Part shown: positions 1 through 64,000 of the stretch, piece by piece
How the letters are laid out: every line of letters begins with the position of its first letter
How positions within the stretch are numbered: the stretch's first letter is position 1
Assembly: GCF_036373705.1 (NCBI RefSeq)
Contig: NC_089869.1
Coordinates: forward strand, 17,001,550-17,065,549
Origin: Amia ocellicauda
Lineage: Eukaryota; Chordata; Actinopteri; Amiiformes; Amiidae
Length of the DNA stretch: 64,000 nt
Reading direction: 5' to 3'
Notes under the pieces: generated by a model
Database searches by the model: none
Seen by the model: the letters and a program-made list of their open reading frames with translations, nothing else
Told to the model about the DNA's origin: nothing
Position numbers and translations under genes: made by a program

Positions 1-722
1 TCAGGTCCATGCCGTGGAGCGCAATGTTGTGCAGATGCAATTGAATGAGTTTCCAAACATGTCAATTTCCTTGTGTATGTGTGTAGTCAGATGCATAAAG
101 ATAATTCATACTTAATGCATTTTTCAAGTTTTTCTATTTTATTGATGTGATGTGATTTACCAGTATGTGCTGCAATTCATTCAGGCTAATGTATCTAGAA
201 AAACATTTTTGTATGAGTCTCATCTGCTTTGCTGTGTGTTTGGCGGATTCATTTGCAGTAGTGTTAAACCTTGAAATCTGGCCCATTTTTGTATTTAAAT
301 GTGCAGTAGTGCACAGAATTGGGTATTTCAGCTTACTTGAGAGAGCATTCTAGGTGAAATTGTACCATTTTTACACTAACCTTCTTGTATGCTTCTGAAT
401 TGCTGTAGACAACAGTGGAAAATTACTTGTCTGTAAGCAGTGACTCATGAGATTTTAAACTGCTGTTTAGTTAAGGTTTTATTGACCACGAGTTCCTGAA
501 TCTTTGCAATATAAGTAGTTGATTCAATCTTTTAAAATCCTACTGCTTCAGTTCCATTGCAATTTTACAGGTTCACAGCCTAGGTGCTTACAAGTGCACA
601 ATCTGTAGTTAATAATGTGAGTGCAACTGGCTAGTTTTCTATTAGTGGTGTGTATTCTGCCAACCATGTCTAGTACTTGTTTAATGTGGAGGTGTGGCAT
701 GCTCTTTTGTTTGATTGTGCAG
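1..722 (+). other. Sequence upstream of first ANAPC16 coding exon (intron or 5' flank)
   Basis: No coding signal is visible. The stretch is AT-rich and ends in a T-rich tract and AG acceptor (721-722) just before the ANAPC16 coding exon. It is therefore most likely an intron whose non-coding first exon lies left of the window. No CpG-rich promoter is seen here. Confidence 0.5.
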
Positions 723-737
723 GATCACTGTGATAAA

Positions 738-3495
<2,758 letters not shown>

Positions 3496-3710
3496 GAACC
3501 GAACTCAGATGAAACTGAAAAGCCATCACGTGGGGACTGTTGAAGAATCAGGGGAAGCATCTGTGAAGCATTTGGAAATCTTGAAAAAGTATTCAACAGT
3601 AAAGACCTGAAAGACTTTTTTTTCTTTATTGAAACTCCCAACAAAACAACTTTTTAATTTATTTAAGATTAAAACATAATAAATAAAGTAAATTTTGATA
3701 TCATATATTG
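3496..3710 (+). other. ANAPC16: ANAPC16 3' UTR and polyadenylation signal
   Basis: Two overlapping AATAAA hexamers at 3679-3684 and 3683-3688 follow the stop codon by about 190 bases, which would give a short 3' UTR. Longer isoforms using later signals cannot be excluded. Confidence 0.6.
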
Positions 3711-6700
3711 AAATATTCAATCCTGTTTATTTTTGGTTTTAACATCTCAGGATTTTAAAACCTCTGTTGACTGACATCATTTATCATCCAAGTGTTTTTC
3801 AAAATAATAATGTATTAAAATATCCATCTACAGATAATTTAGGCTGATGTTGTTTTTTTAGAGGAAATGTCTGTTGTTGAGCACTGTAGGGACAGCTGTG
3901 TTTTAATAGCCCAGTCCTGCCATTCACAGGTGTTTACACAGGTAATTTCCAAGTAAAACTTTGTGACCTCCATTAAAACACACTCATTTAACTGTCTCAG
4001 AGTGGGAAGTGTGTAATAGTGAGATGCAGATTGTGTGATCTTGGCTCTTGCAACAGTAAGTTTAATCTAGAGGGATAATGTCATTGAAACCTTAACCAAC
4101 CTCTGGTAGCTGGGGTCCCATCTTAAATTTGTTGGATTTTAGGCCCAGATTAGTCTTTGCATTTCTATCCCCTTTTTATCATAAGGTTTGACCAAAACAA
4201 GTATCATAGTAAGAATTAAGTGAAACATATTTTTCTTTTATATCACAATCTCTTTACATTTATTAGATAAGGGATCATTCACTCAGCATTGTTCTCAGAC
4301 AGTGGATCACATTAAAAAACGCTTTTGTATGGTTATGTCTTTTGTCACTGTTTCTCTTACACAAAGACAATCATTTCACCAAAGTGTAACTCTGATTATT
4401 TCTCCAGTGCACAGACTTTAATCTCAGTGCCTTCGAGGTGACCTCCTAAGACTTCAGGGTAAACTATTGTGAATGTCATAAACTGTATACAAAGCTATCC
4501 TTGATGTTTTATAGCCCCCTTGAATCCACAGGTAGTCTCTCTCACACAGTACAAGACAGGGTTCTTGTTTTTATCATCCTGAAATCATATAATTCGGCTG
4601 TACAATTCCTGCAAAAATACAATATGCATTTCTTTTACTTAACTTACTTATAGATACTACATTTAGATTTTTTAAAGCAAATCAGCCTATGCCTGTGAAG
4701 TACTGAAAATAAAATGGTTGACTTGCACAGATGCATGTTAGTCAGTTGTTTTGTTCTGCCTTTTTTTTCACCTAATATGGTTTCTTAATTCAGTTTAAAT
4801 ATTTTGTTTTTGTCTGAGCCAGGTTACATCTTGGTTTATTTTGTATTGTTTTCCTGAATCTTTTTACTCTACATATTTTAATACTGTATTTAACAGCAAT
4901 ATTTCTTACTCCCTTTGCTGTTAAAAGATATTGTAATAAGAAATGTAAACGTATTAAAATACTGATTATTATTATTAAGGTAAACCAAAACTCCAGTTTA
5001 ATCAGTTATTAGTTTTAACGAGAGGAGGGAGGGGTGAAGTACACTTAATCTACACTAAAAACTTACATGGGTTATTAGGGGACTGGTGTTTTATTGAAAA
5101 ATTATCAGATTGAGTTTTGTTACCTTATCCTTGTCCTTTGTTTTGAATACATTTTCTTTAATAAAAAAGTCCCTTTATGATTACATTAAAATATATATAT
5201 ATATGCAAAAGTTATATTTCGAGTACTGTTCATTGTTGGGCAAGCTCCTTTTGGTGCAGAAAGTTGGGTGCTCTTATGAAAACAATGTATAAATGCTGGC
5301 TCAATGATTTCTTCTGCAGGAATGGCATGTTTTCCACACAGCTGTACTGTCTCTCTGTTATTCTCATGCTGCAAATTGCACTACCAACCCCCTCATGTCT
5401 TCACAGCTGCTTCTAACTAACTGCAACATGGATCTGAAACAAGAGAATGAACACAAAGGGGGGCTGCAGAGAGAGGGGGGAAGAGCCCTCTCGATTCACT
5501 GCACTTATTTGTTTTTTACATTATATAATGCCCTAAGCCTTATTTACAACAAATTAGCTTCTGCAGTTCTAAACCTAAAACAAAAAAATCCATAGCATTT
5601 AAATAACATTATTAGTAGAACATTTTATTTACAGAAGAAATAAAATAGAATTGCACAGAAGTTAGTTCCGAAAGATGCAGCTGCATCTGTATTTTTGTGT
5701 CACATTAAGTGTGAGATTTTAAGAAACAGATAAAAACGACTTTATGTATTCACATAAGATATGAATAGTAAACGAAAACATGTTTTACTAGTTTACTCAT
5801 TCTAACGTATTTTTCTCTCTATATAAATGAAGGTAAACAGCGCTGGCTGAGGGGCTCGGAGATCTGGACAGAACGTCCTGTTCCATCTGGTCTTCAGTCT
5901 TCTGTGTGAGAACGATCCCTCCATAAAAGGACAGCACCCCGGACTGCAGCGCCTCTGGGTCCTAAAGCCGACGAACAATGTTTTCGAGCTCTTTATCGAA
6001 TTAACGATTTTATACGTTTTCCTAACAATAAAATAAGTGTGTATTCTTTTTATAAATGCCTAGCAGAAACATTCACGTTATTGTATGTCCTGCGATTTCA
6101 AAGTGTAAGAATGTGACTGCAGTGCAATGTATGTGAAAACAAGTAAGAACAGTTGATTTTATTTTGGTCTTGGTTTACACGCTCCTCCTATAGCACAGCA
6201 CAGTACAGTACACACTGTTCTGCAGACCCGAGCCACAATACATCTGTGAAAACTGGCAGGCTTCCCAAACGGCCCAGCATGCAATACTTCGATGCAAATG
6301 TATAAAGATAACTGAAAATACAGTATAATAATAGTTGATTGATATGATTAGTAAGTAAATAACTTTGTATACATACATTAATCATGCAAGTTATGCATTT
6401 CTGTTAGAGGTATGCATTTTATTCTGTTGTACAGAATCAAACTGTAGTTTTTGTCCTCAATATCTTATTACCTTATTTGTTTTTAAGTTTAAATGCACTT
6501 GTGAATTTAGAAATTAAAATGCATAATTCTGAAAAATAACAGATTTGTTGTACAGCTTGCAATTTCTCTGAGAAAGGGCTTTCTACTTAAAGCCTGTCTG
6601 CTTGTTTGTGGTTTGGGATAAATTAAGCCAGAACTGTTTCCCCCTCACTGTCACACACACTACAGAAATGTACTGCTGGGGAGCCCTGGGTCATACAAGC

Positions 6701-6757
6701 ATAGATACAACTCAAATAATCCTTCTCATCTCGTAATCAGCATTATAGTCATAATAT

Positions 6758-6761
<4 letters not shown>

Positions 6762-6816
<55 letters not shown>
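6762..6816. repeat. (TA)n microsatellite
   Basis: About 55 bases of uninterrupted alternating TA between ANAPC16 and DDIT4. Confidence 0.95.
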
Positions 6817-6819
<3 letters not shown>

Positions 6820-7199
6820 TTATGTATATGTAGACTTGAGGTTAGGTAATTTGCATTATTTATTATTTGTTTATTATCAACAACTAGTAAAATATGAAGG
6901 AAATGCTTTAAAAAAAAAGTAAAATGCAGTTTTATTTCTATAAGGGTTGGGATTCACAGAGGCTGAAGAGAAAAACAAGCCACACACTGACTATGTCTAG
7001 GTTAGTTTTCTTAACCAAGGGACACACCTTTATGAAAGGAAGCAAACAAGAACTCCCAGTGCCAAGTCCTTATCATTTGTGCAAACTGAATAAAAACATC
7101 ACAACATAACTCCCTGCTTAAAGCCGTGAAAAGAACATACTCTTGGATGTGACCAGCAATCAATTATACATATACTAGATTCCACTACACGTTTATTTG

Positions 7200-7203
<4 letters not shown>

Positions 7204-7263
<60 letters not shown>
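7204..7263. repeat. (AT)n microsatellite
   Basis: About 60 bases of uninterrupted alternating AT, the second such tract within 450 bases. Confidence 0.95.
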
Positions 7264-7264
<1 letters not shown>

Positions 7265-8459
7265 GAATAAAGCACAGGCATTATGAAAGTGAAGCAATGA
7301 ATGTGTGACTACAGAGTGGTATGCTATGTTATATGTTATGTAATATTGCATCATATGAACATAACTCAAGTCACTCGCCTCAGCCTGACCCTGCCTCTCT
7401 GCAGTGCAAACTGTTTTTTTTTTAATTAAAGATTATTCATATTAACAATAATAAGCATCATTATAATACTGTACAATGCAGTCATATACAGAAGCATTTG
7501 GTACAATAATTGAGTAAAATAATGTATCAACACAACTAGTCTATGTTCACCCGAGTTACAAGATCACACTTGCTTGTGACGTTGGCTTTCACAGTTAACG
7601 ATTACCCTCTCCATCGCAGGCTGGGCGTGAAGTGGGTTTGGGAAATGAAACGGCACACAGTATAATGATTAAACCAAAGAGGCCTCGGTTTGAAAGCGGT
7701 ACTTGAATCGGACGGGCGGTAGGACCCAGCGCTCCCTGTTGTTCTTTTGTCCGTGGGGCCCTGCGAAAGAAACTGTCCGTCGTTTCACAAAGACTAACTA
7801 ACGCCGGCGATCACTTCCATTTAGAAAGATGTTTTTTCATGCTTAAAGTCCTTCGCCAGTACAGCGAGTACAATGCATGGCACATATGTGATCATAATGA
7901 ACTGCCCCATCCATATTTTTACAAATACTTTTTGCTCTACAGAAAATGTTTACAGGTAGCTAAATGTAACTTTTAAATTAAAACATCCATTGCAATGGTC
8001 AAACAATTGATGTGTGTTTATACTATCCTCCACCACTATCCAAACTGCAGGGTTTTATTGAAACGGTTTAAATGAAGTTCACTGTAATAGCACTGTAGTA
8101 CGTTCATACTATGTCTATTCTTTGATTCGCAGTGTAATAAGATTCATACTGTAAGTTCCTTAACATGCAATACAGATACATCTTACATGATTAAGATGCA
8201 ACTTGTGCAATGTTTTAAGTTTAAACAAAAAACGGTTTTTGCATTGCTTAACGTGACTATATATGAATCCATTCTCCAATACTGATAAACAGTGTGTAGT
8301 TATTATTTTCGAATCCGACTTCAAATGTTTGGCAATGGCATAAGTTTATGAGCCCATTGCTTAAAATAAGGATGGCTTCTCCTGTGCCTTTTGACTTGAA
8401 GTTAAACCTCGGGTATGAATGCAGGTCTAACCCCCCAAATGTGTTGTTTTTATCAACAG

Positions 8460-8660
8460 GCAGCGGAGACGTGCGGGCCCCACCACCCCCCAGGCGACAC
8501 AATGTTACCAGGCAGGATCGAACGTTGGGGACGTGAGCTGGAGCCTGATTGGCTGAGGCGTGATGGGTGCGCTGGCGTCTGATTGGCTGGGAGGCGGCCG
8601 GGGCGTGCGCAGACAGAGCCTGGCGCAGAGCTATTTAACCAGCTTTGTTTGAGCCCGGAC
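8460..8660 (+). promoter_or_regulatory. DDIT4: DDIT4 core and proximal promoter
   Basis: A TATA-like TATTTAA box sits at 8632-8638. Two inverted CCAAT boxes in the same TGATTGGCTG context lie at 8548-8552 and 8582-8586. Two ACGTG cores, the hypoxia-response half-site, are at 8469-8473 and 8531-8535. The block is CpG-rich. DDIT4/REDD1 is a known HIF-1 and stress target, so the ACGTG sites fit its regulation, but their use here is inferred. Transcription probably starts near 8660. Confidence 0.75.
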
Positions 8661-8944
8661 TCCAGTACCAAGTGTGGTACGGGAGAGAAGGCAGGAGGCT
8701 ATTGCGTTGCACTTATTTTCATAGCACTCGGACGCAATTCAAGCCAATCCGGATTAAGTGAAGCCTGAAAACATACCTGTAAGTATTACATTATTGTTTG
8801 TTAATGCAATGTTACAAGTTCAGTGATCTTTGACGTTTTGAGTGTTCATCCGAGCTGATGGGTTAATGCGTTTGTTTTTCTCCTTTGTTGCAGCTCAATC
8901 CGAAGTGACTAGATCGGGATCTGTATACTTCATCTCTGCGAATC

Positions 8945-9950
8945 ATGCCTGCAATGTGTGCCAACCTGACCCCGGAGAGAAGTTTCCCATCCTCTCCGGT
9001 CGCCGACGCTTCGTCCAAGAGACTTTCCTGGGGTAAACTGATGCAGAAACTGAGCGACTTTGGCGGAGTCAACGGCAACCATAGCATCGACTCCGACTCC
9101 GACACTTCCAGTAGCGATTTCTCCGACATCGGTAAGAATTGTTCATTAAAATATGATTGACATCATATTCTGAAATGCGCATTCTGTGTATATGCATTGA
9201 TCTTCAGATTGTATTTGAATTGCTAACAACCCATTTTGACTGCAGAATGTATGGGATCATGTTTAGATTACTTAAATGCATGCCTCCAGACGTTATTTGG
9301 TAAATACTTAAAGAAATAACACGTTCACCCAGTACTGGATAAGATCTAAGGCCTGTTATTGCTTTAAATAGATTTACCACTGATCACTCCTGCCATTGGA
9401 ATTTCATAGCAAACTGGAGATTGGATGTATTTTAACCATTGCATCTTTTTATTTAGGATCCGATGTCCTGGACCAAATTTCCACATCCGAGTCAGATCTG
9501 TTCTTTGATCCCTTAGAGGAGACCTTGTGCACAGAGGTGGTGGACCTGATTGGATGCAGTCTGACTGAAGCGAAAAACGGTGCTCTGAAATGCTCCAAAC
9601 TTCTCATCCCTGACCAGCTAATGGCGCACATAGGCCAGGAGCTGCTTCATCTGGCAGCCAGCGAGCCTTGTGGCTTGAGAGGAGCACTTATTGACTTGTA
9701 TGTGGAGCAGGGAAATGTCTGCCAGAGTGTGGAGCAGATTGCAGTGGATCCTTTCCTTGTCCCTACCTTCCAGCTGACCTTGGTTCTGAGGCTGGAATCT
9801 GGTGGGCTGTGGCCGAGGATCCAAGATCTCTTCACGACCAGATCCCCGTCCGCACCGGCCCCGAGACATGCCCTGAAATTCAGCACAGGCTTTAGGGTGA
9901 TCAAGAAGAAACTGTACAGTTCAGAAGAGCTACTTATTGAGGAGTGTTGA
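8945..9950 (+). CDS. DDIT4: DDIT4 (REDD1/RTP801), stress-induced mTORC1 inhibitor (complete CDS)
   Basis: A non-coding exon runs from about 8660 to 8778 (donor GTAAGT). Exon 2 is 8894-9131 with the ATG at 8945. Exon 3 starts at 9457 and holds the rest of the CDS to TGA at 9948-9950. The joined CDS encodes 226 residues, against about 232 in human. The N-terminal third is Ser/Asp-rich (a run of DSDSDTSSSDFSD near residue 50) and probably disordered. The C-terminal RTP801 domain carries the conserved SDVLDQISTSESDLFFDP, GCSLTEAK and DLYVEQGN blocks. Known role: released or induced by hypoxia, DNA damage and glucocorticoids, it promotes TSC1/TSC2 inhibition of mTORC1 in the cytosol. This three-exon layout with a leader exon matches the mammalian gene. 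Confidence 0.97.
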
Positions 9951-10865
9951 ACCCCAAAGGGAAATACTTAGAAACTGTCAATAGATCCATTGGTATGATT
10001 TATTAGACGCCTTCCTTATCATGCCTTGGAAGGTATGAAGATTGTTAATGCCAGCATGACCAGTATACAATGTTTGTCGGTTTAAAAGGCAAGATCAGAA
10101 TGAAGTTCTGAGATGTTCTGATCTTTGCTGAATGTGTAACCTGGGCTTGTTCCATTCCAACATGTCCTTTTATGATTTTTAACATGAGTTGCATGGCCAG
10201 TGTATCAAGAGCAGTAAAACTACAAAATCTGCTGCCTAAAAAAAAAAAAAAAAAAAAAAAAAAAGTGAAGGACTTTTTTTTCTAAATGTATTAAGCAGAT
10301 TTACAGCTGGCCCTGATATACAAACGTTTGCACTATATTTTTTTTAATTGACAAGCAGAGCGATGCATGTAGCGAAGAACAATGGAACATGTCAAAACAC
10401 CTGTGTTGTCTTTAAATGGTTCACTTTATTTCCATACCATGTTTATCTTCTTTTCCAGTGTATATTGGAATTTTACCTCAGTTTCTATTGAAACCACAAA
10501 ATGGCAGCTATATTTTATTACAGGTTGAAGAAAATCACAACTGAAAACCCTATTCAAGATATTACTGTATGGACATTTTAAAAGCTTTTTTTGTATGGCT
10601 TGCACTGGGCACAAATCCAGTGTTATTTTTGTTGAAGAGTTCAGATTGAAACCCGTTTCGTTTTTTCACTCACAATGTCAGCCTTTTCTTGAGGGCTTCA
10701 GTTGTTCTTCAATTTAATTTTGTTGGGGATCTAAACATTTGTACTTTTTGTATGGAATATCAACTAGTGCCTTTCTCACAGTGTTAATTTATTTGATATT
10801 CAAAGACCTACCTTGCACTGTTTTGTACACTCATCAAAGGTAATAAATTATTTTTTCAAATGTGA
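9951..10865 (+). other. DDIT4: DDIT4 3' UTR
   Basis: AT-rich sequence after the stop, containing an (A) tract at 10238-10264. An AATAAA signal at 10842-10847 is followed by a T-rich stretch and gives a 3' UTR of about 0.9 kb, similar to that of mammalian DDIT4. Confidence 0.7.
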
Positions 10866-12059
10866 GTTGAGACTTTTCACTTTTTTTTACTTCCATTTAT
10901 TTTATTATAGGAATTTGAGACCAACTGTATCCACAAGGAATTGGATTTCATAAAGCTATACATTTATATACCGACTCAATGGTTTCAATATCATTATCAT
11001 ATTACAGATCACAGATTTTAGAATTGTTCACATAATTTAAAGGTGTAAGATTCAGTCCAAGCTAAAATACTGGTATGCATTTAATTCAACAACATAGGGG
11101 TGGGGGAGGGGAAGCACAGTCTTTGAATATTTTGTTCCAAACCAGAGATTAATGAAATTTGGTAATTTAATTCTTGCAGGTAGGCCATTTCCATGAAGAA
11201 TAAGGATGGTTAGTTCTAATTAAAATCTGTCTCCCGCAGTACACAATTTTAATCTAAAACCTCTTATATTCAGTTAACATACCCAAATTTGTAAAGTGAA
11301 GTGGTAACATGCATTTATTTTTAAAGCAAACAATTGTCCACACATACCAACACGTCTTCTTTCAGGAATTGAATCCTATATTTCTAATTGTGCTGTGCAG
11401 GCATAGGGACCTGATTTACATTCCATCTTTACTGAATCTGATGCTTTCAACCTATTGGCAAAGAGATTTTAATTAAAACGGGACATCCCAAAATTAATAC
11501 ATCGATTGATTTCTTAAATCGTCATACTACATCCTGACTTTTTTTTTTTTTTTTTTTGGCTATACAAATACAATGCCAATGTAACAATAAGCATTCACAA
11601 TTATTTTTAAAACGAGTCTATCTAGCTTTTAAATGATTGATGAAGGGCATCAAAGCCCTTTATCTAAGCAGCAGCACCGCAGACATGAACATGCCCAGGC
11701 AAGGCGCAGTCCCTCTGTATGCGGCACATTGTTGGGGGTGCAGAAGGTGTTTTTACGCCTTTCCTCAGTCCCTTTCACAAACTTTTACTAGGGGTTATAT
11801 ACACACGTCTTATGTTCCTCACACTTTTACACCCAGCAATAAGCCAAGGGTCAATATGAATGAGTAAAACTTCACAATTACAAGCTCACTGTACCAAATG
11901 TAACGTCGATTAAATACGTTGGTTCGGTCTAGAATCTAGGAACAAGGACTAAAAGAAAGGTTGAAATGCAGCATATGCGGAGATAGACGAAAAGATCATA
12001 AATCCCACCGTTTGACAGATGTGTTACTACCCGGTTAATACACACCGATCTCACATCAG

Positions 12060-12400
12060 GGAACTTCATTTTCACCTCAGCGCTCCGGCGTCAAACCCCA
12101 CGCCGACGTAGTGACGTAATAAATAGTGTCAGCTGCGCACGGCTTGGCTTGACTCCCGATGCTAAAAAGCAACATCCCATGACCGGGCTGCTTCTCAGCT
12201 TTAACATGTATCCTTTTGGTTGCTGATGCGATGGCTTGCATTCTTTCCGTCCCTGTAACATCACCGAGAAGCACATCACAAACGTCTTAAAAAGAAGAAC
12301 AAGTTAACATTGGTAGAAACTGCATTACATCCACGAAAGTCCAGCCAAAGCACAACTTGTCAGGACGTTGACGTCAAGGAGCCTTTTAATAGCATTTCTG
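12060..12400. promoter_or_regulatory. CpG-enriched patch with CRE motifs
   Basis: TGACGTAA lies near 12111-12118 and a full palindromic TGACGTCA near 12369-12376, in sequence richer in CpG than its surroundings. Both are CREB/ATF-type sites. The patch lies about 1.2-1.5 kb beyond the DDIT4 polyadenylation signal and could be a downstream enhancer; this is inference. Confidence 0.35.
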
Positions 12401-12798
12401 TTGCCTTGGAGCAGTCCTGGCGCTAGTAGGGTACTTTCTGTTCAGTGTCTCAAACCGCAACTGGAGATCAAGGTATGTGTAAACGCACACATGTGTAAAC
12501 AGCATGGGCACCCAGATTTCAAATCCAGTAAACACATCATGAGTTATGTTTGCACGAAAACCAGAGGGTATTATTAAGCAAAAATATACAAAGAACATAT
12601 TTGATGCCCATGAATAATACATGTATATCTATATATGCTTCACATCATCTAAATGCATACTAACTTTGTCGCATTTCAAGTTCTGTAATTAGAAATCGGA
12701 TCAATTGGGTGCTAATTAAATGCAATTTGTATTAATTGTATACAGACCAAATCATCCCATATGACCTATTTGTGGGTTATATATATATATATATATAT

Positions 12799-13059
12799 CA
12801 GCTCTGGAAAAAATAAAAGACCACTGCAAAATCAGTTTCTCTGGTTTTACTATGTATAGGTATGTGTTTGGATAAAATTAACATTTTTGTTTTATTCTAT
12901 AATAAAATCCATAAATCCATAAAACAAGACAGCTAGTTTATCAAGGCAGCTGAAGTTTTAAAATATATGAATGGAATATGAATGGAATGGAATGACAGCC
13001 ATGTAGAGATGCTGATTTAAGAATAAATTGCAGTGGTCTCTTAATTTGTTCCAGAGCTG
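12799..13059. mobile_element. Tc1/mariner-type MITE (CAGCTCTGG family), copy 1
   Basis: A 261-bp element begins CAGCTCTGGAAAAAAT and ends with the inverted ATTTGTTCCAGAGCTG. The terminal repeat continues into a matching ACCACTGCA segment on both sides. TA dinucleotides flank it, as expected for the Tc1/mariner superfamily. It has no coding capacity. A second full copy in opposite orientation is at 27560-27793. Confidence 0.8.
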
Positions 13060-15529
13060 TATATAAAACCCAAATAAGGTTTTGAAATACCATTTGCTCA
13101 ATTGCAAGCTCCAGTAACAGAGTTGTATGATGCATGCCATTCATCTTTGTAGCGGCAATCCGCTACAACATGCTCTGCCTTGTTTGCATTGTTACCGAAA
13201 TAGCTGACAAAGAGTTTTCGGGACAATCCTTGGAAGCGGGTCAAACGCACCCACTGGTCTCAGAGGAAGCGTCGGTGGACGTGCGCAACTGTCCCAATCT
13301 CACTTTGGGGTGGGGGGGTGGAAGGTTTTCACTGGGGGTGTGGACTGGTATTCCCACAATCATCCCATTCACTATCCGCTTTCACCTCTACCCCCACCCT
13401 AAAAAAGCGCCCTGATCTAGAAGGGCAGACAAGAAAAACTGCACGTAGCAACTGAACTGAATCGCTGCGAGGTATCCTGCTTTAATTATCCACAGGATCA
13501 ACTGCATCTCGTTAGATCTAGTTTTAATAATGTAGATCTATACTTAAAGATATAATTATATTGAAAGCATAACCAGATCATACTGATGCATTTCACCCTA
13601 CATCTCCAGAACAGAAAATCGACTGCTTTTACACATGAAGGGACGTAAGAGTTATTGAATATAATTTAAAACTTCAGCTGTCTTGTCTTGTTTTATGGAT
13701 TAAAACCAATCTTAAACTATGTCAGAATCAATATAAGTTAGAAAGGTTTTTTGTATATTCTGACAATAATTCTGCCAAACCATTTCATCATTTTTTTGCC
13801 TGTAACTGCTTACTAATAGATCTGTGTGGTATAGATTTCGGTAAGCAAATTAAAGTGTCTCACGTCTACTTCCACCCTATCTTAAGGCATTGCATTATGA
13901 CGCACATCCTCTTATATGACTCAGATTTATTTATGCAAAGTAACATCTTCTGTTGTAAAAGTGGTTAAAACAACAATGCAATGGTGCCAGGTCTGTGGAG
14001 GCACACAAACCAAACAGTGAATTCCCATCCACAGTATGAGTTGTTTATCTCAGAGGGAGGACATGAAAGACGTGCTCAGTGGACTGGGGGGTTGGATTAC
14101 CTCTTTTCTGTACAGCGACCAGAGGAATATCAGATGTTACTCTGCCAAACTGTTTAGCCAGCTAGACAAAAACACAATATCATATTAAGCTGGTTGATGG
14201 AAATTGGATTTTCCAAAACATTGTGAAATGAGGCTACAGCTGCATTATTTACGGGGAAATGTAAATACATACATATCTTTTCCAAATTAATTTAAGCATA
14301 AAGAGAAGCAAGACATACTGTTGTTTACAATACTGGCCTGACCGATTTAATTTCTGAAATACATTTTAAAAGCCATATTAAAAAAACAAGCATAAAGACA
14401 GATTTCAGATGATCCAGTTTTTAATAAATACAGCATTTGTACTGATGCAATTATCTTAAATACTAACTGGCATACTTCAATTATTCAACACAAGCAGATT
14501 CACAGGGTACACTTGATTTAATCATAAAAGGAGGAAGCTAAATAATTTGAATCTAGTCCCTGCATAGTTAAAAGTACAACATATATACAAATATAAAGTT
14601 TAAACTAGAAATGAAACGCTTGTCTTTAATTGGCTCAGTTGTCTAAGAAAAGGTGTCCATTTTCTAAACGGAACAGTTACTGTAATTAAGTAAAGGGGAT
14701 ATGGAGTCATTATTTTAGCAGCAGTACAGGCCAATCAAAGACAGTTGTTACACAGTAATAAATTATTTCCAAATATTTTTCCATAGAATTCTTTCATCTT
14801 TAAAGCTTTCGATTCCTGTTCTCCAGTCAAAAGACACCGATGCATTATCCAGAGATCTGCAGGTATCCCATCCTTGTCTTGTTTCACCGAACTCCATGAG
14901 TACATGTCCTCAGAAAGTTCATTCTTCAGCTACAGGCGTGTTGAGGAAAGTGCAGTCTAGCCCTTCTGGACTAAACATGCTGCTTCACGGACAGTATGAG
15001 AGGGATTGTTTATTGGTGTGTATGTTTTTACAATCCAGTGATTGTGAAGGCTTGGACAAGGAATTAAATATGTTTGTAATACAGTCCAACAACTTGGTTC
15101 TTCGGTCATCGTTGACTCTATAAAACAACCTGGAGGGACAAAAATACAACTGGCATGAAAACCTCACAGTGTATCAACAATAATAAAGTAGGGCTGCTAC
15201 ATTCAAAGACAAAACTCAACATTGAAGACAATACCAAGAACAGGGAGGAAATTGGAAAGTGCTGAAAAGAAGAAATGGAATGAGCTTTTAAAGTGTCTGA
15301 AAGCCATGCATAGTAGAGAGAAAAACATGACAAATAGGCAGATCTTTCGAAATTACTCTATTGAAAGGCACAGTATGGCAAGGCCTCCCCCAAAGTCCAT
15401 GAATCTGAGCAGATCCAAAATGGAAAAAAAGTGTTGGGAAAACAGAAAAGGGAATTTGAAACTTTTCAGTCAGGTTGAAGTAATTCTGCAAGTATAAATA
15501 ACACACCTATCTGTGTGGCAGTGGCATTT

Positions 15530-18500
15530 TTAACCATGTAATGAAGCCTGGACTTCGGAGAGCCTGGTGCAGCTGGGGGTGCCCATCTTCTGTGCCCTTT
15601 GGTACAGATCACTGTCTCCAAAATACCGAGCCCTGTACAGCAAACCTTCCTCTAGAAGACAAGAACAGCCATTTTTAAAAGATGCTCAAAGGGCATCTAT
15701 TTGCATGAAGTGATCATTTTTTATTTTTGTCTATGTATAACGTATGCATATTTATATATATATACAAAAAATCTAGGAGTTCTTTCATATTACCTTACCT
15801 TAATGAGGAATCATGTCGAAATTCTTACAAATACTGAAATATTACTTTAACAATATATTTACACTCACAACTTGAACTTTTTCCCCTTATCATAAGGTCT
15901 CCCAATCATTCAGAAACTCTAAAGCATTGTGCCGAGAGAAATGGCAGATTTTCGAAGCTGCTTTATTTTGAACTTACTCTGTTGTTTTTCTTTCCAACAG
16001 TTGTTCCTAAGGTTGGCAATATAATCATCTTCTACACTTCGCTCTACATTTTTCAGGTTCATTCCAGTGTACTCCTCTGTAAAGTGTTCTCCCACATAGT
16101 AAGGCACATTCAGAGTCTCCGTTAGCCTTCTGTGAGTGTGGCCCACTGACCTACATTTTGAAAAGCAAAGTTAGACATTTACTCTATAGGCACCATCTGT
16201 TGATACAGTTCATGGATATCCACTTCAACCATCACATCTGCATACCAGGCGGATCACCGGAGACCGTTGAAATAATATAATGCTACGAGTTCTGCTCTGA
16301 TGCAAAGTTAGTTAAATATATTGTAAGAGACTATAAAAGCTAGAATGAAGAGTGCACTTACATGGATATTGAAATGACAAACAAATTAGAAATGATTAAA
16401 TCATTAAAATGCATAAAAGAAAGACTTTAGTGTTAAATTATTTTCTGCAACTAAAGAGGATCTTGATAACTCTTGCAAGTCTGCAGCATTGCAGTTTCTC
16501 TACAAACGTGAGGGCAGATTGTAAGTGAAAAGGTGCTAATTTAGCAGATTAGATTAAATATTGATTAACTGATTTCTTAAGGTGGTTGGATACAATAATT
16601 TATGAAATTATTTACACAGGGTTAGTTAACTAAATTGCATCATCTGGACTCCAATTGTTTGTAATTTAAAGCAGATAAGATCAATCAATATGTCCTGAAG
16701 CCAAACAGTGAGTCAATACCTCCCTCTCTTTATCATGTCATTAATCCATGAACCACAAAAAAACTAAAAAGAAAACTTTCACAGAATGGTCACTTTTTAT
16801 TTCATGAATAAAACAGAAAGGGGATATTCATGTGCATGCTGTTTTTTAAATTGATGCAGAAAGTCAACGATGTTTGGTAAAACTGACTAATCGCTGGGTA
16901 AGTGATTAGCTAGTTGGGAAATGTGCATTTATGTCATACTGGTAATTTTGCAATGTGTGGTTACAATTACTCAAAGAGTGTATGAAAGGCAGGAGTCCAC
17001 TATTTCAAATCATCTATCTGTGAAAGAGAGGCCAGTGGATTAAGTGTTTGAATTGATCAGTCACTGGACAGTTCTCCAGGGATTGCGGAGACCCAATTCC
17101 TACATTTTAAACCAATGAATGGACTGGATTTAATGTGTTATTTTTTTTTATTTATACAGGGTGGGGGGAATGTTTTTAGATTTTTGTTGATTTTAAATCT
17201 CTATATATTGTAGCTGAAAAGATCTGCTGTATAATTTCCCCTGGATGATCTTGATTACGTAACTGTGGTTCAGATCCATTTCACTAGTGCATTAATTTGA
17301 GGCTTTAGACTGACAACCAGGCTGTAAGATCACTCAAATTCAGCTCTAAATATGGCCTTATTTAGATTTCATTAGAAGCCCTTCCAAAAACCAGACAGAA
17401 GACACACTCACGCTCTGTGGCTGAGGCTGTACGGAGGATTGGACACCATCATCTGACTCAAGGCTGAAACTATGATGAGGATCAAGATGGGCATCAACTG
17501 GACAAACAGGGCCAGACCCCCCTGTACAAAACACACAAGCTTCTGACGTTGCACATATGGATTGATTGTACTGACATGACATCACACATTATCATCGTGT
17601 AATGATTTATTGATAACTAAAATCAAACTGAAGTGTAAAACAGGCTCAAACTGGAGAAATCTTCATGTTAAGTAAGTACTACAAGCGATATAAACTGCCT
17701 CATATATAAGTTAGAGTAATTCAGAATACCCAGATGAAAAAAGGACTAGATTTGAGCTTTGTAATTGTGCACAACGACATTATCACAAACTACATTGAAG
17801 TAGTATCAATTCACAGAAGCTCTAGGAGTTCACTAAGACAATACTGGATGAGTGGGCTTCGCTTATAAAATGAAAATCAATGACAACACTATTGCAAACA
17901 AAGTCTGGTATGGTATGCATGTAGTTTCATCTCAGGAATAAAAAAAACAAAAGGAAAATCTTCGGATATAAACATTGCAACACCAACGGACTACAGAATA
18001 TAAGCACAGTCTATAAATTAAACATCATAGTTTGTTTTACCAGTGGAAAGTCACGTAACCGTCTTCACAGAGAAAATCAAAACTCTTACTCACGTCCCCC
18101 TGTTGTTCTCTCCTCTCTGGTCTCTGATACGTGTAGCGCATTCGTCCATTACTATAGACATGAACATTACCTTTTAATGAACAAAAAGAACAGATGAAAC
18201 TTCAGATGAAAGATACTGTACATAACACTGTACATAACCAAAACCAAAAACATGAATGTATCTTCGGTGTATTGGTGGATCTTGGTACACCACCAATTCT
18301 GAATCACTACTCCAGAATGACATGGGGTTTCACTAAAAAAATGTTTAACATTGTCTAATGAGATTTTACCTTTAGGATATTATCTGATTTCTTAAAAACA
18401 AAAAAGTATACTATCTGGACAATTAGGCTAGATTTCTAAATATTATTGAAGTGTTAGGTTAATTAATTGCCAGATCTGTTTGAAATGAAAATTTGGTTGA

Positions 18501-19225
18501 TGAAGAAAAGCAGGATAACAAAAGGGAAAGTCTGAAATTAGAAAAGGTGACCAAGCTAGGTTTAAACTAGGGATACAGATACATTTATGAATGATTGTAT
18601 AGTTGCATTTATGTTGTTTATACATTAAATCAGGATAATGAAGCTATATTTTACATTAAAAGGAAATTATGTGTTAAATGAGGTTAAGGTTGGAGCCCCC
18701 AGGAAACTTAGGCTTTAGTTAAGGACAGGGCTGCTATTCTACTGACTTGATGTAATTGTGTGTAGATTTGTATAGGTCTATTCAAATCTTGGCGTTGGCT
18801 GGGTTAAATGGGCCATAGAATCCTACTGATGCCATACTTTGGATATAAGGAAAAGTCTCTCCTTTCTGTGCTGGAATTCAGTCTGACTTTTCAGCACACA
18901 TTCTTAATATTAGTCTAATTAATTGCATAAGGCAGAAGGTACTCGAATGTGCCACAGCACACTGGTTGGGAAATAAAAATGGTGTAAATGTCCATCCCTC
19001 ATGGGAGAGAGACTCACTTGATGGGAAGCCGCCCCCAAAGAACATGTTGAAGAGGTCCTCGGGGGAGATGTCTGCCTCGAAGCCGCGGTGGAAGTCCGTA
19101 TGCGAATGGCCGTGTCGCGAAGGGTGCGCCTTCTCCTCCCCAAATTGGTCGTACTGTTTCCGTTTGTCAGCATTACTGAGCACCGCATAAGCATTCCCAA
19201 TAGCTAAAACCAAGAACATGACAAT

Positions 19226-19260
<35 letters not shown>

Positions 19261-22200
19261 CATCATCATCATCATCATCTATTTCTTAGCAGACGCCCTT
19301 ATCCAGGGCAACTATAAAGACAAGGCTGGAGAAAAAAATGGGATGAGATTGTACAGACAGGAGGACCTTTAGGATTAGAAAGCCTTTATTCCGTCTGTAG
19401 CCAAAATATGGAAAAATCCTTCTTGTCAGCAGTAATAATTAATCAATCTTAAAACAAGTAAAACTATCTGACTTGTAGAACATAAATAATGGCAAGCTTT
19501 TTTCAGGATTACAAACTTATTTATATTTTACAAATGTTCAAAAGAAATACAGTAAACAATATATTCCTACAAATGCAACATTGTTAATGATATTTCAGTC
19601 CCTTCCTATTTCTTACCATTTTAAGCAGATGTCCCTTGATGCAAACACCGAGAAACAACCCAATACTGACATCTACAGACGAATGAGTTGAAAGCAGCAA
19701 AAGCACAGTAACAAGGTGCTTACCTTTAAAAGCCTCAGTTGCACCTGGAGCGTGGTTTTTATCTGGATGGAACTTCAGGGCTAGTTTTCTATATGCCTTT
19801 TTCAAGTCATCTTCTGTAGCATCTCTATTGACTCCCAGAATTTCATAATAGTCCTTACACTGTTTTATTCTGGGAACAGCACAAAATAACCAAATAAATT
19901 AAAACAAACAAACAAAAAAACAACAACACAATGCTAAGAAATCTAAGACGTAGGCATTAGAAAGCAAGTCTCAAAGTGATACCTATAAGTAGCAATAATC
20001 TACACTCACCTAAAGGATTATTAGGAACACCATACTAATACTGTGTTTGACCCCCTTTCGCCTTCAGAACTGCCTTAATTCTACGTGGCATTGATTCAAC
20101 AAGGTGCTGAAAGCATTGTTTAGAAATGTTGGCCCATATTGATAGGATAGCATCTTGCAGTTGATGGAGATTTGTGGGATGCACATCCAGGGCACGAAGC
20201 TCCCGTTCCACCACATCCCAAAGATGCTCTATTGGGTTGAGATCTGGTGACTGTGGGGGCCAGTTTAGTACAGTGAACTCATTGTCATGTTCAAGAAACC
20301 AATTTGAAATGATTCGACCTTTGTGACATGGTGCATTATCCTGCTGGAAGTAGCCATCAGAGGATGGGTACATGGTGGTCATAAAGGGATGGACATGGTC
20401 AGAAACAATGCTCAGGTAGGCCGTGGCATTTAAACGATGCCCAATTGGCACTAAGGGGCCTAAAGTGTGCCAAGAAAACATCCCCCACACCATTACACCA
20501 CCACCACCAGCCTGCACAGTGGAAACAAGGCATGATGGATCCATGTTCTCATTCTGTTTACGCCAAATTCTGACTCTACCATCTGAATGTCTCAACAGAA
20601 ATCGAGACTCATCAGACCAGGCAACATTTTTCCAGTCTTCAACTGTCCAATTTTGGTGAGCTTGTGCAAATTGTAGCCTCTTTTTCCTATTTGTAGTGGA
20701 GATGAGTGGTACCCGGTGGGGTCTTCTGCTGTTGTAGCCCATCCGCCTCAAGGTTGTACGTGTTGTGGCTTCACAAATGCTTTGCTGCATACCTCGGTTG
20801 TAACGAGTGGTTATTTCAGTCAAAGTTGCTCTTCTATCAGCTTGAATCAGTCGGCCCATTCTCCTCTGACCTCTAGCATCAACAAGGCATTTTCGCCCAC
20901 AGGACTGCCGCATACTGGATGTTTTTCCCTTTTCACACCATTCTTTGTAAACCCTAGAAATGGTTGTGCGTGAAAATCCCAGTAACTGAGCAGATTGTGA
21001 AATACTCAGACCGGCCCGTCTGGCACCAACAACCATGCCACGCTCAAAATTGCTTAAATCACCTTTCTTTCCCATTCAGACATTCAGTTTGGAGTTCAGG
21101 AGATTGTCTTGACCAGGACCACACCCCTAAATGCATTGAAGCAACTGCCATGTGATTGGTTAATTAGAAAATTGCATTAATGAGAAATTGAACAGGTGTT
21201 CCTAATAATCCTTTAGGTGAGTGTATTTCCACCTCCTAATGTAGGATATCTTAAGTTGTCCCGGAAAAAAAAAGTGGAGGCTAATGAGTTATACATAATT
21301 GATGGAGAAAATGGGAAACAAAATGAATGGCAAATAAATACCTTTTGACGGCATCTAGCTGATCTGGCGTGTATGGTTTGCTGGTCTCTGTGGTTTTCTC
21401 CCCGGCCGTGGAGCACCCCCCCTCCCCTGCTCTCCGGCGGTGTGCTCCTTTACACTCACTGGGGCCCGACTGCTGGGGCTGGCTGGACGGCTTCCCATTC
21501 TGTGTGATTGACTCTATCAAGGCTGCAACAAAAGAGCATCCCTGTGTCATTGTGCTGTGGCAATGCACTTGATTCAGTTCAGCCTGGGCCATGCCATGGG
21601 AAAATCAACTTTTTCATTTTATTTTGTAATGTACAATGTGCACTGCAGTTAAATGCCAATTCAGAACTTTGCAGTTCAGCTATTAGCATAAACATTTGTA
21701 TTTAAAATCACAAGAAATGTGGAAAATAAGTACTTCACCTGTGTGTAATCCCCATGACTCCAGATCAGATTTCTACCAATTCTCATGCTTTCAAATCAAA
21801 CTCTCCTGTTTGTGATCTTCTCTGGCTTTTAAGTATTATTACTGTTTGTGTGTTTCTAATGTATAAATGCGTCTGCCAGATAATAGTACAACAGACAGTA
21901 ATATTCATAGTCCATCAATCCAAGTCGTATGGAACATCATTTCACAAGTAGTATAATGATCAACACTTTACAGTCGTTAGTACTATAATAAGTAATATTT
22001 GCATTTATATTTAATTTAATTCAATTGCAAATGCAAAATTTCAACAACACAGTCATTTACATGTAAATGTACATGGTCTATGAAGCAGACTGACTCTATG
22101 TCCTCTCTCTCTGTGACACACACAGTTTTCCCTCTGTGCATGTCTCAGTACCTTAACTCCAGAATGGTTTTAGTGATGTAGAACATCTAGAACAATGACT

Positions 22201-24172
22201 ATGACATACAGAGAAAATATAAGCAGACATATAAGCAAACCAATTTAATAATAGACATTTTATATTGATATTTCTGCTATTTTATAAGCAGCATTATGTA
22301 AAGTCAGTTTACAAAAAAATAAAATAAATACTACCATTCATTAAAAACAATCCTTGGATTCTTGGATTTCTTAAACAGTACTTATACACAAAATGTAAAA
22401 AAAATGTTACATGTGTTTAATATTATCAAACCACCCCATCAAACATTGAAAAACAAGTAGCCATATATCAGTTTGCCAAGTGAATGATTAGTAAGTATAA
22501 ATGATTGTATAAAACCATATTGGAATGGTTGCAGTTTTAAAAGTTAAAATATTTTTAGAACATCAACATGAAAACAACCACAAATATTTACTATTCACTC
22601 AAAAGATCCAACAAACAACCAAATCAAGTTAACAATTGTATGTTGCCCTGGATAATGATGTCTGCTAAAAAATATTATTAAAATAAATGACAAGTGTTAC
22701 AAAGAGAGGCTTGACTGCAAATAAATGTCAGCTTTTAGTATGGTTTAATCCTACATAAAATGCACATATTAATATTTAGGCATACTGCACATACAAACTG
22801 ATTTAATATGAAAAGTAGAAACACATTACTGACGAATGCTTCTTTTATTAACTATGGTCACGTATCTGCTTTTGCAACAATTATGTAAAACCGCTGAAAT
22901 GACATTCCACAATAAAAATATATAGGCCTATATATTAAAATTAATAGTTAATAAACGACTGACTCCACCTTCAAATATCGTTATGCTTTCAGATGCTACA
23001 GCCATTTGAAAGTCACGTTTGAATCAGGTCTTCCCAACTTTTAATACTATAGGTATCGTATATCTTCCATTCGCTTCAATGTACCCCCAGCTAAAACGGT
23101 GAATTATCATATAAACTCGACAAACACACAGCATTAGAGCTTTTAAGTACTGCAGTACACATGGACACAATACGTCCTGAAGTTATCAAACCACTAGAAC
23201 AACTGAAAGTACAGCTGTTTTCTAAGCTTTGGTGTAACTAAATGTAAACACAGCACCATTCAAAACAGCATCTAGGCCTTACTGATATTCACCTTTAAGA
23301 GTTAGTGCATTTCACAGCTTTGGGAAACCAAATATATAGAATCACCAGGACAGGATCAACAGGTTCACATGAATAGCACTGCTAAAATGTTAAAAATATA
23401 ATGAAATAAATCAGTGAGATTAGATGTGTTTTTACTACAACAGTACAGGTTGTTCATGGGAACAGTAGTTCTAGGGCAGCCTGTGATTTCACGGTCCACA
23501 ATCAAGCCAGTAATTAATAATAATAGTAATAAATATTATACTCTTAAATACAATAAACTACATACATTTAGGACTGCATACAAATAACTTTTCTATTTCA
23601 ACGACACCACATCTGTTGTTCCTAAGTGCACGAAAAACTGCATTAAAACACCAACTACCAGAATCCCCTGCGGGGCATCCTCTATACGACCCTATTCGTG
23701 TGCATGCTGGGAAATGAAGTCCCGCCCAAAATAACGTTAACGTATTTATAATCAACAATCGCAAAGAAACTTAGAAACATATAATAAAATAAACTACTGT
23801 TATATCTTCGGATTTTATTATTCTAACGATAACAGGTAGGCAAATGAATCCAATAGGAATATCGGTGTTATACTTTTGCAGAACTACTTCTACCAAAAAC
23901 AACTTCGGTCGCTGCTTTCCTCACACATGCGCAGTAGGGCGTCCCAGTTTCCGCAAGGCCCTCAATACTTCGAGCACGATTAGAGCTCCGGTAAGGGGTT
24001 TGAGTCTGTCAGCACTGGTTATTGCGTTTGTCGACATACCTTTCGCCCTGTCCGTTGGAAACAACTTCTCTGCCTTCTCCAGGAACCGTAGGGCCTTTTC
24101 TGTTTTGTTATCGCGGATGGCCGACGCAGCAATCTCAATGCAGCGCTCCGCTTCGTCCCTGTTTGATTCCAT
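15530..24172 (-). CDS. DNAJB12: DNAJB12, ER-membrane J-domain co-chaperone (complete CDS, 8 coding exons)
   Basis: Minus-strand coding exons: 24040-24172, 21342-21522, 19724-19869, 19018-19203, 18094-18170, 17412-17521, 15978-16150 and 15530-15651. All have GT-AG borders and join in frame to 375 codons plus TAA, the same length as human. The start [11 protein letters not shown] is conserved. The J domain covers about residues 108-172 with HPD at 139-141, followed by a Gly/Phe-rich segment ([12 protein letters not shown]). One transmembrane helix ([20 protein letters not shown]) is near 248-267. The C-terminal DUF1977 region includes [19 protein letters not shown]. Known role: a tail-region-anchored ER J protein with its J domain in the cytosol that recruits Hsc70 for quality control and ER-associated degradation of membrane proteins. 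The intron between the second and third coding exons contains an intact DD36E transposon in the same orientation. Promoter is shared head-to-head with TRMT2B. Confidence 0.97.
19228..19320 (+). repeat. (TTA)n/(CAT)n tract with SINE-like tail
   Basis: A (TTA)n then (CAT)n microsatellite leads directly into TTAGCAGACGCCCTTATCC and AGGGCAACTA. The same motif recurs near 22641-22690 (reverse), 29675-29735 and 60330-60410. It resembles the 3' tail widely seen in fish SINE/LINE families. It lies in a DNAJB12 intron, just upstream of coding exon 4. Confidence 0.6.
20003..21223 (-). mobile_element. Intact Tc1/mariner DD36E transposon, copy 1
   Basis: A 1221-bp element with perfect 29-bp terminal inverted repeats (20003-20031 and 21195-21223, starting CACTCACCTAAAGG), flanked by TA on both sides. 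It encodes one uninterrupted 346-residue transposase. It sits in a DNAJB12 intron in the same orientation as the gene. The length, short repeats and catalytic spacing fit the DD36E group called Incomer in the literature; that family name is from memory. Confidence 0.92.
20035..21075 (-). CDS. Tc1/mariner DD36E transposase, copy 1 (intact ORF)
   Basis: 346 residues starting [20 protein letters not shown]. The N-terminal part is a paired-type helix-turn-helix DNA-binding domain ([20 protein letters not shown]). The DDE catalytic domain follows: first Asp in AWSDESRF, a glycine-rich [13 protein letters not shown] box, second Asp in FQQDNAPCH, and the Glu in [12 protein letters not shown]. Counting residues between the second Asp and the Glu gives 36, so the triad is DD36E and not the classical DD34E. 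No stop or frameshift is present. Expected activity is cut-and-paste transposition into TA, acting in the nucleus. Compared with the copy at 27956-28996, it differs at four positions (R/H, R/S, S/T, Q/E). Confidence 0.93.
   Translation of the reverse strand: MGKKGDLSNFERGMVVGARRAGLSISQSAQLLGFSRTTISRVYKEWCEKGKTSSMRQSCGRKCLVDARGQRRMGRLIQADRRATLTEITTRYNRGMQQSICEATTRTTLRRMGYNSRRPHRVPLISTTNRKKRLQFAQAHQNWTVEDWKNVAWSDESRFLLRHSDGRVRIWRKQNENMDPSCLVSTVQAGGGGVMVWGMFSWHTLGPLVPIGHRLNATAYLSIVSDHVHPFMTTMYPSSDGYFQQDNAPCHKGRIISNWFLEHDNEFTVLNWPPQSPDLNPIEHLWDVVERELRALDVHPTNLHQLQDAILSIWANISKQCFQHLVESMPRRIKAVLKAKGGQTQY
21523..24039 (-). other. DNAJB12: DNAJB12 first coding intron
   Basis: A 2.5 kb AT-rich intron. 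A truncated copy of the TTAGCAGAC-type repeat lies in reverse orientation near 22641-22690. Nothing else is recognised. Confidence 0.6.
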
Positions 24173-24464
24173 CGCGGAAATACCAAGCTCTCCGCCGGCG
24201 GGCGCGTCCAGATGACGTCAGAGCAAGTCATTGCACTTGGGTTCACTATTTAGACGTCAGGCTGATGCGTTCGAAAGGGCACAGCATTTCCTACATGTTG
24301 CTCCTGTAAATTAATATTTACTTAAGTAACTCAGCAGTATATAACTTTTATTGTACCTGCCTCCCAGGATATTACTCTACTTACTAATTCATATGGAGCA
24401 CATAGGGGAAACATTTTAATACCCTCAATAATGTATTATCACTAAGCAATAATCGTTGTTAATC
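24173..24464. promoter_or_regulatory. Divergent DNAJB12 / TRMT2B promoter
   Basis: The two start codons face away from each other only 292 bases apart. The DNAJB12 side is CpG-rich (about 24180-24215) and contains a full palindromic CRE, TGACGTCA, at 24213-24220. A partial GACGTCA match lies near 24253. This is the arrangement of a bidirectional housekeeping promoter; activity in both directions is inferred. Confidence 0.7.
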
Positions 24465-25940
24465 ATGTTAGGACCCCTATGTCCATATCTGACTTTGCAT
24501 AGTTCAAGAGCACATGTACTGCGCCGAGGTCCTATGCGCTTTTTGAGCTGTATGGTGACTGGAGTTGGTGACCAAGAAAACTCAAAAGACAGTAACAGTA
24601 AAGCATGGGTTAAAAGGAAAAACAAGAAGAAACTGAGAAGTCCTCTAGGGAATGAGCACTTGTCCTGGGAAGAGAGGCTGGCTGATGCTGTGACACCACT
24701 GTGGAGGCTTAAATATGAAGAGCAACTTCAGGTAAAATATGAGGAGCAGCAGAAAATCCTTCTTCAGCTATCTGCCCAGCTGGCACAGGGAGCTGACTCA
24801 CTGGCTGGCGTGCCTTGGACCAGAGGTCAGCTGAGTTTCCCCCTGCTGCCCACCCAGCCCTCACCAGTGAAAGATGGCTACAGAAACAAATCCACCTTCT
24901 CTGTCAACAGAGGAGTGGATGGTAACCCCAAAACTGTTGGGTTCTATGTTGGCGCTGGAAGGGACAAGAATATTGTCTGTGTCCATGCAGACCATCTCCA
25001 GAATGTGCCAGAAAAACATAAACTAGTGGCAAGGATGTATGAAGAATTTATGCGGATTTCCCCATTAGAACCCTGCCTTTTGTTTCATGAGGGCGGTCAC
25101 TGGCGGGAGGTGACTGTGAGGACCAATGCAGTGGGCGACACCATGGCAATTGTGTACTTCCAACCCCAGAGCCTGACCCCGGAGGAAATAAACTATCATA
25201 AAGCAGCTCTGGTGGACTTCTTCATCCAGGGCCCAGGGACGGCCTGTCAACTGGACTCTCTGTACTTCCAAGAGAGCGCCAGGACCCGCTGCAGTAACGA
25301 AGACTCCCCCTACCAGCTGCTCTTCGGTGAGGCCCACATCTACGAGGAGCTTCTTGGGCTGAGGCTCCGAATCTCCGCGGACGCCTTCTTTCAGGTGAAC
25401 ACTTCAGCAGCAGAGGTGCTGTACCGCACAGTGGGAGAGCTGAGTCGCGCTGACGGAGAGGGAACTCTGCTGGACGTGTGCTGTGGAACCGGCGCCATTG
25501 GCCTCTCTCTGTCAGGAAAGGTGCAGAAGGTCATTGGCATTGAAGTGATCGAGCAGGCTGTGCAGGATGCCGAGTTTAACGCCACTCTCAACGGAGTGCC
25601 CAACTGCGAGTTTCTGCCAGGCAAGGCGGAAGTGCTCCTGCCACAGCTAATGCCCTCGCTGAGCTCCGAACCGAATCTCATCGCTGTTGTGAACCCGTCC
25701 CGCGCCGGGCTGCACTACCTAGTCACCCGCACCCTCCGAAACTGTGCTGCCATCCACAGGCTGCTCTACATCTCCTGTAAGACGGAAGGGGAAGCCATGA
25801 GGAACTTCAGAGAGCTTTGCTGCCCCCCAGACCGGCAGAAGAAACTCAACGGGGATCCCTTCATCCCAACTCTAGCTGTGCCGGTAGACATGTTTCCACA
25901 CACAGCTCACTGTGAACTGGTACTGGTCTTTGAGAGGTAG
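24465..25940 (+). CDS. TRMT2B: TRMT2B, mitochondrial RNA m5U methyltransferase (single-exon CDS)
   Basis: An uninterrupted ORF of 491 residues from the ATG at 24465 to TAG at 25940; an in-frame TTG nine bases earlier is not a credible start. Residues 1-40 are basic and Ser-rich with few acidic residues, as expected for a mitochondrial presequence. A conserved block reads NGYRNKSTFSVNRG-like (here DGYRNKSTFSVNRG). The SAM-binding motif LLDVCCGTGAIGLSL is near residues 335-349. The catalytic Cys is in LYISCK (about residue 438), and the general-base Glu is near the C-terminus in HCELVLVF. Known role: S-adenosylmethionine-dependent formation of 5-methyluridine in mitochondrial tRNA and rRNA. The human gene is multi-exonic, so the lack of introns here is unusual. 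It is transcribed divergently from DNAJB12. Confidence 0.93.
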   Translation: MLGPLCPYLTLHSSRAHVLRRGPMRFLSCMVTGVGDQENSKDSNSKAWVKRKNKKKLRSPLGNEHLSWEERLADAVTPLWRLKYEEQLQVKYEEQQKILLQLSAQLAQGADSLAGVPWTRGQLSFPLLPTQPSPVKDGYRNKSTFSVNRGVDGNPKTVGFYVGAGRDKNIVCVHADHLQNVPEKHKLVARMYEEFMRISPLEPCLLFHEGGHWREVTVRTNAVGDTMAIVYFQPQSLTPEEINYHKAALVDFFIQGPGTACQLDSLYFQESARTRCSNEDSPYQLLFGEAHIYEELLGLRLRISADAFFQVNTSAAEVLYRTVGELSRADGEGTLLDVCCGTGAIGLSLSGKVQKVIGIEVIEQAVQDAEFNATLNGVPNCEFLPGKAEVLLPQLMPSLSSEPNLIAVVNPSRAGLHYLVTRTLRNCAAIHRLLYISCKTEGEAMRNFRELCCPPDRQKKLNGDPFIPTLAVPVDMFPHTAHCELVLVFER

Positions 25941-26070
25941 CACACTGAGAGATTGTCAGTGAACCAGAAGTGGGCGTGTTCTCCATAGACAGACTGAAGT
26001 GCAAGGAGGGCAGGAAGATCTTGTTTGAGACTCTGACTGCTCAGCATTAAAGGGATTTTATTCGTTTATA
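25941..26070 (+). other. TRMT2B: TRMT2B 3' UTR with ATTAAA signal
   Basis: An ATTAAA variant polyadenylation signal at 26046-26051 lies about 105 bases after the stop and is followed by T-rich sequence. No long A tract is present, so there is no direct mark of retroposition. Confidence 0.5.
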
Positions 26071-27530
26071 TCTATTTTTTGTCAGTGTAACTAATTAATA
26101 TATTGAAATTCATATAATACTTGTATGTATGTACACTCCTATTACAAGACATGTACATTGACTTTTGTTCTATTTTGTGTGTTCAATGCATATATTGTTT
26201 CATCAGTTTTAATCAATTCATCTTTTTTCAGTTGGAGAGCAATGATGATTTTCTGTTATTTAAATGTTTCTCTTGTTTATTACTAGGTCCATTGCTGACA
26301 TCTTGTGTTTTAACATAGTATAACATGCATGAAATTATATCACTATAATACTCTTAAAACTGGTGGTAGTTCAAATTCATTTCATAAACATATTTTGGTT
26401 GATTATTATGATCCTTTTTAAACAAGGTCCTGAGTAACTGTGTTCATAATATAATGTATATATGCAATGTTCAATTCATAGCTTGCACATAATATGATTC
26501 CCTAAAAGCTGATGTATCCATCATTAATTCACCCATTAAGACAATAACAGTAAGATAAGAGAGCAATACATTGTGTCATATAGGACTAAAAACAGTGTTG
26601 TAGGGGACAGCCAGAATGCATCCATATTATTGAATAGTTAGTTATTGAAATTGTGGCTAAATACTTGTTATACATGAATCTTATTTACATATACTATATT
26701 GATGTCAAGATTTACTGCCTAGTCGGTTGCCCTAGAGAAGCCTAAATATACTAAACCTTAATATACTAAAATACTCTGTATACTACTGTATAGTAGTATA
26801 CTATACTATATTATATTGTTCTGTAATATAATGTACTGTATTTTGCTGTTCTATACTAGACTGTAGTACACTGCAAATCCAATTATATTACTACGCACAA
26901 ACCTAAGGCCATAATTTCTCAGGGAAATTCAATCTGCGAGGAGAGATATTCTGAACATCTCACCATTGTTTCAATGCCTTTTTTTTACTTTAGATTTTAA
27001 CCAATTAAAAAATCACAATTATTGATCATAAGTTGTAAAAAAAAAAAGCACAAGCAGAGTCTAGCTGAGTCTCTCAGAGTCTATCTTGATCCTGCAAGAG
27101 AATAAGACTAATAATTTAAGTGATCCTGACAATGAACAAGACTGCATATTCTCACATTTGTCATTTGCAGACTAATACTAATAATATTAACCTTGTACAA
27201 TCACAATAATGAACCTTATATATGCTAAAATGGATGAAATACTGTGATTGGGGATGTACAATAGATGGCGCTGGTGTACCAAGTTTTACTTCGTTGTATA
27301 ACCATTTGTTTTGTTGACTGCGTTTACTTTTTATCTTACAATATCACAATTATTGTTTTCCATTATCATTCTGAAAGGAAATGTTTAAAATAGCATGATG
27401 CATGTTTACTAATAATCTGTTGTTACTTTTTTTGGCCTGGAAGAAAATAAATATAAAGGTACTATCTCACTGGCAGCACTGTATATTACAGTGGTAATTC
27501 TCAAGTATCATAATACATGACTTCTTACAG
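26071..27530. other. Intergenic, AT-rich
   Basis: No gene is recognised. A stretch at about 26745-26875 is built from TATACTA/TAGTATA-like units and is locally self-complementary. A short (CA)n tract follows at 27531-27557. Confidence 0.5.
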
Positions 27531-27559
<29 letters not shown>

Positions 27560-27561
<2 letters not shown>

Positions 27562-27793
27562 GCTCTGGACAAAAATTAACAGACCACTGCAAATTTTTCT
27601 TAAATCAGCATCTCTACATGTATGGCAGACATTCCATTCCATTCAAATTTGTATTTGGAATTTAGGAGAAATGTTGTCAGTAGTTTATAGAATAAAACTA
27701 AAATGTTAATTTTACCCAAACACATACCTATAAATAGTAAAACCAGAGAAACTGATAATTTTGCAGTGGTCTCATTTTTTTTCTCCAGAGCTG
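27560..27793. mobile_element. Tc1/mariner-type MITE (CAGCTCTGG family), copy 2
   Basis: A 234-bp element flanked by TA, with ends CAGCTCTGGACAAAAAT and CTCCAGAGCTG. It aligns along most of its length with the reverse complement of the copy at 12799-13059, including shared internal segments (the CATCTCTACATG region). It is non-coding. A TA tract separates it from the DD36E transposon at 27808. Confidence 0.8.
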
Positions 27794-27807
27794 TATATAT
27801 ATATATA

Positions 27808-29025
27808 CACTCACCTAAAGGATTATTAGGAACACCTGTTCAATTTCTCATTAATGCAATTATCTAACCAACCAATCACATGGCAGTTGCTTCAATGCAT
27901 TTAGGGGTGTGGTCCTGGTCAAGACAATCTCCTGAACTCCAAACTGAATGTCTGAATGGGAAAGAAAGGTGATTTAAGCAATTTTGAGCATGGCATGGTT
28001 GTTGGTGCCAGACGGGCCGGTCTGAGTATTTCACAATCTGCTCAGTTACTGGGATTTTCACGCACAACCATTTCTAGGGTTTACAAAGAATGGTGTGAAA
28101 AAGGAAAAACATCCAGTATGCGGCAGTCCTGTGGGCGAAAATGCCTTGTTGATGCTAGAGGTCAGAGGAGAATGGGCCGACTGATTCAAGCTGACAGAAG
28201 AGCAACTTTGACTGAAATAACCACTCGTTACAACCGAGGTATGCAGCAAAGCATTTGTGAAGCCACAACACGTACAACCTTGAGGCGGATGGGCTACAAC
28301 AGCAGAAGACCCCACCGGGTACCACTCATCTCCACTACAAATAGGAAAAAGAGGCTACAATTTGCACAAGCTCACCAAAATTGGACAGTTGAAGACTGGA
28401 AAAATGTTGCCTGGTCTGATGAGTCTCGATTTCTGTTGAGACATTCAGATGGTAGCGTCAGAATTTGGCGTAAACAGAATGAGAACATGGATCCATCATG
28501 CCTTGTTACCACTGTGCAGGCTGGTGGTGGTGGTGTAATGGTGTGGGGGATGTTTTCTTGGCACACTTTAGGCCCCTTAGTGCCAATTGGGCATCGTTTA
28601 AATGCCACGGCCTACCTGAGCATTGTTTCTGACCATGTCCATCCCTTTATGACCACCATGTACCCATCCTCTGATGGCTACTTCCAGCAGGATAATGCAC
28701 CATGTCACAAAGGTCGAATCATTTCAAATTGGTTTCTTGAACATGACAATGAGTTCACTGTACTAAACTGGCCCCCGCAGTCACCAGATCTCAACCCAAT
28801 AGAGCATCTTTGGGATGTGGTGGAACGGGAGCTTCGTGCCCTGGATGTGCATCCCACAAATCTCCATCAACTGCAAGATGCTATCCTATCAATATGGGCC
28901 AACATTTCTAAAGAATGCTTTCAGCACCTTGTTGAATCAATGCCACGTAGAATTAAGGCAGTTCTGAAGGCGAAAGGGGGTCAAACACAGTATTAGTATG
29001 GTGTTCCTAATAATCCTTTAGGTGA

Positions 29026-29028
<3 letters not shown>
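27808..29028 (+). mobile_element. Intact Tc1/mariner DD36E transposon, copy 2
   Basis: 1221 bp, exactly the length of copy 1, with the same 29-bp terminal repeats and flanking TA. It is inserted within a TA microsatellite that now extends for about 60 bases beyond its right end. Near-identity to copy 1 indicates recent activity of the family in this lineage. Confidence 0.92.
27956..28996 (+). CDS. Tc1/mariner DD36E transposase, copy 2 (intact ORF)
   Basis: 346 residues, uninterrupted, with the same helix-turn-helix domain and catalytic boxes as the minus-strand copy at 20035-21075 ([28 protein letters not shown]; 36 residues between the second Asp and the Glu). The four differences from copy 1 lie outside the catalytic residues. 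It may still encode an active transposase, which cannot be judged from sequence alone. Confidence 0.93.
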   Translation: MGKKGDLSNFEHGMVVGARRAGLSISQSAQLLGFSRTTISRVYKEWCEKGKTSSMRQSCGRKCLVDARGQRRMGRLIQADRRATLTEITTRYNRGMQQSICEATTRTTLRRMGYNSRRPHRVPLISTTNRKKRLQFAQAHQNWTVEDWKNVAWSDESRFLLRHSDGSVRIWRKQNENMDPSCLVTTVQAGGGGVMVWGMFSWHTLGPLVPIGHRLNATAYLSIVSDHVHPFMTTMYPSSDGYFQQDNAPCHKGRIISNWFLEHDNEFTVLNWPPQSPDLNPIEHLWDVVERELRALDVHPTNLHQLQDAILSIWANISKECFQHLVESMPRRIKAVLKAKGGQTQY

Positions 29029-29095
<67 letters not shown>

Positions 29096-29112
29096 CTCTG
29101 GAAAAAAAAGAT
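29029..29112. repeat. (TA)n microsatellite and MITE end fragment
   Basis: A TA tract of about 64 bases runs into a solitary CAGCTCTGGAAAAAAA end (from 29093) of the MITE family. The opposite end is not seen, so this is a truncated copy. Confidence 0.7.
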
Positions 29113-30668
29113 TACTTAATGTTAGCATAAAGGTGGTACATGGGTAAAAAAAAAAATATTTGCTATGAAAAAAAAGGGGTTATTTTTTGTAATCTGCTGT
29201 TGCTGCATATCAGTTGTGCAAAGCCTGATTTTAACACACTATGATTATGGAGATTGTTAGAGTTCATGTAATCTAAGAATCTGATCTTAGTTGCATCAGT
29301 GATATGCTGTTTGAGGTCATTGGCATTGTCTGAAATAAATGTTGGCTTATGAGAGTGCCATGTCAGTTGCTACAGGCTTGTCTAAACAAAACTGCAATAA
29401 CAAAATTATTTATTTCACAAGGGCCACAGTCATGCACTTAGATTTTGCCATTGTCAACCCTTTGCCCAGATAAACACATGCATAGACGCACACATTCATT
29501 ATTTAGCAAAAGCAAAGAGCAAAACCTACCTCTGCTTGCAATGTCTGTACAAGAAGTTTGGTGTTAACACAGAGGTAGATTTGTAAGAGTAAAATTAGTC
29601 AGTACATATTGTGATATTTTGAAAAACAAAAGTGCAACATTTATGGAATAATATGGTAAGGGTCTATATGCATCTTTTATTTATTTATTTATTTATTAGC
29701 AGACACCCATGTCCAGGGCGACTTACAAAATGAAAGAGGAATCTACCTACCATGCAGCATGTTACTGGGATCTGAACACAGAGGTTCATGGAGAATAGAA
29801 TCGAAAGCATCCCATGGCATGTCTGTGTCCTCCCTTTTTTGACACTGAATATCTGTGGGGTGAACTGGAATGATGAATCAGGAAGATACTATATGCTTTG
29901 TTATCAGCTTCTTGCTTCAGTAGACTCTGCATCACAGATGGCACAGTATTCTTCTGACAACATAGCAAAAGCACTGTAGCAAAAGCATTATTAAATATTA
30001 AATATTAAATTCTATGTGATGTCCCCATCATCTTGGCAATACATGTATACATATCTAGATGCATTTTTGTTTTGGTTTGTCCTTACATTACCTTTACTGC
30101 CGTCTGTGGAGGTAACACATATCTCATAAATAATGCCATTAATATGTCATGTACATAATTTCCAAATGACACAGCAAATAAAACAGTGTTAATCCAGTTC
30201 TGTGCACTTTGGAGTGGATCTGATTTACAGGCATGATTAAAACGGGAGAAAAAGAAATAAACAACATTCCTCAGTGAGGGGACTTCTCCAGGTGCCATAG
30301 GGCTGTTACAACTCATAAATGTTATATGAAGGCAGTATAAACGGCAAGCTTTAACTCCCACAACAAAATAAGAAACTCTTATTATGTATAGACTGTGTCT
30401 TTGAAAGCTCCACGTTGTCCTTTTATTAAAATGATTAAACAACACACTCCCCCACAGGCCAATATTGTATTGGATTAATTAATTAAAATTTGCTATTGAA
30501 ACGGTCTCTGCACTAGGGGGCACATTCATTTGGTGCGGAACTTCACCCAACTAGTAAAGAATAAACAGTGTTAGTTTAATCAGAACAACAAATGTAATGG
30601 TACCGAGAATTGCTTGCTTGAACCAGTCTTTGCAAAGTTACACTTTGAATTAACACACATACACTATG
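29113..30668. other. Intergenic, no gene recognised
   Basis: AT-rich sequence. At 29675-29735 a (TTTA)n tract leads into a TTAGCAGACACCCATGTCC and AGGGCGACTTAC tail of the SINE-like family seen elsewhere in the window. Small open frames here lack any family resemblance. Confidence 0.5.
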
Positions 30669-30877
30669 TACAGTGAGGGAAAAAAGTATTTGATCCCCTG
30701 CTGATTTTGTACGTTTGCCCACTGACAAAGAAATGATCAGTCTATAATTTTAATGGTAGGTGTATTTTAACAATGAGAGACAGAATGACAACAAAAAAAT
30801 CCAGAAAAACGCATTTCAAAAAAGTTATAAATTGATTTGCATGTTAATGAGGGAAATAAGTATTTGATCCCTTCAAC

Positions 30878-31829
30878 TTAGTACTTGGTGGCAAAACCCT
30901 TGTTGGCAATCACAGAGGTCAGACGTTTCTTGTAGTTGGCCACCAGGTTTGCACACATCTCAGGAGGGATTTTGTCCCACTCCTCTTTGCAGATCCTCTC
31001 CAAGTCATTAAGGTTTCGAGGCTGACGTTTGGCAACTCGAACCTTCAGCTCCCTCCACAGATTTTCTATGGGATTAAGGTCTGGAGACTGGCTAGGCCAC
31101 TCCAGGACCTTAATGTGCTTCTTCTTGAGCCACTCCTTTGTTGCCTTGGCTGTGTGTTTTGGGTCATTGTCATGCTGGAATACCCATCCACGACCCATTT
31201 TCAATGCCCTGGCTGAGGGAAGGAGGTTCTCACCCAAGGTTTGACGGTACATGGCCCCGTCCATCGTCCCTTTGATGCGGTGCAGTTGTCCTGTCCCCTT
31301 AGCAGAAAAACCCCCCCAAAGCATAATGTTTCCACCTCCATGTTTGACGGTGGGGATGGTGTTCTTGGGGTCATAGGCAGCATTCCTCCTCCTCCAAACA
31401 CGGTGAGTTGAGTTGATGCCAAAGAGCTCGATTTTGGTCTCATCTGACCACAACACTTTCACCCAGTTCTCCTCTGAATCATTCAGATGTTCATTGGCAA
31501 ACTTCAGACTGATTCCTCACCGTTCTCATGATCATTGAAACTCCACGAGGTGAGATCTTGCATGGAGCCCCAGACCGAGGGAGACTGACAGTTATTTTGT
31601 GTTTCTTCCATTTGTGAATAATCGCACCAACTGTTGTCACCTTCTCACCAAGCTGCTTGGCGATGGTCTTGTAGCCCATTCCAGCCTTGTGTAGGTCTAC
31701 AATCTTGTCCCTGACATCCTTGGACAGCTCTTTGGTCTTGGCCATGGTGGAGAGTTTGGAATCTGATTGATTGATTGCTTCTGTGGACAGGTGTCTTTTA
31801 TACAGGTAACGAGCTGAGATTAGGAGCAC
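30878..31829 (-). pseudogene. Tc1-like DD34E transposase pseudogene
   Basis: The N-terminal part (31491-31829) carries the helix-turn-helix domain ([20 protein letters not shown]). The C-terminal part (30878-31462) has [21 protein letters not shown] and [13 protein letters not shown], with 34 residues between the second Asp and the Glu. Between them the frame shifts and the linker normally joining the two domains, some tens of residues, is missing. Both a deletion and a frameshift therefore inactivate it. Confidence 0.88.
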
Positions 31830-31864
31830 TCCCTCTCAGCTCGTTACCTGTATAAAAGACACCT
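31789..31864. repeat. Perfect palindrome inside the Tc1-like element
   Basis: Two perfectly complementary 31-base arms (31789-31819 and 31834-31864) are separated by a 14-base loop. The arms begin AGGTGTCTTTTATACAGG. The palindrome lies between the transposase start and the inner edge of the right terminal repeat. Confidence 0.9.
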
Positions 31865-32902
31865 GGGAGCCAGAAATCTTGCTGATTGATAGGGGATCAA
31901 ATACTTATTTACCTGATTAACATGCAAATCAATTTATAACTTTTTTGAAATGCATTTTTCTGGATTTGTTTGTTGTTATTCTGTCTCTCACTGTTAAAAT
32001 ACACCTACCATTAAAATTATAGACTGATCATTTCTTTGTGAGTTGGCAAATGTACAAAATCAGCAGAGGATCAAATACTTTTTTCCCTCACTGTATATTT
32101 GTATGACATTGGTTACCTGTGTGTTCATTTAGAACATTCTACATCTTTATTTGTTTTTTGAGAACAATTTAAGCAGGCCAGAGTGTTCATAAACTGAGGA
32201 ACTGTAAAAGACTGAGGGGGCAAACAGGAAAACTTCACTGGGGAAGCAAAACTGTAGCAGTAACACAAAGCACATCACAAAATATCCACCAAACGGTTCT
32301 AATAAGTGCTGTGACACTGAGCAGTTCAAATACTTTATTGCTCAACAATGTTCAGACACTGCTGATGAACATATTTGAAACTTGTTTACTTGATACAGGT
32401 GATGTTTACAGTAAAGATGATTGTGTAAAGGTGCAACACTAACACCTTGATTAACAACTATTTGTTGAGATATGCTATTAGTAAAACATCCCCAGATACC
32501 AACACTTTCATTATACTGCATACAGGCACTTTCAATTCCTAAAATGAGGCCACACTGAATTACCAGTTGCAGATAGTGCAGGTTTTTATCAGTATAGAAA
32601 AAGGTGAATGAATAGGAAATCCTAGGCTGTTACACAATATTTAGCTGTTTAGGTCTCACCCACACTAAGAGAGTAGCAGAGTTTATCTCCAAGGTGTTAT
32701 CAGGAAATAATATAGTATGGCATTGAGCATTTTGATAATGTGTCTGACCATGCCTTTGGGTACAGACATGCAGTGCTTTAGACTGGTTTAATTGGCCTTA
32801 TGTAGGTTGTGTTAAAAAAGTTCCATCATAAATGAGACTGCAGCTTTTACAGGTTACACAGGTATGTTACCAAAGTGAACTTGAACATTCCAGAACAGCT
32901 GA

Positions 32903-32991
32903 GACAAAGGGAAAGGTGTGCAATATCCAAAAAATGTGCATCTGTATATTTACATACAGATATGTGGATATTGCACACCTTTCCCTTTGTC
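32903..32991. repeat. 89-nt hairpin with perfect 26-bp outer stem
   Basis: The arms 32903-32928 (GACAAAGGGAAAGGTGTGC...) and 32966-32991 are exactly complementary. The loop region itself has an inner 8-bp stem (ATCTGTAT / ATACAGAT). The shape is like a miRNA precursor or a snap-back duplication. No transposon ends are seen around it. Confidence 0.75.
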
Positions 32992-33886
32992 ACGGCTTTT
33001 CAAGGTCACTAAACTAATTATATATATACATTTATTACAGAAAGGAAGGTTTGCTTACTCTTGATTTTGCTTCTTGACTTCTTAAATGTCTGAGAAGTAC
33101 TCTAATAGGATTGTCCCGAATCCGCTGTATCAATCTCTAATCTGATTACACTGTACAATTAGATCATCTGTAATTACAAAGCACCTTCTGACCAGTTTGG
33201 AAAGGAGCCTAATCAAGATGTATTGCAAAAAGGTTCAGTGCTTCAAGATGTCACTGTCAACCACTGGCCTTCTGCTTAGTTTGGCGTTACTGTAGCGAGT
33301 GATGCAAGATCTCTTTCCGCCTAGGAACTCGGGATTGTACATATGATGAAATCACAATCTTAAAATAAACTGATAAAGACAATCTTTACAATCTTAACTA
33401 TGTCAAAAGAAGAGATATGTATAGATTTTATCTTAAAAGATTTTCTTCAGTTGTACCATTACAGGTTTATGTATTGAGTTTCATTTTCTTGAAAGCAACA
33501 CATTTTGATGAGGTAATCTGTAAAGTGCTTTATTACCCTGTAAAGGTAAGATGATAAGACATGATGAGGAAACAACTACGTAATGAACATCACAACAACA
33601 CTCACACACACACTTTATATATATTATATATATATATATACATACTGTATAATCACCTTCACCACCAGTCTTCTTGTTATTCCAAGCAGACATCTCTCTA
33701 TGCTTCTTTGTGTCGTCTGCAGGTCATTTGTGCATTAAGTGACCAGTTTTCACTAAGCACTTGTAGTATGCATTGATCAAATACTTTTTTCTACAGGCAA
33801 ATGCACTCCATCCCATGTTTACTCTTCTTTTGATTTCTTCCATAATACCTCTGTGTGCACTGATTTGTTGTCCAAGGCAGAATATG

Positions 33887-33889
<3 letters not shown>

Positions 33890-33946
<57 letters not shown>
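33890..33946. repeat. (GT)n microsatellite
   Basis: About 57 bases of alternating GT. Reading frames through it produce poly-Cys/Val or poly-Thr/His artefacts and are not genes. Confidence 0.95.
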
Positions 33947-33947
<1 letters not shown>

Positions 33948-35289
33948 GGGGGGTGGGCGTGTAATGCTTTCCCTCGAGAATGCTGAAATTCAAGTATGTT
34001 GAGGTTTGGGATCCTTTTTGACAGTATAACTGTACTATGCGTTTTAAACCCCAACTTCAAAAACAACCTTTACCTTTGCCATGAACAATTTCTGTATTTT
34101 CTCTGAAATGTGTAAATTTCTTGTTAAAAGACCAAGAGAAATGGTCATAAAATGTAAAATATTATTGCTCTGATTGATGAATTCTCGTTGAGTTCTATGT
34201 AACAGCAATTTGTTTTCCAGTAATAAGGATTTCACAGCTGGACTGACTTCCCTTTCCTGTTGTGACAGGTGATGGGATTTACGGAGTGATTAAAGGGCAA
34301 ATTACACTGGCCATACAGAAGTTCAATTTTAGCAGAACAACCTAAACGTACAGAGTGCTAACATGTAATAATACTACTTCATATACACAAACTAATACAG
34401 TCAAGCAAAAAAAAAAAAAACATTATTAAGAAGTCTACAGTGTCTAGCAATCAGAAACTTTTATCCATTGAAGAAAATGGTGTGAAATTCTAGATCCTCC
34501 TGCAAAATGTATCAGGGATCTGGGATAATTTATAAAATAGCTGTAGATGATTCCATCCTCTTTTATAGATTACCTCATGTTACAGGTTATAATTATTGCA
34601 CAAATAGCCCATGTACCTTTCAGCCAGTGGCGTGGTGTGATAGATTGCATCCAGGGGATTAAAAAAGTAAACCTACTGGCTAAAAAGCAGGTAAGGCTTG
34701 ACAATGACGTGCTAATTCATGATTGACAAACACAATGCAGAACAGCTACTTTCTTGTTCCTAAATTCCTAAGGTTTTGTATTGACGTATATAACAGTTTC
34801 CCATAATGAGTTATTCCCATAGAGCAGGTTGTAATCGCAGTCCTGCATGATAATCTTGTTTTCCAGTTCAAAGGGGTCTTCTAGTCAGGGACGCCACAAA
34901 GTGATAACTGAGGAAGTCGGGTCGTGAACAAGTCCTGTTTAAATATGTCGTCAGAACTCAAACAGCCTCTATTGCAACACAATTATAAGTGGTTAAACAA
35001 AATATAACGCCACTTCATCATACTAGTCGCTGGTAGGACGGGAGAAAACGAATGACCTACTTTTCATATGTGTGGGTTACTCCCGGGCATTGACTCAGCC
35101 AGCGAGTGAGAAACACAGGGAGGCCCACGACGCCGCAACCTGTTTCTTAAGACTTTTTATTTATAATTACTAATGACACTCCGAAGTAGATTGAGTGTGA
35201 CTGGCTGAACAACGACTTTCTTCCCCCCCAAATAAAACGCTACCTATGAATGAACCGCATTAGAGAAATGTGTAAAAAGGTGAACAGCA

Positions 35290-35440
35290 GATAACAGACA
35301 GCCAATGAGGACGGCGGGATAAGGTGGCACCCAATTGTATCCGACCAATCGCAGGGCGCACAGCAAATCCCCCCCGACCAATCGCAGCGCTCCCAGCCGC
35401 CTCTGTATAAATACGTCATCGGCAGCCTAGGTACGGAGCA
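35290..35440 (+). promoter_or_regulatory. SCD: SCD promoter
   Basis: A consensus TATAAATA box is at 35406-35413. Three CCAAT boxes lie upstream at 35302-35306, 35345-35349 and 35378-35382; the last two share the longer motif CGACCAATCGCAG. Known SCD promoters use NF-Y together with SREBP-1, so the CCAAT boxes fit; an SRE was not assigned. The block is CpG-rich. Transcription should start near 35436. Confidence 0.8.
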
Positions 35441-35796
35441 TCACTGAGACGGAATCCGGCAGCGCACATCAGCCGCTATAGTCGTCCTCTGTCGCCGCTA
35501 ACCTACTGACTGCTTAGCTTTACCGCTGTTTCTCACCGACTCTGCTGCCTTGGCAAAAGTAAGTGATGCATTTAATTATGAAAAAGGCGTTTTTACAATG
35601 TAATGTTTCGTTTCAGTGCATGCAACTAAACGGGATGTAAAAACAAAAGCAATGCATTCGCGCTAGTACTAGTTCTAGAACTGGAAAAAAAAAGGATGGT
35701 TTTTCTCCGTTTGTGATGGTGCTTCTCTGCTATGAAAATGTCTGCTGTCGTCTTCAGCTCCTCTCTCCACGCAAAGCACGGCAGAAAGGCCCCCCG

Positions 35797-37775
35797 ATGA
35801 TGAAGCACGACGACCCCGGCGCGACCACCGTGCTGCACCGGAATGGCAGCGCCGTCGCCGAGCCCTCCACCGTGGAGGATGTGTTTGACGACACCTACCG
35901 AGAGAAAGAGGGTCCGAAGCCCCCCAGAAGGGTGGTCTGGAGAAATGTCATCCTGATGAGTATGTTACACGCAGGAGCCGTGTATGCGCTGTTTCTGCTC
36001 CCCTCCGCATCTGCCGCGACCTTGGCTTGGTGTAAGTGTGTTTCTCCGTACAGGTCGGAAACGTATGTCATGTGTTGTGTTGTGCTTTTTTTTTTTTTTT
36101 TTTTCCCCTTCCAAAATGGCCAACCTGATGATTTTTTGTGGCGTAGTTGAATTGAATACAAGATGCCCGAGGCTGTGTAGTTGCGTGGTTAGGAGGAGAA
36201 GTGCTGCTGCGGGTGATGGCGCCTGGCGGTGGGCTGGGGCTGCACAGTACTGCGCTCATCTTTGCTCTCTAAGGTGTCATTTATTTTCTGGTCTTTTTCT
36301 GCAATAAGGAGCCACGCACTCCACGATTACGGATGCTTTTGCACATGCACACGCACGCAGGTGTGCATTGACGCATCTGTCTCATTGCAACTCCGTAATC
36401 CGACTTGATGATTATTATTTTGATTCTTCGTGAATTAAAATAAATTCACTTTAGCGGATTTTTTTTTTTTTTTTTTTCATCCTTTTTTCTGAAAGTCCTT
36501 TATAGGATTTGATGCAAACAATCCGGGCTTGGACAGCTTTGAATAAAACTCATATCCGATATGATTCGTCTTCCAAGCCGGTATCAGGATTTGACATGCA
36601 TATATTAGTTTAGTGCCACAATTAAGTCGGCTTTCGCAGACCCAGATGAGCACTAGTCGTGCACTATTCAATGGCGTTTTAAGTAGAGCAAGACTAGTCT
36701 GTGAAAGCAGGTGTTGGGGTATAAAAGTGTTTTATCAAGATCCTGTCTCTAAAGCCATTACAGGAAAGCCAAATGCACCTGTCATTATCTGAATGCTGCA
36801 GAATAAATGGCATCCTGTTTCCAAATAAAAATTGTACTTAGCAGTGTTATTTTTCTTCCAACTAAAAACATTTATTTTATCATGCATATATATAAGCGTA
36901 CTATTGAAACATTAAATCCCATTTGAACAAAGTAGTCATTTTAAAGGTGCATGGATGTGAACTGCAGGAAAAAACGAATTGCCAGCTAGAGCCATTTTGA
37001 GTCTTGCCTTATATTTTGCGTTGCTGAGGCTGCGTAATATTTTGTTAGAAGAACAATACACAAGAGCAATCGCAACAGACTTTCCATTGTGTGCTGGGTC
37101 AGCTGGCACCGGTGACATTGAGCCAATTTGGGCCTGAATTGTGGGCACTTGGATGGCAAACCCCAAACAGTCTGCTAATGCACAAGAATGCATTTGATCC
37201 TCACAGGTTCACTTATATATTTATTTTTCCCTCCCACAGCTTTCATTTGTTTCATGATCAGTGCATTAGGTGTGACGGCAGGAGCTCACCGGCTCTGGAG
37301 TCACCGCTCCTATAAGGCCTCATTGCCTCTGCGAATGTTCCTTGCAACTGCCAACTCAATGGCGTTCCAGGTAAATAGAAAATGTATTGCACTCATATCT
37401 CACTTCACACAAACCAATGAAAAATGGTTCGTGATAGTTTGTTCTGTATTGGGTATTGCTACTTAAACATGTTAGTTCTTGGCATGCCAAATGCAGTCTT
37501 TGCTAATCGTTGTGTACTTTTGACAGAATGACATTTACGAGTGGGCACGGGACCACAGAGTTCACCACAAGTACTCTGAAACCGATGCTGACCCCCACAA
37601 TGCTGTGCGCGGCTTTTTCTTTTCTCACATCGGGTGGCTGCTGGTGCGCAAACACCCGGACGTCATCGAAAAAGGACGCAAACTGGAGCTTGGTGACCTG
37701 AGGGCAGATAAAGTTGTCATGTTTCAAAGAAAGTAGGTTCCGGTGCCTGTTCCTCCCAACCCTGATCATGCTTGA

Positions 37776-37806
<31 letters not shown>

Positions 37807-39625
37807 AATTCAAGAATGTGCTTATTTATTCTAACTAATGTGTATTGATATCATATGAAATGTTCTTTAAATACATTTAACTTAATCTCCCCATATCATC
37901 TAGCTGCCCTGGTAGATGCTTGCTGCATGACCTGCTACACAAGTGTGGCTTCTGACTCTGTGCATAATTGTTTAATTTAATATTGTAATTGCATTTTTAT
38001 TGAAGTCAAACATGACTCAAAGGAAGCAATCCTCACCATTTATTTTAGAAAATGGCAATTGCTATGGATCTTGGAATTCTCAATGTCAGGTTTAAATGGA
38101 TGGTTAATAACATTTCCAGTTGAAAGCACAACTTCTAGTTCTAATCTAAATTTCTATAAGGGAGCAGACTGTCTAGACATGTACACTGTTGGTTCCATAG
38201 AGAAGACCCTGCTACTTTGCCAGAGTACCTTTCACTCGTCTTTGAGAAATAAGCAACAAGTACATTTTAGGGCATTGAATGTTATTTTGTAACCCTAAAG
38301 CTGAAATGTTGACTATTTATTTTGTATAATGTTCCCCAGGTATTACAAGATGTCTGTGGTGTTGATGTGCTTCGTCGTCCCCACCATGGTGCCCTGGTTG
38401 CTGTGGGAGGAGTCTCTGTGGTTGGCCTACTTCATCCCTGGGCTGCTGAGATACACCATAGTCTTGAACGCCACTTGGCTGGTGAACAGTGCAGCCCACA
38501 TGTGGGGCAACCGGCCTTATGATGGAAATATCAATCCTAGGGAGAACCGCTTTGTCACCTTCAGTGCCATAGGTAAAATCACCAATTCATTTACCCAGAA
38601 AAGTCCAAGAATATTTGTATTTTTTTGGGGGTGGGATTGGGCACAATACTGAACATCTAACTGAGGATAGCTGGTCTTGTTGCCATGTGGATTTTTCCCA
38701 AAAGTGTGGTGACATGGCTGCATGTGGCTCTTTATTGTAAGCACGACTTGTCTTTTTCCTCTTCTTGGGCCCCATTGACCTCTGTGAAATCTTGCTATGT
38801 AAATCCAATAAATACTGGACCGGACTTCTAAAATCAGGGCTGAAACCAGGAAAAGTTGATTTCCTGCAACTTTTTAGTATCCAGTGTCCATAGCATAAGT
38901 AATATGGGTCACTTTGGCAATCGGGGTAGTTATTTACTTTGTATAATTTTTCATTTTATAGAATGTATGGAAATAACCTTTAGCAGGGCAATACCTCGCA
39001 CGTCTAAATCAATATCAACTATGGCTTGATTCTAATTATTCCATGAAACTTTACAAATGTGCAGTTTCCAGTTAATTTAGGTAGATTGGAAAACTGAATA
39101 AGTAATAAAGGCAATGGGCAAATAAGATCTAAACCGTTCTAACCATAATCTCCTTCTAAATATTTACATTGCTTTTAATTTATAAACAGACAAGCATAAA
39201 TAACTGCTGCTGTAGTGACATTTGACTGATTTATTCTTAATGGGTTTACTTAAATTGGCATACTTTGAGAGAGCTCCTAATTTGCCATGCAGAATTCTTG
39301 CTTTGTTTTCTAGTTAGTTTCACTATTGAAATGAAAATATTTGCATAGGAATAAATATTAACCAGGGATGGTGTTACAATCTGCTCATCCTGAGATAACC
39401 ATGCATTTTTTCCTCTCTCTTCCAGGGGAAGGGTTTCATAACTACCACCACACATTCCCGTATGACTATGCAACAAGTGAGTTTGGCTGCAAATTGAACT
39501 TTACCACCTGCTTCATTGACTTTATGTGTTTCCTGGGCCTGGCAGAAGAACGTAAGAAAGTACCTCGTGAAATGGTCATGGCTCGAGCCCAGCGCACAGG
39601 AGATGGCAGCCACAGAAGTGGTTAA
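35797..39625 (+). CDS. SCD: SCD, stearoyl-CoA (delta-9) desaturase (complete CDS, 5 coding exons)
   Basis: A leader exon (about 35436-35558) is followed by coding exons 35797-36031 (exon from 35758), 37240-37370, 37527-37732, 38340-38572 and 39426-39625. All have GT-AG borders. The joined CDS gives 334 residues, typical of fish SCD; human is 359. The three His boxes that bind the di-iron centre are all present: HRLWSH, HRVHH and HNYHH. Hydrophobic helices surround NVILMSMLHAGAVYALFLLP, ICFMISALGVTAG and the exon 5 segment MCFVVPTMVPWLLW. Known role: an ER-membrane enzyme that puts the cis-9 double bond into stearoyl- and palmitoyl-CoA using cytochrome b5 and oxygen. Two adjacent ATGs (35797, 35800) are possible starts; the open frame upstream of 35758 is intron. 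WNT8B lies downstream, as in human. Confidence 0.97.
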
Positions 39626-41690
39626 GAGGCTTCATGATTCTGGAGCTTGAAAACAAAAAGCATAATTGCAAAGTATTTTTGGGGGGGTGGTACTCTTTTG
39701 TGTAGCTACAGTGATGGCTTCACACCCCTTGTGAAATAAACATTTCCCTAGTTCATAAGATTAATATTAGCTTTAAAGGGAACTGGACCTTGATGTAATG
39801 GATTTTTTTCGTTTGTTTTCTTTGTTTGTAATTGCAGCAATAGAACCCATATGGGGTGGAAAGAAATCCATCTGGAGCCATGAAATTCTGGCTCTTATTG
39901 TAGGCCTATCCTAGAATCCAGAGTCTGTGCAATGGCCATAGAGAGCTTACTTTCTAGAGCTTGTACAAAAGATTGGGAAAACAAACCAAGGGTGTGTTTG
40001 TGGATGTCGCATAGATCGTAAGTTTATTTAGCTGCAGCTACACATATCCAGATAATTTGGTGGAGAAATGTACTTTTGGTTCAAGCAAATTAAGCGCAAT
40101 GATTACAATTACCGCACTTTAAAATATCTACTGTACTTTATTTTAGGATGACAATTCAGTGTCTGAAACTTGGTCACATTAAAGGTAAACCGGAGCTCTG
40201 ATCTTATTTACGGCATAATACCCCAATATTAAGCCATGTCAGTGCTTTCAATAACAATAACTTAGTTCAAATGGAAGGTGTATCTCTAGAAAAAGCATTT
40301 CAATTTAATTTCTTTTGTATGCAGCTGCCTTCAGTTTCTTACTCAATGTTGCTGTAGTTTACAGCAAATACATGTTTACATCAAACAGAATAAACTGTTC
40401 AACTATCAGTATTATTTTACATGGGGGTCCTTGGAAAAACATTCAGTTCTAAAGGGGATGGTGTATATTGTAAAATGCTGCAGGCAGAAGGATACAACAG
40501 AAATGTTACTTAAGAGGTGCTTTTTGAGAGTCTTTTCAACAAAAAAGGGGGTGGCATCTGTAATGGCAAGATGTGATTTATCTACGATCAGGCTAGTCTG
40601 TTTGTGGCTTAGGCTGATGGTAGTACTGAGGATGTCTGGTTTGGCTTGTACCTCGTGAATGTCCAGTGCTATGAAGGTCTTTGAAAGTTAGTAGACAGTC
40701 ACTGTCAGGTCACTCGGAGGAATTGAGTTAGTTTGCAGTTCCAATGCTATTGGGAAACTATAGCATTGGGGAATAAATAAATCTAAATTTAAAGGCACGT
40801 CTCCCACTAATTATATTGAACCATTACTTTCAAATCTGATGGAAAGAGTCTGCAAATTGGAACACCTTCATATTGTTCATCCAGGTTTGAACAAACTCTG
40901 TCAGGAAACCATGCCCACTGCCTTACTGATTTAATCCAATCTGTTCCCAGCTCTGCATTGAGTTCCATCAATGTGAGCCACTTTACCCACAGAAGTGCAA
41001 GGCAATATACAAGATGCATACTGAAAACTGCCAAACTGGACATAGTTTGCACATTTGTTGATTTGAAAGAGAAGTGGTGTTCTTACTTTATTTTGGCAGG
41101 GCCTTTTGTGTTGAATTTAGACAGATATGCCAACTAGGATTACAACTTGGCATCTCTGCTTGAAACTTTGAGACAAAAAAAGGTGCTTTATCAGTGACTG
41201 TCTTAACTGCCAGTGAGAGCTAACCTTAGCACTTACTAAACTCCACACTATGGGATCATTACATGTGTATTTCCCTCTTGGTTCTCATTGATCCAAAAGG
41301 AATGTTCATAACTTTGATATTCTTTAACATTGTGGGGGAAAGAAATTAAACTATATAAGTAGTAGTACATTGCAATGTGTGTACTTCTAGCTCCGAAATA
41401 GAATTTGGAGGTTTTCAACTAAATAAAATTGTAATTGAATTAATTACTGTTGCTCTACCTTTTGCGTTGTGGTTATTTTCCAGTGTTGACTTATTGAATT
41501 ATGAATGCCTTAAATAACTTATCGGGCACATTTTGAGGGGAATGTTTAATGCACTGTATGTATTGAAAATTAAGTATATTTTCTAAAGGGGGGAAAATAC
41601 TGTAACTGTGTTTGTTGTTTTTGTTATGATGCCACAGTAATTTATTTTTTTTCTTAATTCAAATAAAAAGAAACTGCATTATGGTTTGTC
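39626..41690 (+). other. SCD: SCD 3' UTR (probable)
   Basis: AATAAA occurs early at 39735-39740 and again at 41662-41667; the latter is followed by GT-rich sequence. SCD mRNAs are known for long 3' UTRs, so the distal site is plausible. No other gene is seen in this interval. Confidence 0.5.
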
Positions 41691-44600
41691 CAGTCTTCTT
41701 AAGCAACAAGTAAAATGTATTAACAGGTGCAATGAAATTAGTTGGTGTAAGGGTCCATTTTTTTAATTTCTATTTTTATTTTTAATGTTTTTCAATTAAT
41801 GAAAAAAAAGAGCCTGCTATTATTGGAGGGGGAGGGGGGGGTGATGTGGTACAAATGACGACGGCTTTGAAATGAGAGATTGTAAAAGTACTTTTTAAAC
41901 TTTTAATATTGGTTAGGTACTTTATTTTAATTGAAACCAGTTATATTTTAATGGTGCATCAACGTACATGAAGTTCTTGTCTTGTACGTATGACAGCCAA
42001 ACCCTTCTTATGCATAACTGGGAAAGACTAACTATAGGAGAAGGTGACATTTGTGCGTAAGTGGTAAGCAGAGAGAATTTAAACCTCAGTAATAATTAGT
42101 TTCAAATCTAGAAGAAGGACCTAATGAACCTTACAGTGCAGGGTTAACGGAGTCAAAACTGAAGACTTAATTTGGCAACTACTATCCTGACACTGTTTCC
42201 ACTTTGAATGACGTGAGAGGGCAAATGAGGAGAGTAACTGTTGAAAGCCAATATGATACTATGTGCCGGACTATGTAGTCTGCCAGCTGGAGGGGGGCGA
42301 AGACTAACTGGCACTATTAAGTGGTGAATGTTCAGTTTCATCATTTTACAAACATGGGGATTAAATATAAGCCCAGGATCCAGATTTATTGCCAAGTCTT
42401 TAACAAAATTGAGATTATTTGTGTGTGTCCTCTAATATCAATGAATCAAGCTAATAAACTATTAAAGGCATCACTATTCTCTGAGCAGAATACAGGAGAA
42501 ATATCACGTGCAGCTGTAACGGTCAGATACTATATTGAATATATTTTAAACTAAATAAAATTTGACACTGATGTCCTCAACCTGGAATGAAACCAGTCCA
42601 GAGGAATATTCCTGGTTCAGCATTCTATGACCTGCTGAAGGAGAAAGGAGAAGTTATTGGAGAGTCTGATGGTGGTCTTTTGAAAACAGAGGTGGCCTTG
42701 TTTGTATAGTACATGTTTTAAGAAGTATTGCTTGTAAATTCTTACATATCCACACACCACAATATATAGCGTTTTGCAAGAGTCCTTTGTAAAGAGTAAA
42801 TCTAAAAATGCATGCCCCGAGTCTAAATTAAAGAGCGTCTTGTGCTTTCGATTTAAATATCTCTCTTTACCTCAAGACACCGTCTGTTTTAACAGATCGA
42901 GGTTACTGAGGTTCACATGCACTGGAATCCATCTCATTGAATAACCTTTATTTACATTGCTTTTGGCAACAGGAACAGACCCATGTCAGCTGCGGCACAG
43001 TCAGTCCCCTGAATGAATCCTGAACTTGTGCAAGAATCTGGAAATGAACCAAAGGAAGTGTTTTTGGTAATGTGATGTTCTGCACATCTTAACAAAGAGG
43101 AATCTTGAATTGGACCAGAAGTGTAATACATGGAGGGTTTTGTTTTTTTTCCTTAGCACTCATATGCAAGGGTGACAAATAGGCTGGGTAGAGTTAACAT
43201 GGTGAACTTTAACAGGTTTGTGTGAGACCTAACCTACAGACAAGATACATCCTGCTCTAGAAGCGACAACCTTAAAAAATAGTCCTAAATAAAGGCTTTT
43301 GAGCCCTTTTATGTGGGATTGCGCAGACACATATCGCTTAATAGAGCAGCTGCCTGAATTGGGAGGCAGAACAACTGAACCGCTGACAGGGCAGACAGGG
43401 ACACAACAGTTGCCTTGCCATTGTGACAAGTGGGGACTAGAACTGCAGGAGCTGCCAGCACTGAGTGAGGCAGCAGCACCAAACCTGTTTCTATACAACC
43501 AGTAGAAATCCCCACGCTGTTTTCCGTTTAAAAGATAAAATGACATCATTACCTGATCATAAACTACAGTACTGGGATAATAATGAGAATAATCAAGCTA
43601 CAATCTCATTGATGTTGTTTTTTGATAAGATGAATCAGATACGATTTTTGTCTAGGTCAAACAAGTCGCGTCTTCTCTATTGTAAACAGATGGGGAAGCG
43701 CACATCACCCCTGCTTGATTTTGACTATCAGCACTGCTGTTCTGGCGCTTCGATATTCGATACCATTGTGGCGTCATTGCCAAGCCTCGTTTTGGGAAAG
43801 GCGGACATCAAAACGACGTAAATGCAATGCCTCTTTGGGGAGATTTGAAAAGACGTGTCGTGTGTGCCGGCCGTGATTCTCGCACCGATGAAGATGCCTC
43901 TCAGGACGCCCACACCTATGTGCCCAAAAATACCAGACCCCAGCGTCGGCAGTGGTTAGGGACACACCTATCTGGCGAGGCGGCGGCGCAGGCGCTCATT
44001 GGCTCTCCAGACGGTTCCTTCTCCCTGGCGTGTGCTTGCAAGTGTTACGTCAGCTCTAACTGTAAAGAGGTTACTGCAGGTCAAACCTCCCCTGGGAAGT
44101 TCACCAGCCACAACAGCTAACAACTTCTGATCACCCAGAACCAATCAGCAACTGGGTTGGTACTTGTCTGATTCACCCTGGACCAATCCAGAAGGATGCT
44201 TCTTCGTTTCAGACAGCGAGATGCGAATTCCTCTATGTAAATGAGCCTCTTCACAGCTGGCGGTTTTGGTTTGACAGGCATCCTTTCACAATAGTCTGAC
44301 ATATAATAAAATATAAAAACCTCACTGCGATCGAGCGAGCTGGACTCTTTCTGATCCAGGTGAATGCAAAGCTGAGAGAGCGCTGCACTGCACACTGCGC
44401 ATGATCTGATCACAGGCATGCGTGTTTAATAACGCAGTGGGGCAGATGGTAGTCCCCTTTCCATGTTTTGTTTCTCTGTATAACAATGTTGTAATATTCA
44501 TATTTTGTTAAACCACTCAACAGTAACAGTGGCGTAGTTAGATTTTTTTTTTTTTACCATGGGGGGATGGCAAAGATTAGAAATCCTGGGAATAACTCAT

Positions 44601-44770
44601 CTGGGAATAACTCACCCAGTGCTCAGCTTCAAGATGGGAATTTGATGGTGTTGTATGGTTGGGTAAGATTTAAATTTTTATTTTTACAACTATACACTTG
44701 TAGCATGTTTTCATCAACGTACACCAAAATACACTACGGTATATCGACATCTGCACACACATAGTCGTAT
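41691..44770. other. SCD-WNT8B intergenic, left part
   Basis: No gene is recognised. The notable part is a CpG-rich island at about 43840-44180 (listed separately). The rest is AT-rich. Confidence 0.5.
43840..44180. promoter_or_regulatory. Orphan CpG-rich island with CCAAT boxes and CRE
   Basis: CpG density is far above the surrounding sequence. Motifs include TTACGTCA (a CRE) at 44045-44052, CCAAT in AACCAATCAG and GACCAATCCAG (about 44140-44185), and an inverted CCAAT in CTCATTGGCTC (about 43995-44005). No known coding exon starts here. Open frames exist on both strands (up to 97 codons on +) but none resembles a known protein. It could be the promoter of a non-coding RNA or a regulatory island. 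Confidence 0.45.
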
Positions 44771-44771
44771 A

Positions 44772-46103
44772 CAGTTCCTTGAAAAATTCATCCCCCGACA
44801 CTTTTCCACATTTTGTTGTCTCAAATTCAGAATTTGAAACAGATTATATTACAAAGTCTACAAAGTCTTGGGCACCATGTCCAATCAAAAGAAAAAAAAA
44901 ATGCAACAGCTCTCAACAATTTACTAAAAACTAAAAACAGAAATTATCAGAGTAAAAAAGTATTCGTACCCTTTGTAATTATAAAACTAAATGTGCTCAC
45001 ATGCAATATATTACCCTGACAAGTTCCCAATTTGTTGATAGGCTCCTCCTGTTTTAAGATCATTTGCTTTCAATCCCACAGGATGGCAGAGAACTCAAAG
45101 TGAAGATGAAAGAGCATTCTAATCAAGTCGGGGATGTGATTATAGAGAAGCACAAATCTGGGGAAGGGTACAAAACCATTTCAAAGGCATTGAACATCCG
45201 CCGGAGCTCAGCACAGTCCATCGTACAGAAATGGAAAAATATTAAACCACCACCACACGGCATCAATCAGGCCACCCCTCTAAACTTAGTTGCAAGACAA
45301 GAAGGGCACTTCTTAGGGAAGCTACTGTAAGGCTGTAAGGAAGAACGTCTTGTGGTCTGATGAGACTAAAGTGAAACTTTTTGGCCTGAATGCTGAGAGG
45401 TATGTGTGTTGCACATCAAACATGGCACACCAGTAAGGTAACTGTGAAGTATGGTGGTGGTAGCATCATGTTATGATGCTTTCCAGCAGCAGGAACTGGC
45501 AACATCATCAGGATTGATGAGAGGATGAATGGTGCACAATACAGAGATGGATAGAAAGCGGCAACCTTCTGCCAAAAAACTCAAACTGTGAAGGAAGTTT
45601 GTCTTTCAACAGGACAATGATCCAAAGCACACTGCCAGAGCCACACTGGGGTGGTTTATAATGAAGAAAAGAATGTCCTTGAGTGCCCCAGTCATTGTCC
45701 TGACCTTAATCTCATTGAACACGACCTCAAGATTGCTGTCTATCACCGTTGCCCAACTAACCTGAGCCAGCTTGAGTGATTTTGCAAGGAAGAATGGACA
45801 AATATTGCTCCATCACACTGGAAAAAGTTAATAGCAACTTATCCAAAAAGATTACTGGCACTAATAGCTGCCAGAAGTGGTTGAAGCAAGTATTGACCCA
45901 GGGGGTGAATATTAAAAAAATGACATTTCAGTTTTTTCTTTTTTCTTTTCTTTTATTATTTCATTGTTTAGCACTTTCTGTCTTTTTTTTTTTGGGGGGG
46001 GAGCTCTTTGAAGAATAATCCCAATTTAATGCTTCAACCCAGGCTGTGAGACTCTTAAATGTGGAAAATGTGCTGGGGGCTGAATACTTTTTCAAGGCAC
46101 TTT
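44772..46103 (+). mobile_element. Heavily decayed Tc1-like element
   Basis: The left end CAGTTCCTTGAAAAATTC and the right end TACTTTTTCAAGGCAC are inverted repeats flanked by TA. A helix-turn-helix remnant lies at 45064-45330 (EKHKSGEGYKTISKALNI). Broken catalytic pieces follow, including a recognisable TGGTCTGATGAGAC (WSDET) and a QQDNDPKHT-like segment near 45610-45640. Many stops and frameshifts are present. Confidence 0.85.
45064..45900 (+). pseudogene. Tc1-like transposase pseudogene
   Basis: Only the N-terminal DNA-binding part remains open (to 45330). Downstream homology is split across frames with stops, so no functional protein can result. The mutational load is much higher than in the DD36E copies, so this insertion is old. 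Confidence 0.8.
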
Positions 46104-46479
46104 ATATGTAACACGGCTCATAGTGTGTATGAGTTCGTTACAGGTGACATAACCCCTCTGTAAAATCAATACAGTGATAAGGCGCCCATGTCGGGAGACC
46201 TGGTCTTTTGGCGTAACAGTAACTTTGACCCACCCGCTAATAGAAAACTACAAAACTGTACTCAGTGGCAACTTAATTTGTTGTAAGATGCTATTTTCTT
46301 CTTCTCATGAATGTAACTGCTGTTATGTACAGACTTGTAGTCTTCTATTAGAGGGTGGGTCAGAATTTTGATTTAATCCCACCCCTGGTCTTTTGACATA
46401 CTGGACTTATCACTCTCCTGGAGGAGTGTCTGTGCGGCACGATTCGAAACCCTACTGACTACATACACACACACACATA

Positions 46480-47248
46480 CACCAATCAGCCATAACATTA
46501 TGAACACCTGCCTAATATTGTGTAGGTCCCCCTTTTGCTGCCAAAACAGCCCTGACCCGTCGAGGCATGGACTCCACTAGACCTCTGAAGGTGTACTGTG
46601 GTATCTGGCACCAAGACGTTAGCAGCAGATCCTTTAAGTCCTGTAAGTTGCGAGGTGGGGCCTCCATGGATCGGACTTGTTTGTCCAGCACATCCCACAG
46701 ATGCTCGATTGGATTGAGATCTGGGGAATTTGGAGGCCAAGTCAATAACTTGAACTCGTGATTCATCAGACCAGGCCACCTTCTTCCATTGCTCCGTGGT
46801 CCAGTTCTGATGCTCACGTGCCCATTGTAGGCACTTTCGGCAGTGGACAGGGGTCAGCATGGGCACCCTGACTGGTCTGCAGCTACGCAGCCCCATACGC
46901 AACAAACTGCGACGCACTGTGTGTTCTGACACCTTTCTATCAGAACCAGCATTCACTTTTTCAGCAATTTGAGCTACAGTAGCTCATCTGTTGGATCGGA
47001 CCACACGGGCCAGCCTTCGCTCCCCACGTGCATCAGTGAGCCTTGGCCGCCCATGACCCTGTCGCCGGTCACCGCTTTTCCTTCCTTGGAGCACTTTTGA
47101 TAGGTACTGACCACTGCAGACCGGGAACACCCCACAAGAGCTGCAGTTTTGGAGATGCTCTGACCCAGTCGTCTAGCCATCACAATTTGGCCCTTGTCAA
47201 AGTCGCTCAGATCCTTACGCTTGCCCATTTGTCCTGTTATCAATTTTG
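46480..47248 (-). mobile_element. Tc1-like element (CACCRATCAGCC family), internally deleted, one end lost
   Basis: The end at 46480 begins CACCAATCAGCCATAACATT after TA and matches the ends at 55899, 56796, 52123 and 54389. The opposite terminal repeat is missing: homology stops just upstream of the transposase start near 47248. The internal deletion is the same as in the 55899-56796 copy. Confidence 0.8.
46512..47243 (-). pseudogene. Transposase pseudogene, internally deleted
   Basis: The N-terminal helix-turn-helix ([20 protein letters not shown]) and the C-terminal block ([20 protein letters not shown]) are present. The central catalytic region after WSDES, including the second Asp, is deleted, and the frame changes across the junction. 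A further break splits the N-terminal part near 46970. Confidence 0.85.
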
Positions 47249-47571
47249 GCTCATACAGGGCCTGTGTGTATCTGCCTTTCTTTCTATATCAGACACATAC
47301 ACTCAGTTCTCAAAACATTTGATTTCTCTTGCCATGACACTTTCAGGGAATGAGGGCAGCATGGCTCTATTGATAACAAACATTCTGGTTGTTTCTGAGA
47401 GTTGTCTACAATGTCACAGAAGTGGTAAGGTAAATTGTACCAAAGGGTATGACACATCTACTGATTAGCTATATTGTTGATTATTCAGTTGCCAATATTA
47501 TCTGTTAGCCTTGCATATTAATCAGTATTTTAAGCATATTCATTGATTCTTATAAATTATTCCAATATATA

Positions 47572-49385
47572 CACTACCGGTCAAATGTTTTAGAACACCT
47601 CAATTTTTCCAGTTGTTATTGAAATGTACACAGTTTCATGTCTCAATGTACTCTGAAATTAAAGCAAAGAACAAATAAACAATTGGAGATACAAAAATAA
47701 ATCATAGATTCGTTTTGTTTAACAAAATGTAACCACTTAAGCTGACAAACCCCTCTGGTACCCTTAAAAGGGCACCAAGTCCGTGTGCTTCTCTTTAATC
47801 CCATATGTACTCTTCACTGTTGTGTTCTTCGCCAAGTGTTTGGTATTCCATGAAAGCTGAGACTCTCAGCTTTCTAAAGATGTGAAGCATTCTCTGATGT
47901 GAAAAATCTGTTTCTTATACCCCCCCCGCATTTACGCCCAACCCCTTTTTTCTGAAATGGGGGGTGGGGGGACACTTGGTCTGAGTAGGAAAACAAAATC
48001 TCAGAAAATATTAACAATTATGACATATTCTGGAACCACATAGTCTACTGATCAAAACAAGACCATCCACGTTTTGGTAGAAGCAACACACACCCACAGA
48101 GAGCTCAACATGTCAAGATGGAAAACTCTGTTTACAGTGAACTAATACATTGGTTTTCAACCCATGTGCCATGAGATTTTTATCCCCTCAAAAATATTAT
48201 GTAATTTTTTTTGTCAACTTCATAAATCTTTTATCAAATCAAACGTATTCAAAGTTGTGAAAATGTAACATTTAAACATCTATACTGTAGACTTTTTAAA
48301 ATGATATATCCAACTGAAGTCGATTTCTAAACGAAAAGGAAAGGAAGGGAGAACTGCAGCAGTCAGGTCGTGCTGGTTGACTGAATGTGCACCTGCGCTG
48401 AGTTGCAGTGCTGTCAGTGGTACTGAAACGCGTTTGATTAAATGGACAGATGTTGAATTTGTTTTTATCATGCACTCTGCTTGTCCTTTTTCTAGGTTGG
48501 ACTTGTGGACGAAATATATTTTATACATATTATTTAATATGTTTGTCCTTGCCCTTTTGGTAGGCTAATTTATTTGATATGAAACTGCTTAAATTAACTG
48601 TGGATATATTTTTATCGGGCTCAGCTCAGGTGTGCATTCTGTCCTCAAACAAAACATTTCAGTTGCGGAACATTTAATCAAATAGAATAAAACAGAGAGG
48701 ATAGCATGTTTGATCCATGTGCTCTTGTTTTTCAGCAATTGTAATGCCCTTTGTTACGTTTAACCACTTATTTGAATTAACTTCTTATAAGATATTGTGA
48801 ACTGAACACATTTTGCTGTTAATTTATAGTTACTGCAAATAGTTTCTGGTCTTGGTCTGCCTGCACTAAATACATTATTTGTTTTAATTACAAATTAATT
48901 GTAATTTAGTATTTCTGTCTACTTTTTACCATACCACTAAAGGCCACTCCTTCCACTTCACACATTTGCCCTTTTAATTACTCTTCTACTGAAATTTGTA
49001 ACATGCCATGTGTATGTGATAATAGTTTTAGCAACCCGTTGCTATTCAGGTAAGACAATACCTAATAAATTAGTTTTTTTTTTTCATGTTGGTGTACCGT
49101 AAGGTTTTTGGTCTTTTTGTGCCAATTTTACATAATTTGATCTGAACTTATCTGTGTTTGATAGAATATCAAATAATATATAGTGGATTGTTTGTTAGGT
49201 TGTTCTGAACAAAACAAGCCTATTTGCAAAGAAATCCGATCGAAACAGAGTGATCTGTGACTGTCTGAGACACTTTGTTTTAACCTCTGGCAGTTTATCT
49301 CTTACCTTTGTACTATTTCAGATTATTCACTGGACTTGAACTGCTTAAATTTCAGTAAAAACTGGAAAACCTTTGACTGGTAGTG
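47572..49385. mobile_element. Decayed DNA transposon with CACTACCGGTCAAA ends
   Basis: The left end CACTACCGGTCAAATG (47572) and the right end CTTTGACTGGTAGTG (to 49385) are inverted repeats flanked by TA, giving about 1.8 kb. No open frame inside resembles a transposase. It is either non-autonomous or a decayed Tc1/mariner-type element. Confidence 0.65.
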
Positions 49386-49576
49386 TAGACTTTTTCTTTG
49401 TTCGCTTTTGAGGTCTCAGCCTATAAATAACTGCACCTATTTTATTTGGGGCCCAGAAACGTTACTGAGTCCAGGGATCCTCCATATCTGTGTCATCTGT
49501 TTCTCTATATTATTTTATTACCATTATAAAATAAAATTCATTGATTCACTGTGGTCCTGTGGATTCCTTACACATT

Positions 49577-49579
49577 CAG

Positions 49580-49628
<49 letters not shown>
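49577..49628. repeat. (CA)n(TA)n microsatellite
   Basis: About 44 bases of alternating CA, then a few TA units. Confidence 0.95.
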
Positions 49629-49876
49629 GTATACACATACACGTCCTGCATATTGTTCAGCCTTGTGAAGCATGACATTACAGTATATTGTGCATGTTGC
49701 ACAGATACATTTTATGTATAGTGTATACCTCAATTTCTTATCCAGTAATCTCTGTGGTTCTTCAGTGTTTGGTGAGTAGCTGTCTGACTTTCGTACTCTC
49801 AGCAAGGGCAGCATGGTGAGCTGTCACTGCAGTCCCTCAGCTGAAAATACAAACTTTAAGAATGTGTAATATGTTT

Positions 49877-50189
49877 GGTAAGACATGCCTGCTTAGTCAC
49901 TAGATGCCTTCGAACTTAGGGGTTAAATTAAAGATTTTAATTTGGAAAAATTACTGCTCTGAAGGAATTAGAGGACAAGCTGTAATCACTTGTCTTCCGA
50001 CCCCACAGAGAAATGTTGTCTTACTATTGGTTTAATGTATGCCAGCTTTCTCTAAGACATGTCACTAACCTCAAGAAAAACATATGTGACTTAATCCCTG
50101 GTTTCAACATCAAAACACAGTCCTTCACAAACATTGATCAGAAGGTAATTGCCCGATATAGCAAAAGTTCATTGTCAGACACTCACAAA

Positions 50190-50227
<38 letters not shown>

Positions 50228-50532
50228 GTCCCCATGAACACCAGAAAGAAAAACTGGATGTCTTTCAGCTTCAAGGTTCAGACAGTGAACTGTGATGAAC
50301 TGTTTACTACTAGATGTTTCAATTCTCGATTTGCCACAGGTCACTACTAACAGCAGTTCCACTGTGCAAGAATAATATGTTTTTCCCTGAAAACCCCCCA
50401 GCATTTTATAATAATCTCAGTACTATAATGTAAATAACTTATTTAGGTTTCAGTGTAATTAGTGGAATAAACACATATATAATGAAAGGTTAAGTTAAAA
50501 ACAAATAAATGGTAAATCAGGCTAATATATCT
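49877..50532 (+). repeat. Dispersed repeat copy A (pre-insertion version of 51723-52703)
   Basis: It aligns with 51723-52703, sharing for example AGAAATGTTGTCTTACTATT and GGTTTCAACATCAAAACACA, but with scattered differences and a 75-base gap near its start. It lacks both transposons found in copy B, keeping the uninterrupted sequence at each site. An 84-codon open frame in copy B and in its inverted duplicate is only partly kept here. No protein family is recognised. Confidence 0.85.
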
Positions 50533-50590
50533 AATTTCTTTAAGGTTTTCTTCTAAATAATTTTCTGTAAAACAATGTTGTTTTGTACGT

Positions 50591-51087
50591 AACCTTATTA
50601 GCACCACAGAGAAAAAAAGTATGACTGCGTTAATACAATAAAATATTGTGGTATTTCATAATAATTATTGTGTTAATACAAGATGATATTGCATTACTTT
50701 AAAACGTTTGTGGTAAGTTGATTGTAGGCATATATACAGTGAGGTTTACAAATATAATTATAAAAAATATGTTTGAAGCATATTTAACCATTTAACTAAA
50801 AACATTTACTGCAACTTGTAGTTTTCTTCTAATTGTGTTTATTTCAATGTTCATATCATTATATTGCACCAAGTATAATCCCCTGTCACTAAAACAGAAT
50901 AAATGTAATGTATTCTTGATCCTCCTATAGAATGATTTGAATCCCAAAGCAAACTTATTTTGTATTAATGCAATAATTATTGCGAAATAACACAATATTA
51001 TCTCCTATTTACGCAATAATTATTGTGAAGTAAAGCAATATTGTATTAACACAATAAGTTTGTTTTCTCTGTGGCGCTAATAAGCTT
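50591..51087. mobile_element. MITE-like element with about 90-bp imperfect terminal repeats
   Basis: The left end contains CTTATTAGCACCACAGAGAA and the right end its inverse, with one mismatch. Further inward both arms continue with related sequence rich in ACAATAATTATTG. It is non-coding, about 500 bp. It lies between repeat copies A and B and abuts the outer edge of the inverted duplication. Confidence 0.6.
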
Positions 51088-51220
51088 CCGTTGTTTTGGC
51101 CAATATCTTACACTGTTGTCAAAGTGATTATCGAACAAAGAAGTATGTTAATGATATACTTAGATTAGGTTATTTAAATGTTAAATTCTGAAGAGAACAC
51201 TACATCTTGATAATATATAT

Positions 51221-51659
51221 TGTGACAGCGTGCGGGGAGTGGTACAAGAAGAGACGTCATTTAGGACAACACGGTCGCCCATCTTCCCTTCTACACGCTG
51301 CATGACAGTGAAAACACTGCATCACTCACCTATCGGGCTGTGCAAAGGGCCCACACCTGTACCGCTTTAAGCGTTTGCATTAAAGCTCACCCCAAACAAA
51401 ACTCGATGCAAAGTACCTGAGGGTAAAGTGTGAAGGGTGAATAGGTGAGCGAAAGCTACTTGATGAGAGAAAATTAGAGAAAGAGACTAACTGACACCAT
51501 GGATAACAACCCATTTCTGTCTGTCAACCCCACTTGGATAACAGACCCGGACTGAACTCTGACGATGACACTGCCTAACCCCCTTAAACGACCCCATATT
51601 ACAGCAGTCCAGACCCACGACTCCTAACGGGCACAGCTACCACCCCACGCAGTGCCACA
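51221..51659. mobile_element. 439-bp MITE with TGTGRCAS ends
   Basis: The ends TGTGACAGCGTGCGGGG and CCCCACGCAGTGCCACA are imperfect inverted repeats. An 8-bp ATATATAT lies on each side; this could be an 8-bp target duplication (as for hAT) but the surrounding TA repeat makes it ambiguous. The interior is CpG-richer than the flanks and non-coding. An inverted second copy is at about 55064-55502 in the right arm. Confidence 0.6.
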
Positions 51660-51722
51660 ATATATATATCATTTCCATCACCATCATGTGTGGAAACAGT
51701 TTGAGAAATAAACAGTCTTAAT

Positions 51723-52327
51723 GGTAAGACATGCCTGCCAAATGTTGCCTGCTAGAGTTATAGCAATCAGGTGTATTAATTAAGTCATGATTGCTTAGTC
51801 ACTGGACACCTTCAGATTTAGAGGTCAAGTTAAAGGTGTTCATTTGGAAAAATTACTGCTCTGAAGGAATTAGAAGACAAGCTGTAATCAGTTGTCTTCC
51901 GACCCCACAGAGAAATGTTGTCTTACTATTGGTTTAATGTATACCAGCTTTCCCTAAGGCATGTCACTAACATCAAGAAAAACATATTTGACTTAATCCC
52001 TGGTTTCAACATCAAAACACAGTCCTTCACAAACATTGATCAGAAGGTAATTGCCCGATATAGCAAAAGTTCATTGTCAGACACTCACAAAATAAATAGG
52101 ATTTTATTTGCATATATATATACACCGATCAGCCATAACATTATGACCACTGACAGGTCAAGTGAATAACACTGATAATCTCGTTATCATGGCACCTGTC
52201 AGTGGGTGGGATATATTAGGCAGCAAGTGAACATTTTGTCCATGCCTCGACGGGTCAGGGCTGTTTTGGTGGCAAAAGGGGGACCTACACAATATTAGGC
52301 AGGTGGTCATAATGTTATGGCTCATCG

Positions 52328-52371
<44 letters not shown>

Positions 52372-52703
52372 GTCCCCACAAACACTAGGAAGAAATATTG
52401 GATGTCTTTCAGCTTCTCCTGATTTGTAGTGTTTCAAGGTTCAGACAGTGAACTTTGATAAACTGTTAACTGCCAGCTGTTTCACTTCTCGATTTGCCAC
52501 AGGTCCTACTAACAGCAGTTCCACATGAGGAATAATGTTTAAGTGAATAATATATTTTCCCTGAAAACCCTCCAACATATTACAATAATCTTAGAAATAT
52601 AATGTAAAAAACGTCTTTAGTTTTCAATGGAAATAGTGGAATAAACACATATATAATGTAAGGTTAATTTTAAAACAAATAAATGCTAAATAAGGCTAAT
52701 ATA
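51723..52703 (+). repeat. Dispersed repeat copy B, carrying two insertions
   Basis: A tandem relative of 49877-50532. It carries the 208-bp MITE at 52123-52330, and its right end is interrupted at GGCTAATATA by the Tc1-like element starting at 52704. Copy A has neither insertion. Confidence 0.85.
52123..52330. mobile_element. 208-bp MITE of the CACCRATCAGCC Tc1-like family
   Basis: The TA-flanked ends CACCGATCAGCCATAACATT and GTTATGGCTCATCGGTG enclose only the two terminal regions of the larger element at 55899-56796. Its right part still shows the last transposase codons (GGCAAAAGGGGGACC). It is a deletion derivative. Confidence 0.9.
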
Positions 52704-54170
52704 CAGTGGCTCTCAAAAGTATTCACCCCCCTTGGACTTTTTCACGTCATTGTCCATGCATGAATTCAGAATGGATTTAATCTGGAGTTTTTGCCATTGA
52801 TCAACACAGAAAATGTCGATAATGTGAAAGTGAAAAATATAATCTGCAAATTGTTCTAAATAAATTACAAATACAAAACAGAAAATACTTGAATGTATAA
52901 GTAATCACCCCTTTGTTATGACACACCTGACTGAGCTGTGATGAAACCAACTGTCTTTAGAAGTCACGTAATTAGTTGAATGAAGTCCACCTCTGTGCAA
53001 TTGAGGTGTGTCACATGATTTCAGGTTAAATACACCCATCTCTGGGAGGTCCCACAGTTGCTTAGTGCAATTCCTAACAACAGCTGCATCATGAAGACGA
53101 AGGAACATTCAGTGCAAATCCGGAATAAGGTTCTTCAAAAGCACCAATCAGGGGTAGGATATAAGAACATTTCCAAGGCATTGAATATCCCCCAGAGCAC
53201 AGTAAAGTCCATTTTTAAGAATTGGAGAGAATGTGGCACAACTGTGAATCTGCCTAGATCAGGCTGTCCTCAAAAACAGAGTATCCGGACGAGAAGGGCA
53301 CTAGTCAGGGAGGCCACGAAGAGACCTATGGCAACTCTAAAGGAGTTAGTCTTCCATGGCTGGGAGCTGGGAGACACCATGCATACTGCAATAATAGCCC
53401 GGGTGCTTCACAAAAGTGGCCTTTATGGGAGAGTGACTAAACAGAAGCCATTGTTGAAAGAACTTGCATCAAATCTCATCTAGAGTTTGCCAGAAGGCAT
53501 GTGGGAGACTCTGAAACCAAGTGCAGGAAGATTCTATGGTCTGATGAGACCTCAACGCTAAGCACTATATTTGGCACAAGCCTAACACCGCACATCATCC
53601 TGAGAACACCATCCCTACCGTGAAGCATGGAGGTGGCAGCATCATGCTATGGGGATGCTTCTCTGCGGCAGGGCCTGGAAACCTTGTAAAGATAGAGGGC
53701 AAAATGGATGCAGCAAAGTACAGAGAAATCCTGGAAGAAAACCTGCTGAAGTCTGCAAGAGACCTGGGACTTGGGAGAAGATTAATCTTCCAGCAGGACA
53801 ATGACCCCAAACATACAGCCAAGGCCAGACTGAAGTGGTTTAGAAACAAAAAGGTCAATATCCCGGTGTGGCCCAGTCAAAGACCCGACCTCAATCCAAT
53901 TGAGACTATGTGGAAAGAGTTGAAAATTGCTGTTCACCAAAGGTGCCCATCCAAGTTGATGGAGTTTGAGCAATTTTGCAAAGAAAAATGGGCACAAATT
54001 GTTGTGTCCAGATGTCCACAGCTGGTAGAGACTTGTCCACATAGACTCATTGCTGTAATTGCTGCCAAAGGTGCCTCTACCAAATATTGACTGAAGGGGG
54101 TGATTACTTATGCATTCAATTATTTTCTGTTTTGTATTTGTAATTAATTTAGAACAATTTGGTTATATTT
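52704..54170 (+). mobile_element. Tc1-like DD34E transposon, right end truncated
   Basis: The left end begins CAGTGGCTCTCAAAAGTATT after TA. The left terminal repeat is long (over 200 bases), and its inner part recurs inverted near 54100-54170. The outermost roughly 135 bases of the right repeat are missing: homology stops at about 54170, exactly where the inverted arm begins. Confidence 0.88.
53091..54090 (+). pseudogene. Tc1-like DD34E transposase pseudogene
   Basis: The N-terminal part starts MKTKEHSVQIRNKVLQKHQS and contains the helix-turn-helix to about 53483. The catalytic C-terminal part (53620-54090) has GGGSIMLWGCFSA, FQQDNDPKH and a slightly altered RPDLNPIETMWKE, with 34 residues between the second Asp and the Glu. 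A stop at 53481-53483 and frameshifts up to about 53620, including a damaged WSDET region, separate the two parts. Confidence 0.87.
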
Positions 54171-54324
54171 AACTGCTGTTAGTAGGACCTGTGGCAAATC
54201 GAGAATTGAAACAGCTGGCAGTTAACAGTTTATCAAAGTTCACTGTCTGAACCTTGAAACACTACAAATCAGGAGAAGCTGAAAGACATCCAATATTTTT
54301 TCCTAGTGTTTGTGGGGACATGTG

Positions 54325-54391
<67 letters not shown>

Positions 54392-55626
54392 CGATGAGCC
54401 ATAACATTATGACCACCTGCCTAATATTGTGTAGGTCCCCCTTTTGCCACCAAAACAGCCCTGACCCGTCGAGGCATGGACAAAATGTTCACTTGCTGCC
54501 TAATATATCCCACCCACTGACAGGTGCCATGATAACGAGATTATCAGTGTTATTCACTTGACCTGTCAGTGGTCATAATGTTATGGCTGATCGGTGTATA
54601 TATATATGCAAATAAAATCCTATTTATTTTGTGAGTGTCTGACAATGAACTTTTGCTATATCGGGCAATTACCTTCTGATCAATGTTTGTGAAGGACTGT
54701 GTTTTGATGTTGAAACCAGGGATTAAGTCAAATATGTTTTTCTTGATGTTAGTGACATGCCTTAGGGAAAGCTGGTATACATTAAACCAATAGTAAGACA
54801 ACATTTCTCTGTGGGGTCGGAAGACAACTGATTACAGCTTGTCTTCTAATTCCTTCAGAGCAGTAATTTTTCCAAATGAACACCTTTAACTTGACCTCTA
54901 AATCTGAAGGTGTCCAGTGACTAAGCAATCATGACTTAATTAATACACCTGATTGCTATAACTCTAGCAGGCAACATTTGGCAGGCATGTCTTACCATTA
55001 AGACTGTTTATTTCTCAAACTGTTTCCACACATGATGGTGATGGAAATGATATATATATTGTGGCACTGCGTGGGGTGGTAGCTGTGCCCGTTAGGAGTC
55101 GTGGGTCTGGACTGCTGTAATATGGGGTCGTTTAAGGGGGTTAGGCAGTGTCATCGTCAGAGTTCAGTCCGGGTCTGTTTTCCAAGTGGGGTTGACAGAC
55201 AGAAATGGGTTGTTATCCATGGTGTCAGTTAGTTTCTTTCTCTAATTTTCTCTCATCAAGTAGCTTTCGCTCACCTATTCACCCTTCACACTTTACCCTC
55301 AGGTACTTTGCATCGAGTTTTGTTTGGGGTGAGCTTTAATGCAAACGCTTAAAGCGGTACAGGTGTGGGCCCTTTGCACAGCCCGATAGGTGAGTGATGC
55401 AGTGTTTTCACTGTCATGCAGCGTGTAGAAGGGAAGATGGGCGACCGTGTTGTCCTAAATGACGTCTCTTCTTGTACCACTCCCCGCACGCTGTCACAAT
55501 ATATATTATCAAGATGTAGTGTTCTCTTCAGAATTTAACATTTAAATAACCTAATCTAAGTATATCATTAACATACTTCTTTGTTCGATAATCACTTTGA
55601 CAACAGTGTAAGATAGTGGCCAAAAG
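54171..55626. repeat. Right arm of 4.5-kb inverted duplication
   Basis: The reverse complement of 51094-52520, with a longer TA microsatellite (about 54330-54388) and a handful of substitutions. It contains inverted copies of the 208-bp MITE (54389-54596) and the 439-bp MITE. Confidence 0.9.
54389..54596. mobile_element. 208-bp MITE, inverted copy in right arm
   Basis: Same length as and reverse complement of 52123-52330, copied as part of the inverted duplication and not an independent insertion. Confidence 0.88.
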
Positions 55627-55898
55627 AGCATTGTTTACAGAAAATTATGGATCACTCCCAACACATTTTTACTCTTTTTTGATCACCATCTGCACTGATT
55701 TGTTGTCCAAGGTAGACATAACTTTTTCGACTTCTTGGAGTATACATTTTCTTTTCTTAGATTTAACAAATCTGTTAAACATTGTGGAGTCAGATTGTTG
55801 ATTTAGTATTTTTGTAGATATATTTTATAAGAGTTCTATGGGTTTCCTCAATGATTTCTTAGAGCTCTGATGATTGAGTTTTTATATATTGAATTGTA

Positions 55899-56796
55899 CA
55901 CCAATCAGCCATAACATTACGACCACTGACAGGTGAAGTGAATAACACTGATAATCTCGTTATCATGGCACCTGTCAGTGGGTGGGATATATTAGGCAGC
56001 AAGTGAACATTTTGTCCTCAAAGTTGATGTGGTAGAAGCAGGAAAATTGGGCAAGCGTAAGGATCTGAGCGACTTTGACAAGGGCCACATTGTGATGGCT
56101 AGACGACTGTGTCAGAGCATCTCCAAAACTGCAGCTCTTGTGGGGTGTTCCCGGTCTGCAGTGGTCAGTACCTATCAAAAGTGGTCCAAGGAAGGAAAAG
56201 CGGTGAACCAGCGACAGGGTCATGGGCGGCCAAGGCTCACTGATGCATGTGGGGAGCGAAGGCTGGCCCGTGTGGTCCGATCCAACAGACGAGCTACTGT
56301 AGCTCAAATTGCTGAAAGAGTTAATGCTGGTTCTGATAGAAAGGTGTCAGAACACACAGTGGGTCGCAGTTTGTTGCGTATGGGGCCGCGCAGCCGCAGA
56401 CCAGTCAGGGTGCCCATGCTGACCCCTGTCCACTGCCGAAAGCACCTACAATGGGCACGTGAGCATCAGAACTGGACCACGGAGCAATGGAAGAAGGTGG
56501 CCTGGTCTGATGAATCACGAGTTCAAGTTATTGACTTGGCCTCCAAATTCCCCAGATCTCAATCCAATCGAGCATCTGTGGAATGTGCTGGACAAACAAG
56601 TCCGATCCATGGAGGCCCCACCTCGCAACTTACAGGACTTAAAGGATCTGCTGCTAACATCTTGGTGCCAGATACCACAGCACACCTTCAGAGGTCTAGG
56701 GAAGTCCATGCCTCGATGGGTCAGGGCTGTTTTGGTGGCAAAAGGGGGACCTACACAATATTAGGCAGGTGGTCATAATGTTATGGCTGATCGGTG
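55899..56796 (+). mobile_element. Tc1-like element (CACCRATCAGCC family), 898 bp, internally deleted
   Basis: Both terminal repeats are present (CACCAATCAGCCATAACATT; GTTATGGCTGATCGGTG) with flanking TA at 55897-55898 and 56797-56798. It keeps the 5' part of the transposase and its 3' end but lacks the catalytic middle. Confidence 0.92.
56029..56778 (+). pseudogene. Transposase pseudogene with internal deletion (249-codon fused frame)
   Basis: The frame starts at a GTG (56029), which suggests a lost ATG. The helix-turn-helix half reads [18 protein letters not shown] and continues to VAWSDESR near 56510. There a deletion joins directly to the sequence encoding [21 protein letters not shown], but in another frame. 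The remaining 80 or so codons of the long frame are thus nonsense, and the true C-terminus is in frame 56459-56764. The second catalytic Asp is absent. Confidence 0.88.
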
Positions 56797-56850
56797 TATA
56801 TATCAAATTGCAGTGTGCATTATCTTGAAGTATTTCTTTGTGGTGGTTGT

Positions 56851-56890
56851 ATCAGAGAAAGAAACTGTTAAATGTGCATGAGTCGGATGG
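56851..56890 (+). repeat. 40-bp dispersed motif, copy 1
   Basis: Begins ATCAGAGAAAGAAACTGTTA and ends GAGTCGGATGG. A related, longer and more diverged block surrounds 58882-58990, and an exact inverted copy is at 59896-59935. Confidence 0.7.
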
Positions 56891-59800
56891 GACATCCACT
56901 AAAATTGATATTTAATGTCTTCAAATTCCAAATACATCTTAGCATATCTATTACAGGCAGTGTTTTGCATTCAGAATAGAGCACTCTAATGCCTATACAT
57001 ACGCAAGCACAGAGGAAGCTCATATTCTCTGCATCTTTCCAATACTTCTTGTACAACTTGTATATGATCCATCCTCTTCTGAATCCTGCTTGTTCTCTTG
57101 GTATATAAACACACATGCAAACTGATATACCAGATCAGTTTCTGATTTTATCATATGGTTTTGTCTTAATAAGCTTCATGCATGTCTCCACCAGTAGAGC
57201 TTTAAATTCCATCCATATTACAAGATTACTTTAGGCTGAAGACACACCCTGTAATTTCTGTCAGTGCAAAGGGAAAATATCAGTGTGTAGACTGACATTA
57301 TGCCTAATTAGATGTGCAGCAACATAGTGGTAGGAAGTACTAAATGCATGTAATTTTAGCATTCACATTCTTAAAGTAAACCTTATCTACTAGTAACCAT
57401 GTGACAGATTAATCACATTAAAATTCCCCCATGAAAGTATGAAAACTATTTTTTTTCTCATGGAATTTGAAAACCTAAAAATAGGTTCTTGTTTAGGAAA
57501 AAAATAATCTTTATATTTACTGATCTTGGGTAATTTCAGATCATGATGGCCATGTTATATCCTGGAAAAGAATAGGACTAGACATAGAGACTGTAACAAT
57601 TTAATTAATGTCTATTTACTGAATTGCTAACTGACTATTTTATGTCAAATATTTCAGGATCTAGTTATTATTTTACTGCTAAGCCATATTCCTGTGGATA
57701 TAGATGTTGTTCAATCTCTGTGCTTGAAAACATATAAATTCTTATTCTGAATGCCAGATCACTTTCTAGCCTATATTATTATTAACATAAATGTTAATAA
57801 TAATATGTTCTTGCTCATGTCACCAGGAGTCGCACATAATTCTCCCTGGTTACGATGGTATAATGGAAATGCTAAATCCACCACAGTAAACAAGGCTGGC
57901 TGTAAAATTCAACACATGTGGTGTGTGTCTCCATCTACTGCCCAATTGCATTACTACAGTTACAACATAAGAACATATCTACCCTTTCTTAACTCTTGTA
58001 TAGGACGAGCTATCATACACAAACCTGTGTAATACATGGCTGTTGTATTACGGTGTAAATCATCAAGTTTTTAATCCACAACTTGCTTTTTTAAAACTAC
58101 TTATGCTCACAATTAATACCCTATATAAGGCTCATCATGTTATTATTTTATTTATTTATTTTGTATTACAAATGACTCATTTAATGTAAAGTTGCCTTTA
58201 TTGACTTATTATAATATATGTGCTATAATATTTCTCCATAAACAAACGGAAACGTTTTGTATTGTTTGTTCAACACCTTTCAGAAACTGTATTTATTAAT
58301 ATCGTGGTCGATGTTGGCTGTAGTCGAGCACTGCTGTACGAGATGACGTGGTGCAGGTGAGATGGTGCCACCGCCAGCTGATGGATTAATACGTCACAAT
58401 GACACAATGCTGTACTATCGCCCCAGCAATGACATGAGCATGACGCAATACAAACATGTCGTACACCGGGATCTAGTGCAGCCAACAAGTGGATCAAATA
58501 TCAATAGCATTGGCTTCTAAAATCGACACAACGTTTGAGTAATAATACATCAATTAACAAAACTTTGAATGAAGAATACATTGAATTAAATAATAACTAA
58601 TTATAAAATGCACACTATTGCATAGTTCGTTTTTCCCGTTTGGGTGAGATGTTTGTTATCAATCCATACAACTGGAAAATCCCTTCTCCTAAACTGGGGT
58701 AGTAAAGGTCAATCAGATCTGTTTGCAATGTGTATTGTTTTAACAACAGATGGCACTATTGTGAAATGCCCTGCCGGACAAACATTACAATTGATTATGT
58801 AATTCGTAATTGCAGTTCCAAATGAAGTGTTTCTGATAGTATTGACTTTTAAGATCAGCAATATCTGGCTTTAATGGTTATATCAGAAAGAGAAAGAAAC
58901 CTGTTAAATGCGCCCGTGTCCGATGGGACATCCATCAGAATGGACATTTCATGTCTTACGTCTTACTTCTCTATCACAGAGTGTGTTTTGCGATCAGAAT
59001 AAAGCAATCTAATGTCTGATTTTAGCTACGTTTTTCGCCTGTATAATGGCACAAAATACAGCAATTAACATTTTGGATATACGCTCTAATTTCACCTCAA
59101 ATATGCGCCCCCACCAAAAAAAACAAACAAAACAAAATCGTAATGTATCAGCTGGGGTATCTGGGGCGGAATTATTGGTTACATGTATTCCATTAGGATA
59201 ATGACAGATCGTTTAAAACTATGTGTATATTTTAAGAATAAAATGTAATGCCAGCTCTGTACAGTGATTTTTCCTATTACAATTAAATATATCTATTTTT
59301 ACACACTTTACAGACTATAATATGATACACATTCAAAACATTACAAAGTTATATACATAATTTTGCCTATTCCAGTTGGAAACCCACTCTTCACAGTTTG
59401 CTTTCTTGCAGTACCCCAATCTAATTAATTAATTAGTTACACAACGGTTGATGCCTGTTGGAAGGAGCTGCCAGAACTGATATTAGCCCGATATTACAAT
59501 ACATTTAATTGGAAATGTGCTAATTATTTTGCTCCCTTCATAGTAATGAACATTTAATGCTAAAATATCGATATTTTAATTAATTCATTAATCAGTTAGG
59601 ATCTATTTCTTAACACTTAATTCGTTTTTTTAAATCTGGATGAAGTGTGATTGTTTATATATTATATGTTTCGACTAATTAAATCAAATTTATTTTACGT
59701 TTGTTTAATAATTAACTCAATGGGACTAAATAGGACTACATCAATAGCTCCAGTTATTTGATCTATCAAGATCATTCAACGTCCCCCCTCTCAGAATAGA

Positions 59801-59895
59801 TATTTCTTTCTTTCATTTTTAAGATTCAGAATATGGAGTATTTAATAGAGATATGTCATATTTACAATATGGGACCCTGGTCACCTCTTCATCTT

Positions 59896-59935
59896 CCATC
59901 CGACTCATGCACATTTAACAGTTTCTTTCTCTGAT
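59896..59935 (-). repeat. 40-bp dispersed motif, copy 3 (inverted)
   Basis: Exact reverse complement of 56851-56890; the similarity stops abruptly on both sides. Confidence 0.7.
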
Positions 59936-60118
59936 CTTCATTATCTCCAGAATTTTTGTCATATGTAATTAACAGCTGCATTTGACTAAATGCACATTTA
60001 TATTTGTGTGATTATATATGTATGCGTGTCTTTTTCCCCCACATACCTTACATACATTAAAAAACCAACAATATTTTCGATTCCGTTAATAATGAAGATC
60101 CGTTGTTTTCATTGTTTT

Positions 60119-60119
<1 letters not shown>

Positions 60120-60160
<41 letters not shown>

Positions 60161-60330
60161 GACAGCCCGACCCGTTCAACGAGAAAGAATTGCATTTCAA
60201 TCAATGAAAGCATGTATAATTTGATTTTATCTGTGAAACATTTTTTCCTCTTTCCACGTTTCTGAAGTTTCCGACTTGTACCTATATAAACTAACATTGA
60301 GCGATACTGAATTTGTAACAGGTTTGGCGG

Positions 60331-60383
<53 letters not shown>

Positions 60384-60455
60384 GTATGTCTTAGCAGACG
60401 CCCTTGTGCAGAGTATACACTATATATGCATACTGGTGTACACATAGGCTACACG

Positions 60456-60521
<66 letters not shown>

Positions 60522-60565
60522 CAATACAATACAATACAATACAATACAATACAATTACAATAAAA
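60120..60565. repeat. Microsatellite cluster upstream of WNT8B
   Basis: In order: (CA)n then (TA)n at 60120-60160; (TTA)n at 60329-60383 running into a SINE-like TTAGCAGACGCCCTTG tail; (CA)n at 60461-60490; (TA)n at 60497-60521; and a pentanucleotide (ACAAT)n at 60520-60555. Open frames through it are artefacts. Confidence 0.9.
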
Positions 60566-60689
60566 AAAAACTACAAACTCTCATCCCCTTGGTTTCCAAA
60601 TCACATCTGAGGTTAACACATTACAATACATGAAGGTCAGTAATGTCTCATCTTTGTCCCTAGCCTGTATGAACCCTTTCCAGCCGCCG

Positions 60690-60949
60690 GGTCGGGCGCT
60701 GCTCTGGGGCTGCTGTGCCTGTTTGCCTCCCGGAGCCCCGGGACGCCCTTTTGATCAATTCAATCCCTGCTCGGGACTCGGGCCTGATTGGCTGGGAGAG
60801 TTACAAGGGGAATATCTTTAATTAAGCAGATAATCTCTGGTTGGGATGAGAGGAGCTCCATTTCACATCCCCTCGGCTCTCACACAAGACCTTCAACCTC
60901 ATAAACTGCGTGTAGGTGTAGGTCCCTCTGCGGAGACCCTCTGGTCAAC
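60690..60949 (+). promoter_or_regulatory. WNT8B: WNT8B promoter region and 5' UTR
   Basis: A GC-rich block at about 60680-60790 precedes the start codon. It has an inverted CCAAT box at 60787-60791 (CTGATTGGCTGG) and a CTTTTGATCAA sequence near 60748, loosely like a TCF/LEF site. No clear TATA box is visible. The transcription start is not defined. Confidence 0.5.
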
Positions 60950-61289
60950 ATGTTTCTCTATCTGGATTTGTGTTACTACGTTTTTATTTTAATGGCCCAC
61001 ACGAAGACCTGTTACAGTTGGTAAGTTGGGTTGTATTAAAAGGGGGGACGTTGGGTTCGGCCCAAGATAGACTATTCAAAATATATTTTGAATAATATAT
61101 AGTAGGCAATTGGTGTCTTAAAAAGTCAAGAATGAATCAAACATGCAGGCCTAATGGCTGTCTTAATTTGAAAATTATATAGGTTTTGCTTTCACGTCGG
61201 CTATTAAAACTGGGACATGACATGGGTATGTATTTGAACACATTATCAGTAAGTTACGTAATAATGTCCCAATAATGTTAATGATGATG

Positions 61290-61344
<55 letters not shown>

Positions 61345-63688
61345 CTTTAATAATACAGAGATCTGCTTTCTCTTGATCTCTGTCACATCAGTAACATGGG
61401 GCAGAAGTAGGTTAATTGTAATACAGGTATTTGTAGCTCCTTTTCTGATTAATTAATAATTAATACTACTTATCCGTTAGTTATTGTTTAATACAGATGT
61501 ATTACATTTTAACTATTAACTGCCAATTAAAATATCAAGATCTCGACTTGTCCTTTTAGGGTTGATCTTAAACATTTACGCAGTTTAATGTATTTGATCA
61601 AATCAGGCACAGCAACTAGTCTAAGAATAATTTTGTAACATGCTTTGTTATAAATCATAAACAATAAAACTTTAATAAAATTTTTGTCAAATCTAATGCC
61701 TAAAAATATAAAATGCGTGTTTTAATTTAATGTAAAAAGCGCAGATAAGATAAATACGAAATACTGCAGAGGCGATTTAAATCTGAAATGGGTAAATACA
61801 ATTTCATTTGTTTTGCAATACCATAAAGCCAATATCAATTGAAACGACTTAGTTAATTAATGTTAATGAATTAATTTTAAATTGTTTTTATAATGATGAG
61901 GTGTAGCTGATCTCAACCAAATCTTGTTCCAATAATAACCTAAATAAATCTCAAGCCTGGAATGATCCTACTTGTTGAGATCTGCTCCAGTGAGTTTATA
62001 ACAAAAAAAGAAGAAAATCCCAAATTCCAGGGATTCGCTGAAGGACATTTTGCTTCTGGGAGTTAATGGTTTGCTCTGTCTTCCAGGTCAGTGAATAATT
62101 TTCTGATGACTGGCCCAAAGGTAAGCCAATTTCTTTTGATCTTTTTTCCAGACTTCTACTTCATGAGAAAATGAAACATATTCCAGAATGCACATATGCA
62201 CAAAAAAAAAAAGTTATTTTTCGTATTTAATACATTCTGTGCTATGCTGGGGAGGAGACTGACAAATAATTGTAGCTTTTCACTTATTCATGATTGCCTT
62301 TCTTCTAATTTGTTACATAATACAGTGACATATTTTTAATATTTTAAATCGAATGAAATGTACAAACTGTTTCTACTTCAGACTGACCTCTGTCTAGAAT
62401 TGATATGCTTATTTTATTTTTCGTTGCAGTCATTTCTTGTAAAATCTTTGCATGCTATCCAAAAGAGAATTGGAATTTCTAGTCTTTAGGAAAAGCCTAT
62501 TAATCTGTACATATCTTAGATATGAAAGGATTGTGTAGCTTTAGTGGGTGGTCATCATTAGCACAACAGATGCCTGTGAGAGGGGGTGTAGTTCAGTCTG
62601 GTTGAAGCCACTTAAGACTTATTAGTATGTATCATTTACTTTCTCATTGTCAGTGTAGAGATTCAATTGACAAGGGAGAACCAAGTTAAAAATCAACAAG
62701 TTTAACAAACTAGTCACTACTAGTAAAGTAAACATTAAGATTCCTAATATTTAATAAAACTCTCTAAAATTCTCTACATCTATAATATAAAATGATTCAA
62801 GTTCACTTACGTATGAAATCATAAGGTATGTGGTAAGGGGAAGGCATTAGTTACAGATGAAAATATGTGAAGCTAATCTGCTTAAATAGTTCATTAGTTT
62901 TATTATAATCACCATTTCACACTTTTAAATATAATTTCATAATGTAAATACTAAGACTTGATTCATAACATTGTTTTTGAAATGGTGCATCTGTTACAAC
63001 AGCCAGACCAACACTCTCAAAGAGAATGGACCAGACAACATCTAGTGTTTTCATTTCAACTTGACATCATTGTGAACTTTACTCGATGATTAATTGGCCT
63101 TCTCTGCACACAATATGCCTAATTAATTGGCACCCGTTAATCTATAAATTAATGTTATGCGGAGCTCCTAATTGTTTAATCTGCTGCATATTTGTGACCC
63201 TTTGTCATGCTGGTGGTACCAAAGGCCCGTACTGTCTTTGGTACAGTTTTTAGCTGCCAAGACTGGAATTAATTACAACGAAGGCTGAAACTGGACAGCT
63301 TCATATAAATCAGTATGTTTAGGCATTAACTGAAGATTCTGTCCATTGAAATCTGTGGTTGTGGTTGTTTTTATCAATTAATTTTTGCTGTATTGATGCT
63401 TGCCTCCTGGCCAGGTCGTCATTGTTTATGAGAATTGGTGCTCAATTGACTAACCTGGCTATATAAAGGTTAAATAAATAAAAATCTGTGTATGACATGA
63501 GTGATAACTGACTTGCAGGTATGATTTATTTGTTCCAATTGACTTGCAGGCCTATTTAATCTACTCCAGCAGCGTGGCCGCAGGGGCTCAAAGCGGAATA
63601 GAGGAGTGCAAGTATCAGTTCGTGTGGGATCGCTGGAACTGTCCAGAGAGGGCCCTGCAACTGTCCACACACAGTGGACTCAGGAGCG
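60950..63688 (+). CDS. WNT8B: WNT8B, secreted Wnt ligand (first three coding exons; gene continues past window)
   Basis: Coding exons 60950-61020, 62087-62120 and 63550-63688 have GT-AG borders and join in frame (phases 2, 0, 1). The product begins MFLYLDLCYYVFILM, a hydrophobic signal peptide, then SWSVNNFLMTGPKAYLIYSS. The third exon holds VAAGAQSGIEECKYQFVWDRWNCPERALQLS, which carries the first conserved Wnt cysteines and is nearly identical to vertebrate WNT8B. Known role: a lipid-modified secreted ligand of canonical Wnt/Frizzled signalling, important in forebrain patterning. About 81 residues of some 350 are visible; the palmitoleoylation site and most cysteines lie beyond the window. 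The second exon is only 34 bases. The SCD-WNT8B neighbourhood matches human. Confidence 0.95.
61021..62086 (+). other. WNT8B: WNT8B intron 1
   Basis: AT-rich, with an (ATT)n microsatellite at about 61290-61344. Nothing else is recognised. Confidence 0.8.
62121..63549 (+). other. WNT8B: WNT8B intron 2
   Basis: It contains a stretch at about 63095-63215 dense in TAATTA/ATTAATT homeodomain-type cores next to less AT-rich sequence. This could be a conserved non-coding enhancer, but that is inference only. Confidence 0.6.
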
Positions 63689-64000
63689 GTAAGGAGAGAC
63701 AACGGCCAATTAACACACTCTAGTTCGGGCATAGAAAGACTCTCAGTGTCAATCAAGAAAACAAGGATCTTACTAATTCGAATGGTTTAAATTCACATGT
63801 GATACGTGTTTTGAAAACAAATCTTGTTATGGTCTTTGTAAAATACATCAAGCTATGTCCAATTATCACGACAATTTATATACCTGATGCAGTGGTATTT
63901 TAGTCCATATTGTACTCTGTGTGAATTACACTACTTCTCAGCCCATGCGCAACAGGTTAATAGTGTAATTGTGGTGTAGGCAGCAAACAAGCTTTGATGT
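63689..64000 (+). other. WNT8B: WNT8B intron 3 (partial)
   Basis: Begins with a GTAAGG donor after the third coding exon; no further exon is seen before the window ends. Confidence 0.85.

Follow-up and report, generated by a model that had tools for sequence, protein, structure and literature searches.

Architecture of the locus

The window examined here is a 64,000-nucleotide stretch of contig NC_089869.1 of Amia ocellicauda. Judging from PDB sequence matches, it includes one exon of an acyl-CoA desaturase near 37 kb and one of Wnt-8 near 63.5 kb. Within it we found a cluster of three related segments, which we call copies A, B and B'. Copy A (49879–50585, plus strand) is an older direct paralogue of an arm segment and ends in a tail (50530–50585). 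Copies B (51094–52520, plus strand) and B' (54171–55648, minus strand) are the left and right arms of an inverted repeat, and a unique spacer containing a truncated Tc1-like element lies between them, as in a fold-back arrangement.

The preliminary description of this DNA had claimed two near-identical inverted arms, and the alignment confirms this. Positions 51094–52520 and 54171–55625 are reverse complements over 1455 columns with five mismatches and one gap. The five substitutions (51103, 51485, 51539, 52392, and 52485) fall among 1427 aligned bases once the gap, a 28-bp indel within an (AT)n tract, is set aside, and the interior of B and B' is 99.7% identical (a difference of about 0.3%). 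The outer limits first given for the structure, 51094 and 55626, are not the true ones: the left arm is interrupted by 504 bp of inserted sequence, and homology resumes beyond it to reach 50557 on that side and 55648 on the other. The extra outer homology of the right arm (55626–55648) includes the empty insertion site. Beyond it, the right flank (55649–55896) has only weak matches to three compared loci.

Both arms carry two interspersed elements. The first, at 51221–51659 (55060–55498 in B'), is an old repeat with TG...CA ends and AT-rich flanks; the genome search listed 38 match rows for it, two of which are the arms themselves, and 18 of the 36 others start at positions 1–3 or stop at positions 437–439 of its 439. 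The second, at 52119–52336 (plus strand), is an internally deleted Tc1-like MITE that is absent from A in the A/B alignment; its identity to the Tc1-like copy at 55897–56803 is 97.5% at one end of that copy and 98% at the other.

A search with positions 51781–52100, the query on which our genome-wide count of the arm is based, gave three matches in the 988,188,214-base, 385-contig assembly, all within the window and corresponding to A, B, and B'. In 20 stretches of 10 kb, a small base-rate sample drawn from contigs C1 (13) and C2 (seven) and not from C26, the contig of the window, no inverted pair had arms longer than 400 bp; 11 inverted pairs or self-palindromes of at least 150 columns were listed, the longest spanning 360 columns. 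Comparison of the window with itself listed 10 pairs of at least 200 columns, direct and inverted. Behind the arms in length come two inverted pairs of Tc1-like copies, namely 19998–21226 with 27805–29033 (99.1%) and 46477–47236 with 56039–56799 (96.5%). A further inverted pair joins 12784–13062 with 27557–27807 at 76%.

An insertion at the outer edge of the left arm

The 504-bp insertion (50586–51089) is present in the left arm alone and has the features of a MITE, with imperfect inverted ends of about 105–113 bp that are 75% alike. A perfect 9-bp duplication, GTTGTTTTG, flanks it at 50577–50585 and 51090–51098. The 9-base duplication together with the long inverted ends hints at a possible MULE-like class. 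In B' the insertion site is empty, and homology to the left flank of the insertion extends outward to pair 50557 with 55648; the stretch 50557–50585, part of the tail of A, is thus common to the outer end of B'. The target site reads GTTGTTTTG in B and GCTCTTTTG in B', with two of the nine bases differing. The local alignment of this outer flank scores 35, as against a maximum of 29 in 2000 single-base shuffles of the flank.

The family to which this element belongs looks old, judging from its relatives in the assembly. Among the 105 genome match rows listed, self-matches included and with 40 of 86 candidates scored, no other match longer than 200 bp is above 84%; among shorter rows the identity rises to 87% over 132 bp, and goes higher only over pieces of less than 50 bp. 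A recent insertion would therefore be one without a visible source.

The truncated Tc1-like element at the centre

The centre of the inverted repeat (52521–54170) consists of 183 bases that continue copy B, followed by the Tc1-like element (52704–54170, plus strand), which is inserted at a TA. The Pfam domains HTH_SB, HTH_Tnp_Tc3_2, and DDE_3 lie on two separate ORFs, and the transposase frame is broken. The element has the transposase domains, the end-repeat match and the left end at TA of a Tc1/mariner element, but its right end is missing. It stops at 54170, and the B' arm starts at 54171.

To place the truncation we used those genome copies that align to element position 1466–1467 and have their end repeat matched to the first base, with 40 of 5077 candidates scored. 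The 11 such copies listed extend 107–141 bp past that position, and in nine of the 11 the extension is 134–141 bp. In C1:8539168–8540640, for instance, the end repeat reaches 8540775. A copy compared separately, L028:7806–9392, has both ends. The window element diverges by 13–18% from the near-full-length copies listed. The element was thus correctly described as broken off about 135 bases short of its end, and the claim that the breakpoint cuts it is supported by the start of B' directly after the truncated right terminal repeat.

Copy A and the three-copy cluster

Copy A resembles copy B in two stretches. Positions 49879–50225 match 51781–52125 with 91% identity over 347 columns, and 50190–50529 match 52334–52703 with 81% (gaps counted) over 372 columns; in the genome search, A was recovered at 93% over positions 1–318 of the query. 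The second stretch takes in the left part of the centre (52521–52703, plus strand), a continuation of B that is collinear with A and not found in B', so that the collinearity of A and B extends to 52703, where the Tc1-like element starts. The collinearity takes in the 52520/52521 junction, which is therefore the ancestral one; the junction at 54170/54171 is new.

The divergence between A and B is a mosaic. Counted without the (AT)n and MITE columns, differences occupy 7 of 255 columns in 49940–50230 and 47 of 344 elsewhere, a contrast that was equalled in one of 2000 permutations. Conversion therefore seems to be active in the cluster, and the low-divergence stretch of A against B is a conversion-like patch. 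Copy A also serves as an outgroup and polarises two inner substitutions of the arms: 52392 is derived in B' and 52485 in B. Since each arm carries one derived base, the differences are not all errors of one copying event.

Distribution of differences and age of the duplication

Over 1451 columns, with the 28-bp microsatellite indel left out, the arms have eight point differences, seven substitutions and a single-base deletion. Four of the eight lie in the outer 34 columns and six within 130 columns of an end, both cuts having been chosen post hoc; a Kolmogorov–Smirnov test, which works without a cut, on how far each difference lies from its nearest end gives p = 0.0024 (n = 8). The differences are concentrated at the edges, although they are few, and repair errors would give a similar pattern.

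The duplication had been called recent in the preliminary description, an age that does not follow from what we found: an old-looking MITE-like element sits in one arm, its empty site is in the other, and the differences crowd at the outer edge. An old element in B alone implies either that the duplication predates the insertion, with the arms homogenised afterwards, or that B' lost the element. The old look of the insertion, the A–B mosaic and the edge clustering together lead us to favour gene conversion over a recent duplication with loss of the element. Our leading reading, to which we give slightly less than an even chance, is an older inverted duplication in the A/B/B' cluster whose interior was homogenised by gene conversion up to the MITE-like insertion.

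The order of events would then be as follows. A Tc1-like element would have landed in copy B, and a break would have occurred inside its right terminal repeat. Repair that joined the broken end to an inverted copy of B, or replicated from one, would have produced the order B, truncated Tc1-like element, B'. The MITE-like element would have inserted later at the outer edge of B, and arm-to-arm gene conversion would have removed the interior differences up to that insertion. If the arms were converted in this way, the interior identity of 99.7% understates the age of the duplication. For the human Y palindrome P6, minimum conversion tract lengths are reported to average 2068 bp (PMC3723533), which is long enough for the 1.4-kb arms here. 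A single transposon insertion may mark the sharp edge of a conversion tract, with the pre-conversion divergence readable outside it and with the direct copy also exchanging sequence, a proposal that we hold tentatively and with more doubt than confidence.

Several observations weigh against this older, homogenised duplication. The identity within the MITE-like family bounds the age of the insertion loosely, as the element could have arrived late from a young source that was lost, unscored or unassembled. Because the outer extension spans just 29 columns to the left of the insertion and a further five, its four differences may be repair-synthesis errors or an excision footprint, and the point differences number eight in total. 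The Tc1-derived MITE common to both arms looks young at 97.5–98%, which suits a recent duplication equally well; under conversion it requires transfer between the arms, whereas a recent duplication explains it directly.

The main competing account is a recent copying of B into B' without homogenisation, in which copying passed over the MITE-like element or B' excised it, leaving an altered target site. The high interior identity and the young look of the shared MITE speak for it, and the two changes within the 9-bp target are as expected from an excision footprint or local copying errors. Long inverted ends between direct repeats favour slippage, and B' could have lost the element by slippage between the 9-bp repeats across its hairpin-forming ends. 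Against this, an extra loss event is required, and the inner-end differences, derived one per arm, indicate that the end clustering is not solely a copying artefact of B'. We regard such a recent copy as unlikely, though a serious contender.

Formation of the inverted copy

The inner junction reads TTATATTT followed directly by AACTGCTG; it is blunt and lies inside the terminal repeat of the Tc1-like element. Comparing by eye the expected Tc1 end with copy B, we saw no microhomology of at least 2 bp at the junction of spacer and arm, a match that later mutation could hide. The 13–18% divergence among the Tc1-like copies could likewise conceal a short match there. In a human fold-back series, 21 sequenced junctions were reported, 13 with 2–8 bp of microhomology, three at homologous repeats, and five with insertions (PMC3907307). 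Most fold-back junctions of that report thus carry microhomology, and the blunt join here is not a fold-back signature. Of the fold-back, template-switch and aberrant-transposition origins originally proposed, transposition is disfavoured. A blunt junction within a transposon repeat points to break repair or template switching, and our preferred route is repair of a break that switched to an inverted template, although the missing microhomology weighs against it. A second inverted template switch that restores a viable chromosome is part of the model set out in PMC2621351.

Two other routes deserve consideration, a small inversion with staggered breaks that duplicated the flank, and a longer palindrome that suffered an asymmetric deletion of its centre. 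Each can yield the arms, the unique centre and the blunt inner junction, and inversion with duplication from staggered breaks is mentioned in PMC11499932, which for its part favours ectopic recombination for most herring inversions. The collinearity of A and B across 52520/52521 neither demands nor excludes either route, and at E 1e-5 nothing else in the window matches the missing end of the Tc1-like element. That one of these routes, rather than the preferred template switch, made the structure we regard as unlikely, but again as a serious contender.

It is much less credible that the structure is an assembly artefact, a chimeric join of two haplotypes. The divergence of about 0.35% and the unequal microsatellite lengths do resemble two alleles, but the arms are inverted and their flanks are unlike, an old-looking insertion interrupts one arm while the other has the empty site and extra homology, and the tested stretch 51781–52100 has no further copy in the assembly. 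The earlier argument against a simple read-through artefact agrees with this anatomy and with the two inner substitutions, which are derived in different arms (52392 in B', 52485 in B).

Aberrant transposition of the Tc1-like element as the maker of the structure is very improbable: the inner junction does coincide with the element, but the breakpoint is not at the transposon end. The right repeat is cut about 135 bp inside, the transposase-cut end was not used, inspection by eye shows no target duplication where the structure ends on either side, and the reading frame is broken into separate ORFs. A join inside the terminal repeat argues against transposition.

Coding and functional potential

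Copies A and B each contain an acceptor-like and a donor-like site, an open exon-like stretch (50006–50145 in A), a second acceptor-like site, and an AATAAA; the last is at 50466 in A and 52640 in B, 3' of the exon-like stretches. To judge from these signals, the stretch might possibly represent the two final exons of a gene. For the 56-amino-acid translation of the exon-like stretch, Pfam gave no family at E 1 and the best match in the PDB had E = 1.6; scanning the plus-strand ORFs of 39.7–50.6 kb by eye, we recognised no upstream exon.

Exon constraint was considered as a cause of the low-divergence patch between A and B and was rejected. The exon-like stretch is not the least diverged part, with 5 of 140 columns differing as against 2 of 115 around it; since it contains five of the seven differences of the patch, constraint is not the reason for the patch.

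No function of the inverted repeat is supported. It is extremely improbable that the locus works as a hairpin source of dsRNA or endo-siRNA. The near-perfect 1.43-kb arms around a 1.65-kb centre could suit such a role, but ten AATAAA occur on the plus strand from 49879 to the start of B', and no Rfam family reaches its gathering score in the window.

Comparison with known inverted repeats

The structure has the look of a genuine repair scar, ordinary in kind but informative in its anatomy. Near-identical inverted repeats are often dated by the identity of their arms. Where one arm carries an insertion and the other the empty site, such dates may be minimum ages. Given relatives, this is a simple locus for ordering duplication, insertion, and conversion; otherwise it is a modest structural variant without a shown function.

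Like the human fold-back inverted duplications described in PMC3907307, the locus has inverted copies around a spacer of normal copy number, here of 1.65 kb and in that series mostly of a few kb. It differs from them in being interstitial, in extending over just 1.4 kb, and in having a blunt inner junction. The products of microhomology-mediated break-induced replication, as modelled in PMC2621351, offer a second parallel, because a second inverted switch would yield an interstitial inverted copy; unlike those products, the locus has no microhomology at the one junction where both parents are readable.

Long inverted repeats whose arms are kept alike by gene conversion have been reported in Caenorhabditis (PMC1803023) and in the human Y palindrome P6 (PMC3723533). 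In contrast to these, as their reports describe them, the arms here are not shown to hold a complete gene, the centre exceeds each arm in length, and a single species is concerned. With them the locus shares arms that are nearly identical and signs that this identity may understate their age.

Repeats and an exon-like stretch around the inverted repeat

Just beyond B' (54171–55648, minus strand), the right arm of the inverted repeat, the flanking segment 55681–55782 weakly matches three loci compared with it (74–87% over 30–84 columns) and may therefore belong to an old repeat. The left arm, B (51094–52520), itself contains an old interspersed repeat (51221–51659) with TG...CA ends and AT-rich flanks, for which the genome search gave 36 match rows outside the window, the top one at 75% over query positions 2–401.

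B and its older direct paralogue A (49879–50585) share a putative exon-like stretch with splice-type borders (50009–50144 in A), which has no Pfam match and for which the top match in a PDB search reached only E 1.6. In A it is followed by a short terminal frame (50340–50375) and an AATAAA (50466); B has equivalents of these, with the terminal frame shifted.

Two Tc1-like copies in opposite orientation, 19998–21226 and 27805–29033, are 99.1% identical over 1229 bases in the window comparison, and both retain an open transposase frame of 346 aa (domain check on 19998–21226 only). A second inverted pair of Tc1-like copies, 46477–47236 and 55897–56803, both internally deleted, is 96.5% identical over 761 columns, the former lacking the initial ~140 bases of the latter. 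By eye, 47571–49388 has at its two borders sequences similar to a further Tc1-type inverted end (TACACTACCGGTCAAA... / ...TTTGACTGGTAGTGTA).
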